64,000 nucleotides of DNA from Apostichopus japonicus (Eukaryota > Echinodermata > Holothuroidea > Aspidochirotida > Stichopodidae): positions 19,177,841-19,241,840 of the forward strand of contig NC_092575.1 in assembly GCF_037975245.1 (NCBI RefSeq). Direction: 5' to 3'. The first letter of the stretch is position 1; each line of letters begins with the position of its first letter. The position numbers and the translations under genes were made by a program. Below, piece after piece: positions 1 to 64,000 of the stretch. Under the pieces are notes generated by a model. The model saw only the letters and a list, made by a program, of their open reading frames with translations, ran no database searches and was not told where the DNA came from.

Positions 1-611
1 CAAGTCTGTTCTTTTAAGTATATATGAAATAACAGAGCATCCTTGGATCACATTTTTGCACCATTTGTAAGTAGGTAAGAAGGAAAGTAAAACTTTATTT
101 CTCCAAAAAAGGAAATTCATGTACTGGCACGTACAGCAATTTATGATAAGAAAGATGAAAACACATAAATACAGAAATATGTTTATGTACAAATAATACA
201 GTAAAGTGTAAAATTGTGGCAAGAACTCAACAAAGTAAGATATCATTAAATTGCTTCATTGCAAGGGGGATTAATCTCAGTGCCTGTTGGTTTTGGGACA
301 TGGGGGTGTCTGGGCCTGCCAATGCATCCCTCTATTTGCCTATCATGAAGTAGCTCATGGAATGGGTGGCTAAAGTCATCCCACATGGATTCTAAGTTGG
401 ACTATAGAAGGCACTGTTAGGTCATGTCGACTAAAGGCTGAGATACCCCCACCAGGCCACCAGTATCTGTGTTTTTTAACAATACCAGCAAATACCATCC
501 TTTAAGTTTTATTGACGTTGACACGTGGACAGATCAAACAGTAACTCGAAACCACAGTAAGTGTACCATTATAGAAAATATCTAAAATTTCAGGACAGAA
601 CATTAAACTTT

Positions 612-747
612 GACATTTTTCGGAGACAGCCTAATCTAGAGTTACCTTTATAACCAAAACATCAACATGATCGCCCCCCATGTCAATTTGTCATTAAATG
701 CTATCCCTAGTTACTTAACTTTTCACATGCTTTGCAGCCTAGGCTAA
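612..747. repeat. Left arm of a ~135-bp inverted repeat
   Basis: This segment, from the GGAGACAGCCTAATCTAGAG stretch to CTTTGCAGCCTAGGCT, is repeated in reverse complement at 1405-1535 with a handful of mismatches and small gaps. The right arm lies inside the TA-flanked MITE and the left arm outside it, so the two inverted-repeat pairs interleave rather than nest. Confidence 0.75.
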
Positions 748-949
748 ACAAATCTGCTACTGGAGTGTGGTATGTTGCAGCTTATAGCATTGACATTTCA
801 AGACGCACTATGCATTCCATTATAAACACAGCCAAACCAATATCTTATAATTTTGTCAAAATTTGTCCCATTTGTAGAAATCGAGTGAATAAATAATGGC
901 CTGCTAGGGAATTTTCCCTTTCCCAACCCCAACCCCCCCCCCCCTCCTA

Positions 950-1605
950 TGGCGGGCCATCAGTCTCAAATCGTGGGAGATCGACTTATACAGATTTAAA
1001 TCGACATATACCAGTTTCCTTCGACTTATACCTGTTTCCAGCAGCTTAAGTTGACTTATACCGATTTAAATCGACATATACCAGTTTAATTCTACATATC
1101 ATCGATTTAAATCGACATATATACCAGTTTAATTCGACATATCATCGATTTAAATCGACATATACCAATTTAAATCGATGATATGTAAAATAAATCAATG
1201 ATATGTCCATTTAAATTGACACCTACCAGTTTAAATCGATGATATGTCAAATTAAATCGGCAGAAGTCAATTTCCGTGGACTTATACCAGTTTCTAGCAA
1301 CTCAAATTGACATATACCTAGATTCAAATCGACATATCATCGATTTAGCTCATTAACATATTCCAAATCCCGATTTCGGTGATGATTGACATGTGGAGAT
1401 ACATTAAGCCTAGGCTGCAAAGCATGTGAAAAGTTAAATAACTTGGGATAGTATTGAATGACAAATTGATATGGGGGATCATGTTGATGTTGTGGTTAGA
1501 AAGTTAACTCTAGATTAGGCTGTCTCCAAAAAATGTCTCCAGAAATTGTGTCGATATAAATCGGTATAAGTCGATCTCCCACGATTTGAGACTGATGGCC
1601 CGCCA
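950..1605. mobile_element. TA-flanked MITE with ~45-bp terminal inverted repeats and AT-rich palindromic core
   Basis: The left end (950-993) begins TGGCGGGCCATCAGTCTC, and the right end (1562-1605) is its reverse complement over about 45 bases. Both ends are flanked by TA (948-949 and 1606-1607), as in Tc1/mariner-type insertions. The core (about 975-1370) is a minisatellite of 15-25-bp units such as TTAAATCGACATATACC, which flips orientation near 1165. There CATCGATTTAAAT and ATTTAAATCGATG can pair as a hairpin. No transposase is encoded. The superfamily assignment rests only on the TA flanks. Confidence 0.6.
1405..1535. repeat. Right arm of the ~135-bp inverted repeat
   Basis: Reverse complement of 612-747, running from AGCCTAGGCTGCAAAGCATG to CTCTAGATTAGGCTGTCTCC. 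Confidence 0.75.
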
Positions 1606-1642
1606 TACCCTCCACCCTCTCTCCTGGTTTAAGAGAACTTAC

Positions 1643-4309
1643 CCTGATCTGCTTTTGTTGCTGGTTTCCAGTTTTCTGGTGATATAATAGGTAAACACAC
1701 TTGACCTTTTTCATCTATGTTTGGATGGTAGATTTTTGTCTTGAAAGTTATCTTCGGTGGCTTGAAAGGGTACTCAGCAGGGAAATTTATTTCAATTTTA
1801 AAGGCCCCTTTGTTGTATGGTTCTTGTTGCTGTTGATTGATTGAAAAAAAAACACCGTAATTCATGTAGTTGCTTTTGTTTAACACATATTTAAGATTAC
1901 TTATTCAAAGGAATGTAGATTGATTGTGTGTGTAGAAGTGGAGGAGGTGGGGGGGGGGGGGGGTTGAGGGGGAGTGAAGTACATCATTTCTTGTTAAACA
2001 GCATACCCTTTCTAGAAATTAAGAGCTTACCTGAAAACAAACATATTTGGCTTACATTGTACAATAAAGAGGGCAGTATTCCTGGTTTTGAACTCACCTT
2101 CAGGACTTCTGAAACAATGCATTTCAGACTTATAGTACTGAGTTCATACTTAATTCAAGTTACTTTTTTTCACGGTTTCCTAATTCACACTATGTACAAA
2201 TCTGCTGTCGATTACACTTTCTGGTATTATTACACCTCGTACTCAAGTTCCGTTTTTCCTTTATTCATGAATTTTTTATTCACACTTTGTACAAATCTGC
2301 CATCTATACACTTACTGGTATTATTAAACCTTTCCAAAGGAGGATATTTGTGTCATCGCTGTTAATTCTGTACAAAGATGTGGGATTCTTGTTTATATCT
2401 GTCAACTCCTAGAAATAGAGAAAGAAGAAATAGAAAGCAATGAGTATCTGTTTGTTTTTTTTGTCGCTACTGTGATACTCAGATTATGGTTCTTTTTTAT
2501 CATGGTCAGTGTTTAAATCTTTCAATGGTTTGATGATTAACCCACCACCCGCCCCCCCCTCCCTGCCCCCCCCACCAAAACAAACCCAACTATTATACAC
2601 TCTTTGTATACTGTCTGAAACAATACTATACACATCAGTTGACGTTCTTGACAGACATTCTTCCATCTTTTCAATTGTATCACGAACAAACTTTGATGAA
2701 GAAATGATTATTTCACGGTGGTAATCCTCTCAGAAGTACAGGCGAATGAACACTGAAAACTCACTGAAAGTAGTGATTTAGCTAATGTGATACTTCTGTA
2801 CTAACAAAGTATCCTGTACATGTGTATAAATCAGTAATAGTGTATGTGAAAACTCAGAAAATAACACACCATCAGTTAGATCCATAGAAAAATTTATTTG
2901 TTAATTTATAATCTCTGGAAATCTAAGTTGAGAATTTCCACAATATCTTAAGTTCAAGTCTGAATTTATTACAAGAAAAGACTATGTCAAAGTCTCAAGG
3001 ACTGTTATTGTGTGCCAGTCTATCTAACTGCCAATTGGTGTAGATTTTGTACAATCTGTTAATGATAAACCATTTTATGAATTATGTCATTCAACCAAAA
3101 TATAATGTACTTGAAAATATGGCTTATTACTTATAAGTTCACCAAGTTACCAACCCACATCAGAAAATGACCACATTGGGCATTATTGCAGGGTCTGTAT
3201 ACTGACAAGAGGAAACATTGAAATCAGTTTGTGGAACACAAAATTTGTCTAATTTATATAGAGGATTCGATGGATTATTCCCTGTGGTGAAGAGAACGTT
3301 AAAAACATGACTGCTGGCACTAAAATGGTGTGCTATGAGCTTGAAAGATTAGACAGTGTTTGGCAGCAACACCAGTCAATGTACCCTCCTTATCTCCTAC
3401 TTCTTACTAATGGCAAGACACTAGGCTATCAAAGTTCTTGATGATTTCTAGTGAACTGTGCACACAGATCCAACTTCAAAACATATTGTAATAGAAATTA
3501 AATGAATGTATTGGAACCAATTTAGTAATACGATGGTAATAAGTATGATTAAGCAAGTTAAACAGAACAGTGGAAGATAGCCTGCATGTGTGAATGATTG
3601 CTTTACAATCTCTTGTGTAAAAGGGTGAAATAGCAAGCTAAAAGTAGTTTAAACCCAAATATTACTAAGAACTTACCCAAAGAAGGTATTAGTTCCCTTT
3701 GAAGTTAATGTTTCACTTAAGTGTCAAATCATAGACTCGTGTACAGCTATACTGGTGGAGGGTCCAGGGATGAAGCATTTAATTAGCTAATATTACCCCA
3801 ACTCTTGGAAATGTAGACATGATTAGGGGATGCTCTCATACCACTCCCTATCTTGAGGCCACCACTGCAGTGTGATAACACATTGTTTTACTGCTGTTTG
3901 ATGCTATACACTTGCATTCTTGTTATGGAGTGCCTTTTCATGTAAATTATGACATCTGCAGTGGCTAGTTTTTTGGGAACAACAGAAATGGGGAGAAACG
4001 ATTCTAGCTTTATCATTTAGCCCATTGGTTTTCTTTACATTGATGATTGACCATTCAACATCTAGCCTAACTAAGGCCTAGCCCAGGGTGAGTTATATAC
4101 CCGCCTAGCCTATAAAACTGCATGGCATGATACGTTAGGGTCGCAACGTTGGGATTCCCCGTACATCGCGCAATGATACTTTCGATTGCTCAAAATTCAC
4201 TTTTCCCGAACATAAAATAAGATTTGCTCGAGTAAAAAAATGTACATCAAATGTAAACTCATATCGATAGAACGAAAATCACCTTCGCTAGTCTTCTGGT
4301 CGCCGCCAT
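1643..4309 (-). CDS. UBE2L3: UBE2L3-like ubiquitin-conjugating enzyme (E2), partial: exon 1 and one internal exon
   Basis: E2 enzyme of the UbcH7 class, which accepts ubiquitin from E1 and passes it to HECT and RBR ligases. Two coding pieces are visible. Exon 1 (4283-4309) encodes MAATRRLAK and ends at a GT donor in phase 0. An internal exon (1643-1829, acceptor CAG, donor GTAAGT, ending in phase 1) encodes the UBC core, including [20 protein letters not shown] and then KGQVCLPII; the catalytic Cys codon is at 1695-1697. The residues are nearly those of human UBE2L3. The family needs about 35 residues between these exons (from ELEEIRK to the WQGL segment), and I could not find them between 1830 and 4282. 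The C-terminal exon is not seen either and presumably lies left of the window. Gene identity is firm, but the model is incomplete and it could be a damaged locus or an assembly gap. Confidence 0.85.
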
Positions 4310-4929
4310 GTTTGTTTCTGTTGTGATACTCCGTTACACGGAAACGTAATCTACATGAATGCAGTATTGACCGAGGCTCAGTGCTTTTGAGAACTAATAG
4401 AACAACTTACAATGTAGTTTGCATTGGGTATACTGCAACGTGCGTTCGCCTAGCATGCACTGTACGTACGGCTACTCCCATACACACACAAACGCAACCA
4501 ATGGCAGCACAAGTTGACCAGAATATAATTGCTGCACAGTGGATATGCAGTTTCGTTCAAAATAAGCTATTTTATTTCGCGCGCACATTTGTGTATTGCG
4601 TTCACATTGAATGACAATACATGACAAAGGGCCATACTTGAAATTTAGAGTCATTAATTTCAACCACATTGAAGGTTTTGTAGACTTAAGAGGGGAAAAA
4701 ACCAGTACAGCCAAAATATACAAAATATACATATATATAGGCCGTAGGAACAGTGGTCAGGGGGTAGGTACTCCTGCATGGGGGGGGGGGATTAGTAGGT
4801 AATCCTACATGGAGTGGATTGCCAGGGCTTCCCCCTCCTTTGGCTGGCACTAGGTTTACTTTTACCGCTACTCCGTTGAACTAAGTGTGACAAGACCAAA
4901 CCTAAATTGGTATAAAAAATATTCAAGTA
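4310..4929. promoter_or_regulatory. Probable UBE2L3 5' UTR and promoter region
   Basis: The sequence directly upstream of the UBE2L3 start codon (minus strand) is unusually rich in CpG for this window at about 4310-4600. No TATA box or named site can be assigned with confidence. Beyond about 4730 there is a poly(G) run (4780s) and low-complexity sequence. The regulatory role is inferred from position only. Confidence 0.4.
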
Positions 4930-6304
4930 CAGGGGCGGATCCAGGGGGAAGTTTTGGGGGTTAACCCCCCCCCCCCCCCTTTGAGTTTTCTGAATTTTAA
5001 AAAAAACTTGTTTTGTACGACGTGAATAATAGTTGGAAATATTTATTGTTTGGAGTTGTTATTGTTTGGAGTCTCCACAGACCATGGTAATTTCTAGTGC
5101 ATGTGCACGTATAGAGAAAATGACAGCACCATTTAGCGTCTAAGCCACGTCCTGAGAGCAATGTTTTCAAACCTGGAGAGGGACACGCCCTCCCTTAGAC
5201 CCTAGGACGGCCATCACTGATCGCCCAAGCATCAACAAACTTGCAAATTTTACCATTCCAGTCATTTCAATTTTGCTGAGAGTGAACACAAAAACTCCAC
5301 TTAAATACCATTAGGGAATTTAGGGTTTCTGTTGCCCAGTGTCCTTGCAATTATGACTGTTGGGGGTCTCTGCAGAGGCACTGATGCTGCCATTTTGGCT
5401 GCTATTGGGTTGCCGTTTTGTAAAATTTCTTGCGCTCCGCGCGAACTGATGGTGGCGCTTCGCCGTTTATAGTTACTACCTTATTTATACGGATATAGAA
5501 GGTGTCATTTTTGCTGGTAAGTACGTGTTATAAGCTGGCCTGCCTTTCGCAAAATAGTTCCCGGCCAACAAATGGTGGGGTCCTGCTATGATGTCAAACT
5601 GTCTGCAACGTTATAGCGCCTTTAGAATCTATTATGTTTTCTACTGCCCACTCCTGCACAGATGCTAGACAACGTTTAGCAAGTGAACACCACTGTTTTA
5701 TTACCGCCCGGGCCCCCACTCCCACCCACAAAGTCGTGAACCCATCTAGGCCCCTTCAGACACACCTACACTCAGTTGGAAACAATCTATTCAGTTGGAA
5801 TTTTGGAGTTTCTTCACACCCTAATCATCTGATCCTAGCTGTATACGTCCCTGATTGGTCGTCCACATATGATTCTGCAACATTATGGGTAGGTTTTGAA
5901 GTAAATTTAACGAGAATTGTGGATTTTAATATTCTGAACAAATAATGGGCTTAAAACCTTGAAAAGTGGAACTGACGGGTATTGTAGGCCGCGACATAGA
6001 ATCACCTACAAAAGCAATGATCCACGGGAGATGCGATGAGGTCGAACATGATGTGGGACAATCTTCAAAAAGGATATGGATGAAAATAAAAAACTATTGG
6101 GAAATACGGGTTGGTCATTCTCATGCTCTGAAAGTGCCATTTCCGGTGACCTGGGGGGTATCAAAACCAAAAACATTCTTGTACGCTCCGCGCTAACTGA
6201 TGGTTGCACTCCACTTACATAGTAATTCGCGCCACCAAGTTAGAAAATCCTAAATATGCGCCTGATCAAACCTCTCCCTTGGCAAAAACCTGGATCTGCC
6301 CCTG
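4930..6304. mobile_element. Non-autonomous DNA transposon with CAGGGGCGGATCCAGG-type ends
   Basis: The left end reads CAGGGGCGGATCCAGG and the right end CCTGGATCTGCCCCTG, an inverted pair of about 16 bases. A 5-6-bp direct repeat AAGTA(C) flanks both sides, shorter than the 8 bp usual for hAT. The interior has a poly(C) run near 4966-4978 and two related segments, near 5440-5470 and 6180-6240, with the CGCTCCGCGC...ACTGATGGT motif. That motif returns, inverted, near 9250-9290. The open frames inside (such as 5634-5945) show no recognisable transposase. Confidence 0.65.
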
Positions 6305-9300
6305 AAGTACCTTTTTTTACCAGGGTATTGAAGGGGTAATTAACTACAAAGTTGCCGTCAAAATGGATCCTCTATGCATTCCACTGCACATTTTTCAATG
6401 TTTGAATGTTTTTTCAACAAATTTAAAGAGTACCATCTATATGTGAGGGAAGGTGGCGAAATCCATATTCATGAACTCTCCCCTTAGCAACTAGTTTGAC
6501 CTGTGACCCAACAATTTGCCTGTATCTACGCGCGTAGCACAGTGGACTGTATTGTTTATCTGTACTGTCACTCACTAGAACAGTGGCTTGTATTGTTTTG
6601 GTGTACAGCATCCCTTCCGTTTTAGCTATCGTGAGCGTTGTTTCTGCACACACGCCGTCAAACCACTGAAGCAATATTACGTTATCAAGTAATCAACCAT
6701 TTCTATATATCTATTTTAAAGTTTTATCTATCACATTCGGGATGTGAGAAGCTGTAAAGTTTCAGAGCTTTACGCATCCGTCCGGTGGGTTGTACCACCG
6801 TCCTCTCTTTATCCTCTTCTATATTTTACTGGCTCTTACACCCAGTAAAGGCTAAGAAACCCCTAATAAATTGGAGCAGAACTATCCGTCTGTTTTTGAT
6901 TCTTCTTTCGTGAATGCTCTCGTACGGCATCACATATAAGTTTTATTAACATGCAGATTTCAAATTTATTTATCAATCTAGCTCATAGGATTGTTTTTCG
7001 TAAACATAAAATTGACAAAGAACTTAAACAAAACACGGAAATTACATGTACAAACATAAGTATATAATAAATAAACAGTATAAAAAGTTGAGAAAGCCAA
7101 TAAAATTGCAAAGACTGAAAAACATTTAACACAACGTAGAAGTGAAGAAGACTTAAAGGGTGTGAAGACTCGCGCACAAAGAAACGTCTCATGCCTGTAT
7201 TCTGACCTAGTTTCGAATGAGGTGTAACAGAAGTGTTAGACACCACCATCGATCCCAGAAAGTACACAAACAGCTTGCTACCGTCGGTCATTAGACACTA
7301 GTGTACAATCAGTACACACAGCTACGGTCAATATCCACAACATAGTGTACAGCAGCGATGCCTTCAATGCCTTCAAGTTAATTGGTAATTGAGGCATATT
7401 TTGAAGTATGGATATTGCACCCTATATAGTTGTAAAGACTACGGGAGTTTTGGATTTCGTGTGGAAGACTGTTTCAGGCTCAGAAGCCAATGTACTACTG
7501 GTAGGAATCCACGTGGACCTTTTCTTTATAGACATTTAAGTTGGTGGAAGTCTTCCGGAGCCTAGTACAGATATCATTATGGGGATATTTCTCTGGTTTG
7601 GTTTAAATATAAGCCAGATCATTTGGAGCAAGACTATGAACAATCTTCCACACTTCAACACAGATATAACACTAATACGTTGGTTAATACTCATTTGAGC
7701 ACACCAAATAGGTCTTTAGCATGGCTCCGTGAGTGCATGGCTGTTATATCACACGCATACAACGATCATGATTGTGAACAGTTGAGGAGTTTGTACGTAA
7801 TTTCAATTTTAGGCCCAAAAAAGGAACACTTTATAAACAATAAAAGGTCACTTTTTCATCACAAAAATTGGAAAATGGTACTTTCCCCGGAAATGTAGCA
7901 CTTCTACTACATGAAAAGGGGCACTTTGTTAACTTTTATGCCGAAAGTGTTTGTCTTGTCCTCCCTCTTTCCTTTCCCCCTCCTTTTCCTTCCCTTCCAC
8001 CTCAATTTCGCCGGTTCCGCCGCCCTTGCCGAGCCTGAACTGGAATATCATGATAAGAAAATGAAATGTGTACAATGTGTACATGTATACCCATAGTCAG
8101 TATATGGCCTAATTTAGTAATTCGCAAAAAGAACCTATTTTCTCAATGTATGATCAAAGTTCTATTGTCCAAAACTTTCTGAGCCAGACAAACGTCTAGC
8201 ATTATTAGCATAGGATAAAGTGGTCACTGATTTTCTACGTTAGCTGTGTTGAAATTTCGACCTGTTTGAAGGTAGCAGCCAATAGTGTATACATCAACGT
8301 TACGCGCCATTGGCCACTGATGTTTGTACACTGTGACGAGCACTGGGTACGCTGTGGCGAGAAAGTGGATCCCCAGCAGCCACTAAGGGCAAACTAAATT
8401 AGCGGACAATAACAAGACGGTTCCTTTTTCTTACCTGTTTTCAAGCGATGATAATTTGCGCTATGCATACTTTAAAAAAACCTAAAAATGCTCTTTCATG
8501 TGATATAAAAACTCCTAGTAGATTTGTGTGGATGAGGGGGTGTGTCGGTGGATGGGGTAGGCTATGTGTCCAATTTTATGCCGAAACACATTTTGGAAGA
8601 TTTGTATTAAATTGCTATTAGCGACTTAGCTACCCTGTTTTGTTACCGATAGTATATACCACGTGAAAGAGGAACCTGTATACTTGAACGTGGTGCTAAC
8701 CGGACATCTCATTAAGGTCGATAACTCAAATTAATCGATTTTGAAAAAAATAAGTCATTTTTGGGATCATTACACATTACGTGTATACAGCGCGTTTAGA
8801 GGGGTGTTTACTAAAACGAGTGACAATTGCGTTACACATAACTAACGACAATATGTTACACAGTTGCGATGACTAAAATGAATAACAGTGAATGACAGCA
8901 CACAAGGGCGGCGGAAGCATTTTTAATCTGGGGGGGCACCGACATCAAAGGGCACTTTGCAGAAATTCGATTGGACTGATGCAGCCTTATATTTAGTACC
9001 CTTTATAACTCTTATCTTATTTGTGTATACACAGCACTCCATCAACGCCCCCCCCCCCCAAAGGAAAATATGCATACTATCATGTGAAATCATGTTAGTT
9101 GCTAATGTAGGAATCTTCCGAATTAGATTTTATTCCTTGTTAATATCTTAAAAAAAATATTTTCCATTCGAAAAGGCTTTGAGTTTGACCCACAGAAATT
9201 CATTAAAAGTCAGAGGCATAGCCAGGATTATCAAAGTTGTATGCACGGCTATCTGAGCGGAGCGCCACCATAGGTTGGCGCGGAGCGTACAAGAAAATTT

Positions 9301-10027
9301 TTGGTTTTACAAACCCCTCAGATGGCCGGAAACGGCCCTTCCCGAGTGTTCATTCTGGTTCCCTGGCCTCTTGCTGACTTGAGAAACCTCAATTTTTATG
9401 TAGAAAAAGGGCACAAGATACAAACGCACCTTATAGTAAGCGAAATTGTAAGTCTGATTTTAAACTGAAGTAATTTAACGTCATTTTTCCGATATTAATT
9501 TTAGAAACTAACAATCAGACTATTATCTTGAAACGGCTAAAAATTTCAGGAAGAGTCCTAACAATTACTTCAGTTATCTTTCTATATAAATCTACAGAGG
9601 TAAATGTCAAAAGCACAGCACTCAAGCGCATTCTCACACAAAACTTTCCCTGTGGTTTCTATCCGTAAATTACACCAAAACCCTGCAACCACGCAACATA
9701 CGATTTTCCTCAAATCATTTTTGCGCAGAAAACCAATAACCGCATTTACTCCACTCCGTTAATCACTTTATCTCTTCTCACCACCGTCCTTCGTTGTTAT
9801 TCGTTGTCATTCGGTGTCATTCGCTGTCATTCGCGAATGATAATTAACCCTGTACAAAGTCAATTGTCATTCGGTCATTCGCTGTCATCCGTTTTAGTTT
9901 GTCCCGTTTTATTTAGAGAGGGGTCCGTATATATCGGGGTTAAAACTTTAAGGCCACTTTTGGTCAAGAAATCGGTTTTGTTACCGATAGTAGAGACATA
10001 CCACGTGAAAGAAGAACCTTTCTACTT
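6305..10027. other. Intergenic repeat mosaic, no gene seen
   Basis: No exon of a known family is visible on either strand. The stretch contains a truncated copy of the piggyBac-like MITE (7153-7385) and a G-rich element piece near 8908-9060 (ACAAGGGCGGCGGAAGCATT). It also has the inverted CGGAGCG motif at 9240-9290 and a short-unit array of TGTCATTCG words at 9790-9895, with inverted relatives near 8860-8900. A segment at 8644-8750 recurs in two parts near 9978-10020 and 10402-10460. Confidence 0.55.
7153..7385. mobile_element. Truncated copy of the piggyBac-like MITE
   Basis: It starts TTAAAGGGTGTGAAGACTCG and matches 10032-10230 as a direct repeat for about 190 bases with scattered mismatches. 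It then runs into a degraded end containing CTTCAATGCCTTCAAG. The middle part of the full copy is missing here. Confidence 0.55.
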
Positions 10028-10400
10028 TTGAAGGGTGTGAAGACTCGCGCAAAAAGAAACGTCTAATGCCGGTAATTTGACCTAGTTTCGAAGAGGTGTA
10101 ACAGAAGTGTTAAGCACCACCTTCGATCCCAGAAAATACACACACAGCTTGCTACCGCCGGAAATTAGACACTAGTGTACAGTCAGTACATACAGCTGCG
10201 GTCAATATACCCACAGCACAGTATACAAACGATACAGCGATGTACATGTCAGGTCCAGCTAAAAATAACAATTAAGGTATCACGTTTCATTACTGTCTGC
10301 ATTTTGTAGCGACACGAACAAAACGTCACCTGCAAGGAACAGAAAGTCAACTTTTTCAGATGGCCCCACGCGGTTTGGGGCGAGTCTTCAATGCCTTTAA
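10028..10400. mobile_element. piggyBac-like MITE, 373 bp with TTAA-type flanks
   Basis: The left end is AGGGTGTGAAGACTCGC after TTGA (a one-base change from TTAA). The right end is its inverted counterpart, GCGAGTCTTCAATGCCT, followed by TTAA. The inverted repeats match at roughly 14 of 17 positions. A TTAA target is the piggyBac hallmark; the interior encodes no transposase. The related copy at 7153 retains an intact TTAA at its left end, which supports the boundary. Confidence 0.55.
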
Positions 10401-12188
10401 GGTGGTGCTAACCGGATCTCTCAACTAGGTCGGTAACTCAAATTAATCGATTTAAAAAAAACAATACCTTTCTTATTTATGCACTAATTGAACAACACAC
10501 TCGCACCGCAGTGTGAGTTATAACCAACGAATTACGGTTGTAACAAACAGACTCGACCGCAGTGGCAGTACTGTGTGTCATGTCTTACTGTCCTTTTTCT
10601 CTTAGCGGCTGTTGTTGGTGTCTGCTCTTAGTGGCTGCTATGTTCAATGAGGCGAAATTTCGTCAGATGACCGAACACTACAGGGAACGCGCAATTGGAA
10701 GGTAACTTTACCGTTCATAGAAAAAAATCCCAAATATCTTTAGTTTTCTCCCGTTGCTTGAACAAAGAATTTAGTAATAAGCATAAGATTTTGATTCGAC
10801 CTTGACATAGTTTAGCCCAGGCCAAACGCAAGACCTAATTTGTAGTAGGGTCTATCTAAGGATCGATTGTAATGTAAGTGTAACGTTAGCCCTAAATCAG
10901 GCTAGGCCTAGCATAGGCTAGGCTATGCTCCACATTGAGTTAACATAAGGGAATATACATTTATACTATAACTAAGTTTTAGGACTAAAGGAGGCCAAGC
11001 ACTCTCAGTGCTATTACTGAAATTTTGACTGTCAATATTGCCAAAACACCGGGATCGTAATGTTCCAGCTATTGCTTATACTCCAAACTAGTTAGGCAGT
11101 ATATACAGCGGTTGTCGAAGGCAGCAATAGGCCTAGGCTTTTGTAGGCTTGAGTGGGGGCAGTGTCATTCCGCCATTGGTACTTTCTGCTATAGAAAATG
11201 TGCTCTTTCCGTCAAAGACAAAAGTGCCTTTCGGCCATATTACTGCCATTGCGGTAAAGCACTTCTAGCACAATATTGTTGGGGCATTGTTATTTGTATA
11301 TGTATTGTATATTGCTTCGCTTCACTCTACCTAGGCCTGCAAAATCGACAAAATGGGTCATCTAATTCAACAATCAGAATCTGTCACTTTAAAAACTATC
11401 AGCCCGAATTTAATTCGAAATTATTCAACCAACTATTCTATATTTCAAGACTGTACCGACTCTTACGAACTTACAATTAAAACTATTCAATCAACCTGTA
11501 CATTAAAGACTGTGTATCAATTCCCCAGTCAAATTTAACAACCACCCTATGCATCCAGTGTACCAATTAGGAAGTTTGTGCAGTGCAAAGAGTGTGACTT
11601 TTCTCACATTTAAAATATCCATGACAAAGAGTTACATAGCCAGCAGTGCTGCCTGTATTGCAGAACTATTTGTACATTTTAGTTATAGCTTGTATATATG
11701 TTGTTGGGGCAAGATACTCTAGTTTAGGCACTTATTTACTTTTTACCAATAAGACACTTTGGTAACTTTTCAAACTTGTTTGGTAAGATATAAATACTTC
11801 TTTTGTTCACTGCTATTCTTTACTGATGCTAAAAAGAATAAGATTTGTTAATCTAAAACTATTTCTCAATATTACAGGATTAAATTTCAAGTCCTCTAGT
11901 CCTCATAATACTCAATCTACCTGTGGTTCCCATATTTTTTTCTGATAAAAAAAAAAAGAGGAAAAGTTGTTGAGGGATTAAAGAGAGCAAAACTGCTTAA
12001 AGTTTGCACGAAAGTAGTTGTCTTCTTGACCTACCTGATGTCTTGAAAGGCTACTACCAGGCACTTCACAATTGCTGAAGTTCCCTCGGTTAGTCATGAG
12101 CTGAAGACTACGGACCATACCATTATCCACTAGGGATACAACGTATGCATTCACAGTTCCCATTGTTAGAAATGTGGTACAAAATACA
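10401..12188. other. Intergenic sequence, possible RNF20 upstream region
   Basis: No coding exon is recognised. A short stretch ending GCGCAATTGGAAG at about 10701, followed by GTAACTTT, could be a non-coding first exon of RNF20, because the RNF20 start-codon exon begins at a splice acceptor (13791-13792). This is speculative. Runs of AGGCCTAGGCTA-type words occur near 10815-10925. The frame at 11112-11480 shows no domain and is not called. Confidence 0.3.
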
Positions 12189-13229
12189 TAGTGTTTACAC
12201 GGTTCCAAAAATCGGGAACCGGGTACCCGAGGACCGTTACCCGTCGGGTATCCGGGTACCCGGAAAAAATTTGTTTACCCTCGTGTATCACGATTTTCAA
12301 GAAATTACATATTGGATGCTGTAATAAATGCATTATATTCTCTACTGACAATGTTTTCATGTTCAAATACGTAGGTGAAAGATAAGGTATAAAACCTCCC
12401 TCAATAATTTTTATTTGCTTCTGTTTCTTTCATTAACTTGTTAATAAATAAATTATTAAATTATAATTAGCATTACTACTAACATCGCACTGCCGCCGCT
12501 GATTATGCTTGCTCTCCACGTCTATTGGATCAGACCATATAAATATCCAATTTAGCTCTTAAACAGTTATTACTACTAGTACTACTATCTAATATGCAGG
12601 CCCAGGGTTCGCATTAGCCGCGAGATTGCGCGATTCGCGCAATTTGATCGCATTTGGAATAAACGATTAGTAAAAAGCCACTTGCGATTACTATTTTTTA
12701 GTTATCCCGTCTATAATCCATAAACATCGCGTAAAATTCCTTGTCAGCCTTTCCTTCTTTGAAATAAACGAATGAATAAATAATAATTTCTTCCACATGG
12801 TAGCCTAACACCACACTAAGTCAATGAGAAATCTAGCTAAGCCTAACCATCTGTTTATTTGCTGGAGTTGTTACGCAGTTATAAGACATCCATGGAATAC
12901 TTTCGTTATTGCTGTTACGTTCGACCACATGGTTGCCTAACACCACACTTAGTCAATGGGGGTAGTCTAGCCTAGCCATCTGTTTATTAGCTGAAATTGT
13001 GACGCAGTTATAAGATATCTATGGAAAGCTTTCGTTATTGCTGTTATCTTCGACCACATTGTAGCCTAACACCACACTAAGTCAATGGGAAATCTGCCTA
13101 ACCGTCGGTTTGCCATTTTTTTTTTTTTTTTAAATCACACTTTGCTTAGGATTCGGGTAATAAATTAGGAACCGGGTAGTATCACGTCGGGCGGGTACCC
13201 GGGTACCCGGATAACCCGTGCAAACACTA
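12189..13229. mobile_element. Non-autonomous hAT transposon, 1041 bp, perfect 8-bp target duplication
   Basis: The ends are TAGTGTTTACACGG and CCGTGCAAACACTA (inverted), flanked on both sides by AAAATACA (12181-12188 and 13230-13237). That is the 8-bp duplication expected of hAT insertions. Subterminal CGGGTACCCGGGTACCCG motifs occur at both ends. Inside lie about three direct units starting CCACATGGTAGCCTAACACC at 12793, 12925 and 13054 (period about 130 bp). No transposase frame is present, so it would depend on an enzyme made elsewhere. Confidence 0.85.
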
Positions 13230-13792
13230 AAAATACATGATCTCACAAGAAAGGAGTCTATACACATAACATTTTGTGGCAAATCGTGGCAATCAATTTG
13301 CCACAAAGTATTCACCCCATTTCAGAGACACTGATCACCTACCACTAGGAGTATAATCTACATACATGATAAAAAATCTGTACATCAGTCTCTAATTGTA
13401 TATTCTAGCAAGCTCCATAAATATGTAAACGAGCAAAATAGTCATAGTTCAATTTAGCATAGAACTATTATAAATTCTGCCTGTGATTTAGTCTGTTAGT
13501 TTTATTGTAACTTTGTTTTACTACTTTGGAATGTTCTTAAGTTACATTATCTATTCTACCAGCTGTGATACTAGTATCCCTGTTGCCTTGGCCCAGCCTT
13601 TCAAATAACACTACAAACCGGTGGAAAGGTGAAAATTGAGTTCTTATTTAGTATTACATTACTTACATTCATGCAATGAATTACACAATTCAGTTATTAT
13701 TCTGAATATCAAATAGTATTGATTTCTTTGATTTTTTTTATTCTTTGATTGATTTCTTTGATTGAGTTTGTTTCTATCGTATTTGTTGGCAG

Positions 13793-13826
13793 TTTTTAGA
13801 AGTGGGAAGAGAAGAGGGAGGGGATC
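13793..13826 (+). other. RNF20 5' UTR part of the start-codon exon
   Basis: A T-rich tract ending in GTTGGCAG gives a good 3' splice site just before 13793, only 34 bases upstream of the ATG. This implies at least one upstream non-coding exon and a transcription start further left. The ATG is preceded by GGGATC, an acceptable animal start context. Confidence 0.45.
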
Positions 13827-16800
13827 ATGGCCTCCAAACGCCCTGCTAACAAAAATGAAGAAGGCGGGGGTGAGCCGAAGGCTAAGCGGTTCCAGATGGA
13901 GCCTTACAATATAGGTCCTGTTTCATCACAGGTAAGCATATTTATTCAAGCTGAGATGTGTAAATTTAATAATTTAATATTTGTTAACACAGAATGAGGG
14001 GTATTTATTACTAGACAGGGACTCAGGAAGAATAACGTACAAGTTCAAAAAGTCTTAAAATGTGTACCATAACTTGGAGCAAACAGGTGTGATGTCAAAG
14101 ATTCACACTGACAAAGTTTTTTTTTTTTTTTCTAAACTTTTTCTGTAAAATATTAAGCCAATTGTTTTTCTCCCAAACTTAGTTCTCCCACATTGGGATG
14201 CATTAACATATGAGTACAAATACAGTCATTGTGGTATTGATCACTTCACTTTCCCTAAAGCAAAACTGGAACCTTGTCCAATACGAGACCTAAAGAGAAG
14301 CAAACCAGTTAATTCTCAGTGAGCAACTATGATATCACCTCTGTTTGTTTCAAGTTTACTTAATATGGTACAAGCTGTGACAAACTTCAACTATCAATAA
14401 CTAAATATGAAATGTAGGAATTGTATCCAAATTTTTGCCCGGATGGTTGGCATATGTTCTTCTTTCATTAGTCAAAAATAAATATTCATCTGAACTTTCC
14501 CTTTAAGTTTTTCTTCTTGTCTCTTTGATGAATATGTTTGTTTATGTTTCCCATTTTAAGGAAAATACTGGTTAGCCTTTTTGTCTTAAAGTTTTCTTCC
14601 CATTGTTTTCACTCTCTCCAATTTGCACGTCTTTCCACGACAGGAGGAGTTGGACATCAAAGTTTTGCAATTTCAAAACAGAAAACTTGTCGAAAAACTT
14701 TCTGTTAGAAATGAGATTGAGAACGAATTACGAAATCAAATCGAGGTACTCCAGCAGAGGCAAGCAACTGATGAGGCAGTCCTATCACTCATGAATAAAT
14801 ATTGGACTCAACTGGAGGAGGATATCAAAATCATCTACAAGAGGTTTGAAGCGCATCCTCAGACGATAGTTAAAGCCGAACCTACATTCAACCTGAATGC
14901 AAAGAGCTATCAGGTCGTGGATGACATCAAGGATGAGGAAGGTGGTGAGGTCAACGAGGTCAAACAGGAAGACGAGGCCACAGTCAAAACAGAAAGCAGT
15001 GAGGTGGTAGAGGGTAATGGTACAGAAGACGTTGTACCAGTTGCCATGGAGATGGAGATGAGCCCAAAGGAAGAGGCAGGAGAAGTCAAAGAGGAAGATA
15101 CCAAATGGGGTAAACAACAATCTCAAAAACCTCGTTTTTCTTGACACTGCTCAGGAAAGAGAATATGTATCATAAATGTTATATGTATTTTGGACAGGAA
15201 TGTGTGTTGTGCAGTGTTTTTTTTGTTTTGTTTTTAAAGTTGAATCAGTGTGTTTGTTTACAGGTAGACCAATATACCTATTGAAACAGCTCTCAATTTG
15301 TGGCCTCTATTTTCTTTTGCGCTTGCAAAATTAATGTAACTTAACAATTTTTATTGTGTTATATTATTTTAATTCTATTTATTGTTTTTGGAGTTTCTTG
15401 AGAGTTTTCCTTCTTCCATTCCTCGCAGAGCCAGAAGAACTCACTTCATTCTTGACCAAATTATCAAGTTGCGACCAAGATGAAATAGAAGCCAAGTTAG
15501 CCGATAGGCTAGCATTTTCCAAGAAGGCTGTGAATAGGCTAACAGAGATGTTTTGTAAATTAAAGGAAGATCAGGAGAAGGCTAATTTAGATTGGAAAGA
15601 TAAAGGTGAGAATAATACAAATAATAATTGAACATGTATCTGGAATCATTTGTAAACCTCAAATTGATGAACAAACCACTCGAGAGAATGGAGCAACTTA
15701 ACTTATAGAAAGTAAGGTTTGCAATCTCAATTTGAAAAAGTCAAACATTTGAGACTGACATGTAAAGTATCAAAATAAACTAGGTCATTGTCAATGAAAG
15801 AGAAAAAAAAAGGTTGGAATTGACACAGAATATGCACTTGATTTCTGTAATATTTACAATTGTTTGATGTAATCCTTCCCACCTTTTTTACCAGCTCATT
15901 TATTGGCTCAAAAACATGTAAATCGTCAATAGAAATGTTCCATAAACGACTTTGCAAAAATCAGAGACAAAGTTTGCTTTTACTCGAAAGTGAAATGCTG
16001 TATATCCTTACCATTTACTACCACCCTCTCTAGCTTTATAATTAATATGCTGATAAAGAGATAAATCATTTATATATAACAAGAAACAACTTGAAAATTG
16101 CATATTTTCTTACATATTGGCACATTAATATGAAGGAAGTGTTTACATTTGTTTATGCCACATCAAACAAAAATTGTTTAAGTGTACTGATTAAAAGTGA
16201 TTAAGACACCTTTTTTTGTTCTTTTAATCTTACTTATAGCTGCCATTTTATCATTTACTAACAATGCTTAAGTATTTATATACTTAACAAATTTGTCATT
16301 TCATTCTAACTTAAGCTGCTGATGAAATTTTAGCAGCAGTTAACGATGGCCTCGTAGCTGAAAACAAGAAATTAAACCAGCTTATCAAGGACCTACAAGA
16401 CCAACACAGAGTAATTACCATGCAGGTAGGACTTGGATAAAAAACTAAGCTTTCAATTTGATTTCCCCCACAATAAACCAAGTCGCTAGTAGAGGATTTA
16501 TCTGGCTTGGCAGGGGGTGGGAGTGGGGGGGGGGGGGGAGAGAGGGAGGTATGAAGTTTTTGTGCCAGTTGGACATGTGACCAGGTGCACTGGAACAGTG
16601 AAACAGGATGAATCTGGTAAGAAGCATGAACTGTGAGAGGCATGTGTGGATCTGAATTAATTGGTCAGACCACCACATTCCCTCTTAATTTCCTGCAAAG
16701 CAATCCTCAGTGCATTCCGTATCCCAAACTTTCTTTGTAAGTAAGTAAGTGTTTGTAAGTTTTTCAGAAGGTAACTAGTGGTAGCCCAATAAACTGAGCG

Positions 16801-19800
16801 ATGTGACCAATAGTTTGTGCCAAAACTGTCTTTGTTCTTTCAAAATTCATTTGTAATTTGCTAACTTCATTTTGCATCATATTTTCTATTATTTGTTAGG
16901 GTGAAGTTTCATGAATGTAATATATGACTGTGATTTGCGGTTGGGCAAACCACAAGATTACCTCAAAATTGCGTAGAATGTGAATCCTCAGTGCATACTG
17001 TACCACAGATTGCTTTGAGAGTATTTAGTGTTCAAAAGTCTTCAAAGAGGGAGCACTTGTAGTTTTACCAACTTGTAGGTTAAATTTCATGTACAAGAAG
17101 GAGCACTTCTCTAATATCACAAATATAGGAAAAAAGTTACCTTTCGTAAACTAATTGAGCAGTTCTAACGGGTATATTTCAGGTTTCTAACAAAGGTGGG
17201 AAGGCACATGGCACTGTTGCACTAAACATAGGCCAATTATACCAGGCACTACCCTCAAGTCTGGCCGTCACTATTCCCTGGTTTCTAGAAATAATTTAAA
17301 AAAAGTTTTGTGATAGAGAGTGACCTTGTTTCTTGTTTATGTATCGTTTTGTTTTGATATACTCACAATACCTGTCTTTATATATATACTCAAGTACTAC
17401 ACCTGCGTGAGTTCCTTTGCATTCCCTTTACCAAGCTAGTCAGTGGTTTGTCTGTTAAGCTGTTCTTTCTGATTATTCTAATGAGTCTGTCATGTTTTAA
17501 AGTTTAAGCTAAGTATATTATCTATAGCTGAGAGGTAAATGTTATAAAGAGGCTTTTACAAGATTCTATAGAGAAGGGATGAGGGGATCCACTGGAGAGA
17601 TATGTACTACTGACTCAGAGAAAAATACCTTGTATTTATAACAACATTTGTTTCCCCTTCATCAGACAGTAATTTATGTTTTCATTTGGTTTTTGGGGGT
17701 TCTGGTTAATTTTTTGTTTGGTTTGTGTGTTAACTGTGATTACATTATTTGTTGTTCTGCGTATAGGTTACTGCCCAGAGTGACAAACTGACAGTCGTGG
17801 AAACAAAGCTAGCCGAGTCGTACACGGTAACCGACAATCTTGAGTATGACTTGAAGCAAGCACGACAGAGGACCTACAAACTGGAGGTGTTACTGGAGGA
17901 GAGTTACACAAAGCTGAAGAGTGCTTCCTTGGGATGTGATGGTGACGGCTCATCTGGGCTGTCTAGTACACAGGTAAATATGATGTCATCAAGATGGGCG
18001 GCCATTGGAGCCTTACATCAAGATCTGGCACATGACCAGAAGGGGGAGGGGAAGGTCACCCATGTTAAATAGTACAAACTGTAGGTGTTACTGGAGGACA
18101 GTTACACAAAGCTGAAGAGTGCTTCCTTGGGATGTGATGGTGGTAGCTCATCTGGGCTGTCCAGTACACAGTTAATATGATGTCAGCAAGATGGGCTGCC
18201 ACTGGTCTTCGCTCCCATTGAGCCTTACATGAAGATCTGGCACATGACCAGAAGGGGGAGAGGAGCCCTTTTTTCCAGCTTCAATTAACAAAATCCGTTT
18301 TACCTTCTTGATGAATTCTTGCGTCTAGCATCACAGTATTCTTAACAGTGCATTTATAAATAGTTTAACAGATAGTCAACAGACAACACCCCATACAGAG
18401 TAACTTTACTTTCCGGCCTCAGAGAAAATAAATGTTATACTTTATCAGCCTTGTAGTTTACTCAAAATAAGGCCACATGGGGGAGAAGAGGTAATACAAA
18501 TTTATCTTTCCAGCTTCACTTAACGAAACCTGTTTTACCTTCCTGATATATTTCTTTTGTAAATCCTTACAGCATCAGAGTATTCTTAACGATATGGAAG
18601 AACAGAAAAGCTTGGCGGAGTCGAGGTTACTAGAAATAGAGAAACTGCAAGAAAAATACCAAGAGTGTCTGAAAGAGGCACAGCAGATGAAGATGGATGT
18701 GAGTAGACAACTTTAAAGTAGCTTTAATATATATGTCAAATGATGGCACAGTTAATCTTTTTTTAACATTAATATTTGCTTTGAGTACTTACTCATCAAG
18801 CCTTGAATGGATTCGAATCCACCTTCAGATTCAATCCTTTGTAATTTTTTTAATTGATGTAAAACTTGCCAAAATTTGGTCAAAACTACAGAAGTATTTG
18901 GCTAACTTGAGAGGGGCACTTCCACCCATTATTCGTTCCAGAATTTGGTGAACCCCAGGATAAGACCCGGAGATCAAAGGTTGATTTGAGATTCCACCGA
19001 GGTTGGCAATGTGCATAGTATAACAGTTATTCAACAGACAACACCCCATACAGAGTAACTTTACTTTCAGGCCTCAGAGAAAATAAATTTTATGTTTTAA
19101 CAGCCTTGTAGTTTACTCAAAATAAGGTCACATGGGGGAGAAAAGGTAATAAAAATTGTAACTTTTAGAATGATTTTCGTGAAATATGAACCCTTTATAG
19201 AACTTTGTATAAGTGAATGTTTCGTTCTGATATACCATCGTGAAGTGAGACCAGTGTGTTACTATGGTGCTATTGTGACATTGCAGTTTTTGGAGGTATT
19301 TTGTATTAGGTATATAGGATATAGATTCCAAATTCTCCAGTGGAAAGTTTTATTTCTGTCATTGAACTGTTACCAGATTTGTACAAGGTCTCTTATACTT
19401 CATAATACTAGAGGCTGTACCATGCACTGCTACATGTAGGCTTACCATATGTATGGTAACCGATTAATGCGGATGGCCTGAAGTCATAATAATTCAATCC
19501 AAAGGGGGCACCATAAATAAACTGACTGTGGAAGTCAATCAGTTTGCACGTAAAGATTTGGGGGGAAAAACCCCAATACTATGTACACAGAGAAAGGAAG
19601 ATGGAAAGAGTTATGAATTGCTAATGATAAACAAAACATAAATCAACTAGGCTAACAACATCTTTAAATCATAAAATACTGGTGAGGGTAGAGCAACACT
19701 ACATGAAGAAGCATCAGAACATAATTCAGGAATGTGCCCACGCTGGGGGGCCCCGCCCAGCACTAAAAATTACCGCCCAGCACTGTCTTAAAAATCGTGA

Positions 19801-22800
19801 ATCCCGCCCAGCACTATTTTCACATAAAATCTTGACATTCCTAACAATAATAAATTGGACCTAGTCTATGCCAAAGTCATACAGACTAATAATGCATCAG
19901 TTACGCATGCGAGAAACATTACTTACGGCTCTCAATAGGTCCCTTGTAAAATCTCTTTGAAACAAATTAATAACTTTTACCAGGTACGTAATATATTTCA
20001 CTAAAAAAAATTAAAAAATGTAAATTGTTAGCAAACCTAGTACTTGTGTATGTTCTTAAAAAAGCTACACAAGTGCCAGCATTTGGCATCTGAGCACCTT
20101 CAAAAATCCCCCAGGACGGCGATCAGTATACCCGGCACTCAGGAAATCCTGGGCCCATCCCTGATAAATTTTCTCAACTAATAATAATTCTTCTTCTTGC
20201 ACTGTATTCAAATTTATTGTAAACTAAATTGAGAAATATTATTGTCTGTTTTAATTTACAGCTTCAGCTACTTCCAGAAGGTGTCGTTGTTAGGACTTCT
20301 TCCTACAAATGCATCAAGACCCAGTTTTCAATTCTTTACAAGGAAGCCACCGACATCAAATTACAACTTGAGGAAGCTCGAAACCTACTGCAACAAGCAA
20401 AGAAGACTCACATGAGGCAGATTGAACAGATGGAGGTGGGTAATATCAGAATGTACTTTGCATGGATTTCTGGGGGTTGGGGTTGAGGGGGGGGGAGGTG
20501 GGGGGCTGCAGGTTGAGTATAGCGGTATTGTAACAGTAACCAGTTGGTATAACCATCATGGCAAAAGTAAGCCTAGAAAACAGTAGTTGCATGGCAGATG
20601 GCAGAATAATTTCATTATTTTATTTTTCTGCTGTTCAAGTTCTCAGTTTTCAACCATGTGAACCCTTGTCTGAACCATGTCTCTTTTGTTTTGTTTTATC
20701 TTTTTGGGTGGTTTACATCTCAGAGCGATGAGCTTGCGTGTCAGAAGAAACTACGGACTGAGATGATGCAGTTGGAAGACAATCTGGCTCAGGTGCAAAA
20801 GGAGTACGAGATGTTAAGAATTGAATTTGAACAAAACCTCGCTGCCAATGAACAGGCTGGTACGTCTTCTTAATTCACCGGTGTATAAAATATCTTTACT
20901 TGTGTAAAAGAATAGATTGCTTTTCTTCAAGCAACTCATCTTTAATGTAGATAAGAGGGATGGAGGGAAGATTGCCAGGAATTGTAAATAGTTATCCCTT
21001 TGCCTCTAATAAATGGCAAGCATATGTCTTTAACATGTTTTGTTATGATCTTTGATTAATGGATTATTTTAGTCTATGACAGTTATATTATTGGGATCAT
21101 TATTTAATATGAAAGAATCACCCAAAGGGAAAAGAAGTGGTTGGAGGGGGAGGGGACGGCAAGGGTAGACTGGGGCTTTTACAAAACCAACGTGCTTTCC
21201 ATCTTCTCTTGCTACCTGCTTCTTTTTATTACTTGTCTAATTTTAATTGTCTATCAGCACCATCTGCTGTCATACCACCTGCAAATTCTTACACTAAACA
21301 ACCATGTGGTGAAAGTGTTTCACAAGCGTAATTACACTTACTAAGTTACTACCAGGGTCCGTTCATGAATGCCACTTATGCAGTTGTCTGTGGGAACTTT
21401 GTGTAGGTTTCTCCTCTTGTCTTAAAATGGTATAGTCAGCCCTTTTCTAATTTCCAACAGTTAATGACAATATCAACATCAACCCAGATTCAAGTAGTCT
21501 AGGCTAGGCACATCTGCTATGAAATTGTCGATAGCTTAGGTCGAGGATGTCGGTGGGGTTACCGATGGTCACCAAGATTCCCAGGGTGGAGGGGAGGCAA
21601 ATGTACCTATGGTCGTTTCTGTTGTGTTTCTCTATCTCTGTTGCTCTGTTTCTCTGTTTCTCTATCATCTACTGCATGAGTTCATCTCTTAATCCTTTTT
21701 TTCAGTTCCCATTAATCAAGAATTAAGGCGACTCTTGGCGACCTTTCAGACTCAAAACCAACAGCTCAAAGGAGAAGTCCAGAGATATAGACGGAAGTTC
21801 AAGGAGTCACAAGTTGAAATTCAGAAGGTAAGATGTGATATCGACCTCTGACCTTTATAGTGTGGAACTGTTCAAGTTGAATCAGGTTTTATTATTTGTA
21901 AAGATCGATTTCTGTGTTGAGTCGCATACAACCATCTTGTAGTTGGCCAAGAGAATCTCACTTGTTATAGTGGCATCCTTTACGTATTGATGTGAATAGA
22001 GCAACTTGGAGCATGATGAGATTTGTGATAGTATTAATTAGTGTATTAATTAACATAGTTTTTGACCAGTCATTGTGTCGGGACCCGATATTTTTTAGTA
22101 TGTTACACCCAGCAATAAAGAAAACCAAATTAACACCTCACAGAAGTTGTTTACACAAACACAAAAATAGTGTGGTCAAACTATGATGTAGATTATCAAA
22201 CTACAATACTACAAAACTACAATACAATATCAAATAACTATGGACTAGGTTACACTTAATCAGCTAGTTGTATGTGACTTATCTACAATTATCAAAATAT
22301 CAATTATCAAATTATCAATTATCAAATTTACAATTATTAAACTACAAAACTATAAACTACAAAACTACAATACAAATATCAAATAACTATGGACTAGGTT
22401 ACACTTAATCAGCTAGTTGTATGTGACTTATCTACAATTATCAAAATATCAATTATCAAATTATCAATTATCAAATTTACAATTATTAAACTACAAAACT
22501 ATAAACTACAAAACTACAATACAAATATCAAATAACTATGGACTAGGTTACACTTAATCCGCTAGTTGTTTGTGTCTAATCTACAATTATCAAATTATCA
22601 ATTATCAAATTAACAATTATTAAACTACAATACTACAAAACTATAAACTACAAAACTACAATACAAATATCAAATAACTATGGACTAAGTTCTTAATCAG
22701 CTAGTTGTTTGTGTCTAATCTACAATTATCAAATTATCAATTATCAAATTAACAATTATAAAACTACAATACTACAAAACTATAAACTACAAAACTGCAA

Positions 22801-25800
22801 TACAAATACCAAATAACTATGGACTAGGTTACACTTAATTAGCTAGTTGTATGTGACTTATCTACAATTATCAAAATATCAATTATCAAATTATCAATTA
22901 TCAAATTTACAATTATTAAACTACAAAACTATAAACTACAAAACTACAATACAAATATCAAATAACTATGGACTAGGTTACACTTAATCAGCTAGTTGTA
23001 TGTGACTTATCTACAATTATCAAAATATCAATTATCAAATTATCAATTATCAAATTTACAATTATTAAACTACAAAACTATAAACTACAAAACTACAATA
23101 CAAATATCAAATAACTATGGACTAGGTTACACTTAATCCGCTAGTTGTTTGTGTCTAATCTACAATTATCAAATTATCAATTATCAAATTAACAATTATT
23201 AAACTACAATACTACAAAACTATAAACTACAAAACTACAATACAAATATCAAATAACTATGGACTAAGTTCTTAATCAGCTAGTTGTTTGTGTCTAATCT
23301 ACAATTATCAAATTATCAATTATCATATTAACAATTATAAAACTACAATACTACAAAACTATAAACTACAAAACTACAATACAAATACCAAATAACTATG
23401 GACTAGGTTACACTTAATTAGCTAGTTGTATGTGACTTATCTACAATTATCAAAATATCAATTATCAAATTATCAATTATCAAATTTACAATTATTAAAC
23501 TACAAAACTACAATACAAATATCAAATAACTATGGACTAGGTTACACTTAATCAGCTAGTTGTTTGTGTCTAATCTACAATTATCAAATTATCAATTATC
23601 AAATTAACAATTATTAAACTACAATACTACAAAACTATAAACTACAAAACTACAATACAAGTATCAAATAACTATGGACTAAGTTCTTAATCAGCTAGTT
23701 GTTTGTGTCTAATCTACAATTATCAAATTATCAATTATCAAATTAACAATTATAAAACTACAATACTACAAAACTATAAACTACAAAACTACAATACAAA
23801 TACCAAATAACTATGGACTAGGTTACACTTAATTAGCTAGTTGTTTGTGTCTAATCTAAAGACTGAGAACCCAGCCTCACCCCATATTCTGTATTTATTG
23901 TTATAACTGTGTCATAAGATGTAGAACAGTATCTGTAGTTCCTTGGGGTTCTTCCACACACATGTCTGATGCATTGCAGCCATTTAAATAGAATGCAAAA
24001 TGGTGGTTGTTGAAAGTTACATCATAACATAGATATCTGATTCTGGGTAATACTCAGAAGGTTTGGAAGAACTGTTGACAAAACTCATAAAGCTGATTTA
24101 AAAAATATGTGAACAGGCCATTTTTTCATATGGTTATTATTGTACTGATTTTATGGACTCTTAGTAGTTGGAAATTGTATTTTGTCTATGGTACATTACC
24201 ATGTTTCTTTCATGAGGGGCAAAGTGACTTGCACTGGTCCTGGCTGAACCTTGTAATGGTTGGCCCCTTTCATTCAAGGTTAATGGCAACTGGGCCGCAA
24301 AGGGGCATAGTAAAGTGGCACAAGGTCATACAGGCTTGTGGTCAGGAAACCAGTCCGCTTTCTTTATCGACAGTAATGAAGGCTGGTTCAATATAGGCAA
24401 AGCAAACGTGATCATTTATAAGAGCCAAATACTTTCTAGTGTCTACGATAATCAGCTTTCTCATTTTGACGTCATACTGTCTGGTATTTTCAGTGTTTTA
24501 ATCATGATATTGCAATATTACGATCTTTTGTTTTGCTTGCGTTTACAGCTCAAAGAAGAGCGCAATCGGATGAATTTAATACCGAACTCTGCCGTCTCGC
24601 CGAACACGACGGGAACGTTGTCATCGTCCGGCGGCAGTAACCTCGGTAAGGAATTACCGATGGATCACAAAGACCCACTCCACGATCTGCCGACTCCCGG
24701 AAAGAGGGAGGAACATCATCCCCACCAGGAGGAGAGAAGAGACAGGGAGAAGGAAAAGTTTAGGGAGGACAGACGTGAAAGTAGCAGCAGTACAAAATCA
24801 GAGTCCGACGCGATCAGAGATCTCAAGGCCAGTCTCAAGTAAGTTTCTTTGTTTTTCGCTTATAGAGTTTGAAAATCATGGCAACCGTGATGGTTATGTT
24901 CACATATGTGCTGTAGGCTGTGTTGGTGTAAGGTGCTCTTTAACACTTTACAGTGTCAAACTGCTTTTTATACTGTAGCAATGTTTCATAAAAATTATGA
25001 ATGTTTTCCTCTGCTGAAAACTTTTGATGAACTATGAACTTGAAGGGTAGATGTGCATATGTGAAGTTAGTAATTATCAACCTTTTTAAAATCTTGTTTT
25101 GAAAGTGTTACTGTTTAATGTTCTTATTACAAAATGCGGCAAGGATTAAAAAAAGCCCACTGATTTTATATTTCTTTTTTGAAATGTAGAAAAAGCCAAG
25201 AGAGTCAGAAGGAGATGAAATTGTTGCTGGATACTTACAAAGGTTTGGCCAAAGAACAGAGAGATAAAGTTCAGGTGGGTAGATTGGTTGGTTTCTTTGA
25301 CAGTGTGAGACAAAATATATCCTTTCGTCACTGTTTTTGTTAAAAAAAAATATGTAAGTCTCAGATTTCATAGGAAAAAATAAATAAACACAATACTTTT
25401 GAAAAGAAACCAAATATTCCAACTCCAGTATCATAACTTGTTTCATTGTTGAGAAACAGCATTTTAAAATCACCTATGGGATTTTGAATTGTGAGATATT
25501 TTTGTGATGTCACAAATCAAAAGATTAGAAACCTCATCAAATATGAAGTAATGATTTCAGTTGTGAAACGATGTAAACTGGATCAATAAGAAACAGAGAC
25601 TGACAAAGACAAGTTTCATTCATCGTTTCCATATGATATCAAAATTATTGCACAATTTGTACTTGTCTCAGAAACGGAACGGAGATAGGAAGCTTGAAAG
25701 CCTCATACTTTATCGTACCATAAACGATAAAGTAACCTGTTGAAAATATATATTTACTCTTTTAGTATCCGACCCAAGGGAGGGTGGGGGGGGGATCACC

Positions 25801-28800
25801 GCCAAATACATATCGCCAACCATGCAGTAATTAAAGAATCGTTGAGCTACAGAGAGTAACGTGGCAGAGTTTACACTGGAACAGATTTGTGCTGGAATAA
25901 TAAAAAAAATAAAGAAAATTTGGTAAACATATTTTTTCATAGATGATTGCCAGTGAAAAGAGAATAAAAGGAGAATTAGAGGAAGCCCAACAGAGATTAA
26001 AATACCTGGAAGATAAAGACAGGAGGGATAGTCGGAGATTGAGTGACGATGATGCGGTCAGGAAGATACGAGCACTGGAGGAAGCGGTCCTTCAACTGCA
26101 GAAGAAACTCGGCGAAAAGAAACAGGTGAATATCGGTACCGCGTTTATGAGTTGGTGGAAGAAGTGAAGAGTCGTTATAGCCCTGGGGAAACCGTTTCTT
26201 TGATCGCTAGTAATTTGGAGAGGGGCTGGTCCGAGAAGTTTGGTTGTTTTATGATTTCAAGACGGTATTATGAGGTTTCAAGCTTTTCTGGAATTTCGGT
26301 TTTCCTCGATTGTTTAAAACTGAACATTTGGAAACATCTGGACAGCCCCTGTTCTATTGTTTCAAGGAGAAATAAATATGTGACAATCGAGATGGCTTTT
26401 TACCTTAAACTGACTGAAAATTTAATGATAGAGAAGGGGTTGGCATGAACTGGATCAAAGTGAGTACAAGTTATGAGACGAGTTGGGGGAGAGATGGGAG
26501 GGTCGTGGATGACTAACTACTGCTATGAATAATTAATTATATTCAACATACAATTAAAATTGCAATATTTCCTGTCAGAAAAAATTCTTCTGTGTTCCTT
26601 GTATGATATGGATGTATTGCAGTGGTTGTTGGGTAGGTAGAAGAAACAATTTTCATCTTTTAAGGGTGATCCACATATTCCAAATTAGATTTAATAAAAT
26701 TTAATATTGATGTACAGGAGGAGGAAGCACTGCTTGCTGAAATGGAGGTCACAGGTCAAGCTTTCGAAGACATGCAGGAACAGAACACCAGATTACTTCA
26801 ACAGTTGAGAGAAAAGGATGAAGCTAATTTTAAACTGATGGCCGAGGTAGGGTAATGCTTCCCAGAAGAGTAAACATAAACTGAATATTCAACAGTATTT
26901 TAAGGTCTCGAGTCTGTGCGTGCCTTTGTTTGTTCGTATGCCCATAACCTACTGTACTTCAGATATGATACCTCTTGGTTTTATCTGATTTTTGAAATTA
27001 TTTGTTGAAACTTAACGAAGCTGCAGCACTCTGGTACAGATATGAACTTTACAGATATGAAGATTTTCTTCTTCTTTTTTGTTTCTTACTTCATTCTTTG
27101 GACAGTTTGCAGTACAGATATTATATTTATAACAAGTAAAGTAACAAGTATCTTTGCTAGCTGTCCCATTAAGTTGGCCAAGTTTAGGCCAAAGTGAGTC
27201 ATAACAAGAAATGTTTCTGACTCTCCAATAAAAAACAAAAAAAACCGACATGTATATTTTCGTCTTTTTGGATTCGGCAAAACTGACGACTTGAATCATC
27301 GCTCCTCAGCACAACTGTATTGAATCTCAGGACGAGAATTTTTCTCGAATGACGGAATAATTCTGTAACTGTCTTGTTGTTGTTTTCGATAGAGGATCAA
27401 GTCAAACCAAATACACAAACTACTTCAAGAAGAAAAGAACATGATGGCAGATCAGGTGGCCACCCTCCAGACTCAGGTGGATGCACAGAACCAGGTGGTA
27501 CGGAAACTGGAAGAGAAGGAGCGAATCCTACAGACCAGCATCGCTACCATGGAGAAGGATCTAGATTTAAGACAACAGGCTATCGAACAGCACAAGAAAA
27601 TAGTAAGTCCCCTGTCAGGGGTGGATGGAGGATTTTAAAGGAGAAGGGGGTTTGGTACTAGGGTGAATGAAATTATGAAGAAAAGGAAAGTATCAGTGAC
27701 TTGTGTGTTGTATACGTAGTGCAAGATATGTTGACATTATTATGAAATACAATGGGAGAGGTGGGCGTGTGACTAGGGGGGGGGGTTGTGATTAGAGGTG
27801 AAGGCTTGAATTCAACAGAAAGAACGATAAAGTTAAACCAAAAATTGATAAGTCTTGTAGCTTTGCTGCTCAACATTGGTTCATTTCTAATGTAAAGTGA
27901 TTTTGCATGCAAGGAAAGGAATGGATATGTGCAAGTCTCTGATAAAATGGGTTTTTTTTGTTGTTTTTTGTTTTGTTTTAATCGCCCTCTTCATTTCCCC
28001 ATTTTTTATTTTCAGGCTGGTGACTGTACTCAAGAAACTGCAGACTTGAAACTGAAGTTGGACAAAATCGATGAAAAAATTGAGGAACTTCAAAAACTGG
28101 TGAAAGAAAAATCTTCAGCGATGGAACAAGAGAATCATAAAAACAGACGAGTACAGGTAACGAAAAAAAAAGGTTTCCGATTTGGACAAGATTTTGTAAC
28201 GCATACTTCAGTCTGTCGTATGTAGTATCAGACTGGAGTATAATTAACATTTAAATGAACATATTTAAATGGCATTGGTCGTAGTCATATTATATATAGT
28301 TGTGTGTTTGATTGTTATGGATTGGTGTTAGCCACCTTCTAGAATTGATATAACTCTTTCATCTGCTGTGTTATCTATTGTGTTAGGATGGAACCACTAT
28401 GTGTGTGTATATGGTGTGTATGTGTGTGTAAGGGTGGCGGTGGGGGGGGAGTTGGATGGGAGGAGATGCAAAATTGGTGGCAGTATACAACAAAGCACTG
28501 TTCTAGTATCACATTTGTTTTAATGGTTAGAGGAGAGAGGGGCAGAAAGAGTGCTGTTTAATATTTTCCACTATTCCCTCCCCCTTTATCCCCCCCTCTA
28601 TTCCTCCACTAAGAGATTTTATATTGATATAGAATGGCATAAGTACATTCAGGAGATTGCTTCAATTTTACTTTACAGGAAGAATGTCAAAGCCTGAGGA
28701 GGAAAGTTGAAAGGTATAAGAGAATGGAGTTAGCCAGCAGCGCTGATGAAGTTTTAGCAGAGGAAATCAGAACATACAAGGTATGTCCCATGACTAGCTA

Positions 28801-29557
28801 CTGCTTCATCATAGGATGCTATACAGTTAATTTTGCAATGTTAAGAACACAGATGTCTTTTTGAGAGGACAACAGGAATGGCAAATCTCTCTGATTTTGC
28901 TCTTGGACCATAATTATGCTTCTTTATTGAAATTGGGTAAAAAAAAGTGGACGATACAAGTATATGTAGGTTACATTTGTGTAATGAACATGCTGAAATG
29001 GGCGGTCCCAGTGATTTTACGGTAAATTGTTCGCGCCATAAGGACAACAGAAAATAAATTTCTTTCTTTCGATTGCGACAGCTTTTGTTCATTAAACCCA
29101 CCTGGTCAGAGTGCATTTAGAATAAGACACATTGAATCTGCTTCGGATGTTTGTTTACCAAAATTCATCAGCAAACACACATTGAGACTTTAGCATCATC
29201 AAAATTCTAAATTGTAAGTAGTGTTTAACCCATTAGCAAAGTGAACATAAGTCTCAATGGGTATAGGCTGACATACCTTGTTGTAAGTTGATCTCGACTT
29301 TAAAAGTAATCACCAAATCATCGCAGTCTGAAATATGAGAGGTAATAAATTTATTCTTCTCTTCGTTTTCCTCTTCTCAGGAGCAGTTAACCTGTCCGTG
29401 TTGCAAGAAGGGTCGTAAAGATGTGGTCCTCACAAAGTGTTTCCATGTGTTTTGTTACGAGTGCATCAAGACCAGATATGAAACCAGACAGAGGAAATGT
29501 CCAAAGTGCAATGCAGGGTTCGGTGCTAACGACTACCATCGGATCTGGTTAGACTGA
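13827..29557 (+). CDS. RNF20: Bre1 orthologue (RNF20/RNF40), E3 ubiquitin ligase for histone H2B, 979 aa
   Basis: The nuclear RING E3 that monoubiquitinates histone H2B with the RAD6/UBE2A-B class of E2, linked to transcription elongation. Coding exons: 13827-13931, 14644-15109, 15429-15605, 16316-16425, 17767-17973, 18573-18698, 20262-20435, 20724-20859, 21706-21827, 24549-24838, 25190-25274, 25943-26125, 26718-26846, 27393-27602, 28016-28156, 28679-28780, 29381-29557. All junctions are GT-AG and phases agree; the total is 980 codons including TGA. The N-terminus (MASKRPANK) is basic. Most of the protein is coiled coil, with family-typical stretches such as [20 protein letters not shown] (exon 8) and [13 protein letters not shown] (exon 11). 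Exon 2 adds an acidic segment and exon 10 a Glu/Arg-rich linker. The last exon carries a C3HC4 RING: Cys926, 929, 941, His943, Cys946, 949, 961, 964. Human RNF20 is 975 aa. I see one gene here, so it probably predates the RNF20/RNF40 split. Confidence 0.95.
18073..18264 (+). pseudogene. Decayed tandem copy of RNF20 exon 5 (3' part) and its donor region
   Basis: This intronic segment matches 17875-18052, the last ~100 bases of exon 5 plus the following intron, at high identity. The copy is dead as an exon. It has an in-frame TAG soon after its start (TACAAACTGTAG), and its donor has changed from CAG/GTAAAT to CAG/TTAATA. A neighbouring piece (about 18270-18350) matches the acceptor side of exon 6 (about 18503-18597), so the duplication covered the exon 5 to exon 6 interval. 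Confidence 0.8.
18356..18500. repeat. Direct repeat unit, also present at 19016-19156
   Basis: The block around CAACAGACAACACCCCATAC, ending near CACATGGGGGAGAA, occurs once before RNF20 exon 6 and again after it (19016-19156) with few differences. It belongs to the local segmental duplication around exons 5 and 6. Confidence 0.8.
19016..19156. repeat. Second copy of the 18356-18500 repeat
   Basis: A direct copy downstream of exon 6 within RNF20 intron 6. The differences are mainly single-base changes. Confidence 0.8.
19727..20163. mobile_element. Small hAT-like MITE in RNF20 intron 6
   Basis: The ends CAGGAATGTGCCCA and TGGGCCCATCCCTG are imperfect inverted repeats. The flanks (ACATAATT on the left, ATAAATTT on the right) resemble each other but are not an exact duplication. 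The interior has three CCCAGCACT words at 19757-19815. No coding capacity. Confidence 0.5.
22195..23862. repeat. AT-rich satellite array with higher-order structure in RNF20 intron 9
   Basis: About eleven to twelve tandem monomers contain ACTATGGACTAGGTTACAC, AGCTAGTTGT and runs of ATTATCAA. Taking the TGGACTA word as anchor, copies start at 22241, 22390, 22539, 22681, 22820, 22969, 23118, 23260, 23399, 23533, 23675 and 23814. The spacings are 149, 149, 142, 139, 149, 149, 142, 139, 134, 142 and 139. Monomer types recur in the order A-A-B-C, so the true repeat unit is 579 bp. The third unit has lost one A monomer and 15 bp of the other. The array sits entirely inside the intron between exons 9 and 10. 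Confidence 0.9.
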
Positions 29558-29980
29558 GTGACCTCTCACTACCACTATCACCTTATATGTAATAGTAACC
29601 AGTTTCTCTGACCTCAAAGAGGCAAAAGCGACCTCTAGTCCATGTCCGTGGAGCAGTCTCACCAACCCTGCAGGGTGCTTGCCCATTTTTCGTCGACTTT
29701 GTCTGCACAGCATTTTACAATTCATGATACAAAATGATTTTACAGTTTAATGAATAGAACGAGCAGCTTCACTATCAGCCTCTCCTCGTGTGTGTCCATG
29801 GTTACCTGTTTCTCTGATATCAAAGAGGCATAAAAAGACCTCTAGTCCATGTTTGTGGAGCAGTTTCACCAACCTGACAGGGGGGGGAGGGGGAGACTGG
29901 CCAGTTTTTTTTTATTTGGTTGTGTAACATGTGACAGTTCATGTTACAATGTGATTTTACGCTGTATTGTACTAGTCTTT
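29558..29980 (+). repeat. RNF20 3' UTR region with ~210-bp tandem duplication
   Basis: A block beginning near 29598 (GTTTCTCTGACCTCAAAGAG, then CCTCTAGTCCATGT and GGAGCAGTCTCACCAACC) is repeated beginning near 29808 with moderate divergence. The similarity continues to the ATGATTTTACAG and GTGATTTTACGC words near 29735 and 29950. The segment follows the RNF20 stop directly and is probably transcribed. I could not fix a poly(A) site. Confidence 0.6.
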
Positions 29981-32682
29981 AATTTTAAGTTTTAAATTAT
30001 GGTCCATGATTTAGTAAGGTCATATTGGTGGAAAGTTGTTAACTTGTTGGCTTGAATTGATTATGCTAGAGAGCAAATACTTGTACAACTATCTAATTCA
30101 AGCAAAGAAAGATTTGGGTCGGGCCCTTGAATTTTCACAGTTTTGTTGTCACTTTCCAATAGATGCAAGTGCTTAAAAATTTGCTGGCTAAAATCAAGTT
30201 GTCCCTGGTAGTTTGCTGAAATAGAAACACACATCAGTATTAAACTGTACAGACGTTTAAGAGCAGCGTAATAATATTTGCTGATAACAAGCAGTTAAAC
30301 GAGGCTTCTGTTAGGTACGGAAATCACCGATTCTTTGATGAATATAAACAGACTTACCATGTGTTTATCTTATTTATTTCTACTGGCAGATAAAGGAAAA
30401 TTTCCTTCTTGATTTTTGGTGTCCTGTTGACAAACTTAGTCCAAATTTCTAACCCAAAAGGTCTCACCAAGAAAGAGAGATATTACGTACACATCTATGC
30501 AGAATTTAACCACTTTGAGATGTTTAAAGTCTTGAAAATTTTCCCCATTTTATCCCCTCTCTCTTTGAAAGGGGCTTGTCTTTGTTTAAAGGTCATTAAT
30601 TATATCTAGAAACTTGATGGATAATGAATTGTAGAATTCTTCCTATCTAAGATGTAAGAAGAAAACAAGTGAATACAGGTGTTCAAAACAGATTTAGATA
30701 GTTTGGGCCTTCTAGTTTATCTCAAGTTCTAATTAATTTGAGACATGCCATGACTAGAGATAAAGATTATTCAGAAGAATAGAAGTGAAATTTACCTACA
30801 GAGATAGTATGTGTTTCTATGAAGTTCAAAAGACACCTAGGGAGATGGTATGCGTTTCTATTTTTATCAGGAGACCATATGAATCACATATGGAAATAAT
30901 TCATTCAGATGTATAGAAGACACCTAGTGAGATGGGATGTGTTTCCATGTTTATATCAGTATCAGAAGTTTATTTGAAGTAGATAATGTTCTCATTCAAG
31001 GGTTGAGAAGAAACCTGAGCATATTGCATGTTTCTATATTTATCTTACAGAAATATAAATCATGATAACTCATGATTATTAACATATTCCCCACCCCCTC
31101 CCCCTCCCTCACCTTTCCACCAATGTTCTATCTCAATGACCACATACCTGGTATCGTCTGGTCTAATAGGATATTTACCAATAGGATGTTAAACTATTTC
31201 TGATATCACAGCCTGCTATGTCACTGGTGTCTAATTGTGGATTGCGTCATAGTGAACCTGCTATTGTATGATACGCTTTGTTAAAATTATTAAAATGTGA
31301 GTTGGTTAACATCCAACAATTAATGGAATAGCATAAATCATCACCACATTCTGTTGTAAATATGGAAGGTTAATACATGACATCATGAAGAAACATAAGA
31401 CTATTATAGTGTCCTCTTTAATTATTTATTATTGGGCAGGGGGGTGGGGGTGTAATTGGAGTCAACTTTGTTGAAAGTGGGTTGCAAGAGGGGAGAGGGA
31501 GGGGGCATTGTCTGAGTAGTGGTACATGGAGTGTTCCTTTACAGGTCATAGATATTTTACTCAAGCTTGAAGCTGTATGCTGTGTTGAAATGGCAAATAA
31601 CATGCTGAATGCAGGGTGGATCCAGAATTTTAAGGGGTGTAGCCCTGCAGTTGTAGAAACCGAATCCCATATGTTTGTGGGATGGGGTTGTCTGGGTACC
31701 TCCTTTAAGATTGTGATTGTAAAACAAATTTCCACTTGTTCACCCCTTCAATTTATTGAATCTTGCTCAGGCACCATCACAAATAGGTAGACTAAACATG
31801 TTTGACCACCGAAATCATACAGGGCAAAATGCGATAAGCTTTTCCTTCAAATGGACTTAAGTCGACACCTCCTTAGTTTTGGTGTTTTAATTTTCCTGCA
31901 TTCACAGTGCACATGACTGTCAGTGGTGATACCAAAGGTCTGATATTGTTAACTTTCTAACATACAGTGCAATTGCATCACCTCATATAACCCTCCCTCT
32001 CCACCACTGACTGTAGCGCCTACAAGAAATAGACTATTTTAAGTCATCACCATGTACACTTTCATTTTACAAAATCAGTGATTGTTAACAGAAATGTAAC
32101 CACTGTGTCATTTTTTTTCATTTTTTTTTTCATTGGACATCACACCATGAATCATTCAAGGTCTCTGGATTGGCTGTTCTAGTTAACTGATCGCTCCTCT
32201 GAATAACTAGGGACTAGGCTTAAAACTTATGAACCCAAAAGACATGTTCACAATACGGATATTACATATTTGCCAAGAACATTGGTGTTGCTTGTCGACA
32301 CATACATGGGTCCATCGCACAGGAATTTATAAATTTCTGTGGTTCAACGTTTTTTAGCAGGGTGAACATAAAAAAAACGTTCCATTTGCTTTAAAGGAGC
32401 CTTTCAGACATGTAGCAAAATTGTAAAGGTGAATAGCCAATTGCACTCTGTTAGTGTTAGAGCTATAGATACATAACACCCGCCGTGTTTATCGAATTTT
32501 GTTGCTTTTTGATATAGCAACACTAACATATATAGCTAAAGGCATCCTTCAAGGTACTGACAGAAGGACCATGGTCGCGGACCTGCTTTTAGCCACCCTA
32601 AGTACCCCCTGACCAGCGTTAGTACATCATTATCTGCTATTACTGGCTGCTAGTTTCCGACAGGATTCAAAGAAACGTCAAA
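29981..32682. other. Spacer between RNF20 and THOC5 (same strand)
   Basis: No exon was recognised. It contains the dispersed repeat at 30165-30390 and a loose minisatellite around 30790-30990 with AGACACCTAGGGAGATGG-type words. A G-rich transposon-like remnant lies near 31430-31800 (GCAGGGTGGATCCAGAATTT). Sequence just before 32683 is presumed THOC5 5' UTR and promoter; no box can be named. Confidence 0.5.
30165..30390 (+). repeat. Dispersed repeat, copy 1 (copy 2 at 48971-49185)
   Basis: It shares GCAAGTGCTTAAAAAT, ACACACATCAGT, GAGCAGC, TGTTAGGTA(C/T)GGAAATCA and TCTACTGGCA, in the same order and orientation, with 48971-49185. I see no terminal inverted repeats or internal promoter boxes, so its class is unknown. 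Confidence 0.65.
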
Positions 32683-35600
32683 ATGTCTACGAAAATTCAA
32701 CTTTCTTCAAAGAAGCGCCGAGTAGTTAGTAAGTCTGGTGAATCATCCACATCTTCTTCTTCTTCCCCACGTCAATCAAAGAGAACGAAGACATCATCAG
32801 AAAGAGTCGTAGAAATTAAGCCAAAGGTAACATTCATATTCAGTTCTCCAAGTTGAACAAACGTTATAGCGCGTGCTTGTCTCTATTTGCATGCAATGTT
32901 AGTTTAGGATGACCAGTTCTGCGAAATAATATCCTTCACCATTTCTTGGGTTAATGTATGTATTGCGATGTGCATGACAATGTATCGATAAAGACTATAA
33001 AGTGTATGTTGTTAACACATTACAAAATCTAGGTGTGCCTATGTGAAAATTAGAGAAAATTATTCGACGATGAGATAAACTACAGTGTACCATGATCAAC
33101 CGACAGTGCTAAATGGTGTTCAAGAATTAGTGCCTGATTGTAGGCCTATACACACAGCTTGAGCCCATTCTAGTCTGCTGCTACAGAAGCTTACTTTTCG
33201 ATTCAAACAATATCATTAAATCGTATGGACTGGAACATATGTTACACACTAACACATATCAGAATTGTCATTTGAAATGGAAAAGTTGATTAAATATTGA
33301 CACATCATATAAGTTCTGTAATTTGTTGTAAACTTTCTTGTTTTTTAGGCTTCATATGATGAAGAAAGAGAAACAGAAACCCAGACTATAAATGACGATC
33401 TCCAGCTGAATAAGGAAACTTGTGCCAAGATTCAGTCATTGTTTAAAGAAATTAAAACACTGAAAGAATCGGGAAGAAGTGAGAATGTAAGTATAAACTG
33501 TTTGCAATACCTTTTAATTTGGACAATGTATTGCTAATTAAATGTCTAATTCATGCTGCATTGTTTCTGGGAATGAGTTTTCATTGACCTACAAAACAGT
33601 GGTCAATAGATATGTAGATGTCAGTAGATATGTATGGTTTGATATGGTATGTATGGTTTGATATGGTATGTATGGTTTGGTATGTATGGTTTGATATATA
33701 TTTGCATTCAAGAAATTGCATGGATCACTTCTTAAGTTCAAACTTTGATTACATTGTTCCTCAGAGGCAACAAAGTATAACTTGGTGATCAAATTTTGTG
33801 TACATATATATATATCATTTTGGAAGGCTCTGCTTTTTTCTCTTGTTGAATGCTATAGTTACTTCGTAGAAAGAGGTGTTATACATCATTACACTTGCAT
33901 AGCAACTTGAACATTTTTTATTGCATTTTATAAAGTTGCATTAATTACTGGATAAAATTATTCACTGCCTCATTTCAGACCTTGTTATTCTTGTTAATTA
34001 ATCCATCTGTTCCACCATTTGCAAATTCTATAATTACCCTGCCAAACATGGAATTTCAGATTAACATCAAGGACAAAGCATGAGATTTACAGTATGCTCC
34101 CCCTGAGCAAACCTTGACTGATGACTATACAGGAGTCAAGCCATTTTCATTGGTGAACCTCTGTTGTCTGAAGGTTAATTTCTCAAAAACTTTAAGTTGG
34201 TATTGAAATGTAACCTTCAGCGAAAGAAACTGTTAGTGGTGTAAAACGTACATCATCATTAGATTTAGTCTGCCCTCATCCTCTAATGCTTTCTTTATAA
34301 TATCGGCAGTTACTTTAAGATGTTAAGCAGCCATATGTTTATGGGGGAGAAGCTGAATGGCTTACGTCCTCATAGTTAATGTCATATATGGTTATGCAGT
34401 TTACAAGTCTAGCTCAATTGGGTTTTTTTCTTACAATTTGGAAGACCATTTCAGATGAGAAAACCGTGGATTTCTTACTAGATGAAAAACCCAGCTTACT
34501 TTGCCCTTCCAGTGATCGAACCTACGACCTCCTGGTTGCTAGGTTACATTGCTGCTAATTCTACTGCCATTATTCTATTAGAGTTGTAACAAAGTCAATA
34601 GATATAACTGACAAGTGAAGTCATCATCGTTAATTCATTCTGACTCAAATTGAGTCCTGGACAACAAGTCGCTGTATTATCTCACTGTGGAAAACAAATT
34701 TCTCCTCACTTCATAGAAATTAAAGTTACTCAAATCATGACTCGTTACAACACTGCATTTGGTTCGATGGGAAATTTTTTCAAGGCTGATCAAGGAGAAG
34801 GATTGATAAGTTCAACCCTTGAATGATATTTTTTTTATTTATGTTTTGCAGGCGGCTACCATTGCAGAGAAGCGTGCCGCAGCATCGGTGTTGTTCGTCA
34901 CTCTGAAGAAGATGAATCGTCTTTCCCAACTACGCTGCAAGAAAGCTCGTGATATGACTCAGACTACAAAGCAGAAAGTGGACGGACTTCACCTGCAGCT
35001 ACAGAATCTACTCTATGAAGTCATGCATCTACAGAAAGAAATCAAGAAATGCTTAGAATTTGAGTGAGTTTGGAACAACTTTCATTTCTCTTTTTCTTCA
35101 TCTTTTTCCTTTATGCCACATAATTGACATAATTTTTGTAAATTTTTCCAAGCATAGATGGATATATTAATTGGTGGAATTTTAAGGAAACATGGTTTTG
35201 GTATGTTACAGATTAAGTATGTTTTTTCTTCTGCAACCCAGGTCACAAACCTTAGACAACCTAATTGTGTGTCACAACCCATAATTTGAGTAACTGGGCA
35301 CTAGTCCTAAAAAGTTTTTGTTATTGCTGGGTTAATATCATCAGATAGTATCTTACTTAATAAAAAGGAAATATAATAATCAAAAAGTTTATATGTGTAC
35401 TATTACCACAAGAAGTTCCAGGTAGATGGTGTTTATGTATGCTTGTCAGCCATTGACTCCAGTATAAAGTTCCAGTTGGTTGGTTTGAGCAAGCAGGAAT
35501 TCTTTGTAATGATTTTGTGTCGAATATCTACATCATTTTGCTTGAGACCATCAGGCGAGAAGTTTCTATATTAGTCATACAAACATAAGCAATGGTCCAA

Positions 35601-38600
35601 CTGCTTTTAAATGTCATGCAGTCTTAAAATGAGCATACTCAAAAACTTAATCCAACTTTCTAGAAGCTGAAAAAAGCACCTAATTTTCTTTTTAAGCAGG
35701 ATTTGGATTTTTATGAATCTCATCTGGGTAATTTGTGGATAACATTATTTTGTTGACATAATTAATTTTTATTTTTTATATATTTTTTTCCAGGTCAAGT
35801 GATGAAAAAATTGAGCTAGTGGACGTGGCTACCTTTTACAGAGAGGCTCCTTTGGATATTTCTATGCCTAGCGTGACTGAAAAAGACCCTCACAAGCAGA
35901 GGTTAGCCAGACTGGATTGGGAACTAGAGCAAAGGAAACGGTAAGTACCAAACTTCTGACTGTGCCTGGTATAAAATGAAAAAGGATCATATTTAGATCC
36001 ATTTAGCTAAAACTGGATTAGTGCTAAGAGAGAGATTAAGTTACCAACAGTCAGTCATGCCTACTGTAACTGAAAAAAGTGAGTAATGAGTCGACTGGTA
36101 TAAGTAGCAAATGAGGTCACAAAATCTTACAAACGGTGAATATAAGGAAGCCCAGGTGACAATTCATTCTCGATCTGTCTTGTATGTAGCAAACCATAAG
36201 ATCAGTCCATTAGTGTCTTCTAACTCGTTTAATTGCTGATGTACAGCGGGAGTCCGTCGGTCTAAAATCGAAAGCTTACCTCACAGAGTCAGATGAGGCC
36301 AGACTGCGTTTTTGTACCAAGGTAGTAATGTCTTGGACAGTGATGCCCGGGAAGGACACCTTCATTTACTGATAGCAATGAATCTGCCATTCGATCAATT
36401 TTCTTTTTTGTCAGTTTTGCATTTATCAGGAGTATTGAGTGTTATCGGTGTTTTCCTTTGTTTTTCTTTTTTTTTGAAGGTTGTCGGAGAAGTATGATGC
36501 AAGTGAAAGTAACAGGGACTTAGTTGCCAGAGAAATCAAATCCAAACAGGAATACCTGGAGAGCTTACAACCGAGACTCAAGAGCATTCTGGAGGTAATC
36601 TTAATGGCATCTATACAAGAAAATATGTTTGTGGTGGCAATGACCAAATATGGCATATTTCCAAATGCATTTTTTATGTTTTGTAGGAACTTTAAGTTCA
36701 TGGTGTACCGTCAAGAGAAAGTTGGTCAATACAATTGAGTATTACTTATGTCCAAGATTGTGGTCTAAAGGCTTACACAAGTAGACTTTCTTGCTTGGTA
36801 TGTTTGTATCAGGATAGTTTTGCATTCTGCAATAGGGCCTGAAGAGGACATATAATGGGGACAAATAAATTAATAACAATAATAATCAGTAGTTATTTTA
36901 CGATGCTTAATTAGACACAAATGTGGGAGAAACCTGTAGGGAACCTCCTGATTGCTAAGCCTCATTGCTTCAAATGCCAACACCTTGATCCACTCTGCCA
37001 CAGCAGTAAAGTGTGGAAGGGGTTAAAAGTCTTTGTGAAACAGGTTACCGCTTCATAAGAAGATAGCCCATTTAAGGTAAACAATTAAAAAAAAACAAGA
37101 GCAAGATGCCATCATCTCCATCTGTTGATATCCCTCAGAGTTGTTGTGAAACTAGTTTCATGCCTTACAGAAGTAAACGTCTAAGAGGAGTGTGGCATTT
37201 CTGGAGTTGAAATTATCCGTAGTATTGTAGTTTGTATTTCATATTTCTATTCCCTAAGTCTTCCTCCCAGTTCAGAAGTACCTCTACTCTTGTACATTGC
37301 TTTCATTTTTTTTGGGTTCTATTTCCTTAGTCTACTGTCCCGGTTCAGGAATATCTCTCGATGCCCTACGATCAGATCAGAACCCAACACCAGATGGCCC
37401 GACTCCTCCCTCGGCCTCTCTATATACTCTTTGTTCAATCTAGTGCCTATAGTGAAGCTTGTGGTGAGTTGCATCGCATACATTTGATGTATTAGGTTTC
37501 AAAGAATTTGATCGGTACATCCTGTCACATGTTTTCTGGGAGGGGATGGTTGTGGAGCCGGTGGTTAGGTAAATTTCTAGGTAGTAATTTCTCATGTATA
37601 TAACAATTTTGCATAATTTCAACATAGCGTACTGTAATATCACCTTGCTACCCAATAGCAGTTAAAAAAATAAAATTTTTGCTTTTCCTTTCTTTTCAGA
37701 TGGAGATCTTACAGTGAAGATAGAAGGAGATTCAGACACAGCCTCTGCCTCTATGTCGACCTCCGTAGCGATAGAGGAGGACAGTGACTCGGACAATGAA
37801 GAAAATCTGACCGAATCGGTGAATAGAGACAGATGTATATGTATTTTTTGTATGTATTTTTAGATCCTCCTGCAAGCAGGAACTCGCGAAGAAGCCATCA
37901 TTGGCTTATCAAAGCCGCAAGCTTGACCGAAGTCAGTCTCTTACATTCATATTAAACGTCCATGATTATGAATTGTCAATTGTCAACAACTCTGTGACTG
38001 GACGACATACATTAATCTTGGAGTGACTCAAACCGGGGACCTTATGATTGGAAGGGACCGGTGTTAACCACTGAGCTAACACTCCTTATGGCTAGGCCTT
38101 ACGGCCTAACACTCCTTATGGCTAGGCCTTACGGCTAGGGAGCTGCAGTTTGAAAGAGTAGATCAAAACCTAAGGAAATGATTTGCTTTGTGAAACATCT
38201 GAACAGATATTCAATTGTGCTGTGAACTACATTATTCTTTCGATATAGAAAGAGAAAGTAAGGTGTTTGTTACAATATAGTTGGTTACATTTACCCCCAA
38301 TGTGCTCCGATTCGTAGATTTGTTTCTGCACTCAATTCAGATGATTCTTTACGCCGGTATAAATCGGTCATTAGTTTTTCATTTCTTTATTCTCATGGCA
38401 AACATATCCAATCAAATGCAAAAAAAACTACTTGAAGTATTCAAAATTACTGACAAAGTAAACAAGCAAAGCCTTTTCATCCATCATGTTTCTTTTTTTT
38501 GCTATCTCACTCTTTTTTTCTTTCTTTCTTTTTTTTTTGCAGAAGAGGAGAAGAAAAACTGTCGGTGATAAGTTGGAGGAAAAAAGAAAGAAAGTCCTGG

Positions 38601-41600
38601 CTAAACATCCCCTTCAAGTTGTGATGCAACTTACATTTAAAGGTATACTTCAGAAACTGGCCGTACTTGGAATTATAATTGGAGCACGTTGGGAATTCCA
38701 CAGTTGCGGATATTTTATGGTCCCACCATAGCATTGCTAAGAGATTTAAATGGTAGGGGTATTTTTCCAAATGGAGCTCACAAAATTTATCAGCTTGTCC
38801 CTATTTCAGATATGTTAGACATGTACCAAATGCAACACAGTATTAAAGCTATCTGAGAGCTTTCCTCATTTTCGATGGGTCAGTAGCAACATTATAAATT
38901 GACATGATATAGTTGTTTTTTTTATCTAGAATCTAAGATCAATTAATCAATCACATTTATACACTGCCAATGTCAACAGAAGTTGCTATGAGACAGTTAC
39001 ATGACATTTAACAGGTACTGTTATAGCAGTTTCTTGAAATTATCAATAGTCTGAGTGTTTTTGATACGGTCTGAAAGTTCATGAGATTACATCCCTTATT
39101 TCATGAATATTCATTTATTGCATACATTACAAACAGATAAATGCCTCATGTGAGGAACCTTTGGGTGAAGGAACTATTGCAAATAGGAAACTATAGTTGC
39201 AATACTAAAGTAACTATTCCTTTTTCATCTTTAAAGTCAAAGCAAAATGTGCAGTGAGGTTTACACAGTGTCAGTAAAATACAGGCTGTTCAGCAGTTCT
39301 ACTTTTCTTACTTTCCTACTTTGTCCAACATCATTCCTTCTTCCCATTTATAATTTATTCTATTAAAATAGCCCTCTTTCCCCCCAACTTTAAGGAGGTT
39401 AGCCAGTGGCAGTTAATGCATGCTGTCCAACCGATTCTCCTTTTTCTACTGATTTGGCCTTCATCATATTTTGTCTTACATTTTCCATTAAAATAAATTC
39501 CTATTATTGGTTTTGCTTCCTAACATGTCATAATTATGAATTTTCTGTGAGGGTGCACTTATTGCCTGTGTTATCACAAATGTCAGCAATTCTGGAAAAT
39601 ATTAGATGTGTGACATCTTACGTACCGACTCAACATTGCATAAACATTTAATCTCAACAATATTCACTTGACAGGTGAAGCCCAGCTTGTTTTGACATTT
39701 AGCTATCTGATAGAGCTGCAAGTTGTTACCGTGGTAACAGAACTAAAGGATTCTTCGGCAGCCAAAGCTTTACAAAGGTAACTCACAGTTTTTATTTCAC
39801 ATCTTTAAATTTTCTTTTGGCCAAGATTCAATAAGAATAAATAAATGCAAAAAATTTTCTTCATTCTTTGGTATAAAATGTGGTTAATTCAATTTATAAT
39901 AGGCATTGTTGTTTGATTGTAGTATTGAATAGAAAAGAAAATTAACCAAGTTTGAACACAAATAGCTTCTGTAATCGCTAAATTGCTCAAAGTTTAGTTG
40001 TTAAGTTTTGAATGTTTCACGTCTATTTATAATGTTTCATAGTTTCTTGTTTATAAGCATAACTGTTCTGATTTCTCAGTATTGAATAGTAAAGAAAATT
40101 AACCAAGTTTAACACAAATGGCTTCTGTAATATCTTAATTGCTCAAAGTTTGGTTGTTAACTTCTGAATATTTCACATCTATTTATAACATTTATAATGT
40201 TCCATAATTTCTTGTTTGTATGTATAACTGTTCAGATTTCTCAGTATCAATATGCAAAATATAAACAACTTACAAAGATTATCTTAATCTCTCTGTCAAA
40301 TATTTTATTTTTTGAATTGCTCATCTCAATATATCTATAATAAATTATTAGTCACTTTGGGTAACTGACAAAAATTCAGATAAAACTCAGGTTATGAGAT
40401 ATCTTATAGGCATTCATTATGATTGATGAGACGTAAATGTGTTTTCTCACATTAAAACTAAACGCAAACTTCTTTTTCTTTCCTCAACTTTCAGTGACTT
40501 GCTGTCTCCTAAGACCATCCTCAACGCTCTCTATCCTGGAGATGACGGAGCTGAATCTCCAAACCCTTCCAACATATTCCAACTACAAAGGATTGGGTAA
40601 ATCATTCATTTTAGGCATTTGTATGTATGTATGTATGTATTTATGTTTGTATGTATTTTAGATCCTCCTGCAAGCAGGAACTCGCGAAGAAGCCATCATT
40701 GGCTTATCAAAGCCGCAAGCTGACCGAAGTCAGTCTCTTAGATTCATATTTAATGTCCATGATTATGAATTGTCAATTGTCAACAACTCTGTAACTGGAC
40801 GACATACATTAATCTGGGAGTGACTCAAACTCGGGACTTTTTGATTGAAAGGCCCCGGCGTTAACTACTGAGCAAACACTCCACTGAACATTTGAACATT
40901 GAAATTGAACATTTAAAAACAATTATCCTTGAAAGCAACTGGTCGTGATTGCAGTAAACGTATTAAAATATATCATTGAGTTTCAAAAGCCAATTCCATG
41001 CTGAAGTAGAGGTTTCAAGTATTTTTTCTACATTCCATGAATGTAAGTACATATCAAATAATTAATACAAACTGTTAAAACAGTAGCAAATACAGTATAA
41101 ACTATAAAACAAAGAGTAGAATATAACTTATGTCAGATGGAAGTAGAGGAACCAAAACGTACGGAAAGATAACTATGTCAGCCAGACGGCCTCCAATTAT
41201 AGAACCATAAAAACCAATCAATGGCAAAACCGTTCAGTTGCCAAGCATCTAAGTCTACCAAGTCGCATTCCATCAAAGTTATGATATATTTTTGGCACTG
41301 ATTACTCTTCCCCAAATATTATAGTTAAGGCAGAAAGAAAATGGATACTTAATCAACAAGGGACTGAACAAAGATTTTGAGCTATTATCCATCTGTTAGG
41401 GGTTACAGTTCTGTAGGGTAATGATTTCTCTAGTTCTGTTTACAATGTTGTTGTTTTATCCAGTGCTTTGTACAATTTTTGTTTGTTTGTTTGATATTTT
41501 TCACTTCACTTTTTGCGGGAACACAGGCGTGTCTGAAATGTACTATATACGTTTTTTCAAAAGTTGTGCTCTTATTATGTCGTCTGTGTTGTACGCAGTG

Positions 41601-44600
41601 TTAATTATTATAATTTATGGAGCGTAGTATGCGCAACATTATTGCATTATATATTTTTGCATTATATATATATATATACATAAACCTATCTATGTATACC
41701 TATCTATATTTACATACACATATCTATATATATATGGTATGGTGTACCGTATGTCAACAGTTTATTCATAACTTCTAGTGTTGTTGCACTTAGTAAGGTA
41801 TTAGTAGCCAATGCAGCTAGGTTGATAAACATGTTCCTCAAAGTTCCTAATGTGTACAGATGCAGCTGGTCATTCTTTCTGATCTGTTTTTATTCTTTGT
41901 TTGTCTCCTGTAGCATTGATTCTTGGAGTACCTTCTCAGAGTCGGTGGGGAGTCCCTATCTATGGTGCCAGTGGTTGTCTGGTCTCGACTTTCTCCAATG
42001 CGACGACACTAAAGGAATGAAACCTAACACATGCCTCAGTTCCAGTCACATGGAAGCTACTGTCAAGGCCCTTAAAGGACGAATCAAAGCTAGGCTAGCT
42101 CTCCAGAAGCAAGTCACTCTAGTTGGTAGGTGGCGACCATCGACAAAGGGAGATTATTGTGTGTGTGTAGCAAGGTGCATGTTGCTTGAAAACTCAGCTG
42201 GATATAAAAAGTCTCTCTCGTTTTTATCTCAATCATTTCTTCATATTTTCCAATGCAAAAATCAAACAAAGTCTTTGTCTAATTTAATCGTTCCTGACGA
42301 GGTTTTTTCGGTGAAGTGAAAGTAACAGATAACATGTGCAGATACCTTCTTCTTTCGTTTTATGGTATTTAATAATTAATAATTTATTTTATAAAGCGTA
42401 AAATCCACAAAAGTGCTCTAAAACGCTATGTAACAGTAAAAAAATATATGACACATAATATGTAGTAAACCTGCAGAATAAAATACAATTTAGATGAGTA
42501 TGAAGAATAAAAAGCATGCACGTTTAAGTGTGTAAGAGTACTGGACATGAATAGAGTTGAATACACAGTTGTATTGTTTAGTACCAAAATATCTTGATAG
42601 TTTTAACCCAACAGGTAATAACTACAAACCATCTGTAAATGTTTTTTTATTATCTATTTGTTTTTCTTGTCTGTTGCAGGTCAGGGCAACATACCAGTAC
42701 CATCTTCAACTGTCAAATTGTTCCCCTCCAAGCTATCATCCAGAGTTGTTTCTTGGAAGCCTATCACAGAGGAAGCCATGATGGTAGGTAGTATATAGCA
42801 TATCAGGCTGCTCATGGTTGGTGAGAGGAAGGGGGGGGGGCTCAGGGGGTCTATGTCTAGTTAACATTGCCAGTAATTATCTCACTAGATAGCTACAGCA
42901 ATGTTAATGTTAGTACTTGTAGCAACTATGTAGTTCATGTTATAAGGCTTATCCTGCCAAGTTGGTGGGGCTAACATTATGCAGCCATCAATTATATTTG
43001 TGCGTTGAAAATGAATTTTATCATGCTTCTGCAATGATTAGGTATCGTGATACATACTAACAACAGTGATATGTTCAATGTCACAAGGGGTTTTAGAAAA
43101 TCATGACAATTAAGTTTTCATGGCAAACACAATCCCAAATAATTGTGACATATGGTAACCCTAACTCAATCACACACCCCTTTTCATAAAATTACAACCA
43201 TAATCAACTAACTCAGTCTTATTGAACTGATGTAATCATGTGTCTTCTTAAACACAGTTGGGATTTAGTTGGCCATTTTACCAAACCTACAGAGTGTTAC
43301 TCAAAGTAAAGATTACGGTAAATATGTGTTATCAAACTAAAATATCCTCCGTGATTCCATCAACCATTGATGGTTAATGAGTAAGATGGCCATTGGCATG
43401 ACATCAAACTGTAGGATACACCGAGGACTCGAGGAGATACAAAATGATATTTCCCTGCTAGTAATGAACCATTTCTACTAGCTTGTGGGAAACCACTGTA
43501 GGTGACATATTTAGACAGTGTCAATAGGTCCAACATACAAATGTACTAACGTAAACAAGTAGAATGGCTGGCAGTTCACACAGTGGTAAATGCATGTATT
43601 TATGTCTACATTTATGCTAAATCAGAACACTACTTGAACAAGTAGTGTTTTAAAAGTAGCATTCTGTAAAGAGCGAGAGTTAATTGTTTAGTTTTGGTTT
43701 TCATTAACTGTTATTGGGAAATGCCGGACATGCAAGGTCAGCAAGGGGTCATGCTGGATAGAGGGCAGTATATAATAGAGTTAAAAGACATGTCAGAATC
43801 GACTCTACCGTAAATCTTCGTGACAAAATGGCTGCTTTTGTGGCTTCCTATTATTATGCAACTGCGTTTACGTTACTATTTCGCTCTCTCTATTTCAGGA
43901 ACTGGACTTTGTGTTGACACATCCGTTGAGTGAAAACATCGATTCCAGCTCATTCTTCTATTCATTCTCTTGTGAAAGAAAATCCGGTGAGTTTGGTGAT
44001 TAGACAAAATAATGATGTGATCCTTCTAGAGATTGCTACGTGGTCACATCCTTTAAAGGTTCATTGCACAATGGACTCTTCCTACATATTGCTATATTAC
44101 AAATACCCTTTAAAGGTACATTGCACAATGGACTCTTCCTAATTATTGCTATATTACTAAATACCCTTTAAAGGTACATTGCATAATAGACTCTTCCTAA
44201 ATTATTGCTATATTACTAAATACCCTTTAAAGGTACATTGCATAATGGATTCTTCCAACCTGTTGCTATATTCGCACACTGTATGGCATTAAAGCAGCAT
44301 TTTGCGTCCTTTTCTATGGTTTTTCTCAACCTCACTGACTCCACTATGCCATAACGACATACATAACTAGCTTATCTATTTAAATCTTACTTCAAATGGT
44401 GGCATAAAAGTCGAAAAATTTGCAACTTTCAACTTTGTTTTTCTCCAAGATATTTTCAGTTGGGATCCCAATTAACCTCGCCCATAATATGAATATTTAA
44501 ACACTACGAACGTCATTGACCAATAGGCCTACGTAATACAACACCATGCTTGATTTGTGTACAGTCTATATGGCATTTGTACCAGGAAGTTCCATAATGA

Positions 44601-46309
44601 CTCCCTGGTTGTACCAATGCAAAATCTTGAATCTTTTTTTAGAAACGGCTCATAACTAAACCTGTATCTCTGATTGGTTGAATTCAAACTAGTGGGTTTG
44701 GGGCAACTGTATTTAACTGTGGATTTGTCGTGGACACTTTTCTCATTATCTGCAAATATCCTTAATTACTCGCTAATTAACGTTATTTGCAGGGAAAAAC
44801 TTGGCTAATATCTTAGTTTGCTGTTTTGTGATTGATATATGTAAAAAACTTGATGGACATGTCCAAAAAGTAGAAAACGGCGACCAAACGCAAAATGCTG
44901 CTTTAAGGTTTTAAGCCATTCCGTATAGCCTGATTTTAACATAGATGATGTGTTATCAAGTTTGTTCATGTTCTTTTGTTGTTATAACCTACTCTTCACA
45001 GCTAAAGTGCAAGGAGTGGTTGTCTTAAAGGAGGCCTACCCGATCACTCCTCCGATATTTCTCATTAAACTCATCTGGCAGAATAAGACCCACATGGCAG
45101 CATCTGACCACGACATCTTGGTAAGGTTTTCAAATCAGTTTTATGGTGTTCACTTAGAACTCTATATACAGAATACAATATAATATGTATACAGAATAAA
45201 ATAATGGTTGGGGAAGAATGGGGAGGTGGTGGTGGAGTAATTGTGGAGAAGGATAAGCAATATAGGGAAGAATGGGGAGGTGGTGCCTGGAGAAGTTGTG
45301 GAGGAGAATAAGCAATGGGAAGAATGGGGAGGTGGTGCTGGAGTAACTGTGGAGGAAGATAAGCAATGGGGAAGAATGGGGAGGTGGTGCCTGGAGAAGT
45401 TTTGGAGGAGAATAAGCAATGGGGAAGAATGGGGAGGTGGTGCCTGGAGAAGTTGTGGAGGAGGATAAGCAATGGTAGAGACTTCATCCCTCAGTGACGG
45501 TGGCTTGGATCAATCTCTTACACTTAAATTTACCTCGAGAAGGGAATGTCTCAAATTTAAACTTCGTTGTTGTTGTTGCATCATCAGGATATGGAGGCAG
45601 AAGTTAATTTACACAGCCAGGAGTTGATTACTGCCAAGACCTGTGAGTACCTGCTCAGCTGTCAGTTACAGAGGCTGCTACAGTGTCTGGACGTGTACCT
45701 GGAGGCCGCATCAGCGGAAGAAGCCAGCCGCTCACCGGGAACACAGGTGGAATTTCCAAAGGAGAAGATGTTTGTGAGAAATACACGGTATGGATTACAT
45801 AAAACAATCTTCCACCCCCTCCCTCCCCCACCCTCTCTTTCTCCCAACACCTAACCCATCCTTCCTTTCTGAAGACCTTTTCTTGTTCTAATCAGTTAAA
45901 TCTTCTTATCGGTCAATGACAGTTATGAGTCATTGGCATTCCTATCTAGCCGGATGGGATTTGATAATGTTAACCAAAGTTTCGTCTGTTGACATAGCTT
46001 TTGGGATGACCTGTAAGACTATACATAAGATATAAGAATCTAGTAGCAAAATGTTTGGGAAGTGCATGTGTGTTTTTCTCCTCTCCTTAAAGAACTGGAT
46101 TGGTAAAGTTTGAAAATTTGTAATAGTGTAACAGTAGATTGGAAGGTACCATTCTATATGATTAAAAGTTTGTTAAAATGAATTCCAATGAAATGTTTTG
46201 AATTTTTTTTTCTTTTTCCTTGTCCTCTCCAAATTTCATCAACAGGGGTCGTAGTCGAAGCAAGCCTTACAAGTACAGCCCTCAGCATGGATATTTTTCA
46301 CAAAGATAA
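32683..46309 (+). CDS. THOC5: THO complex subunit 5 (THOC5), 699 aa
   Basis: Subunit of the THO part of TREX, which couples transcription to mRNA export in the nucleus. Coding exons: 32683-32826, 33349-33486, 34852-35063, 35794-35940, 36480-36594, 37331-37463, 37700-37818, 38543-38642, 39675-39777, 40495-40596, 41914-42125, 42680-42783, 43899-43986, 45002-45120, 45588-45787, 46246-46309. Phases close throughout and total 700 codons including TAA; human THOC5 is 683 aa. The N-terminus is Ser/Lys-rich with basic clusters ([11 protein letters not shown]). Exon 3 encodes the conserved coiled-coil stretch [20 protein letters not shown]; exon 4 has [13 protein letters not shown], exon 5 [10 protein letters not shown], exon 10 LYPGDDG. 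Exon 7 adds an acidic linker ([11 protein letters not shown]) and exon 8 a basic run (KRRRKT). The C-terminus [10 protein letters not shown] matches the family ending. The order of conserved blocks matches vertebrate THOC5 end to end. Confidence 0.95.
33618..33705. repeat. Short minisatellite in THOC5 intron 2
   Basis: Tandem TATGTATGGTTTGATATGG words with a period of about 19-22 bases, 3-4 copies. Confidence 0.6.
34440..34570 (-). repeat. Possible tRNA-derived SINE fragment in THOC5 intron 2
   Basis: On the minus strand the sequence contains a Pol III B-box-like GGTTCGATCA (about 34511-34520), preceded by CCTAGCAACCAGGAGGTC. A related piece without a clean B box lies at 36950-37020 (TAGCAATCAGGAGGTTC). 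The A box is poor, so the assignment is tentative. Confidence 0.35.
36945..37025 (-). repeat. Possible tRNA-derived SINE fragment in THOC5 intron 5
   Basis: On the minus strand GTGGCAGAGTGGATCAAGG resembles a tRNA-Ser/Leu A-box region. GAGGCTTAGCAATCAGGAGG follows, shared with the 34440-34570 fragment. The expected B box is degraded. Confidence 0.35.
37848..38085 (-). mobile_element. tRNA-derived SINE, copy 1 (THOC5 intron 7)
   Basis: The 5' head, read on the minus strand (38085 down to about 38020), is tRNA-like: GGAGTGTTAGCTCAGTGGTT (A-box type), then GGTTTGAGTCACTCC (B-box type) with matching acceptor ends. The body includes GTCCAGT, GACTTCGGTCA and CTTGCAGGAGGATC. The tail at the low-coordinate end is made of ATAC/TACA words. 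A second copy sits at 40621-40882. The insertion lies 30 bases after the exon 7 donor. Just beyond the head, at 38080-38150, the words CACTCCTTATGGCTAGGCCT are doubled. Confidence 0.8.
40621..40882 (-). mobile_element. tRNA-derived SINE, copy 2 (THOC5 intron 10)
   Basis: Same element and orientation as 37848-38085, about 90 percent alike by eye. It ends in a longer (TACA)n tail at 40621-40660 and begins with a tRNA-like head near 40820-40882. Tetranucleotide tails of this kind are known for some tRNA-derived SINEs. It lies 25 bases after the exon 10 donor. Confidence 0.8.
44050..44272. repeat. ~58-bp minisatellite, four copies (THOC5 intron 13)
   Basis: The CTTTAAAGGT word starts at 44051, 44108, 44166 and 44225. 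Each unit continues with a CATTGCA(C/T)AAT word and then GGACTCTTCCTA or a close variant. Confidence 0.85.
45205..45480. repeat. ~53-bp G-rich minisatellite, five copies (THOC5 intron 14)
   Basis: The GAATGGGGAGGTGGTG word starts at 45216, 45270, 45322, 45374 and 45427. Units contain GGAGAAGTTGTGGAGGA and AATAAGCAATGGG. The array yields long open frames on both strands, which are artefacts of the repeat. Confidence 0.9.
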
Positions 46310-49300
46310 GTTCACAAGGTCTCCAAGCAGCCACTTTTGGTCTCTACAATAGCAGCATTATCTGAATGACGGAGGGTCGTGGTCTGCGCGGATATTTTTG
46401 CGGAATCGCTAGTCACCCAGGAAATCGGTTCAAGACCATGCAATGTCTTCAATGAAGTATTAAGAAGTGTAAAGAGTAGAGAAAACTTCTTGACACAGAA
46501 CCAACCTTTTTTGTGCATCAGATTTGCAGCCCATCATTGCTTGGTTGTACGAATTATAGTTTTGTTTCAAACAAGCTGTTATTTTACACGACTAGCCCGT
46601 CAGTACAATGTTAAATTTAATGCTTGGTCATTTATTCCGATACACTTATTTTGAATTTTTTTTTGAATTTTCTTAAAATATTTTTCAGTTAAGAGATTGT
46701 CAAGAGATCGAGCTAATGGAAAAATTGAAACCAAAACATCGGTGTCCCATCAAAAAATTAGTTGAGGCTTGTGCAAGCAAATGTTTTGACCTCCATATGT
46801 AATAGGCCTTCTGGAAAACAATTTAACCAACACAGTGAACAAGTTTTTCTTGACTGAACACAGTTGTGGATAATACTGCCAGCGAAGTTAAATCATAAAT
46901 CTGTCCTTCAAACGGCTTGCTCTGCTGTGGAAATATTATTCTACGACAGACATTGATAATGGTGCTATGCAGTGACTGCATGAAATGTGAGTCTAATCTA
47001 TGGTTGTGTAATGCAGAGGTCAATACATCTGCTTGTGCATGTGCCCGAGTAATGTTCTGATGTTGAGCTTTCCAATTGACCTTACACAATTCTTATCAAT
47101 ATTATTATTTGAATTAATTAATTAACATTATTTAGTCATGATCAATTTGTAAACAAAGATTACATTTCTCACCAAGATTGGCTTTTCATTTCAACAATAT
47201 TGCAAGAAAAGGATATTTCACAACTTTGAAGCTTTATCTGTAATGGCCTCAAATTTTAGCCTGCTTAAAAAAAATGGGTAAAATCCTTCAAAAGTACTGC
47301 TTTTCCAGACATTCAGTCATTTCAGTGAGTGTTTCAAATGAGGCTGTTAAAGATTGGGAAAGTGGACATTCTTACATATTCAGGGACAATACTGATGGAC
47401 TTTTTAACAAAGTAAAAAGAAGAAATGGAAGATTTTTTTGGTGTATAAATGAAAACAAATACATTTTATTTGCATCATGATTCATGACAATGAAGTAACC
47501 AAAAGATTAATTCCACAATTCTTATTCGTCTCTCCTCTTTGTCATTATTTGGGTCTTTAGTGTACCTTTGCATTACTTTAAACAACTTGCATTCATATAA
47601 AATTCCTGTGTGGTGTGTTTTTAACTTCAATGAGAGTCACTTAGAATACTGGCATGTCAAGTAACATAATATTTATTATTTATGAAAAAAAAATGGGTTT
47701 AGGAAGAATATTAATATTTTGGTTTTTATCATAGGATACCAAACTTAAAACACTTCCTTAAAATGTATATATTCATAGCATTTCAGTTTCATATATTTAT
47801 GGCCACTGATCACTGGTAATTCTTTGTTACAAAGTGGATGTTAATCTGTCATTCAGTCTTGATAGGACTAACCAGCAGAATGAATTTGGTATTGACTAGT
47901 CCCACTCCCCACCAGATTCATCTCAGATATGCAAATTATATGCAAATTAGTATTTGCCTGGTACAGCATGTTAATGACAATGTTCCAATGCTTAATAGCA
48001 TCATTCTATGGAATTCTGGTTTCATGCTCTCAAAGCACTTGTAGTCACAGAATATACCCAGAGATGCCAAGTTTGGAAAACTTTTTACAGTACTCAAGGA
48101 GACCAAATAATGAGTATTTTATACACAATACTTTCATCATGTCATAACTTACCACATAGATAGAGCTTTACATTACATGTTTTCATTCAACCCTACATGA
48201 CCAGTCGCGACAGCTTTACATAAAATTTCAGTTAGATTTTCAACTCTAATAAATATTTTTCGCACCAAGACCGTTTGGAAATTTACTTACACGTACTGGG
48301 ACCGGACAGTAATGATACCCGTGGTTTTCAATTATTTTGTGTCATTTTTAGTGACTCGCTCTTAAACTCAATGTAGTTTTTATAGGGAAGTATGAGTTGT
48401 ATGTCTGAAGATATAAAAAGCCAGAATACTACTAGAAATATGTGGTTGTCTCAGAAAGGCATGACTATTGAGAACTGTGGCTGCACCCAAAATACGGTCT
48501 AAATACATTAAAATCATATTTTTTGTATTCATCGTTATGGTCCGTTGGAAGTACGTAAACTCATGACTGGTTGGCACGTCAGTATGCCTGATAGAAACAG
48601 GATATTTTTACTGCTCACAGTGTCTATTGTACTTTGAAGGGAGACATAAAGAACCGTACCAAAGATAATTGTCCCATCTGGGTGGCTAGGTACATCTGTT
48701 GTGACTCTATGTGGTAAATCTAGGCTTAATCCTGTGATGGTAATGCTCAAATGTTAAGTCATTTTCTTTAAACTTCAAGCATCTCCTCTGACAATACTGC
48801 AGCCAGCAAACAACATATTAAAAGTTTCAAGCATATTTGATGTCCAAAACAAATTAAGCTCCTTTCCAAGCCCCAAGAATATTTTACAAAAAAAGCCCCA
48901 AAAGAGATTAGGAAGATAAACTAACAGGCCTAGAATTTCCCAAATTTAAGCCACTTGCTGAGAAATAAAAGCAAGTGCTTAAAAATAAACTGTTGGCTAA
49001 AACCAAGTCCTGACTGGCATTATTCCTGACTAATAACACACATCAGTTACTTTACTTTGAGCAGCCCAATAATAATAAGCACTAATACAAGGTTTTATGT
49101 TAGGTATGGAAATCATGTCCATTCTTTGACTGAAGATTGTTCACCTACTAAACATGTGCATGTTCTTAATGTCTACTGGCATAAGAATGTCAGGGTATTT
49201 GTTTCTTCTACTGTCAAATGGTAAACTCCACTGAGGCTCTTAAAACCCATACGTCTTCTTCCTAAATTTTTATTTAAAAAAAATATCTGACGACCCCAAC

Positions 49301-50086
49301 AAAATTTCCAAGTGACCCACAGTTAGAGACCCAAGGTGTAAGACCAGGGAGGATCGTCTCAGGGAGGAAATATTCATTGAAAGTGATAGAATTCTACCTT
49401 TTGAAGTTTGAAGATGAGTGAGTGACCAGCAATTGACTTTCTAGTATGATTTTTTGGGGGGAGGGCGGGGGGGGGGCAAAACTGTTTAAAGAGGTAAACT
49501 AAAATTGGTTGAAAGAGTTGTATATGCTAAATGGTTATAAACCTGAGGTAGCTGGAATGGACCTAAGGGTAATGAGTAAAAACTAGGATCAATTTTCAGT
49601 GGGTAATGAGAATTCTGGATGTTTTGTGAGCCTAGGAGCAGCCCTTCCTTTAACAACATCTAACTTAATCAAAGTAAAGAAGGCACAAGTACCACCATAG
49701 TACCACCAAGTACCACCATAGGAAGGTAAATCTCATACTAGTGCCTTCTTAATTAAAGAATAACATCACCCAATGCTGAAGACTATCCACTCTCAATTTT
49801 TCTTCCAACTTATATTGTACAATATATAGTTATAAAGGTAGGGAGAGTAAAATTTCGGTGCCACTTGAAAGGCACAGACTTGCTTTATCATAAGTTAAAA
49901 TCCATTCTAATGTCTACCCTTTTTAATCAACCTGTCATTTCTATTAACAATTTAACTGGTTATTGGCAAACAGGGTCTCATCAGAGTTCAGTTCACCAAG
50001 CAAACATACTTATTTTTACAAAATATTTTGTACACTTTATCACATGATGTATTTACAAGCACTCTCAAAAGTTAATATCTGGGGTC
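46310..50086. other. Convergent spacer between THOC5 and SUDS3 3' ends
   Basis: It presumably includes both 3' UTRs, but I could not fix either poly(A) site. No further exon is recognised. It holds the second copy of the dispersed repeat (48971-49185) and a poly(G) run near 49456-49475. Confidence 0.5.
48971..49185 (+). repeat. Dispersed repeat, copy 2 (copy 1 at 30165-30390)
   Basis: Same block order and orientation as copy 1, starting GCAAGTGCTTAAAAAT and ending GTCTACTGGCATAAG. Weak similarity may extend leftwards to about 48930. Confidence 0.65.
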
Positions 50087-53000
50087 CTACTTTGACCTTT
50101 TCCTTATCTTGTATTTCCCCTTCTGCATTTGGCTGACCCAAATTCGCATCCTCGAATTGTCTGCAACTTTTCGTACCCAAATCTGTCGGAAGAGAAACCA
50201 GAGAGCAAAATCAAAGAATTAGGACATCTGACAGATATATACTACTAAGAAGATCTTAAAGGAATGTAGTAAAATTAACACTACAACCAGGGGGGTAGGA
50301 GCCAGGGGGGCACGTGCCACCCCACTTTTTTCCAAAATAGCAAATGTGCCCTACTGGCAAATAAAATGTGCCCCTTTGATGAAGAGCTGCCTTTTAAATA
50401 TCTTAAGCCTTTGTTAATTTTAATACTTTTAGTTTAATTATTTATGTGCACCATAATAGCATTGATAGCATACTAGCACATCATATATATTTAAGTGATT
50501 GGGCCGGTGTGTATCAATTTATAGCTTAACGAGTGGTGGTTGTGGAATGAGAAAGTGCCCCTCTGATGTTGTGCCCCCCCACTTTTTGGAAGCTTCCTAC
50601 CCCCCTGACTACAACATTTATGTGAGAAGGCATTTCTTCCGGAAGGAGATTGGTTTGGGAAACACTTTCTTTAATGTATTTTGTTTTGACTATGGCATTG
50701 AATGTTAAAAATAATAATTGCTAGTGGAGAACTTCAACTTATATAGGGATATATATTTTCTTTTTCTTCTTCTTCTACATTTTCAGTCTATAGTTTCTCA
50801 AGCCTTGATAACCACGGTCAGTTATTACAAATGAGTTCCACAGGTAGATCACATTAAAGGATGACTTTAGGTACAGAATGAACTTTGCAGATGCCGTATG
50901 GAAAAAATCTGTCCATGGAGTAATTTCTATCACTTAATTTGTGAGAATTGACCTGTTTAAACCATTGAATTTCGACAATTAAAATGACTGAACTATTGAG
51001 TCGAATACACAAGACTATGCGGTCAGTTCCTCAGATGCATCGCAAAATTCGATGGGGAAACGAAATAGTTCTATGGCCTCTAATGACACATTTACAATTC
51101 ACTACAAATTAATCAAGGACAGATGGTTTGCAATATCGTCCATCTGTGCTCTGATCGTTAAACATGAAGCTAAAAGAACATGTTTTGGTTGAGTTTATTA
51201 GAATTTATAAAACAATGAATTAATATTAAAAATTTTAAGCCCTGCACTGAGATGATGATATTATCATCAATTGAGTCTTCAAGGAGCGTCCCATAGATTT
51301 AGCATATATCTTAAAGGTGAATTTCTTTATAAACCTCAATAGCAATACAAGACGTACTAGCACTCAATTCTTTTTCTGCCTAACACTTTCTACTAAAGTG
51401 TTTTTTGTTTCGTTTTTTGCCAAAGATATATTTTCACTTAATTTGAATTTAAAAGGAACACTTACGTCAAATTGTCCAATAGTCATGATTTTTGCCAAAG
51501 TTTTTTATCACTTCATTTGAATTTTAAGAGGAACACTTACGTCAAATTGTCCAAATAGTCGTAAGTTTTGCCAAAGATATATTTTCACTTAATTTGAATT
51601 TAAGAGGAACACTTGCGTCAAATTGTCCAATAGTCGTGATTTTTGCCAAAGATATATTTTCACTTAATTTGAATTTAAGAGGAACACTTACGTCAAATTG
51701 TCCAACAGTCATGATATTTGCCAAAGATATATTTTCACTTAATTTGAATTTTAAGAGGAACACTTATGCAAATTGTCCAATAATCATGATTTTTGCCATT
51801 GAAGATATATTTTCACTTAATTTGAATTTAAGAGGAACACTTACGCAAATTGTCCAATAATCGTGATTTTGCCAAAGATATATTTTCACTTAATTTGAAT
51901 TTAAGAGGAACACTCACGTCAAGTTGTCCAATAGTTGTGATGACCGCGCTGACTTTGCCCATCTCCCGAGACTCCACGTAGATGTTCTGGTCTTTGTGGT
52001 ACCACCGTTTTTCATAAAACAGTTTGCTGCCATCTATCCTCACATTGTACTTGGGCATGCTGATGGTCCCGGATGCAGTGGTATTCGTGGAGGAGGAAGC
52101 AGCCGCTGCATGTGGTAGGGTGTTCTGGGAGACTTTTGTGTGCGCAGCCGATGGGGAAGATTTGTGATTGGTGTTGTGGTAAGAATGGGAATGAACTGGG
52201 TAAAGAAAACAAAAATCCGAAAGTTCATCAAAAACTCATCATTCACAAAAACTGACTACAGAAACATGCCAAATTTATTTTGTTTGCAACAACAAGCATA
52301 CAACTTCTCCCAGCAAAAAATGAACACAGAACAATACTTTGATGGGTGTGTCAGTTACCCAGTCCATTGTGTATAGCCTTCACTAGAAAGCTCACCAGAG
52401 AAAGTTATAATTAAAATTCATTTAATTTAATTTAAAAAAATAATTAAAAAAAAAATTTAATTTAATCAAAATCAGAATAAGACTATGGATATGGTACCTT
52501 TATTACTGGGTTTCGAGGAGTTTCCACTTTTCTTGCTCAATGCAGACCGTCCCTAAGAAAGCCAAGAGAGAGAGAGAGAAATGAATATTAGAAGTATGCA
52601 CAAAGGAATTCAGAATCTGGTACTTCAGTTCTTAGATAAGTAATTATAATCAGAAAGATGATATCAAACAAGACACCCATAGGTACCTGTAGCCAGTGCG
52701 CATAGCATGGAATAATTTAAGATGAACACCTTCCACAGCAATTTGGAAGTTTTATGAAAAATATTTCATTTGCCCAGCAATTTTGTACGTCATTTTGCTA
52801 TCGGATATTTATTCCTTGCATTGTTTGTTGTGATTTCATTGACTGCTTTACAACATGTGAAACGGTGTACAACAAGTCGTATAGCAGGATCAGGGTCCTT
52901 GACACTCACTTGTGGGTAAGGGGACCAGGAATCCCCCCCCCCCCCAAAAAACTTACACACCAATGATTGCAGGCGGTCACTGTGCAATGAAAAGCAGTAA

Positions 53001-56000
53001 TTTCAACAGGCCTGAACATTGATTTCAATACTGTTCTGCTCCCCCCCCCCCCTCCACCCTATCCTCCATTTTTTCAAACCAGTGCCAGGGTTCCTGATGA
53101 TGCCACTTCCTCAAAATTCATAAGAGTCAACAATCCTATTCTATTGTATTCATCTACTGTGAAGGTATGAATCCTATGATATTTCAACGGCCATTTTTAA
53201 GGACCTTTCCTTCCATTTATATATATATCTTTTTGTTGATTTCTCATTCAAATAAAATGCATTTGGATTGTTTGTTAAAGTCGGTTGATGAACTTATTAC
53301 ATGCATCAGTTTTTTAATTTAAAATGCCAAATAATTATCATAAATTATATTAATATAGCACTAAATACAGCAATTCAAAGCGATTTACAAAGTAGGAAAG
53401 AGACAAAGGAAACCAAGGGAAAAAAGAAACTAGGAATCAAACAGAAATGTTTTAAGTTGTCTCTTGTAAAAAGAGAGGAAGGGAGAGTCATGTGCGTGAA
53501 ATGGGAGTTTGTTCTAAAGAGAAGGCCAACTATATTTTGCAAAGATTTTTTTACAACTCTTGAAGAAAACTGAAGGCAAAAAATCTGCCACCAAAATATT
53601 ACATCAATACTAGAATAAAATGCACATAGGCCTGTATTTTTTTATTACATCAATTACTAAAGAGTTTTATTTAACTGCCCTTGAAAAAATTTTAATTGAA
53701 AAGATGGAGGTGGAAGAATTTGTTTTTGTTTACCTTGCTAAGTATTCTGAGGTCCTCCATGATATTTTCGTCAGACAACAGGTAGGTGAAAGGAGGTATG
53801 ACAAGAGTTAAGGGAAAAGAAGAAAATTATGAAACTTAATACCAAATTATCGATGATGCAATATCAACATACCCCAGATGCAATGTAGAAATGTTCGCAG
53901 AATGTTCAGAAAAATAAAGCTGAAATATCCGGTTTTTTTTTTGTCAACACTGTAATGCTACTAAAAGAAATCATTTCATTATGTTTTTAATTTTCATGAT
54001 TTTCAAGGATATAGGGAGAAGCCTTCCTTCTCTTTTCGGGCATTGGTAGAGGTTCATTTGGCCTCCTTCTCAGTTTTCTGGTGTTGACAGGTTTCACCTC
54101 AAAGAAGTCACCTGAAAATGGAGTGGGGGGAAAAAATCCTCTATTAAAAATGATAATTCAAAGTACCTTAAAGTTGCAATACAAAAAAAAAAAATATGAT
54201 ATCTCTATGATCAGCTCTAATAAAATAATCCTGCTAATTAATAAATACAGGCCTCAAAACTCAGGCGAAATAGTTGTTAAATATATGTGAATTTGATGAA
54301 CTGTAAACATAGAAACCCCCCCAAAAAAAGGGGGGTGGGATGTTACTTGCATTTTCTGTTAGTAGAAGTTAACAAAATGCCATCATCAAACATTATGCCT
54401 CATGTTAATACTAAAACTAGAAAGTATGTGTTCAGTCTTGAATTGTTCTCTGCTTGCAAACTGTTTTACATGATAAATTTTAAACACTCCATGCAAGAAA
54501 TTACTCCATATTACCATATCAACTCCATCTACTCTAGTCTTCCTTGAAGTTTTAATACTTCCTGTTAGTAAAACTTGGACTGTCAAATTTTGCATAAGTT
54601 CCATAAACTTGGTTCCAGAACTCGCAGAAACAATTCTGTGTTAGAGCATTTTATTTACAGGTGTCACATTTCAAACGACCCAGATTTGTATGAAAAAAGT
54701 CACAAATGTTTATTTTGAAATAAGTTACAAAAGAATATTATCATTAATCTTTTACTCACCACCATTCAGATCTAAAGACAGACCTTCATTTTCAATATTT
54801 CTCCTTCTGTCCTCTAATTCATTGATTAGATGTTCCTTCAGGTCTATCTTCTTTTGCTGGTGAAAGATGTTTCACAAAATTATATTGTTTCATCAATATG
54901 AAGGGACACGATCACAATATCATTCTAAAACAGTTCTCCAGGCAAAATATCAAAGATGAGACTGTGCTATCAGGGGCTGATCCCAAGTTTTAAAAAAGAG
55001 GGGGTGTGGCCATGTGGACTTTGATACTGACTCCCATTTGGGGGGAGGGGGAGGGGGGTGGGGCAGTGTCTTTCCTCATAAAAATTTTTTTTAGATGTCA
55101 TATGGTGCGACATATTTAGACTATAAATTAGGTCTTAATGCAAAGTTGTGCTTACAATTGGGGATGGGTGTACACTACTAGTAGCTTCTGCAAAATTGTT
55201 TTTAAAACTTTGTGGAGGAATTCATTACAAACTTGGTCAACATACAGTATTCAATCAACGTTTAGATCTGTTTCACCGTTGACATCTTCACACAGATTGA
55301 GCAATTTGGTTAAAACATATACTTAAACTGTATCACACAGATAACATAATTACCTCAAATTCTTCAGCGGCCTCCTTCCTCTCCCGGATATAATGGTGCT
55401 CCACACACTCAAGCTGTGAATATAAAGGGAAAGGAGTTTGTAATATACAGTTAACATAAACCTCTTGAATACAGACTGGGCAGTTCTATAAACCATATAT
55501 AATTGAAAACGTAATTAGAAGGAAAATCCAGAACAGAAAAACTTCCAGCCTCCACCGGATTCGAACCTGGGCCTCCCGCTTTGTACGCGGATACCCTAAC
55601 CAACTAGGCTATGGATGCTGATTGAATGTCCAGAGGTTCGAAACCGGTTACAAGGAAGTCGTAAATTTCACTGTAGGCATTTGACACCTATATCAAACAA
55701 TACTAGTTCTGTGTTTGGTGACATAATTTGCCTTACTCTAGAGATCAAACATGACGCTATCCAACTCGAAAATCATTTGTGATTCCTGAAGCCGGATCTC
55801 GAAAGAGATACTTTGAACAGGCTTTATGTTAATGAAATGGAGGTAAACGACAAAGGCAAATGAATATATATAATTGAAAACGTATTGATATAATATATAT
55901 AATTGAAAACGTAATGACATAATGTAATATGTATATATATATATATTTACAAGCAGCTTATAAATGTTATGTCATGAAAGATAATGTCAGGCATACATTT

Positions 56001-58081
56001 ATTTACTGTTCTATTTGTTTTTCAGGTCAGTTTGTTTGGGAAGATCCTGCCAAGTACTGTTCTGAAATGGTTGGTAATATAAGCCCTCCTTGTCTATTAA
56101 AACTTTCAGTTCTGCTAAAAATTACATTCCTCAAGATAGTAAGGATGTGCTGTTTCCATTTGGTACACACATGTACACATGGGACAATGTTACAACATCA
56201 TCTGTCAATCTAGGTACAGGCCCTTTTGATTTATTTTGTTACACATGTAAGACAAATTCAAACAGGTGGAGAGTTGATGAATGAAATATATGTATCTTGA
56301 TTTCTGTTTCATTGTAATTTTCCTATAAATTTGTTCATTTCTAATTTTAATTTTTCTACTATGTGTGTGATAAATGCATGGCACTTATCCCAGTCATTTC
56401 AGAACTTATCCCAGTCAAAGAAGTGGCCTGATGATCCTCCGCTGCGTTTGACAGGTCCATTCTCATAGGATTTATGAATTAACAAGTTTAAAGTTCATCT
56501 TCTGAATTCTCTGTAATAATCATTCACAATGGGTTAAGTGCAACAAAGAGCAATCCATATTTTTATTGATAACAAAAAAGTGTAAATACTATAAAACTTG
56601 ACAAAGGTATATAAATAAGTTCTGCTAACCTCTGCATTCTTTGTAACTTCAGCCAGCCTCATCCTATCTTTGCCTTGCTGTTCAAGCTTCTTTATTTTCC
56701 GCAAAAGTTCTGGATGCGATCCGTCTATAACTTGTTGCAGCTGTTTCTTTAACATTGTTAGCTTTTCCTTGTAGATCCTAAAGAGGATGAAAGAGAAAGG
56801 GCATGAATGCTCAACATGATACAGAGCAAAAAGGAGTGAAAGACACATAACATTCTCGCAGTCAGTCAATAAGTTTACCACCCCTTGCCTTTGTAAAAAA
56901 AAATTCTGGGTCTTTTATTTTATTCATAGGCCTTGTTCACTTCAAATTAATTTGATCACTTTATCAGTCAACAAGTTTGTCAAAAATTTTAAACTCATTC
57001 TTTAGTTTTCAGACACTTTCCTCCTTGGTTGCCTAGAAAACCCAACTTCCCAAATGACAAATAAACAAAGCATGTTAAAAAGAATACTTTCAGGAGGGAT
57101 AAAAGTATTGTTTGGCAAAAGCCAGATAATGACACTCCATCTTTCATTACAACAAACACTATGAATTTAAACTTTCAGTTTTTTAACGTCCACATGGACT
57201 GGCCCCAGTCGTTAGGCAACATCTCCCTTAGTTTAAATGTTACTTACTGTTCTTTCATCTCTGTGTACTCTTCTTCGAGTTTAGCTGCATCTGTTTCACT
57301 TGCATCTTCTGTATCTGTATATAGATGAAAAGACAATGGTTCCCAATCAGGATGTAAATATACAAAACAGATCTACCTTTTTTTTTCCACTGCCTTCTTT
57401 GTGAATTCATAAAAGTTTGTGAGCAAATCATGGTACCTTTATGATACTATCAGTGTTTGTTGTAAACCGAACATGGCTAAACATGGCTTAAATACAGGAG
57501 TGACAGTGGAAATAATTCTGCTGGACAGACTTATCTGTCTTATCCCTACAACACGTGTCTTGTTTTGTCTTTTGGTGTGAAATAAATCAAATTAAATATG
57601 CCTAGACAAGAAGCAAGAAGGGTGCTTATCAACCTATGGTTGATGTATATGATATAACAATTGTCTAGCCCAGGCTAGCAAGCTCATGCAGTAACCTAAC
57701 AAACAATAACAAAAGTTTGCAATGAAATACAGGCCAACAGCTACTTATTATAAGGCCTAAATGATCATATAACAATTTTAGTGAAAACGTCTCTCTATAA
57801 TTTGCAGGCTTAGTAGTAATTACGGAAGCAAGCGATCATGTGCTTAATATGTATAAAGATTAAAGGGTACAACAGGCCTATCCTTCTTTACGATGTAGTT
57901 TACACTATATGAATCGTAGGCCTGGTCTAGCTTAACTTAGGCCTAAGCAGATAACCAGCAACTAACCTTCGTCAGAATCTTGGTAAGTTGCTTTTGCTCT
58001 TTCTTCCTCCTCACTAAAGTCATACTCCCGTGCTGCATCAAAGCCGTTCATTGCTGACGGCGATGACAGGGTGGAGACCAT
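50087..58081 (-). CDS. SUDS3: Sds3 orthologue (SUDS3), Sin3-HDAC corepressor subunit, 358 aa
   Basis: Nuclear subunit that helps hold Sin3 and class I HDACs together. Coding exons in transcript order: 58081-57967, 57314-57248, 56777-56630, 55413-55354, 54856-54760, 54111-54013, 53795-53734, 52552-52498, 52195-51918, 50182-50087. Phases close and total 359 codons including TAG; human SUDS3 is 328 aa. The N-terminus has an acidic stretch ([20 protein letters not shown]) leading into [20 protein letters not shown], as in vertebrates. Exons 3-5 form the Sds3 coiled coil ([38 protein letters not shown]). Exon 6 has [15 protein letters not shown]; exon 7 [18 protein letters not shown]. Exons 8-9 encode a Ser/Ala-rich linker, then [20 protein letters not shown]. 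The last exon gives [20 protein letters not shown] and a basic tail. Eight introns are GT-AG; intron 6 is AT-AC. I chose SUDS3 over BRMS1/BRMS1L because the RWYHK-type C-terminal block fits SUDS3 far better. Confidence 0.95.
50288..50607. mobile_element. hAT MITE, 320 bp, perfect 8-bp target duplication (SUDS3 intron 9)
   Basis: The ends CAGGGGGGTAGGAGCC and GGAAGCTTCCTACCCCCCTG are imperfect inverted repeats. The 8-bp word ACTACAAC flanks both sides exactly (50280-50287 and 50608-50615). Inside, GTGCCACCCCACTTTTTTCC near the left and GTGCCCCCCCACTTTTTGG near the right are subterminal direct relatives. No coding capacity. Confidence 0.85.
51400..51941 (-). repeat. ~75-bp tandem array copying the 3' end of SUDS3 exon 9 plus its 5' splice site
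   Basis: The anchor GTCCAA (plus strand) starts at 51474, 51549, 51625, 51700, 51775, 51852 and 51926; the last lies in the real exon end. On the minus strand each unit carries ACTATTGGACAATTTGAC (the exon end, encoding TIGQ(F/L)D), followed by GTAAGTGTTCCTCTTAAATT, the start of the intron. Six copies lie downstream of the true donor. Copies at 51474, 51549 and 51700 keep GAC/GTAAGT, which matches the 5' splice consensus better than the true site (GAC/GTGAGT). 51625 has GC, 51775 has lost the site, and 51852 has GC/GTAAGT with a one-base loss. Confidence 0.9.
53796..54012 (-). other. AT-AC (U12-type) intron 6 of SUDS3
   Basis: On the minus strand the exon ends ...TCTCCCT and the intron begins ATATCCTTGA, the U12 5' splice consensus. 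No usable GT exists near this boundary. Near the 3' end the intron has TTTTCCCTTAACTCT, a near-perfect U12 branch site, with about 12 bases from the branch A to the terminal AC. Joining T to CTCCTTTC gives K-A-S-P-S-P-F-T-Y-L-L, the same length as the human SUDS3 segment at this position. Intron length 217 bp. Confidence 0.88.
54965..55160. repeat. G-rich transposon remnant in SUDS3 intron 4
   Basis: It starts near CAGGGGCTGATCCCAAG, a decayed relative of the CAGGGGCGGATCCAGG end at 4930. It contains a G-rich stretch (55038-55065) and then CATATTTAGACTATAAATTA, a phrase that recurs near 59810. Confidence 0.45.
55495..55915. repeat. Segment bounded by 21-bp direct repeats, containing the tRNA-like sequence
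   Basis: The word ATATATAATTGAAAACGTAAT occurs at 55495-55515 and again exactly at 55895-55915, with a near copy at about 55867-55887. The ~380 bases between them include the tRNA-like sequence. The arrangement resembles a long target-site duplication around a retroposed insert, although local tandem duplication of the word is also possible. Confidence 0.5.
55548..55618 (-). tRNA. tRNA-like sequence, probably a tRNA pseudogene or retroposon part
   Basis: On the minus strand GCATCCATAGCCTAGTTGG starts a 71-nt cloverleaf-like sequence. The acceptor stem pairs at 6 of 7 positions with the TGGAGGC end. The D arm carries a good A box (TAGCCTAGTTGG), and the anticodon stem TCCGC/GCGGG encloses GTACAAA. 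The T loop has the B box GGTTCGAATCC. The anticodon reads ACA, which would decode UGU (Cys), whereas normal tRNA-Cys uses GCA. The T stem is one base short and mispaired. It lies in SUDS3 intron 3, just 134 bases from exon 4. I favour a non-functional copy. Confidence 0.5.
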
Positions 58082-60967
58082 TTTCCAGCAGATAAACTCG
58101 CAAATTATTTCGCAACTGGAATAAATAGCATAGGTTTAGCCTGCATAGACTCGAGTAAGATTCAAACGGTGTGTACAAAATGTCAATCGTATGGTGTTTG
58201 CATCATGTACTAACAGTGTATAGCATGTATAGTACTACGTCTGTATTGTGCGTATATGCCCAACACGCACCACACATCCCATACTTCTACTTGCCAACGA
58301 CGCGCTTTCTTCGGATTCAATTTAGAAACTTAGACTTGTTCAAGTCGATTTCAGAAAACAAACGCATTGTGAATGATCTATCTGTGAACGATCATGAAAG
58401 GCTTCAAGAATTGAACACATATTTGTACACATATTGATTGTACACACATGTCATGTCGATCCGATCCGCGGCGAGCCTTCCCTCTTTTGAAATTCTCAAG
58501 GCACTAAAAATAGTTGCAAGCATAATCTAGACCAGAGTAAGGTTCATAGTAGGAATTTTGTAAACATAATTCGAGTGCAGGTATTCCATCCGTACTTTTT
58601 ACGGATGTTTTCCTATTATTATTTCGGAAGTAATGTCGGTACAGCAATGGTAATTAGTTCCCCCTCCTCCTACCCCTCCCGTAGTCCTCCCAAACCTTCC
58701 ACGGCCAACAGTGCCTAAGACAAAACCCTCCCCTCCCCGACTGCATGATTAATTAAGATATCGTTCTGAATTTTTTGGAAGGGCCAGAGGCGCAGTGGCG
58801 TCGCCCAGACATTTCAATCTGTGGGGGGGGGGGCACAGGGAAGGCACAGTTCTAAATTAGGGGGCGGTTTATTTGTGAATGTCGTCCTGGTAGAGGGGTC
58901 TAAGGGGAGGGGGCCCCTCCCCTTTGAGAAATTGTTGATTAATGAAGGGTCCTCAGGTGCAATCTGGTGCTATATTTTGGAACTTGCAGTAACTTTATGT
59001 TCAAGAATTTTCAGGCTTAGTCTGTCCGATATTATGTTTTTAATTGAGGCGGATAAAAAAGTTATACAAAATATGGAAATTAACACCTTTGCTTTGATAA
59101 TGTTTTAGGAGTGTTAAAAATTGGAATTGAAATTCATGCAGGGTTGTGAAGTTTAAGCATTATCGATTCACTCCGGACCTCTGTGTCCATGTTAGTGAGA
59201 AAACAACTGCCGGGTTATAGTGATGGTCGGTGGAAAGACGTTTTACCGAAGGACATAATAAGTTTCGTACTTCTTTTTTTTTTAATTGTCTAAGCTATTT
59301 TATTAAAACTACAAATCACATCCGGGGGGCACCTGGGGAACGATTTTTGGGGGAGGGCACGTGTCCCAGCCCCCCCCCGGCGATACATCTGCAGATGCGA
59401 AAAAAAAGGAGTTTGTAAAGCAAAGTTTGCACAGGGGTCATTGGAGCCGATTCGTATGTACCCCCCCCCCCCAAATGCTGATAATAATAAAAATGTAGAA
59501 GTCAAATGGTGCATTATGAGGCATATTTTAACTTCAATTTAGTTTTACGTAATTGCAGCTCTTAATCAAGATTGTGACAATAAATAACTTACTAAACGTC
59601 AAAATCCCCCCCCCCCCCCTCCTACTAATTTACTACTATGCATGAGTGACTTGTTTAGGGGAAAGCCAGATGCGCATAAAGTATTTTATAAAAGAGGGTG
59701 CTGTCGTGGGATCATTGAGGCCGAAGCCGATGTATGGGGATATCGGTTGGGGGGGGGGTGGGGGTCACCATAATTTTTAATTGAAAAGTCAAATGGTACG
59801 TTCTGAGGCATATTTAGACTATAATTTAGGTCTTTGTGAGTAGCATTAAACGGACGGTTGTCCTTATAACAAATAATTAATTCAAAATTTCCCCGATTGA
59901 TTCAGATTGGGGCTTGGACTTTTATGGGACGACCAGAGGCGAAAGAAGTATGTTACTGGGAGTGACGCCGCCATGACGTCATTGCAGGCTCTCCTATGTA
60001 GAAAAATACTGAGACGTCAAATAATAAATTCTGAGGCATATATCTCGTAGTAAGACTATAAACCTTATGTCTGTATAAGTAGTCTAAATGGCAAGGTTTT
60101 GCTAATAAATACTTTGTGCGAGGTTGGGAAAAGGGGGAGGGTATATTTGTGGTAGTGTTCCAATTTTTTTCCCGACTGAATCCCCCCCCCCACCCCTCAC
60201 CCATGCACATATGCTGCTGCTCACAGGCATAAAGTGTGCTCCGATTATTCTCCAGGCTGCCAATGAAGGAAGTCAGTTAGGATAGTTTCCTATGTTGTTT
60301 TGCCTTGGATTTCATGTAGCGCACCACAGAGCAAAGTCGCATGCAGCTTCCTGTGGAACTTAAATGCATGTGAATACTATGCCATACAGTTTATATTTTC
60401 ATCCCCGAAGGTTAGATTGACGTTCCACACTCACTTAAATGCAACAATTATATGGATGACTTGTTGGGTCTAAACAAAATACCTTTAATTGCTGCATTCA
60501 TCTCGACTCTCGGCATTATTTAACAGTTTTACAGAAATATTCTCAAAGTTGGCCATGTTGAATTTGCCCTGACATGTACGGGATGATCAATGCTAACGCC
60601 AGCTGTATTTGAGGTCCGAAGTGAGAGGTCACAGTATCACAATACCTTGAAGGAATCAATTAGTAGCACCTCTTGAAATCACGGGGGACAGAGTTGTCAA
60701 TTAAGGCCTTTAATGGTTACTACCGAATTTGTATGAATCGTGGATAATCAAGTCCTAATTATTGCAATTTTAATTCTTAATAACCATAGTCTGAAGTACA
60801 CGCCTCTATGCATAATACACAGTTTCCGTTACAGTCGTTAAAAATTCAAAATGTATTATCTCAACAAAGTGAGTTCCTTCATATTACTTTCCTGGCGATA
60901 GGCTTGTTTATGTTATTTCAATTAGAATAATCCGTGACCTAGTAAGTTTTAACGGCAGTATATATAG
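58082..60967. other. Divergent spacer SUDS3-DRG1, G-rich transposon debris
   Basis: About 58082-58500 is presumed SUDS3 5' UTR and promoter. From about 58660 to 60200 the sequence is a patchwork of poly(G)/poly(C) runs of 8-13 bases and repeated phrases. One phrase, AGTCAAATGGT(G/A)C then TCTGAGGCATATTTAGACTATA, occurs with variation near 59500, 59790 and 60010. A transposon-like end, GCGCAGTGGCGTCGCCCAGAC, lies near 58791. The frames 58821-59108 and 59953-60210 pass through these repeats and show no domain. I see nothing nameable in 60200-60967. Confidence 0.5.
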
Positions 60968-61972
60968 CACGCTTGGGGCGATTACATCTGAATGTAATCG
61001 ATTACGATTACCTGAGAATGTACGATTACGATTACAGCCTAAAGTTGAAGTAATCGATTACGATTACGATTACATTGTAATGTAATCGTGATTACAATCA
61101 TGATTACATTGTGGTTACTTGCACAATCCTCTGCATATCTGTTTAATATAACTCTCTGCCGGGAAATAGGGCAATGAAATAGGGCAAAGGAAGGGCATTT
61201 ACAGTATATACGGACAAAATTGTGGAAGTATATCTACAATTCCTACCAGGCATTACACATAAAATATGCCTTAACACGTTTAAGATGTGTAACCCATAAG
61301 TCCAGCAAAAAATACAATTTAAACAGACAAAGAGTAAACAGACAAATACTAAAGTAAAACAAATGAAGATTTTCATGCAACACTATATTTTGTAAACTAA
61401 TAATTTCTGCACAGCAGCAAAACTAAAAACTCTTTTACATTATAACACCAAAATAAAACTAAACAGCTTTGAAATGGGGCATTCCACAGTACCTGGGACA
61501 TGGAAGGCCAAAGTAAAAGTAAATTATTTTCATCAAAAAGTGGTCAACTCTGGTAAAGCAAATTCTGATCCACCAAAATACTTAATTTGCAGTGATTTTT
61601 TTACATTAATTACATTAATTAAAGAGGTGTAAATGGTGCAAAGTTGGATGGGTTATTGGACAATGGAATGTAGGCAAATTTCTGAATAAGTTTATTGTGC
61701 TAGAGAATTCTAGAAGCAGGAACACTTCTTTGGTCACACTAAAAGCCAATAGTAAGAATTAGTTTTAATCATTTCTACTAATTTTGCCCTTCTCATTCAA
61801 ATTTCACTGTAATCATAAATGTAATACGATTACGATTACTTTGCCCTTGTAATCGAATACGATTACGATTACTTTGTAATTTTCACAAAAGTAATCGATT
61901 ACGATTACGATTACTTCAAAAAATGTAATCGATTGTAATCGATTACGACTGATTACGATTACCCCAAGCCTG
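60968..61972. mobile_element. Non-autonomous hAT transposon, 1005 bp, perfect 8-bp target duplication
   Basis: The left end is CACGCTTGGGG and the right end CCCCAAGCCTG (inverted), flanked by ATATATAG on both sides (60960-60967 and 61973-61980). The subterminal regions, about 120 bases at the left and 170 at the right, are built of repeated GTAATCGATTACGATTAC words. These are nearly self-complementary and so form a dense field of inverted repeats. The middle (61150-61790) is plain AT-rich sequence with no transposase. Confidence 0.88.
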
Positions 61973-62549
61973 ATATATAGATGATTCAAAACGGATATAA
62001 CAACAAAATTGTTACTATATATAACGTACTGTTTTCAATGTATTTGAAAAATCAATTGATACATGTAGGCGTGTATGGGTGTGTGTTTGTGGGGTTTTTT
62101 TTGGGGGGGGGGGGGCAATACGGGCTAAATTTCCTAGAATATATGAATACTTGGTTCCGTCTTTTAAGCGGGGATCGCCTCCGTCCACCAGCTTTCCCTC
62201 CTTATACCTATCCTCATCCAACATAATTTTCAACCCAGCCATAAAAATAAGCAAATATAGTATATATACATAATTAATATTTGATGTCTAAGGTACCCCC
62301 CTGTCCTTTCACATTTTCCCCTACTTTATGAAAATGATGAATCCTCATCTGGTCTTGCGCACAGCATGCAGAGTTTCAGAGGAAATGATTTATTTTTGCT
62401 GTCGTTTGAATCTGGCGCCATCTCTTTTGGCCGATTTTGTCAGTAAATGCCGAGTTGCGAATTGGTCACTTGAATTCCACTAAAAGTTCCGACTGAGTAG
62501 AAATTTTCATTTTTTTTTTCTCAAACAAAGCTTTACTAAATCAGTTAAG
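61973..62549 (+). promoter_or_regulatory. Region upstream of DRG1, presumed promoter and 5' UTR
   Basis: It contains a poly(G) run at about 62103-62115 and then less repetitive sequence. The ~200 bases before the DRG1 ATG are the best candidate for the core promoter by position. I can name no TATA box or transcription-factor site. Confidence 0.3.
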
Positions 62550-63960
62550 ATGGGAATCCTTGAAAAAATTGAAGAAATAGAATCCGAGGTAAGTGGGATA
62601 GTAACTTTGGAATGTCTTCGTGTTCTTTTGTTCCGGAATCTGCTCAAGTAACTGTATAATTCAGGTTCACATGTCTGCTCATGTTACGTCAAAGAGATAG
62701 GCTAGCGATGTGTATCTGACAAACAGTGTAACATTTAACACTAGGCGCAGGCATAAACTCACTGCCCAGTGTAACACACTTAACTTTAAGTTAACATCTC
62801 CACTGCCACTCCGAACAATCAAAGCTGTGACGTTCTCAGTTGAAGTTTTTATGAACTAATATATTAAACAATGATTTCCCCACAGTATATTACTCAGTTT
62901 TATTCACTTTGCCTACCATATGGCCAAACATTTTATATTTTATCTGAGGGAGTGTACATATGAACTTTGATTCTCATGGGTATGCCAGCATGCTAATATC
63001 GTTTGCATTGGTCTTTAGAGATAAGTTCACAGATATGATATGTTAATGTCCCATCACTGTCAATCCACAAGTCCCAAGAACAGATGCAGTGAGAAAAGTG
63101 CTGGGCGGTATTTCTATAATTACTCCAATTTTCAGTTCCTCATTCAACTCATCAATGAAGGTATAAGCTGTAGGCATAGCCTAGGCTTATAAGTTACATT
63201 GCAAGTTACAAGATACTGTAAGTAATGTAAACTAGTATTACAGAGTAGGGAATAATTTAGCATTCAAATTTTGTGGAGCAGTTGTGAAGGATATCTCTTA
63301 TAAAATGCATGCATTGCTTCCTGTGTGAAAACTGCTAGGCTATACATATTGCTTGTATTACAATTAGACCATTTTGCAACATGATATTGGATAAATTATG
63401 CCCTGTAGAGCCCGTACCAGAATGCAAACCTCTCTCATCAAGTTACTGCAAATGACATTGCGCCAACCAATGCTTGAAAAATGTAATTCATGATCAGTGG
63501 TTTTCTATTCCAATGGTAAAAGATATATATATATACAAAGCCAAAACAAACCACCCAAATAAAGCAATATATTTTACAAATTTAATAATATTTTGAAAAA
63601 GTGTATTCTTGATATATGTTGATGCCATCAATCTTGACTAATCAAACCCCTGTTGCAAGGTTTTCTAAGTGGGCTCTCACAGCCAAACTCAAATTTGTTT
63701 GATCAAATGACAGCTCAATGATCAGTGATGCCACATATCTGTAGTCATGAATGCTATTTGTTCAATGATATTTTGTATTTTATAAAAATTTATATTAACA
63801 TTACACTTGAGCTAATTAACATAATTTCATTGCTTTCAGATGGCTCGCACACAAAAGAACAAGGCAACATCAGCTCATCTTGGTCTCCTGAAAGCTCGAC
63901 TGGCCAAGTTGAAGAGGGAGTTAATCACACCCAAGGGTGGAGGAGGTGGCACAGGAGAAG
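62550..63960 (+). CDS. DRG1: DRG1, developmentally regulated GTP-binding protein 1, first two coding exons (partial)
   Basis: A cytosolic, ribosome-associated GTPase of the OBG/DRG family that in animals partners with DFRP1 (ZC3H15). Exon 1 (62550-62588) encodes [13 protein letters not shown] and ends at GTAAGT in phase 0. Exon 2 (63840-63960) follows a TTTCAG acceptor and encodes [20 protein letters not shown], then [20 protein letters not shown], ending in phase 1 at GTAAGC. This is the conserved DRG1 N-terminal helical region. The G-domain exons lie beyond the right edge. The paralogue DRG2 differs clearly in this segment. The start codon chosen gives the usual spacing of the family (human MSSTLAKIAEIEAE). 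Confidence 0.93.
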
Positions 63961-64000
63961 GTAAGCTCCATACCGTCTATCAACTGTACATTGCATTGCT

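Follow-up and report, generated by a model that had tools for sequence, protein, structure and literature searches.

A tandem array that repeats the exon 9 splice donor in a SUDS3 gene

The stretch of DNA analyzed here, 64 kb in length and referred to as the window, carries on its minus strand a gene for SUDS3, a subunit of the Sin3 complex. Ten coding exons were found, running from 58081 to 50087, and when joined they give 1077 bases in a single open frame of 358 residues; the start codon in exon 1 of this model was picked by eye. The predicted protein matches the Sds3 family in Pfam (PF08598, E 3.9e-21, residues 49-179). Against solved structures it matched two pieces of SDS3, among them PDB 7sxi (E 2.2e-22, residues 282-357). 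Both the Sds3 domain and the C-terminal capped Tudor domain are present, as in a SUDS3/SDS3 protein. The gene had been named SUDS3 in the initial annotation and the exon of interest numbered 9, and both hold for the ten coding exons found here. Exon 9 ends with the residues ...ITTIGQLD and exon 10 begins with IWVRK. In the 7sxi alignment, which runs without a gap over the exon 9/10 join, exon 10 encodes 30 of the 76 query residues. This homology to the solved SDS3 C-terminal domain supports GAC/GTGAGT at 51917 as the genuine donor of exon 9, which is also the donor that had been chosen before.

Intron 6 of SUDS3 is an AT-AC intron of 217 bp (window 53796-54012, minus strand). It starts with ATATCCTT, and TCCCTTAAC ends 11 bases before the intron end, which we take to fit the motif expected of a U12-type intron. 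Intron 7 of human SUDS3 is a minor (U12-type) intron (PMC8280824, PMC11039992), and the AT-AC intron 6 is probably this same conserved minor intron. Intron 3 contains a tRNA-like sequence on the minus strand, called by ARAGORN as a tRNA-Cys with anticodon aca (55545-55620) and matched by the Rfam tRNA model at 55547-55618 (42.6 bits). Given its odd anticodon, this sequence may be a pseudogene or a repeat derived from a tRNA.

Several other features were noted in the window. An exon of a ubiquitin-conjugating enzyme is encoded at 1629-1904 on the minus strand (PF00179, E 9.1e-27) and presumably resembles UBE2L3. The plus strand carries a gene that we take to be RNF20/BRE1, with a RING domain at 29339-29554 and a large internal minisatellite at 22198-23858 (TRF; period 149, 11.6 copies, 91% matches). 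Also on the plus strand, a Thoc5-like domain is encoded at 35762-35944 (PF09766, E 8.9e-16), and downstream of it are minisatellites at 44050-44272 and 45209-45475, with periods of 59 and 53, respectively (TRF). A GTAAGTAAGTAAGT microsatellite at 16737-16760 (plus strand) is followed by another GTAAGT, forming a small cluster of perfect donor hexamers. No exon was recognized by eye beside this microsatellite.

The end of SUDS3 exon 9 lies within a tandem array (Table 1). TRF places the array at 51414-51935 with a period of 75, 6.9 copies, 90% matches and a score of 836, compared to a best score of 59 in 20 first-order Markov random windows. On the minus strand the array can be cut into seven units of ~75 bp, from 51941 down to 51415, of which the first is the exon's own end. 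In every unit the final 24 bases of exon 9 are copied, together with a donor slot and ~51 intronic bases. In the alignment, the exon copy of unit 6 is missing its first base, and the base at -2 is absent from those of units 2 and 3. The exon sequence upstream of unit 1 differs from the repeat, and similarity stops downstream of unit 7. Thus, the tandem array of exon end and intron start reported in the initial annotation is real, and the lengths given there (74, 77, 75, 75, 76, 75) are those of units 1 to 6 as cut here.

Table 1. Features at the exon 9 end of SUDS3 (window coordinates; a slash marks the exon/intron boundary or its copy)
Feature	Position	Strand	Details
Exon 9	51918..52195	-	278 bp; phase 0 end
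True donor of exon 9, GAC/GTGAGT	51912..51917	-	Join to exon 10 gives gapless SDS3 C-terminal domain
Intron 9	50183..51917	-	1735 bp; acceptor ...TTCCGACAG outside array
Exon 10, coding part	50087..50182	-	Residues 328-358 and stop; second half of capped Tudor domain
Unit 1	51868..51941	-	74 bp; last 24 bases of exon 9 and 50 bases of intron 9
Unit 2	51791..51867	-	77 bp; slot TGC/GTAAGT at 51844
TAA stop, exon 9 frame read through intron	51828..51830	-	After 29 codons of read-through; in unit 2
Unit 3	51716..51790	-	75 bp; slot TGC/ATAAGT at 51767, GT lost
Unit 4	51641..51715	-	75 bp; slot GAC/GTAAGT at 51691
Unit 5	51565..51640	-	76 bp; slot GAC/GCAAGT at 51616, possible GC donor
Unit 6	51490..51564	-	75 bp; slot GAC/GTAAGT at 51540
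Unit 7	51415..51489	-	75 bp; slot GAC/GTAAGT at 51465

Pairwise comparison of the units (gaps excluded) shows 2 to 14 substitutions, and indels are present as well. Such variation is unlike a simple assembly duplication, and an artefact of the assembly is highly improbable, even with a single sequence as the basis. A tree of the seven copies gave support of 0.47 to 0.84, and the order of duplication is not firm. Read by eye, the breakpoints have at most one base in common. A BLASTN search of the 64-kb window did not find a second copy of the unit, the next matches having E-values of 0.14 or worse, and a unit common to other loci was thus rejected within the window. When the 522-bp array was placed at every position of the gene, an exon end was crossed in 62% of placements; overlap between the array and an exon is therefore unsurprising by itself. 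The units could also be read as small cassette exons, each with AAATTAAG as an acceptor before the exon copy and donor, and an AG does lie 46 to 50 nt upstream of each downstream slot, after TTCCTCTT. A-rich sequence separates TTCCTCTT from the AG, and we regard this arrangement as extremely improbable.

Four of the six downstream slots keep GTAAGT (51844, 51691, 51540, and 51465), not three as first counted, and the GT is lost in the other two (51767, ATAAGT; 51616, GCAAGT). The donor weight matrix used for scoring is not fitted to the host species, and energies of the duplex with the 5′ end of U1 were calculated without the U1 pseudouridines. On this matrix, GTGAGT at 51917 scores 3.13 bits and the GTAAGT at 51691, 51540, and 51465 score 3.25 bits each. 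The copy at 51844 scores only 0.34 bits on the same matrix. The calculated U1 duplex has an energy of -7.7 kcal/mol at the true donor, and each of the four GTAAGT copies gives -7.6 kcal/mol. The initial annotation had called downstream copies stronger than the genuine donor. By the matrix this is so for three copies, only marginally, and it fails for U1 pairing and for 51844; we therefore rejected the claim. The three GTAAGT copies equal the true donor and are not clearly better. Matrix scores of the donors in the gene's other seven GT introns span -0.56 to 5.47.

Ranking of the 92 GT sites of intron 9 by the matrix puts the three copies and, just below them, the true donor in the top four places. 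By U1 pairing, the strongest among the 20 intron 9 sites listed is at 50600 (-8.9). In the other eight SUDS3 introns (5183 bp, with a few bases at each end omitted and the AT-AC intron included), only 2 of 274 GT sites reach 3.1 bits, and the array's 0.5 kb holds 4 of the 23 minus-strand GTAAGT in the window. Thus, within SUDS3, the array adds strong sites. Donor-like sites of such strength are nevertheless common across the 64 kb, with 71 of at least 3.0 bits on the minus strand and 86 on the plus strand. Overlapping sets of three such sites within 500 bp number 10 (minus) and 11 (plus), and 40 Markov random strands gave a mean of 11.2. For sets of four the count, made on the minus strand only, is three, one of which is the array; random strands gave 2.3. 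Clustering is no higher than random, and the density of donor-like sites was rejected as a signal by itself.

When units 2-7 are compared with the majority sequence, differences fall at 2 of 36 positions in the donor hexamer, 10 of 144 in the exon copy, and 16 of 270 in the other intronic bases (~6-7% each), a small comparison with little power in which gaps were counted and 14 of the 16 intronic differences are in units 2 and 6, partly in poorly aligned tails. The donor hexamers thus diverge like the rest of the unit, with no sign that donors were kept or removed. This bears on whether the copies serve as extra U1 sites that aid the definition of exon 9 or shield intron 9 from early polyadenylation, against which U1 is protective. 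In favor of such a role, the true donor carries a C at -1 and the copies match it in U1 pairing. With no sign of donor copies being kept, we consider it very improbable.

The reading frame after use of a downstream donor is set by the donor-to-donor distance, not by the unit length. These distances, which are also the insert lengths, are 73, 150, 226, 301, 377, and 452 nt. The inserts of the four GT donors (73, 226, 377, and 452 nt) all break the frame, and none would give an in-frame isoform. The sole slot at a multiple of three is 51767 (150 nt), which is without GT and lies behind a stop. The proposal that every downstream donor shifts the frame therefore stands for the four GT donors and the GC slot and fails for the 150-nt slot. 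A deeper block than the frameshift is the in-frame stop in unit 2 (Table 1), where the exon 9 frame ends; a reading of the array as a coding repeat was rejected on this ground.

Use of 51844 is predicted to add 73 bases and to read exon 10 in another frame, with the product ending after 398 residues at a stop that lies downstream of the last junction. For 51691, 51540, and 51465 the predicted early stop lies 136, 287, and 362 nt before the last junction. A stop farther than 50-55 nt upstream of the last junction leads to nonsense-mediated decay, and by this rule, from which the host may differ, messages from these three donors are likely decay substrates. The frameshift that had been expected from downstream use is thus predicted for the GT copies in two forms: a frameshifted tail from 51844, and an early stop ahead of the other three donors. 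All of the predicted products of downstream GT donors lack the second half of the capped Tudor domain (residues 328-358). An alternative site that leads to an early stop, as predicted for 51691, 51540, and 51465, is a feature of poison splicing. The GTAAGT copies might accordingly act in regulated unproductive splicing, as a switch that sends SUDS3 pre-mRNA to decay and sets the amount of this Sin3-complex subunit, and three downstream GT donors do match the score of the true donor and would place an early stop 136 to 362 nt ahead of the last junction. We consider such a switch unlikely, since two of the six slots are without GT and the donor hexamers diverge like the remainder of the unit (2/36 vs. 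26/414).

The reading that we prefer, with a probability of roughly two in three, is that the array is a tolerated minisatellite, in which the first donor is dominant and some splicing leaks into unproductive products. A stretch around the exon 9 donor, made up of 24 exonic and ~51 intronic bases, would have been tandemly duplicated, and the copy pattern suggests expansion to seven units by slippage or unequal exchange. Most messages would use the first donor at 51917, the only GT slot yielding the conserved protein. Some pre-mRNAs are probably spliced from a downstream GTAAGT copy, which would give a frameshifted C-terminal tail from 51844 and an early stop with likely decay from 51691, 51540, or 51465. 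The cost of this mis-splicing would be small enough for the array to persist. The position of three copies just above the true donor in the ranking of the 92 intron 9 sites argues against a tolerated array, as does the gain of strong sites that the array brings to this gene.

The majority unit is exactly 75 bases long and stop-free in the exon 9 frame, and the other two frames have stops. Indels are now present in units 1, 2, 3, 5, and 6. Judging from the majority sequence, downstream donors could have added 25 residues per unit before these indels, with exon 10 kept in frame, and such in-frame steps may be a reason why an early array was tolerated. The open unit may also have arisen by chance. 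In the other SUDS3 introns, a given frame is stop-free in 35% of 51-nt stretches, and a third of all lengths are multiples of three; chance is therefore enough to account for an open unit. The open frame of the consensus, with stops in the other two frames, would fit an isoform generator of the IFI6 type, in which downstream donors give SUDS3 other C-termini and formerly gave in-frame insertions of 25 residues, and IFI6 itself uses two downstream repeat units as donors (PMC4526556). No present GT slot keeps the frame, a stop lies within unit 2, and chance suffices for the open unit, all of which make this generator quite unlikely. A combined history is very unlikely in our estimation: the array would have begun as a frame-preserving donor ratchet adding 25-residue modules at the exon 9/10 join, in the capped Tudor domain, and would have become, after the indels, an unproductive-splicing valve on a core Sin3-complex subunit.

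With near-identical donors spaced ~75 bp apart after a single exon, the array offers a natural test of how position affects the choice among equal 5′ splice sites. If the downstream copies are used, copy-number variation between individuals could alter how much of this Sin3-complex subunit is made. If the copies go unused, the array shows the strength of the preference for the first donor. Repetition of an exon end with its splice signal is an accident that is rare but has been described before, and it may cost SUDS3 some mis-spliced messages. We did not find the SUDS3 array in the literature, a result of little weight as the searches never paired SUDS3 with minisatellite or tandem repeat.

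The minisatellite of the human 6-16/IFI6 gene has a unit of 12 bp and adds 4 residues per step. Its existence takes away the novelty of a structure that had been presented as unusual: a minisatellite with multiple splice donor sites in human 6-16/IFI6 (G1P3) is named in the title of Turri, Cuin and Porter (1995; cited in PMC2572611, PMC2915984, PMC4526556, PMC3618361). According to one of these papers, two downstream repeat units serve as donors and three mRNA species result (PMC4526556). As in IFI6, the tandem repeats of the SUDS3 array offer several splice donors. The unit holds the exon end and the donor, and a consensus donor is kept in more than one unit (GTGAGT and four GTAAGT). Unlike IFI6, for which downstream use is reported, the SUDS3 array has a unit of ~75 bp and downstream GT donors that break the frame or follow a stop. 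We would place it with splice-donor minisatellites of the IFI6 type as a putative member, by structure only. In the Drosophila P element, U1 binds pseudo-5′ splice sites that are not themselves spliced; these are exonic and repress splicing in a regulated way. The SUDS3 copies are similarly extra U1-binding donor-like sites near a real donor, but they are intronic.

New introns can likewise arise by tandem duplication (PMC4974935, PMC3629103), and in the fission yeast case there are 24-nt repeats and several repeat units (PMC3629103). As in intron gain of this kind, splice signals are multiplied in tandem in SUDS3. Unlike it, the array multiplies only the donor side of the existing intron 9. 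The acceptor at 50183 is outside the array, and intron gain by tandem duplication was thus rejected. In a cancer family, MSH6 c.3936_4001+8dup repeats 74 bp in tandem at an exon end, with the donor included (PMC9818763). In both genes an exon end is tandemly duplicated with its donor; the MSH6 case differs in that the duplication occurred once and takes in more exon but just 8 bases of intron. White blood cell RNA contained two transcripts, one using the duplicated donor and another from which the exon was skipped; the sole aberrant transcript detected in saliva was the exon-skipped one (PMC9818763). By analogy with the use of the downstream copy in MSH6, heavy downstream use is possible in SUDS3 as well, which would argue against dominance of the first donor. 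Since the MSH6 duplication gave a transcript using the duplicated donor, some leakage from a tolerated SUDS3 array is a realistic expectation.
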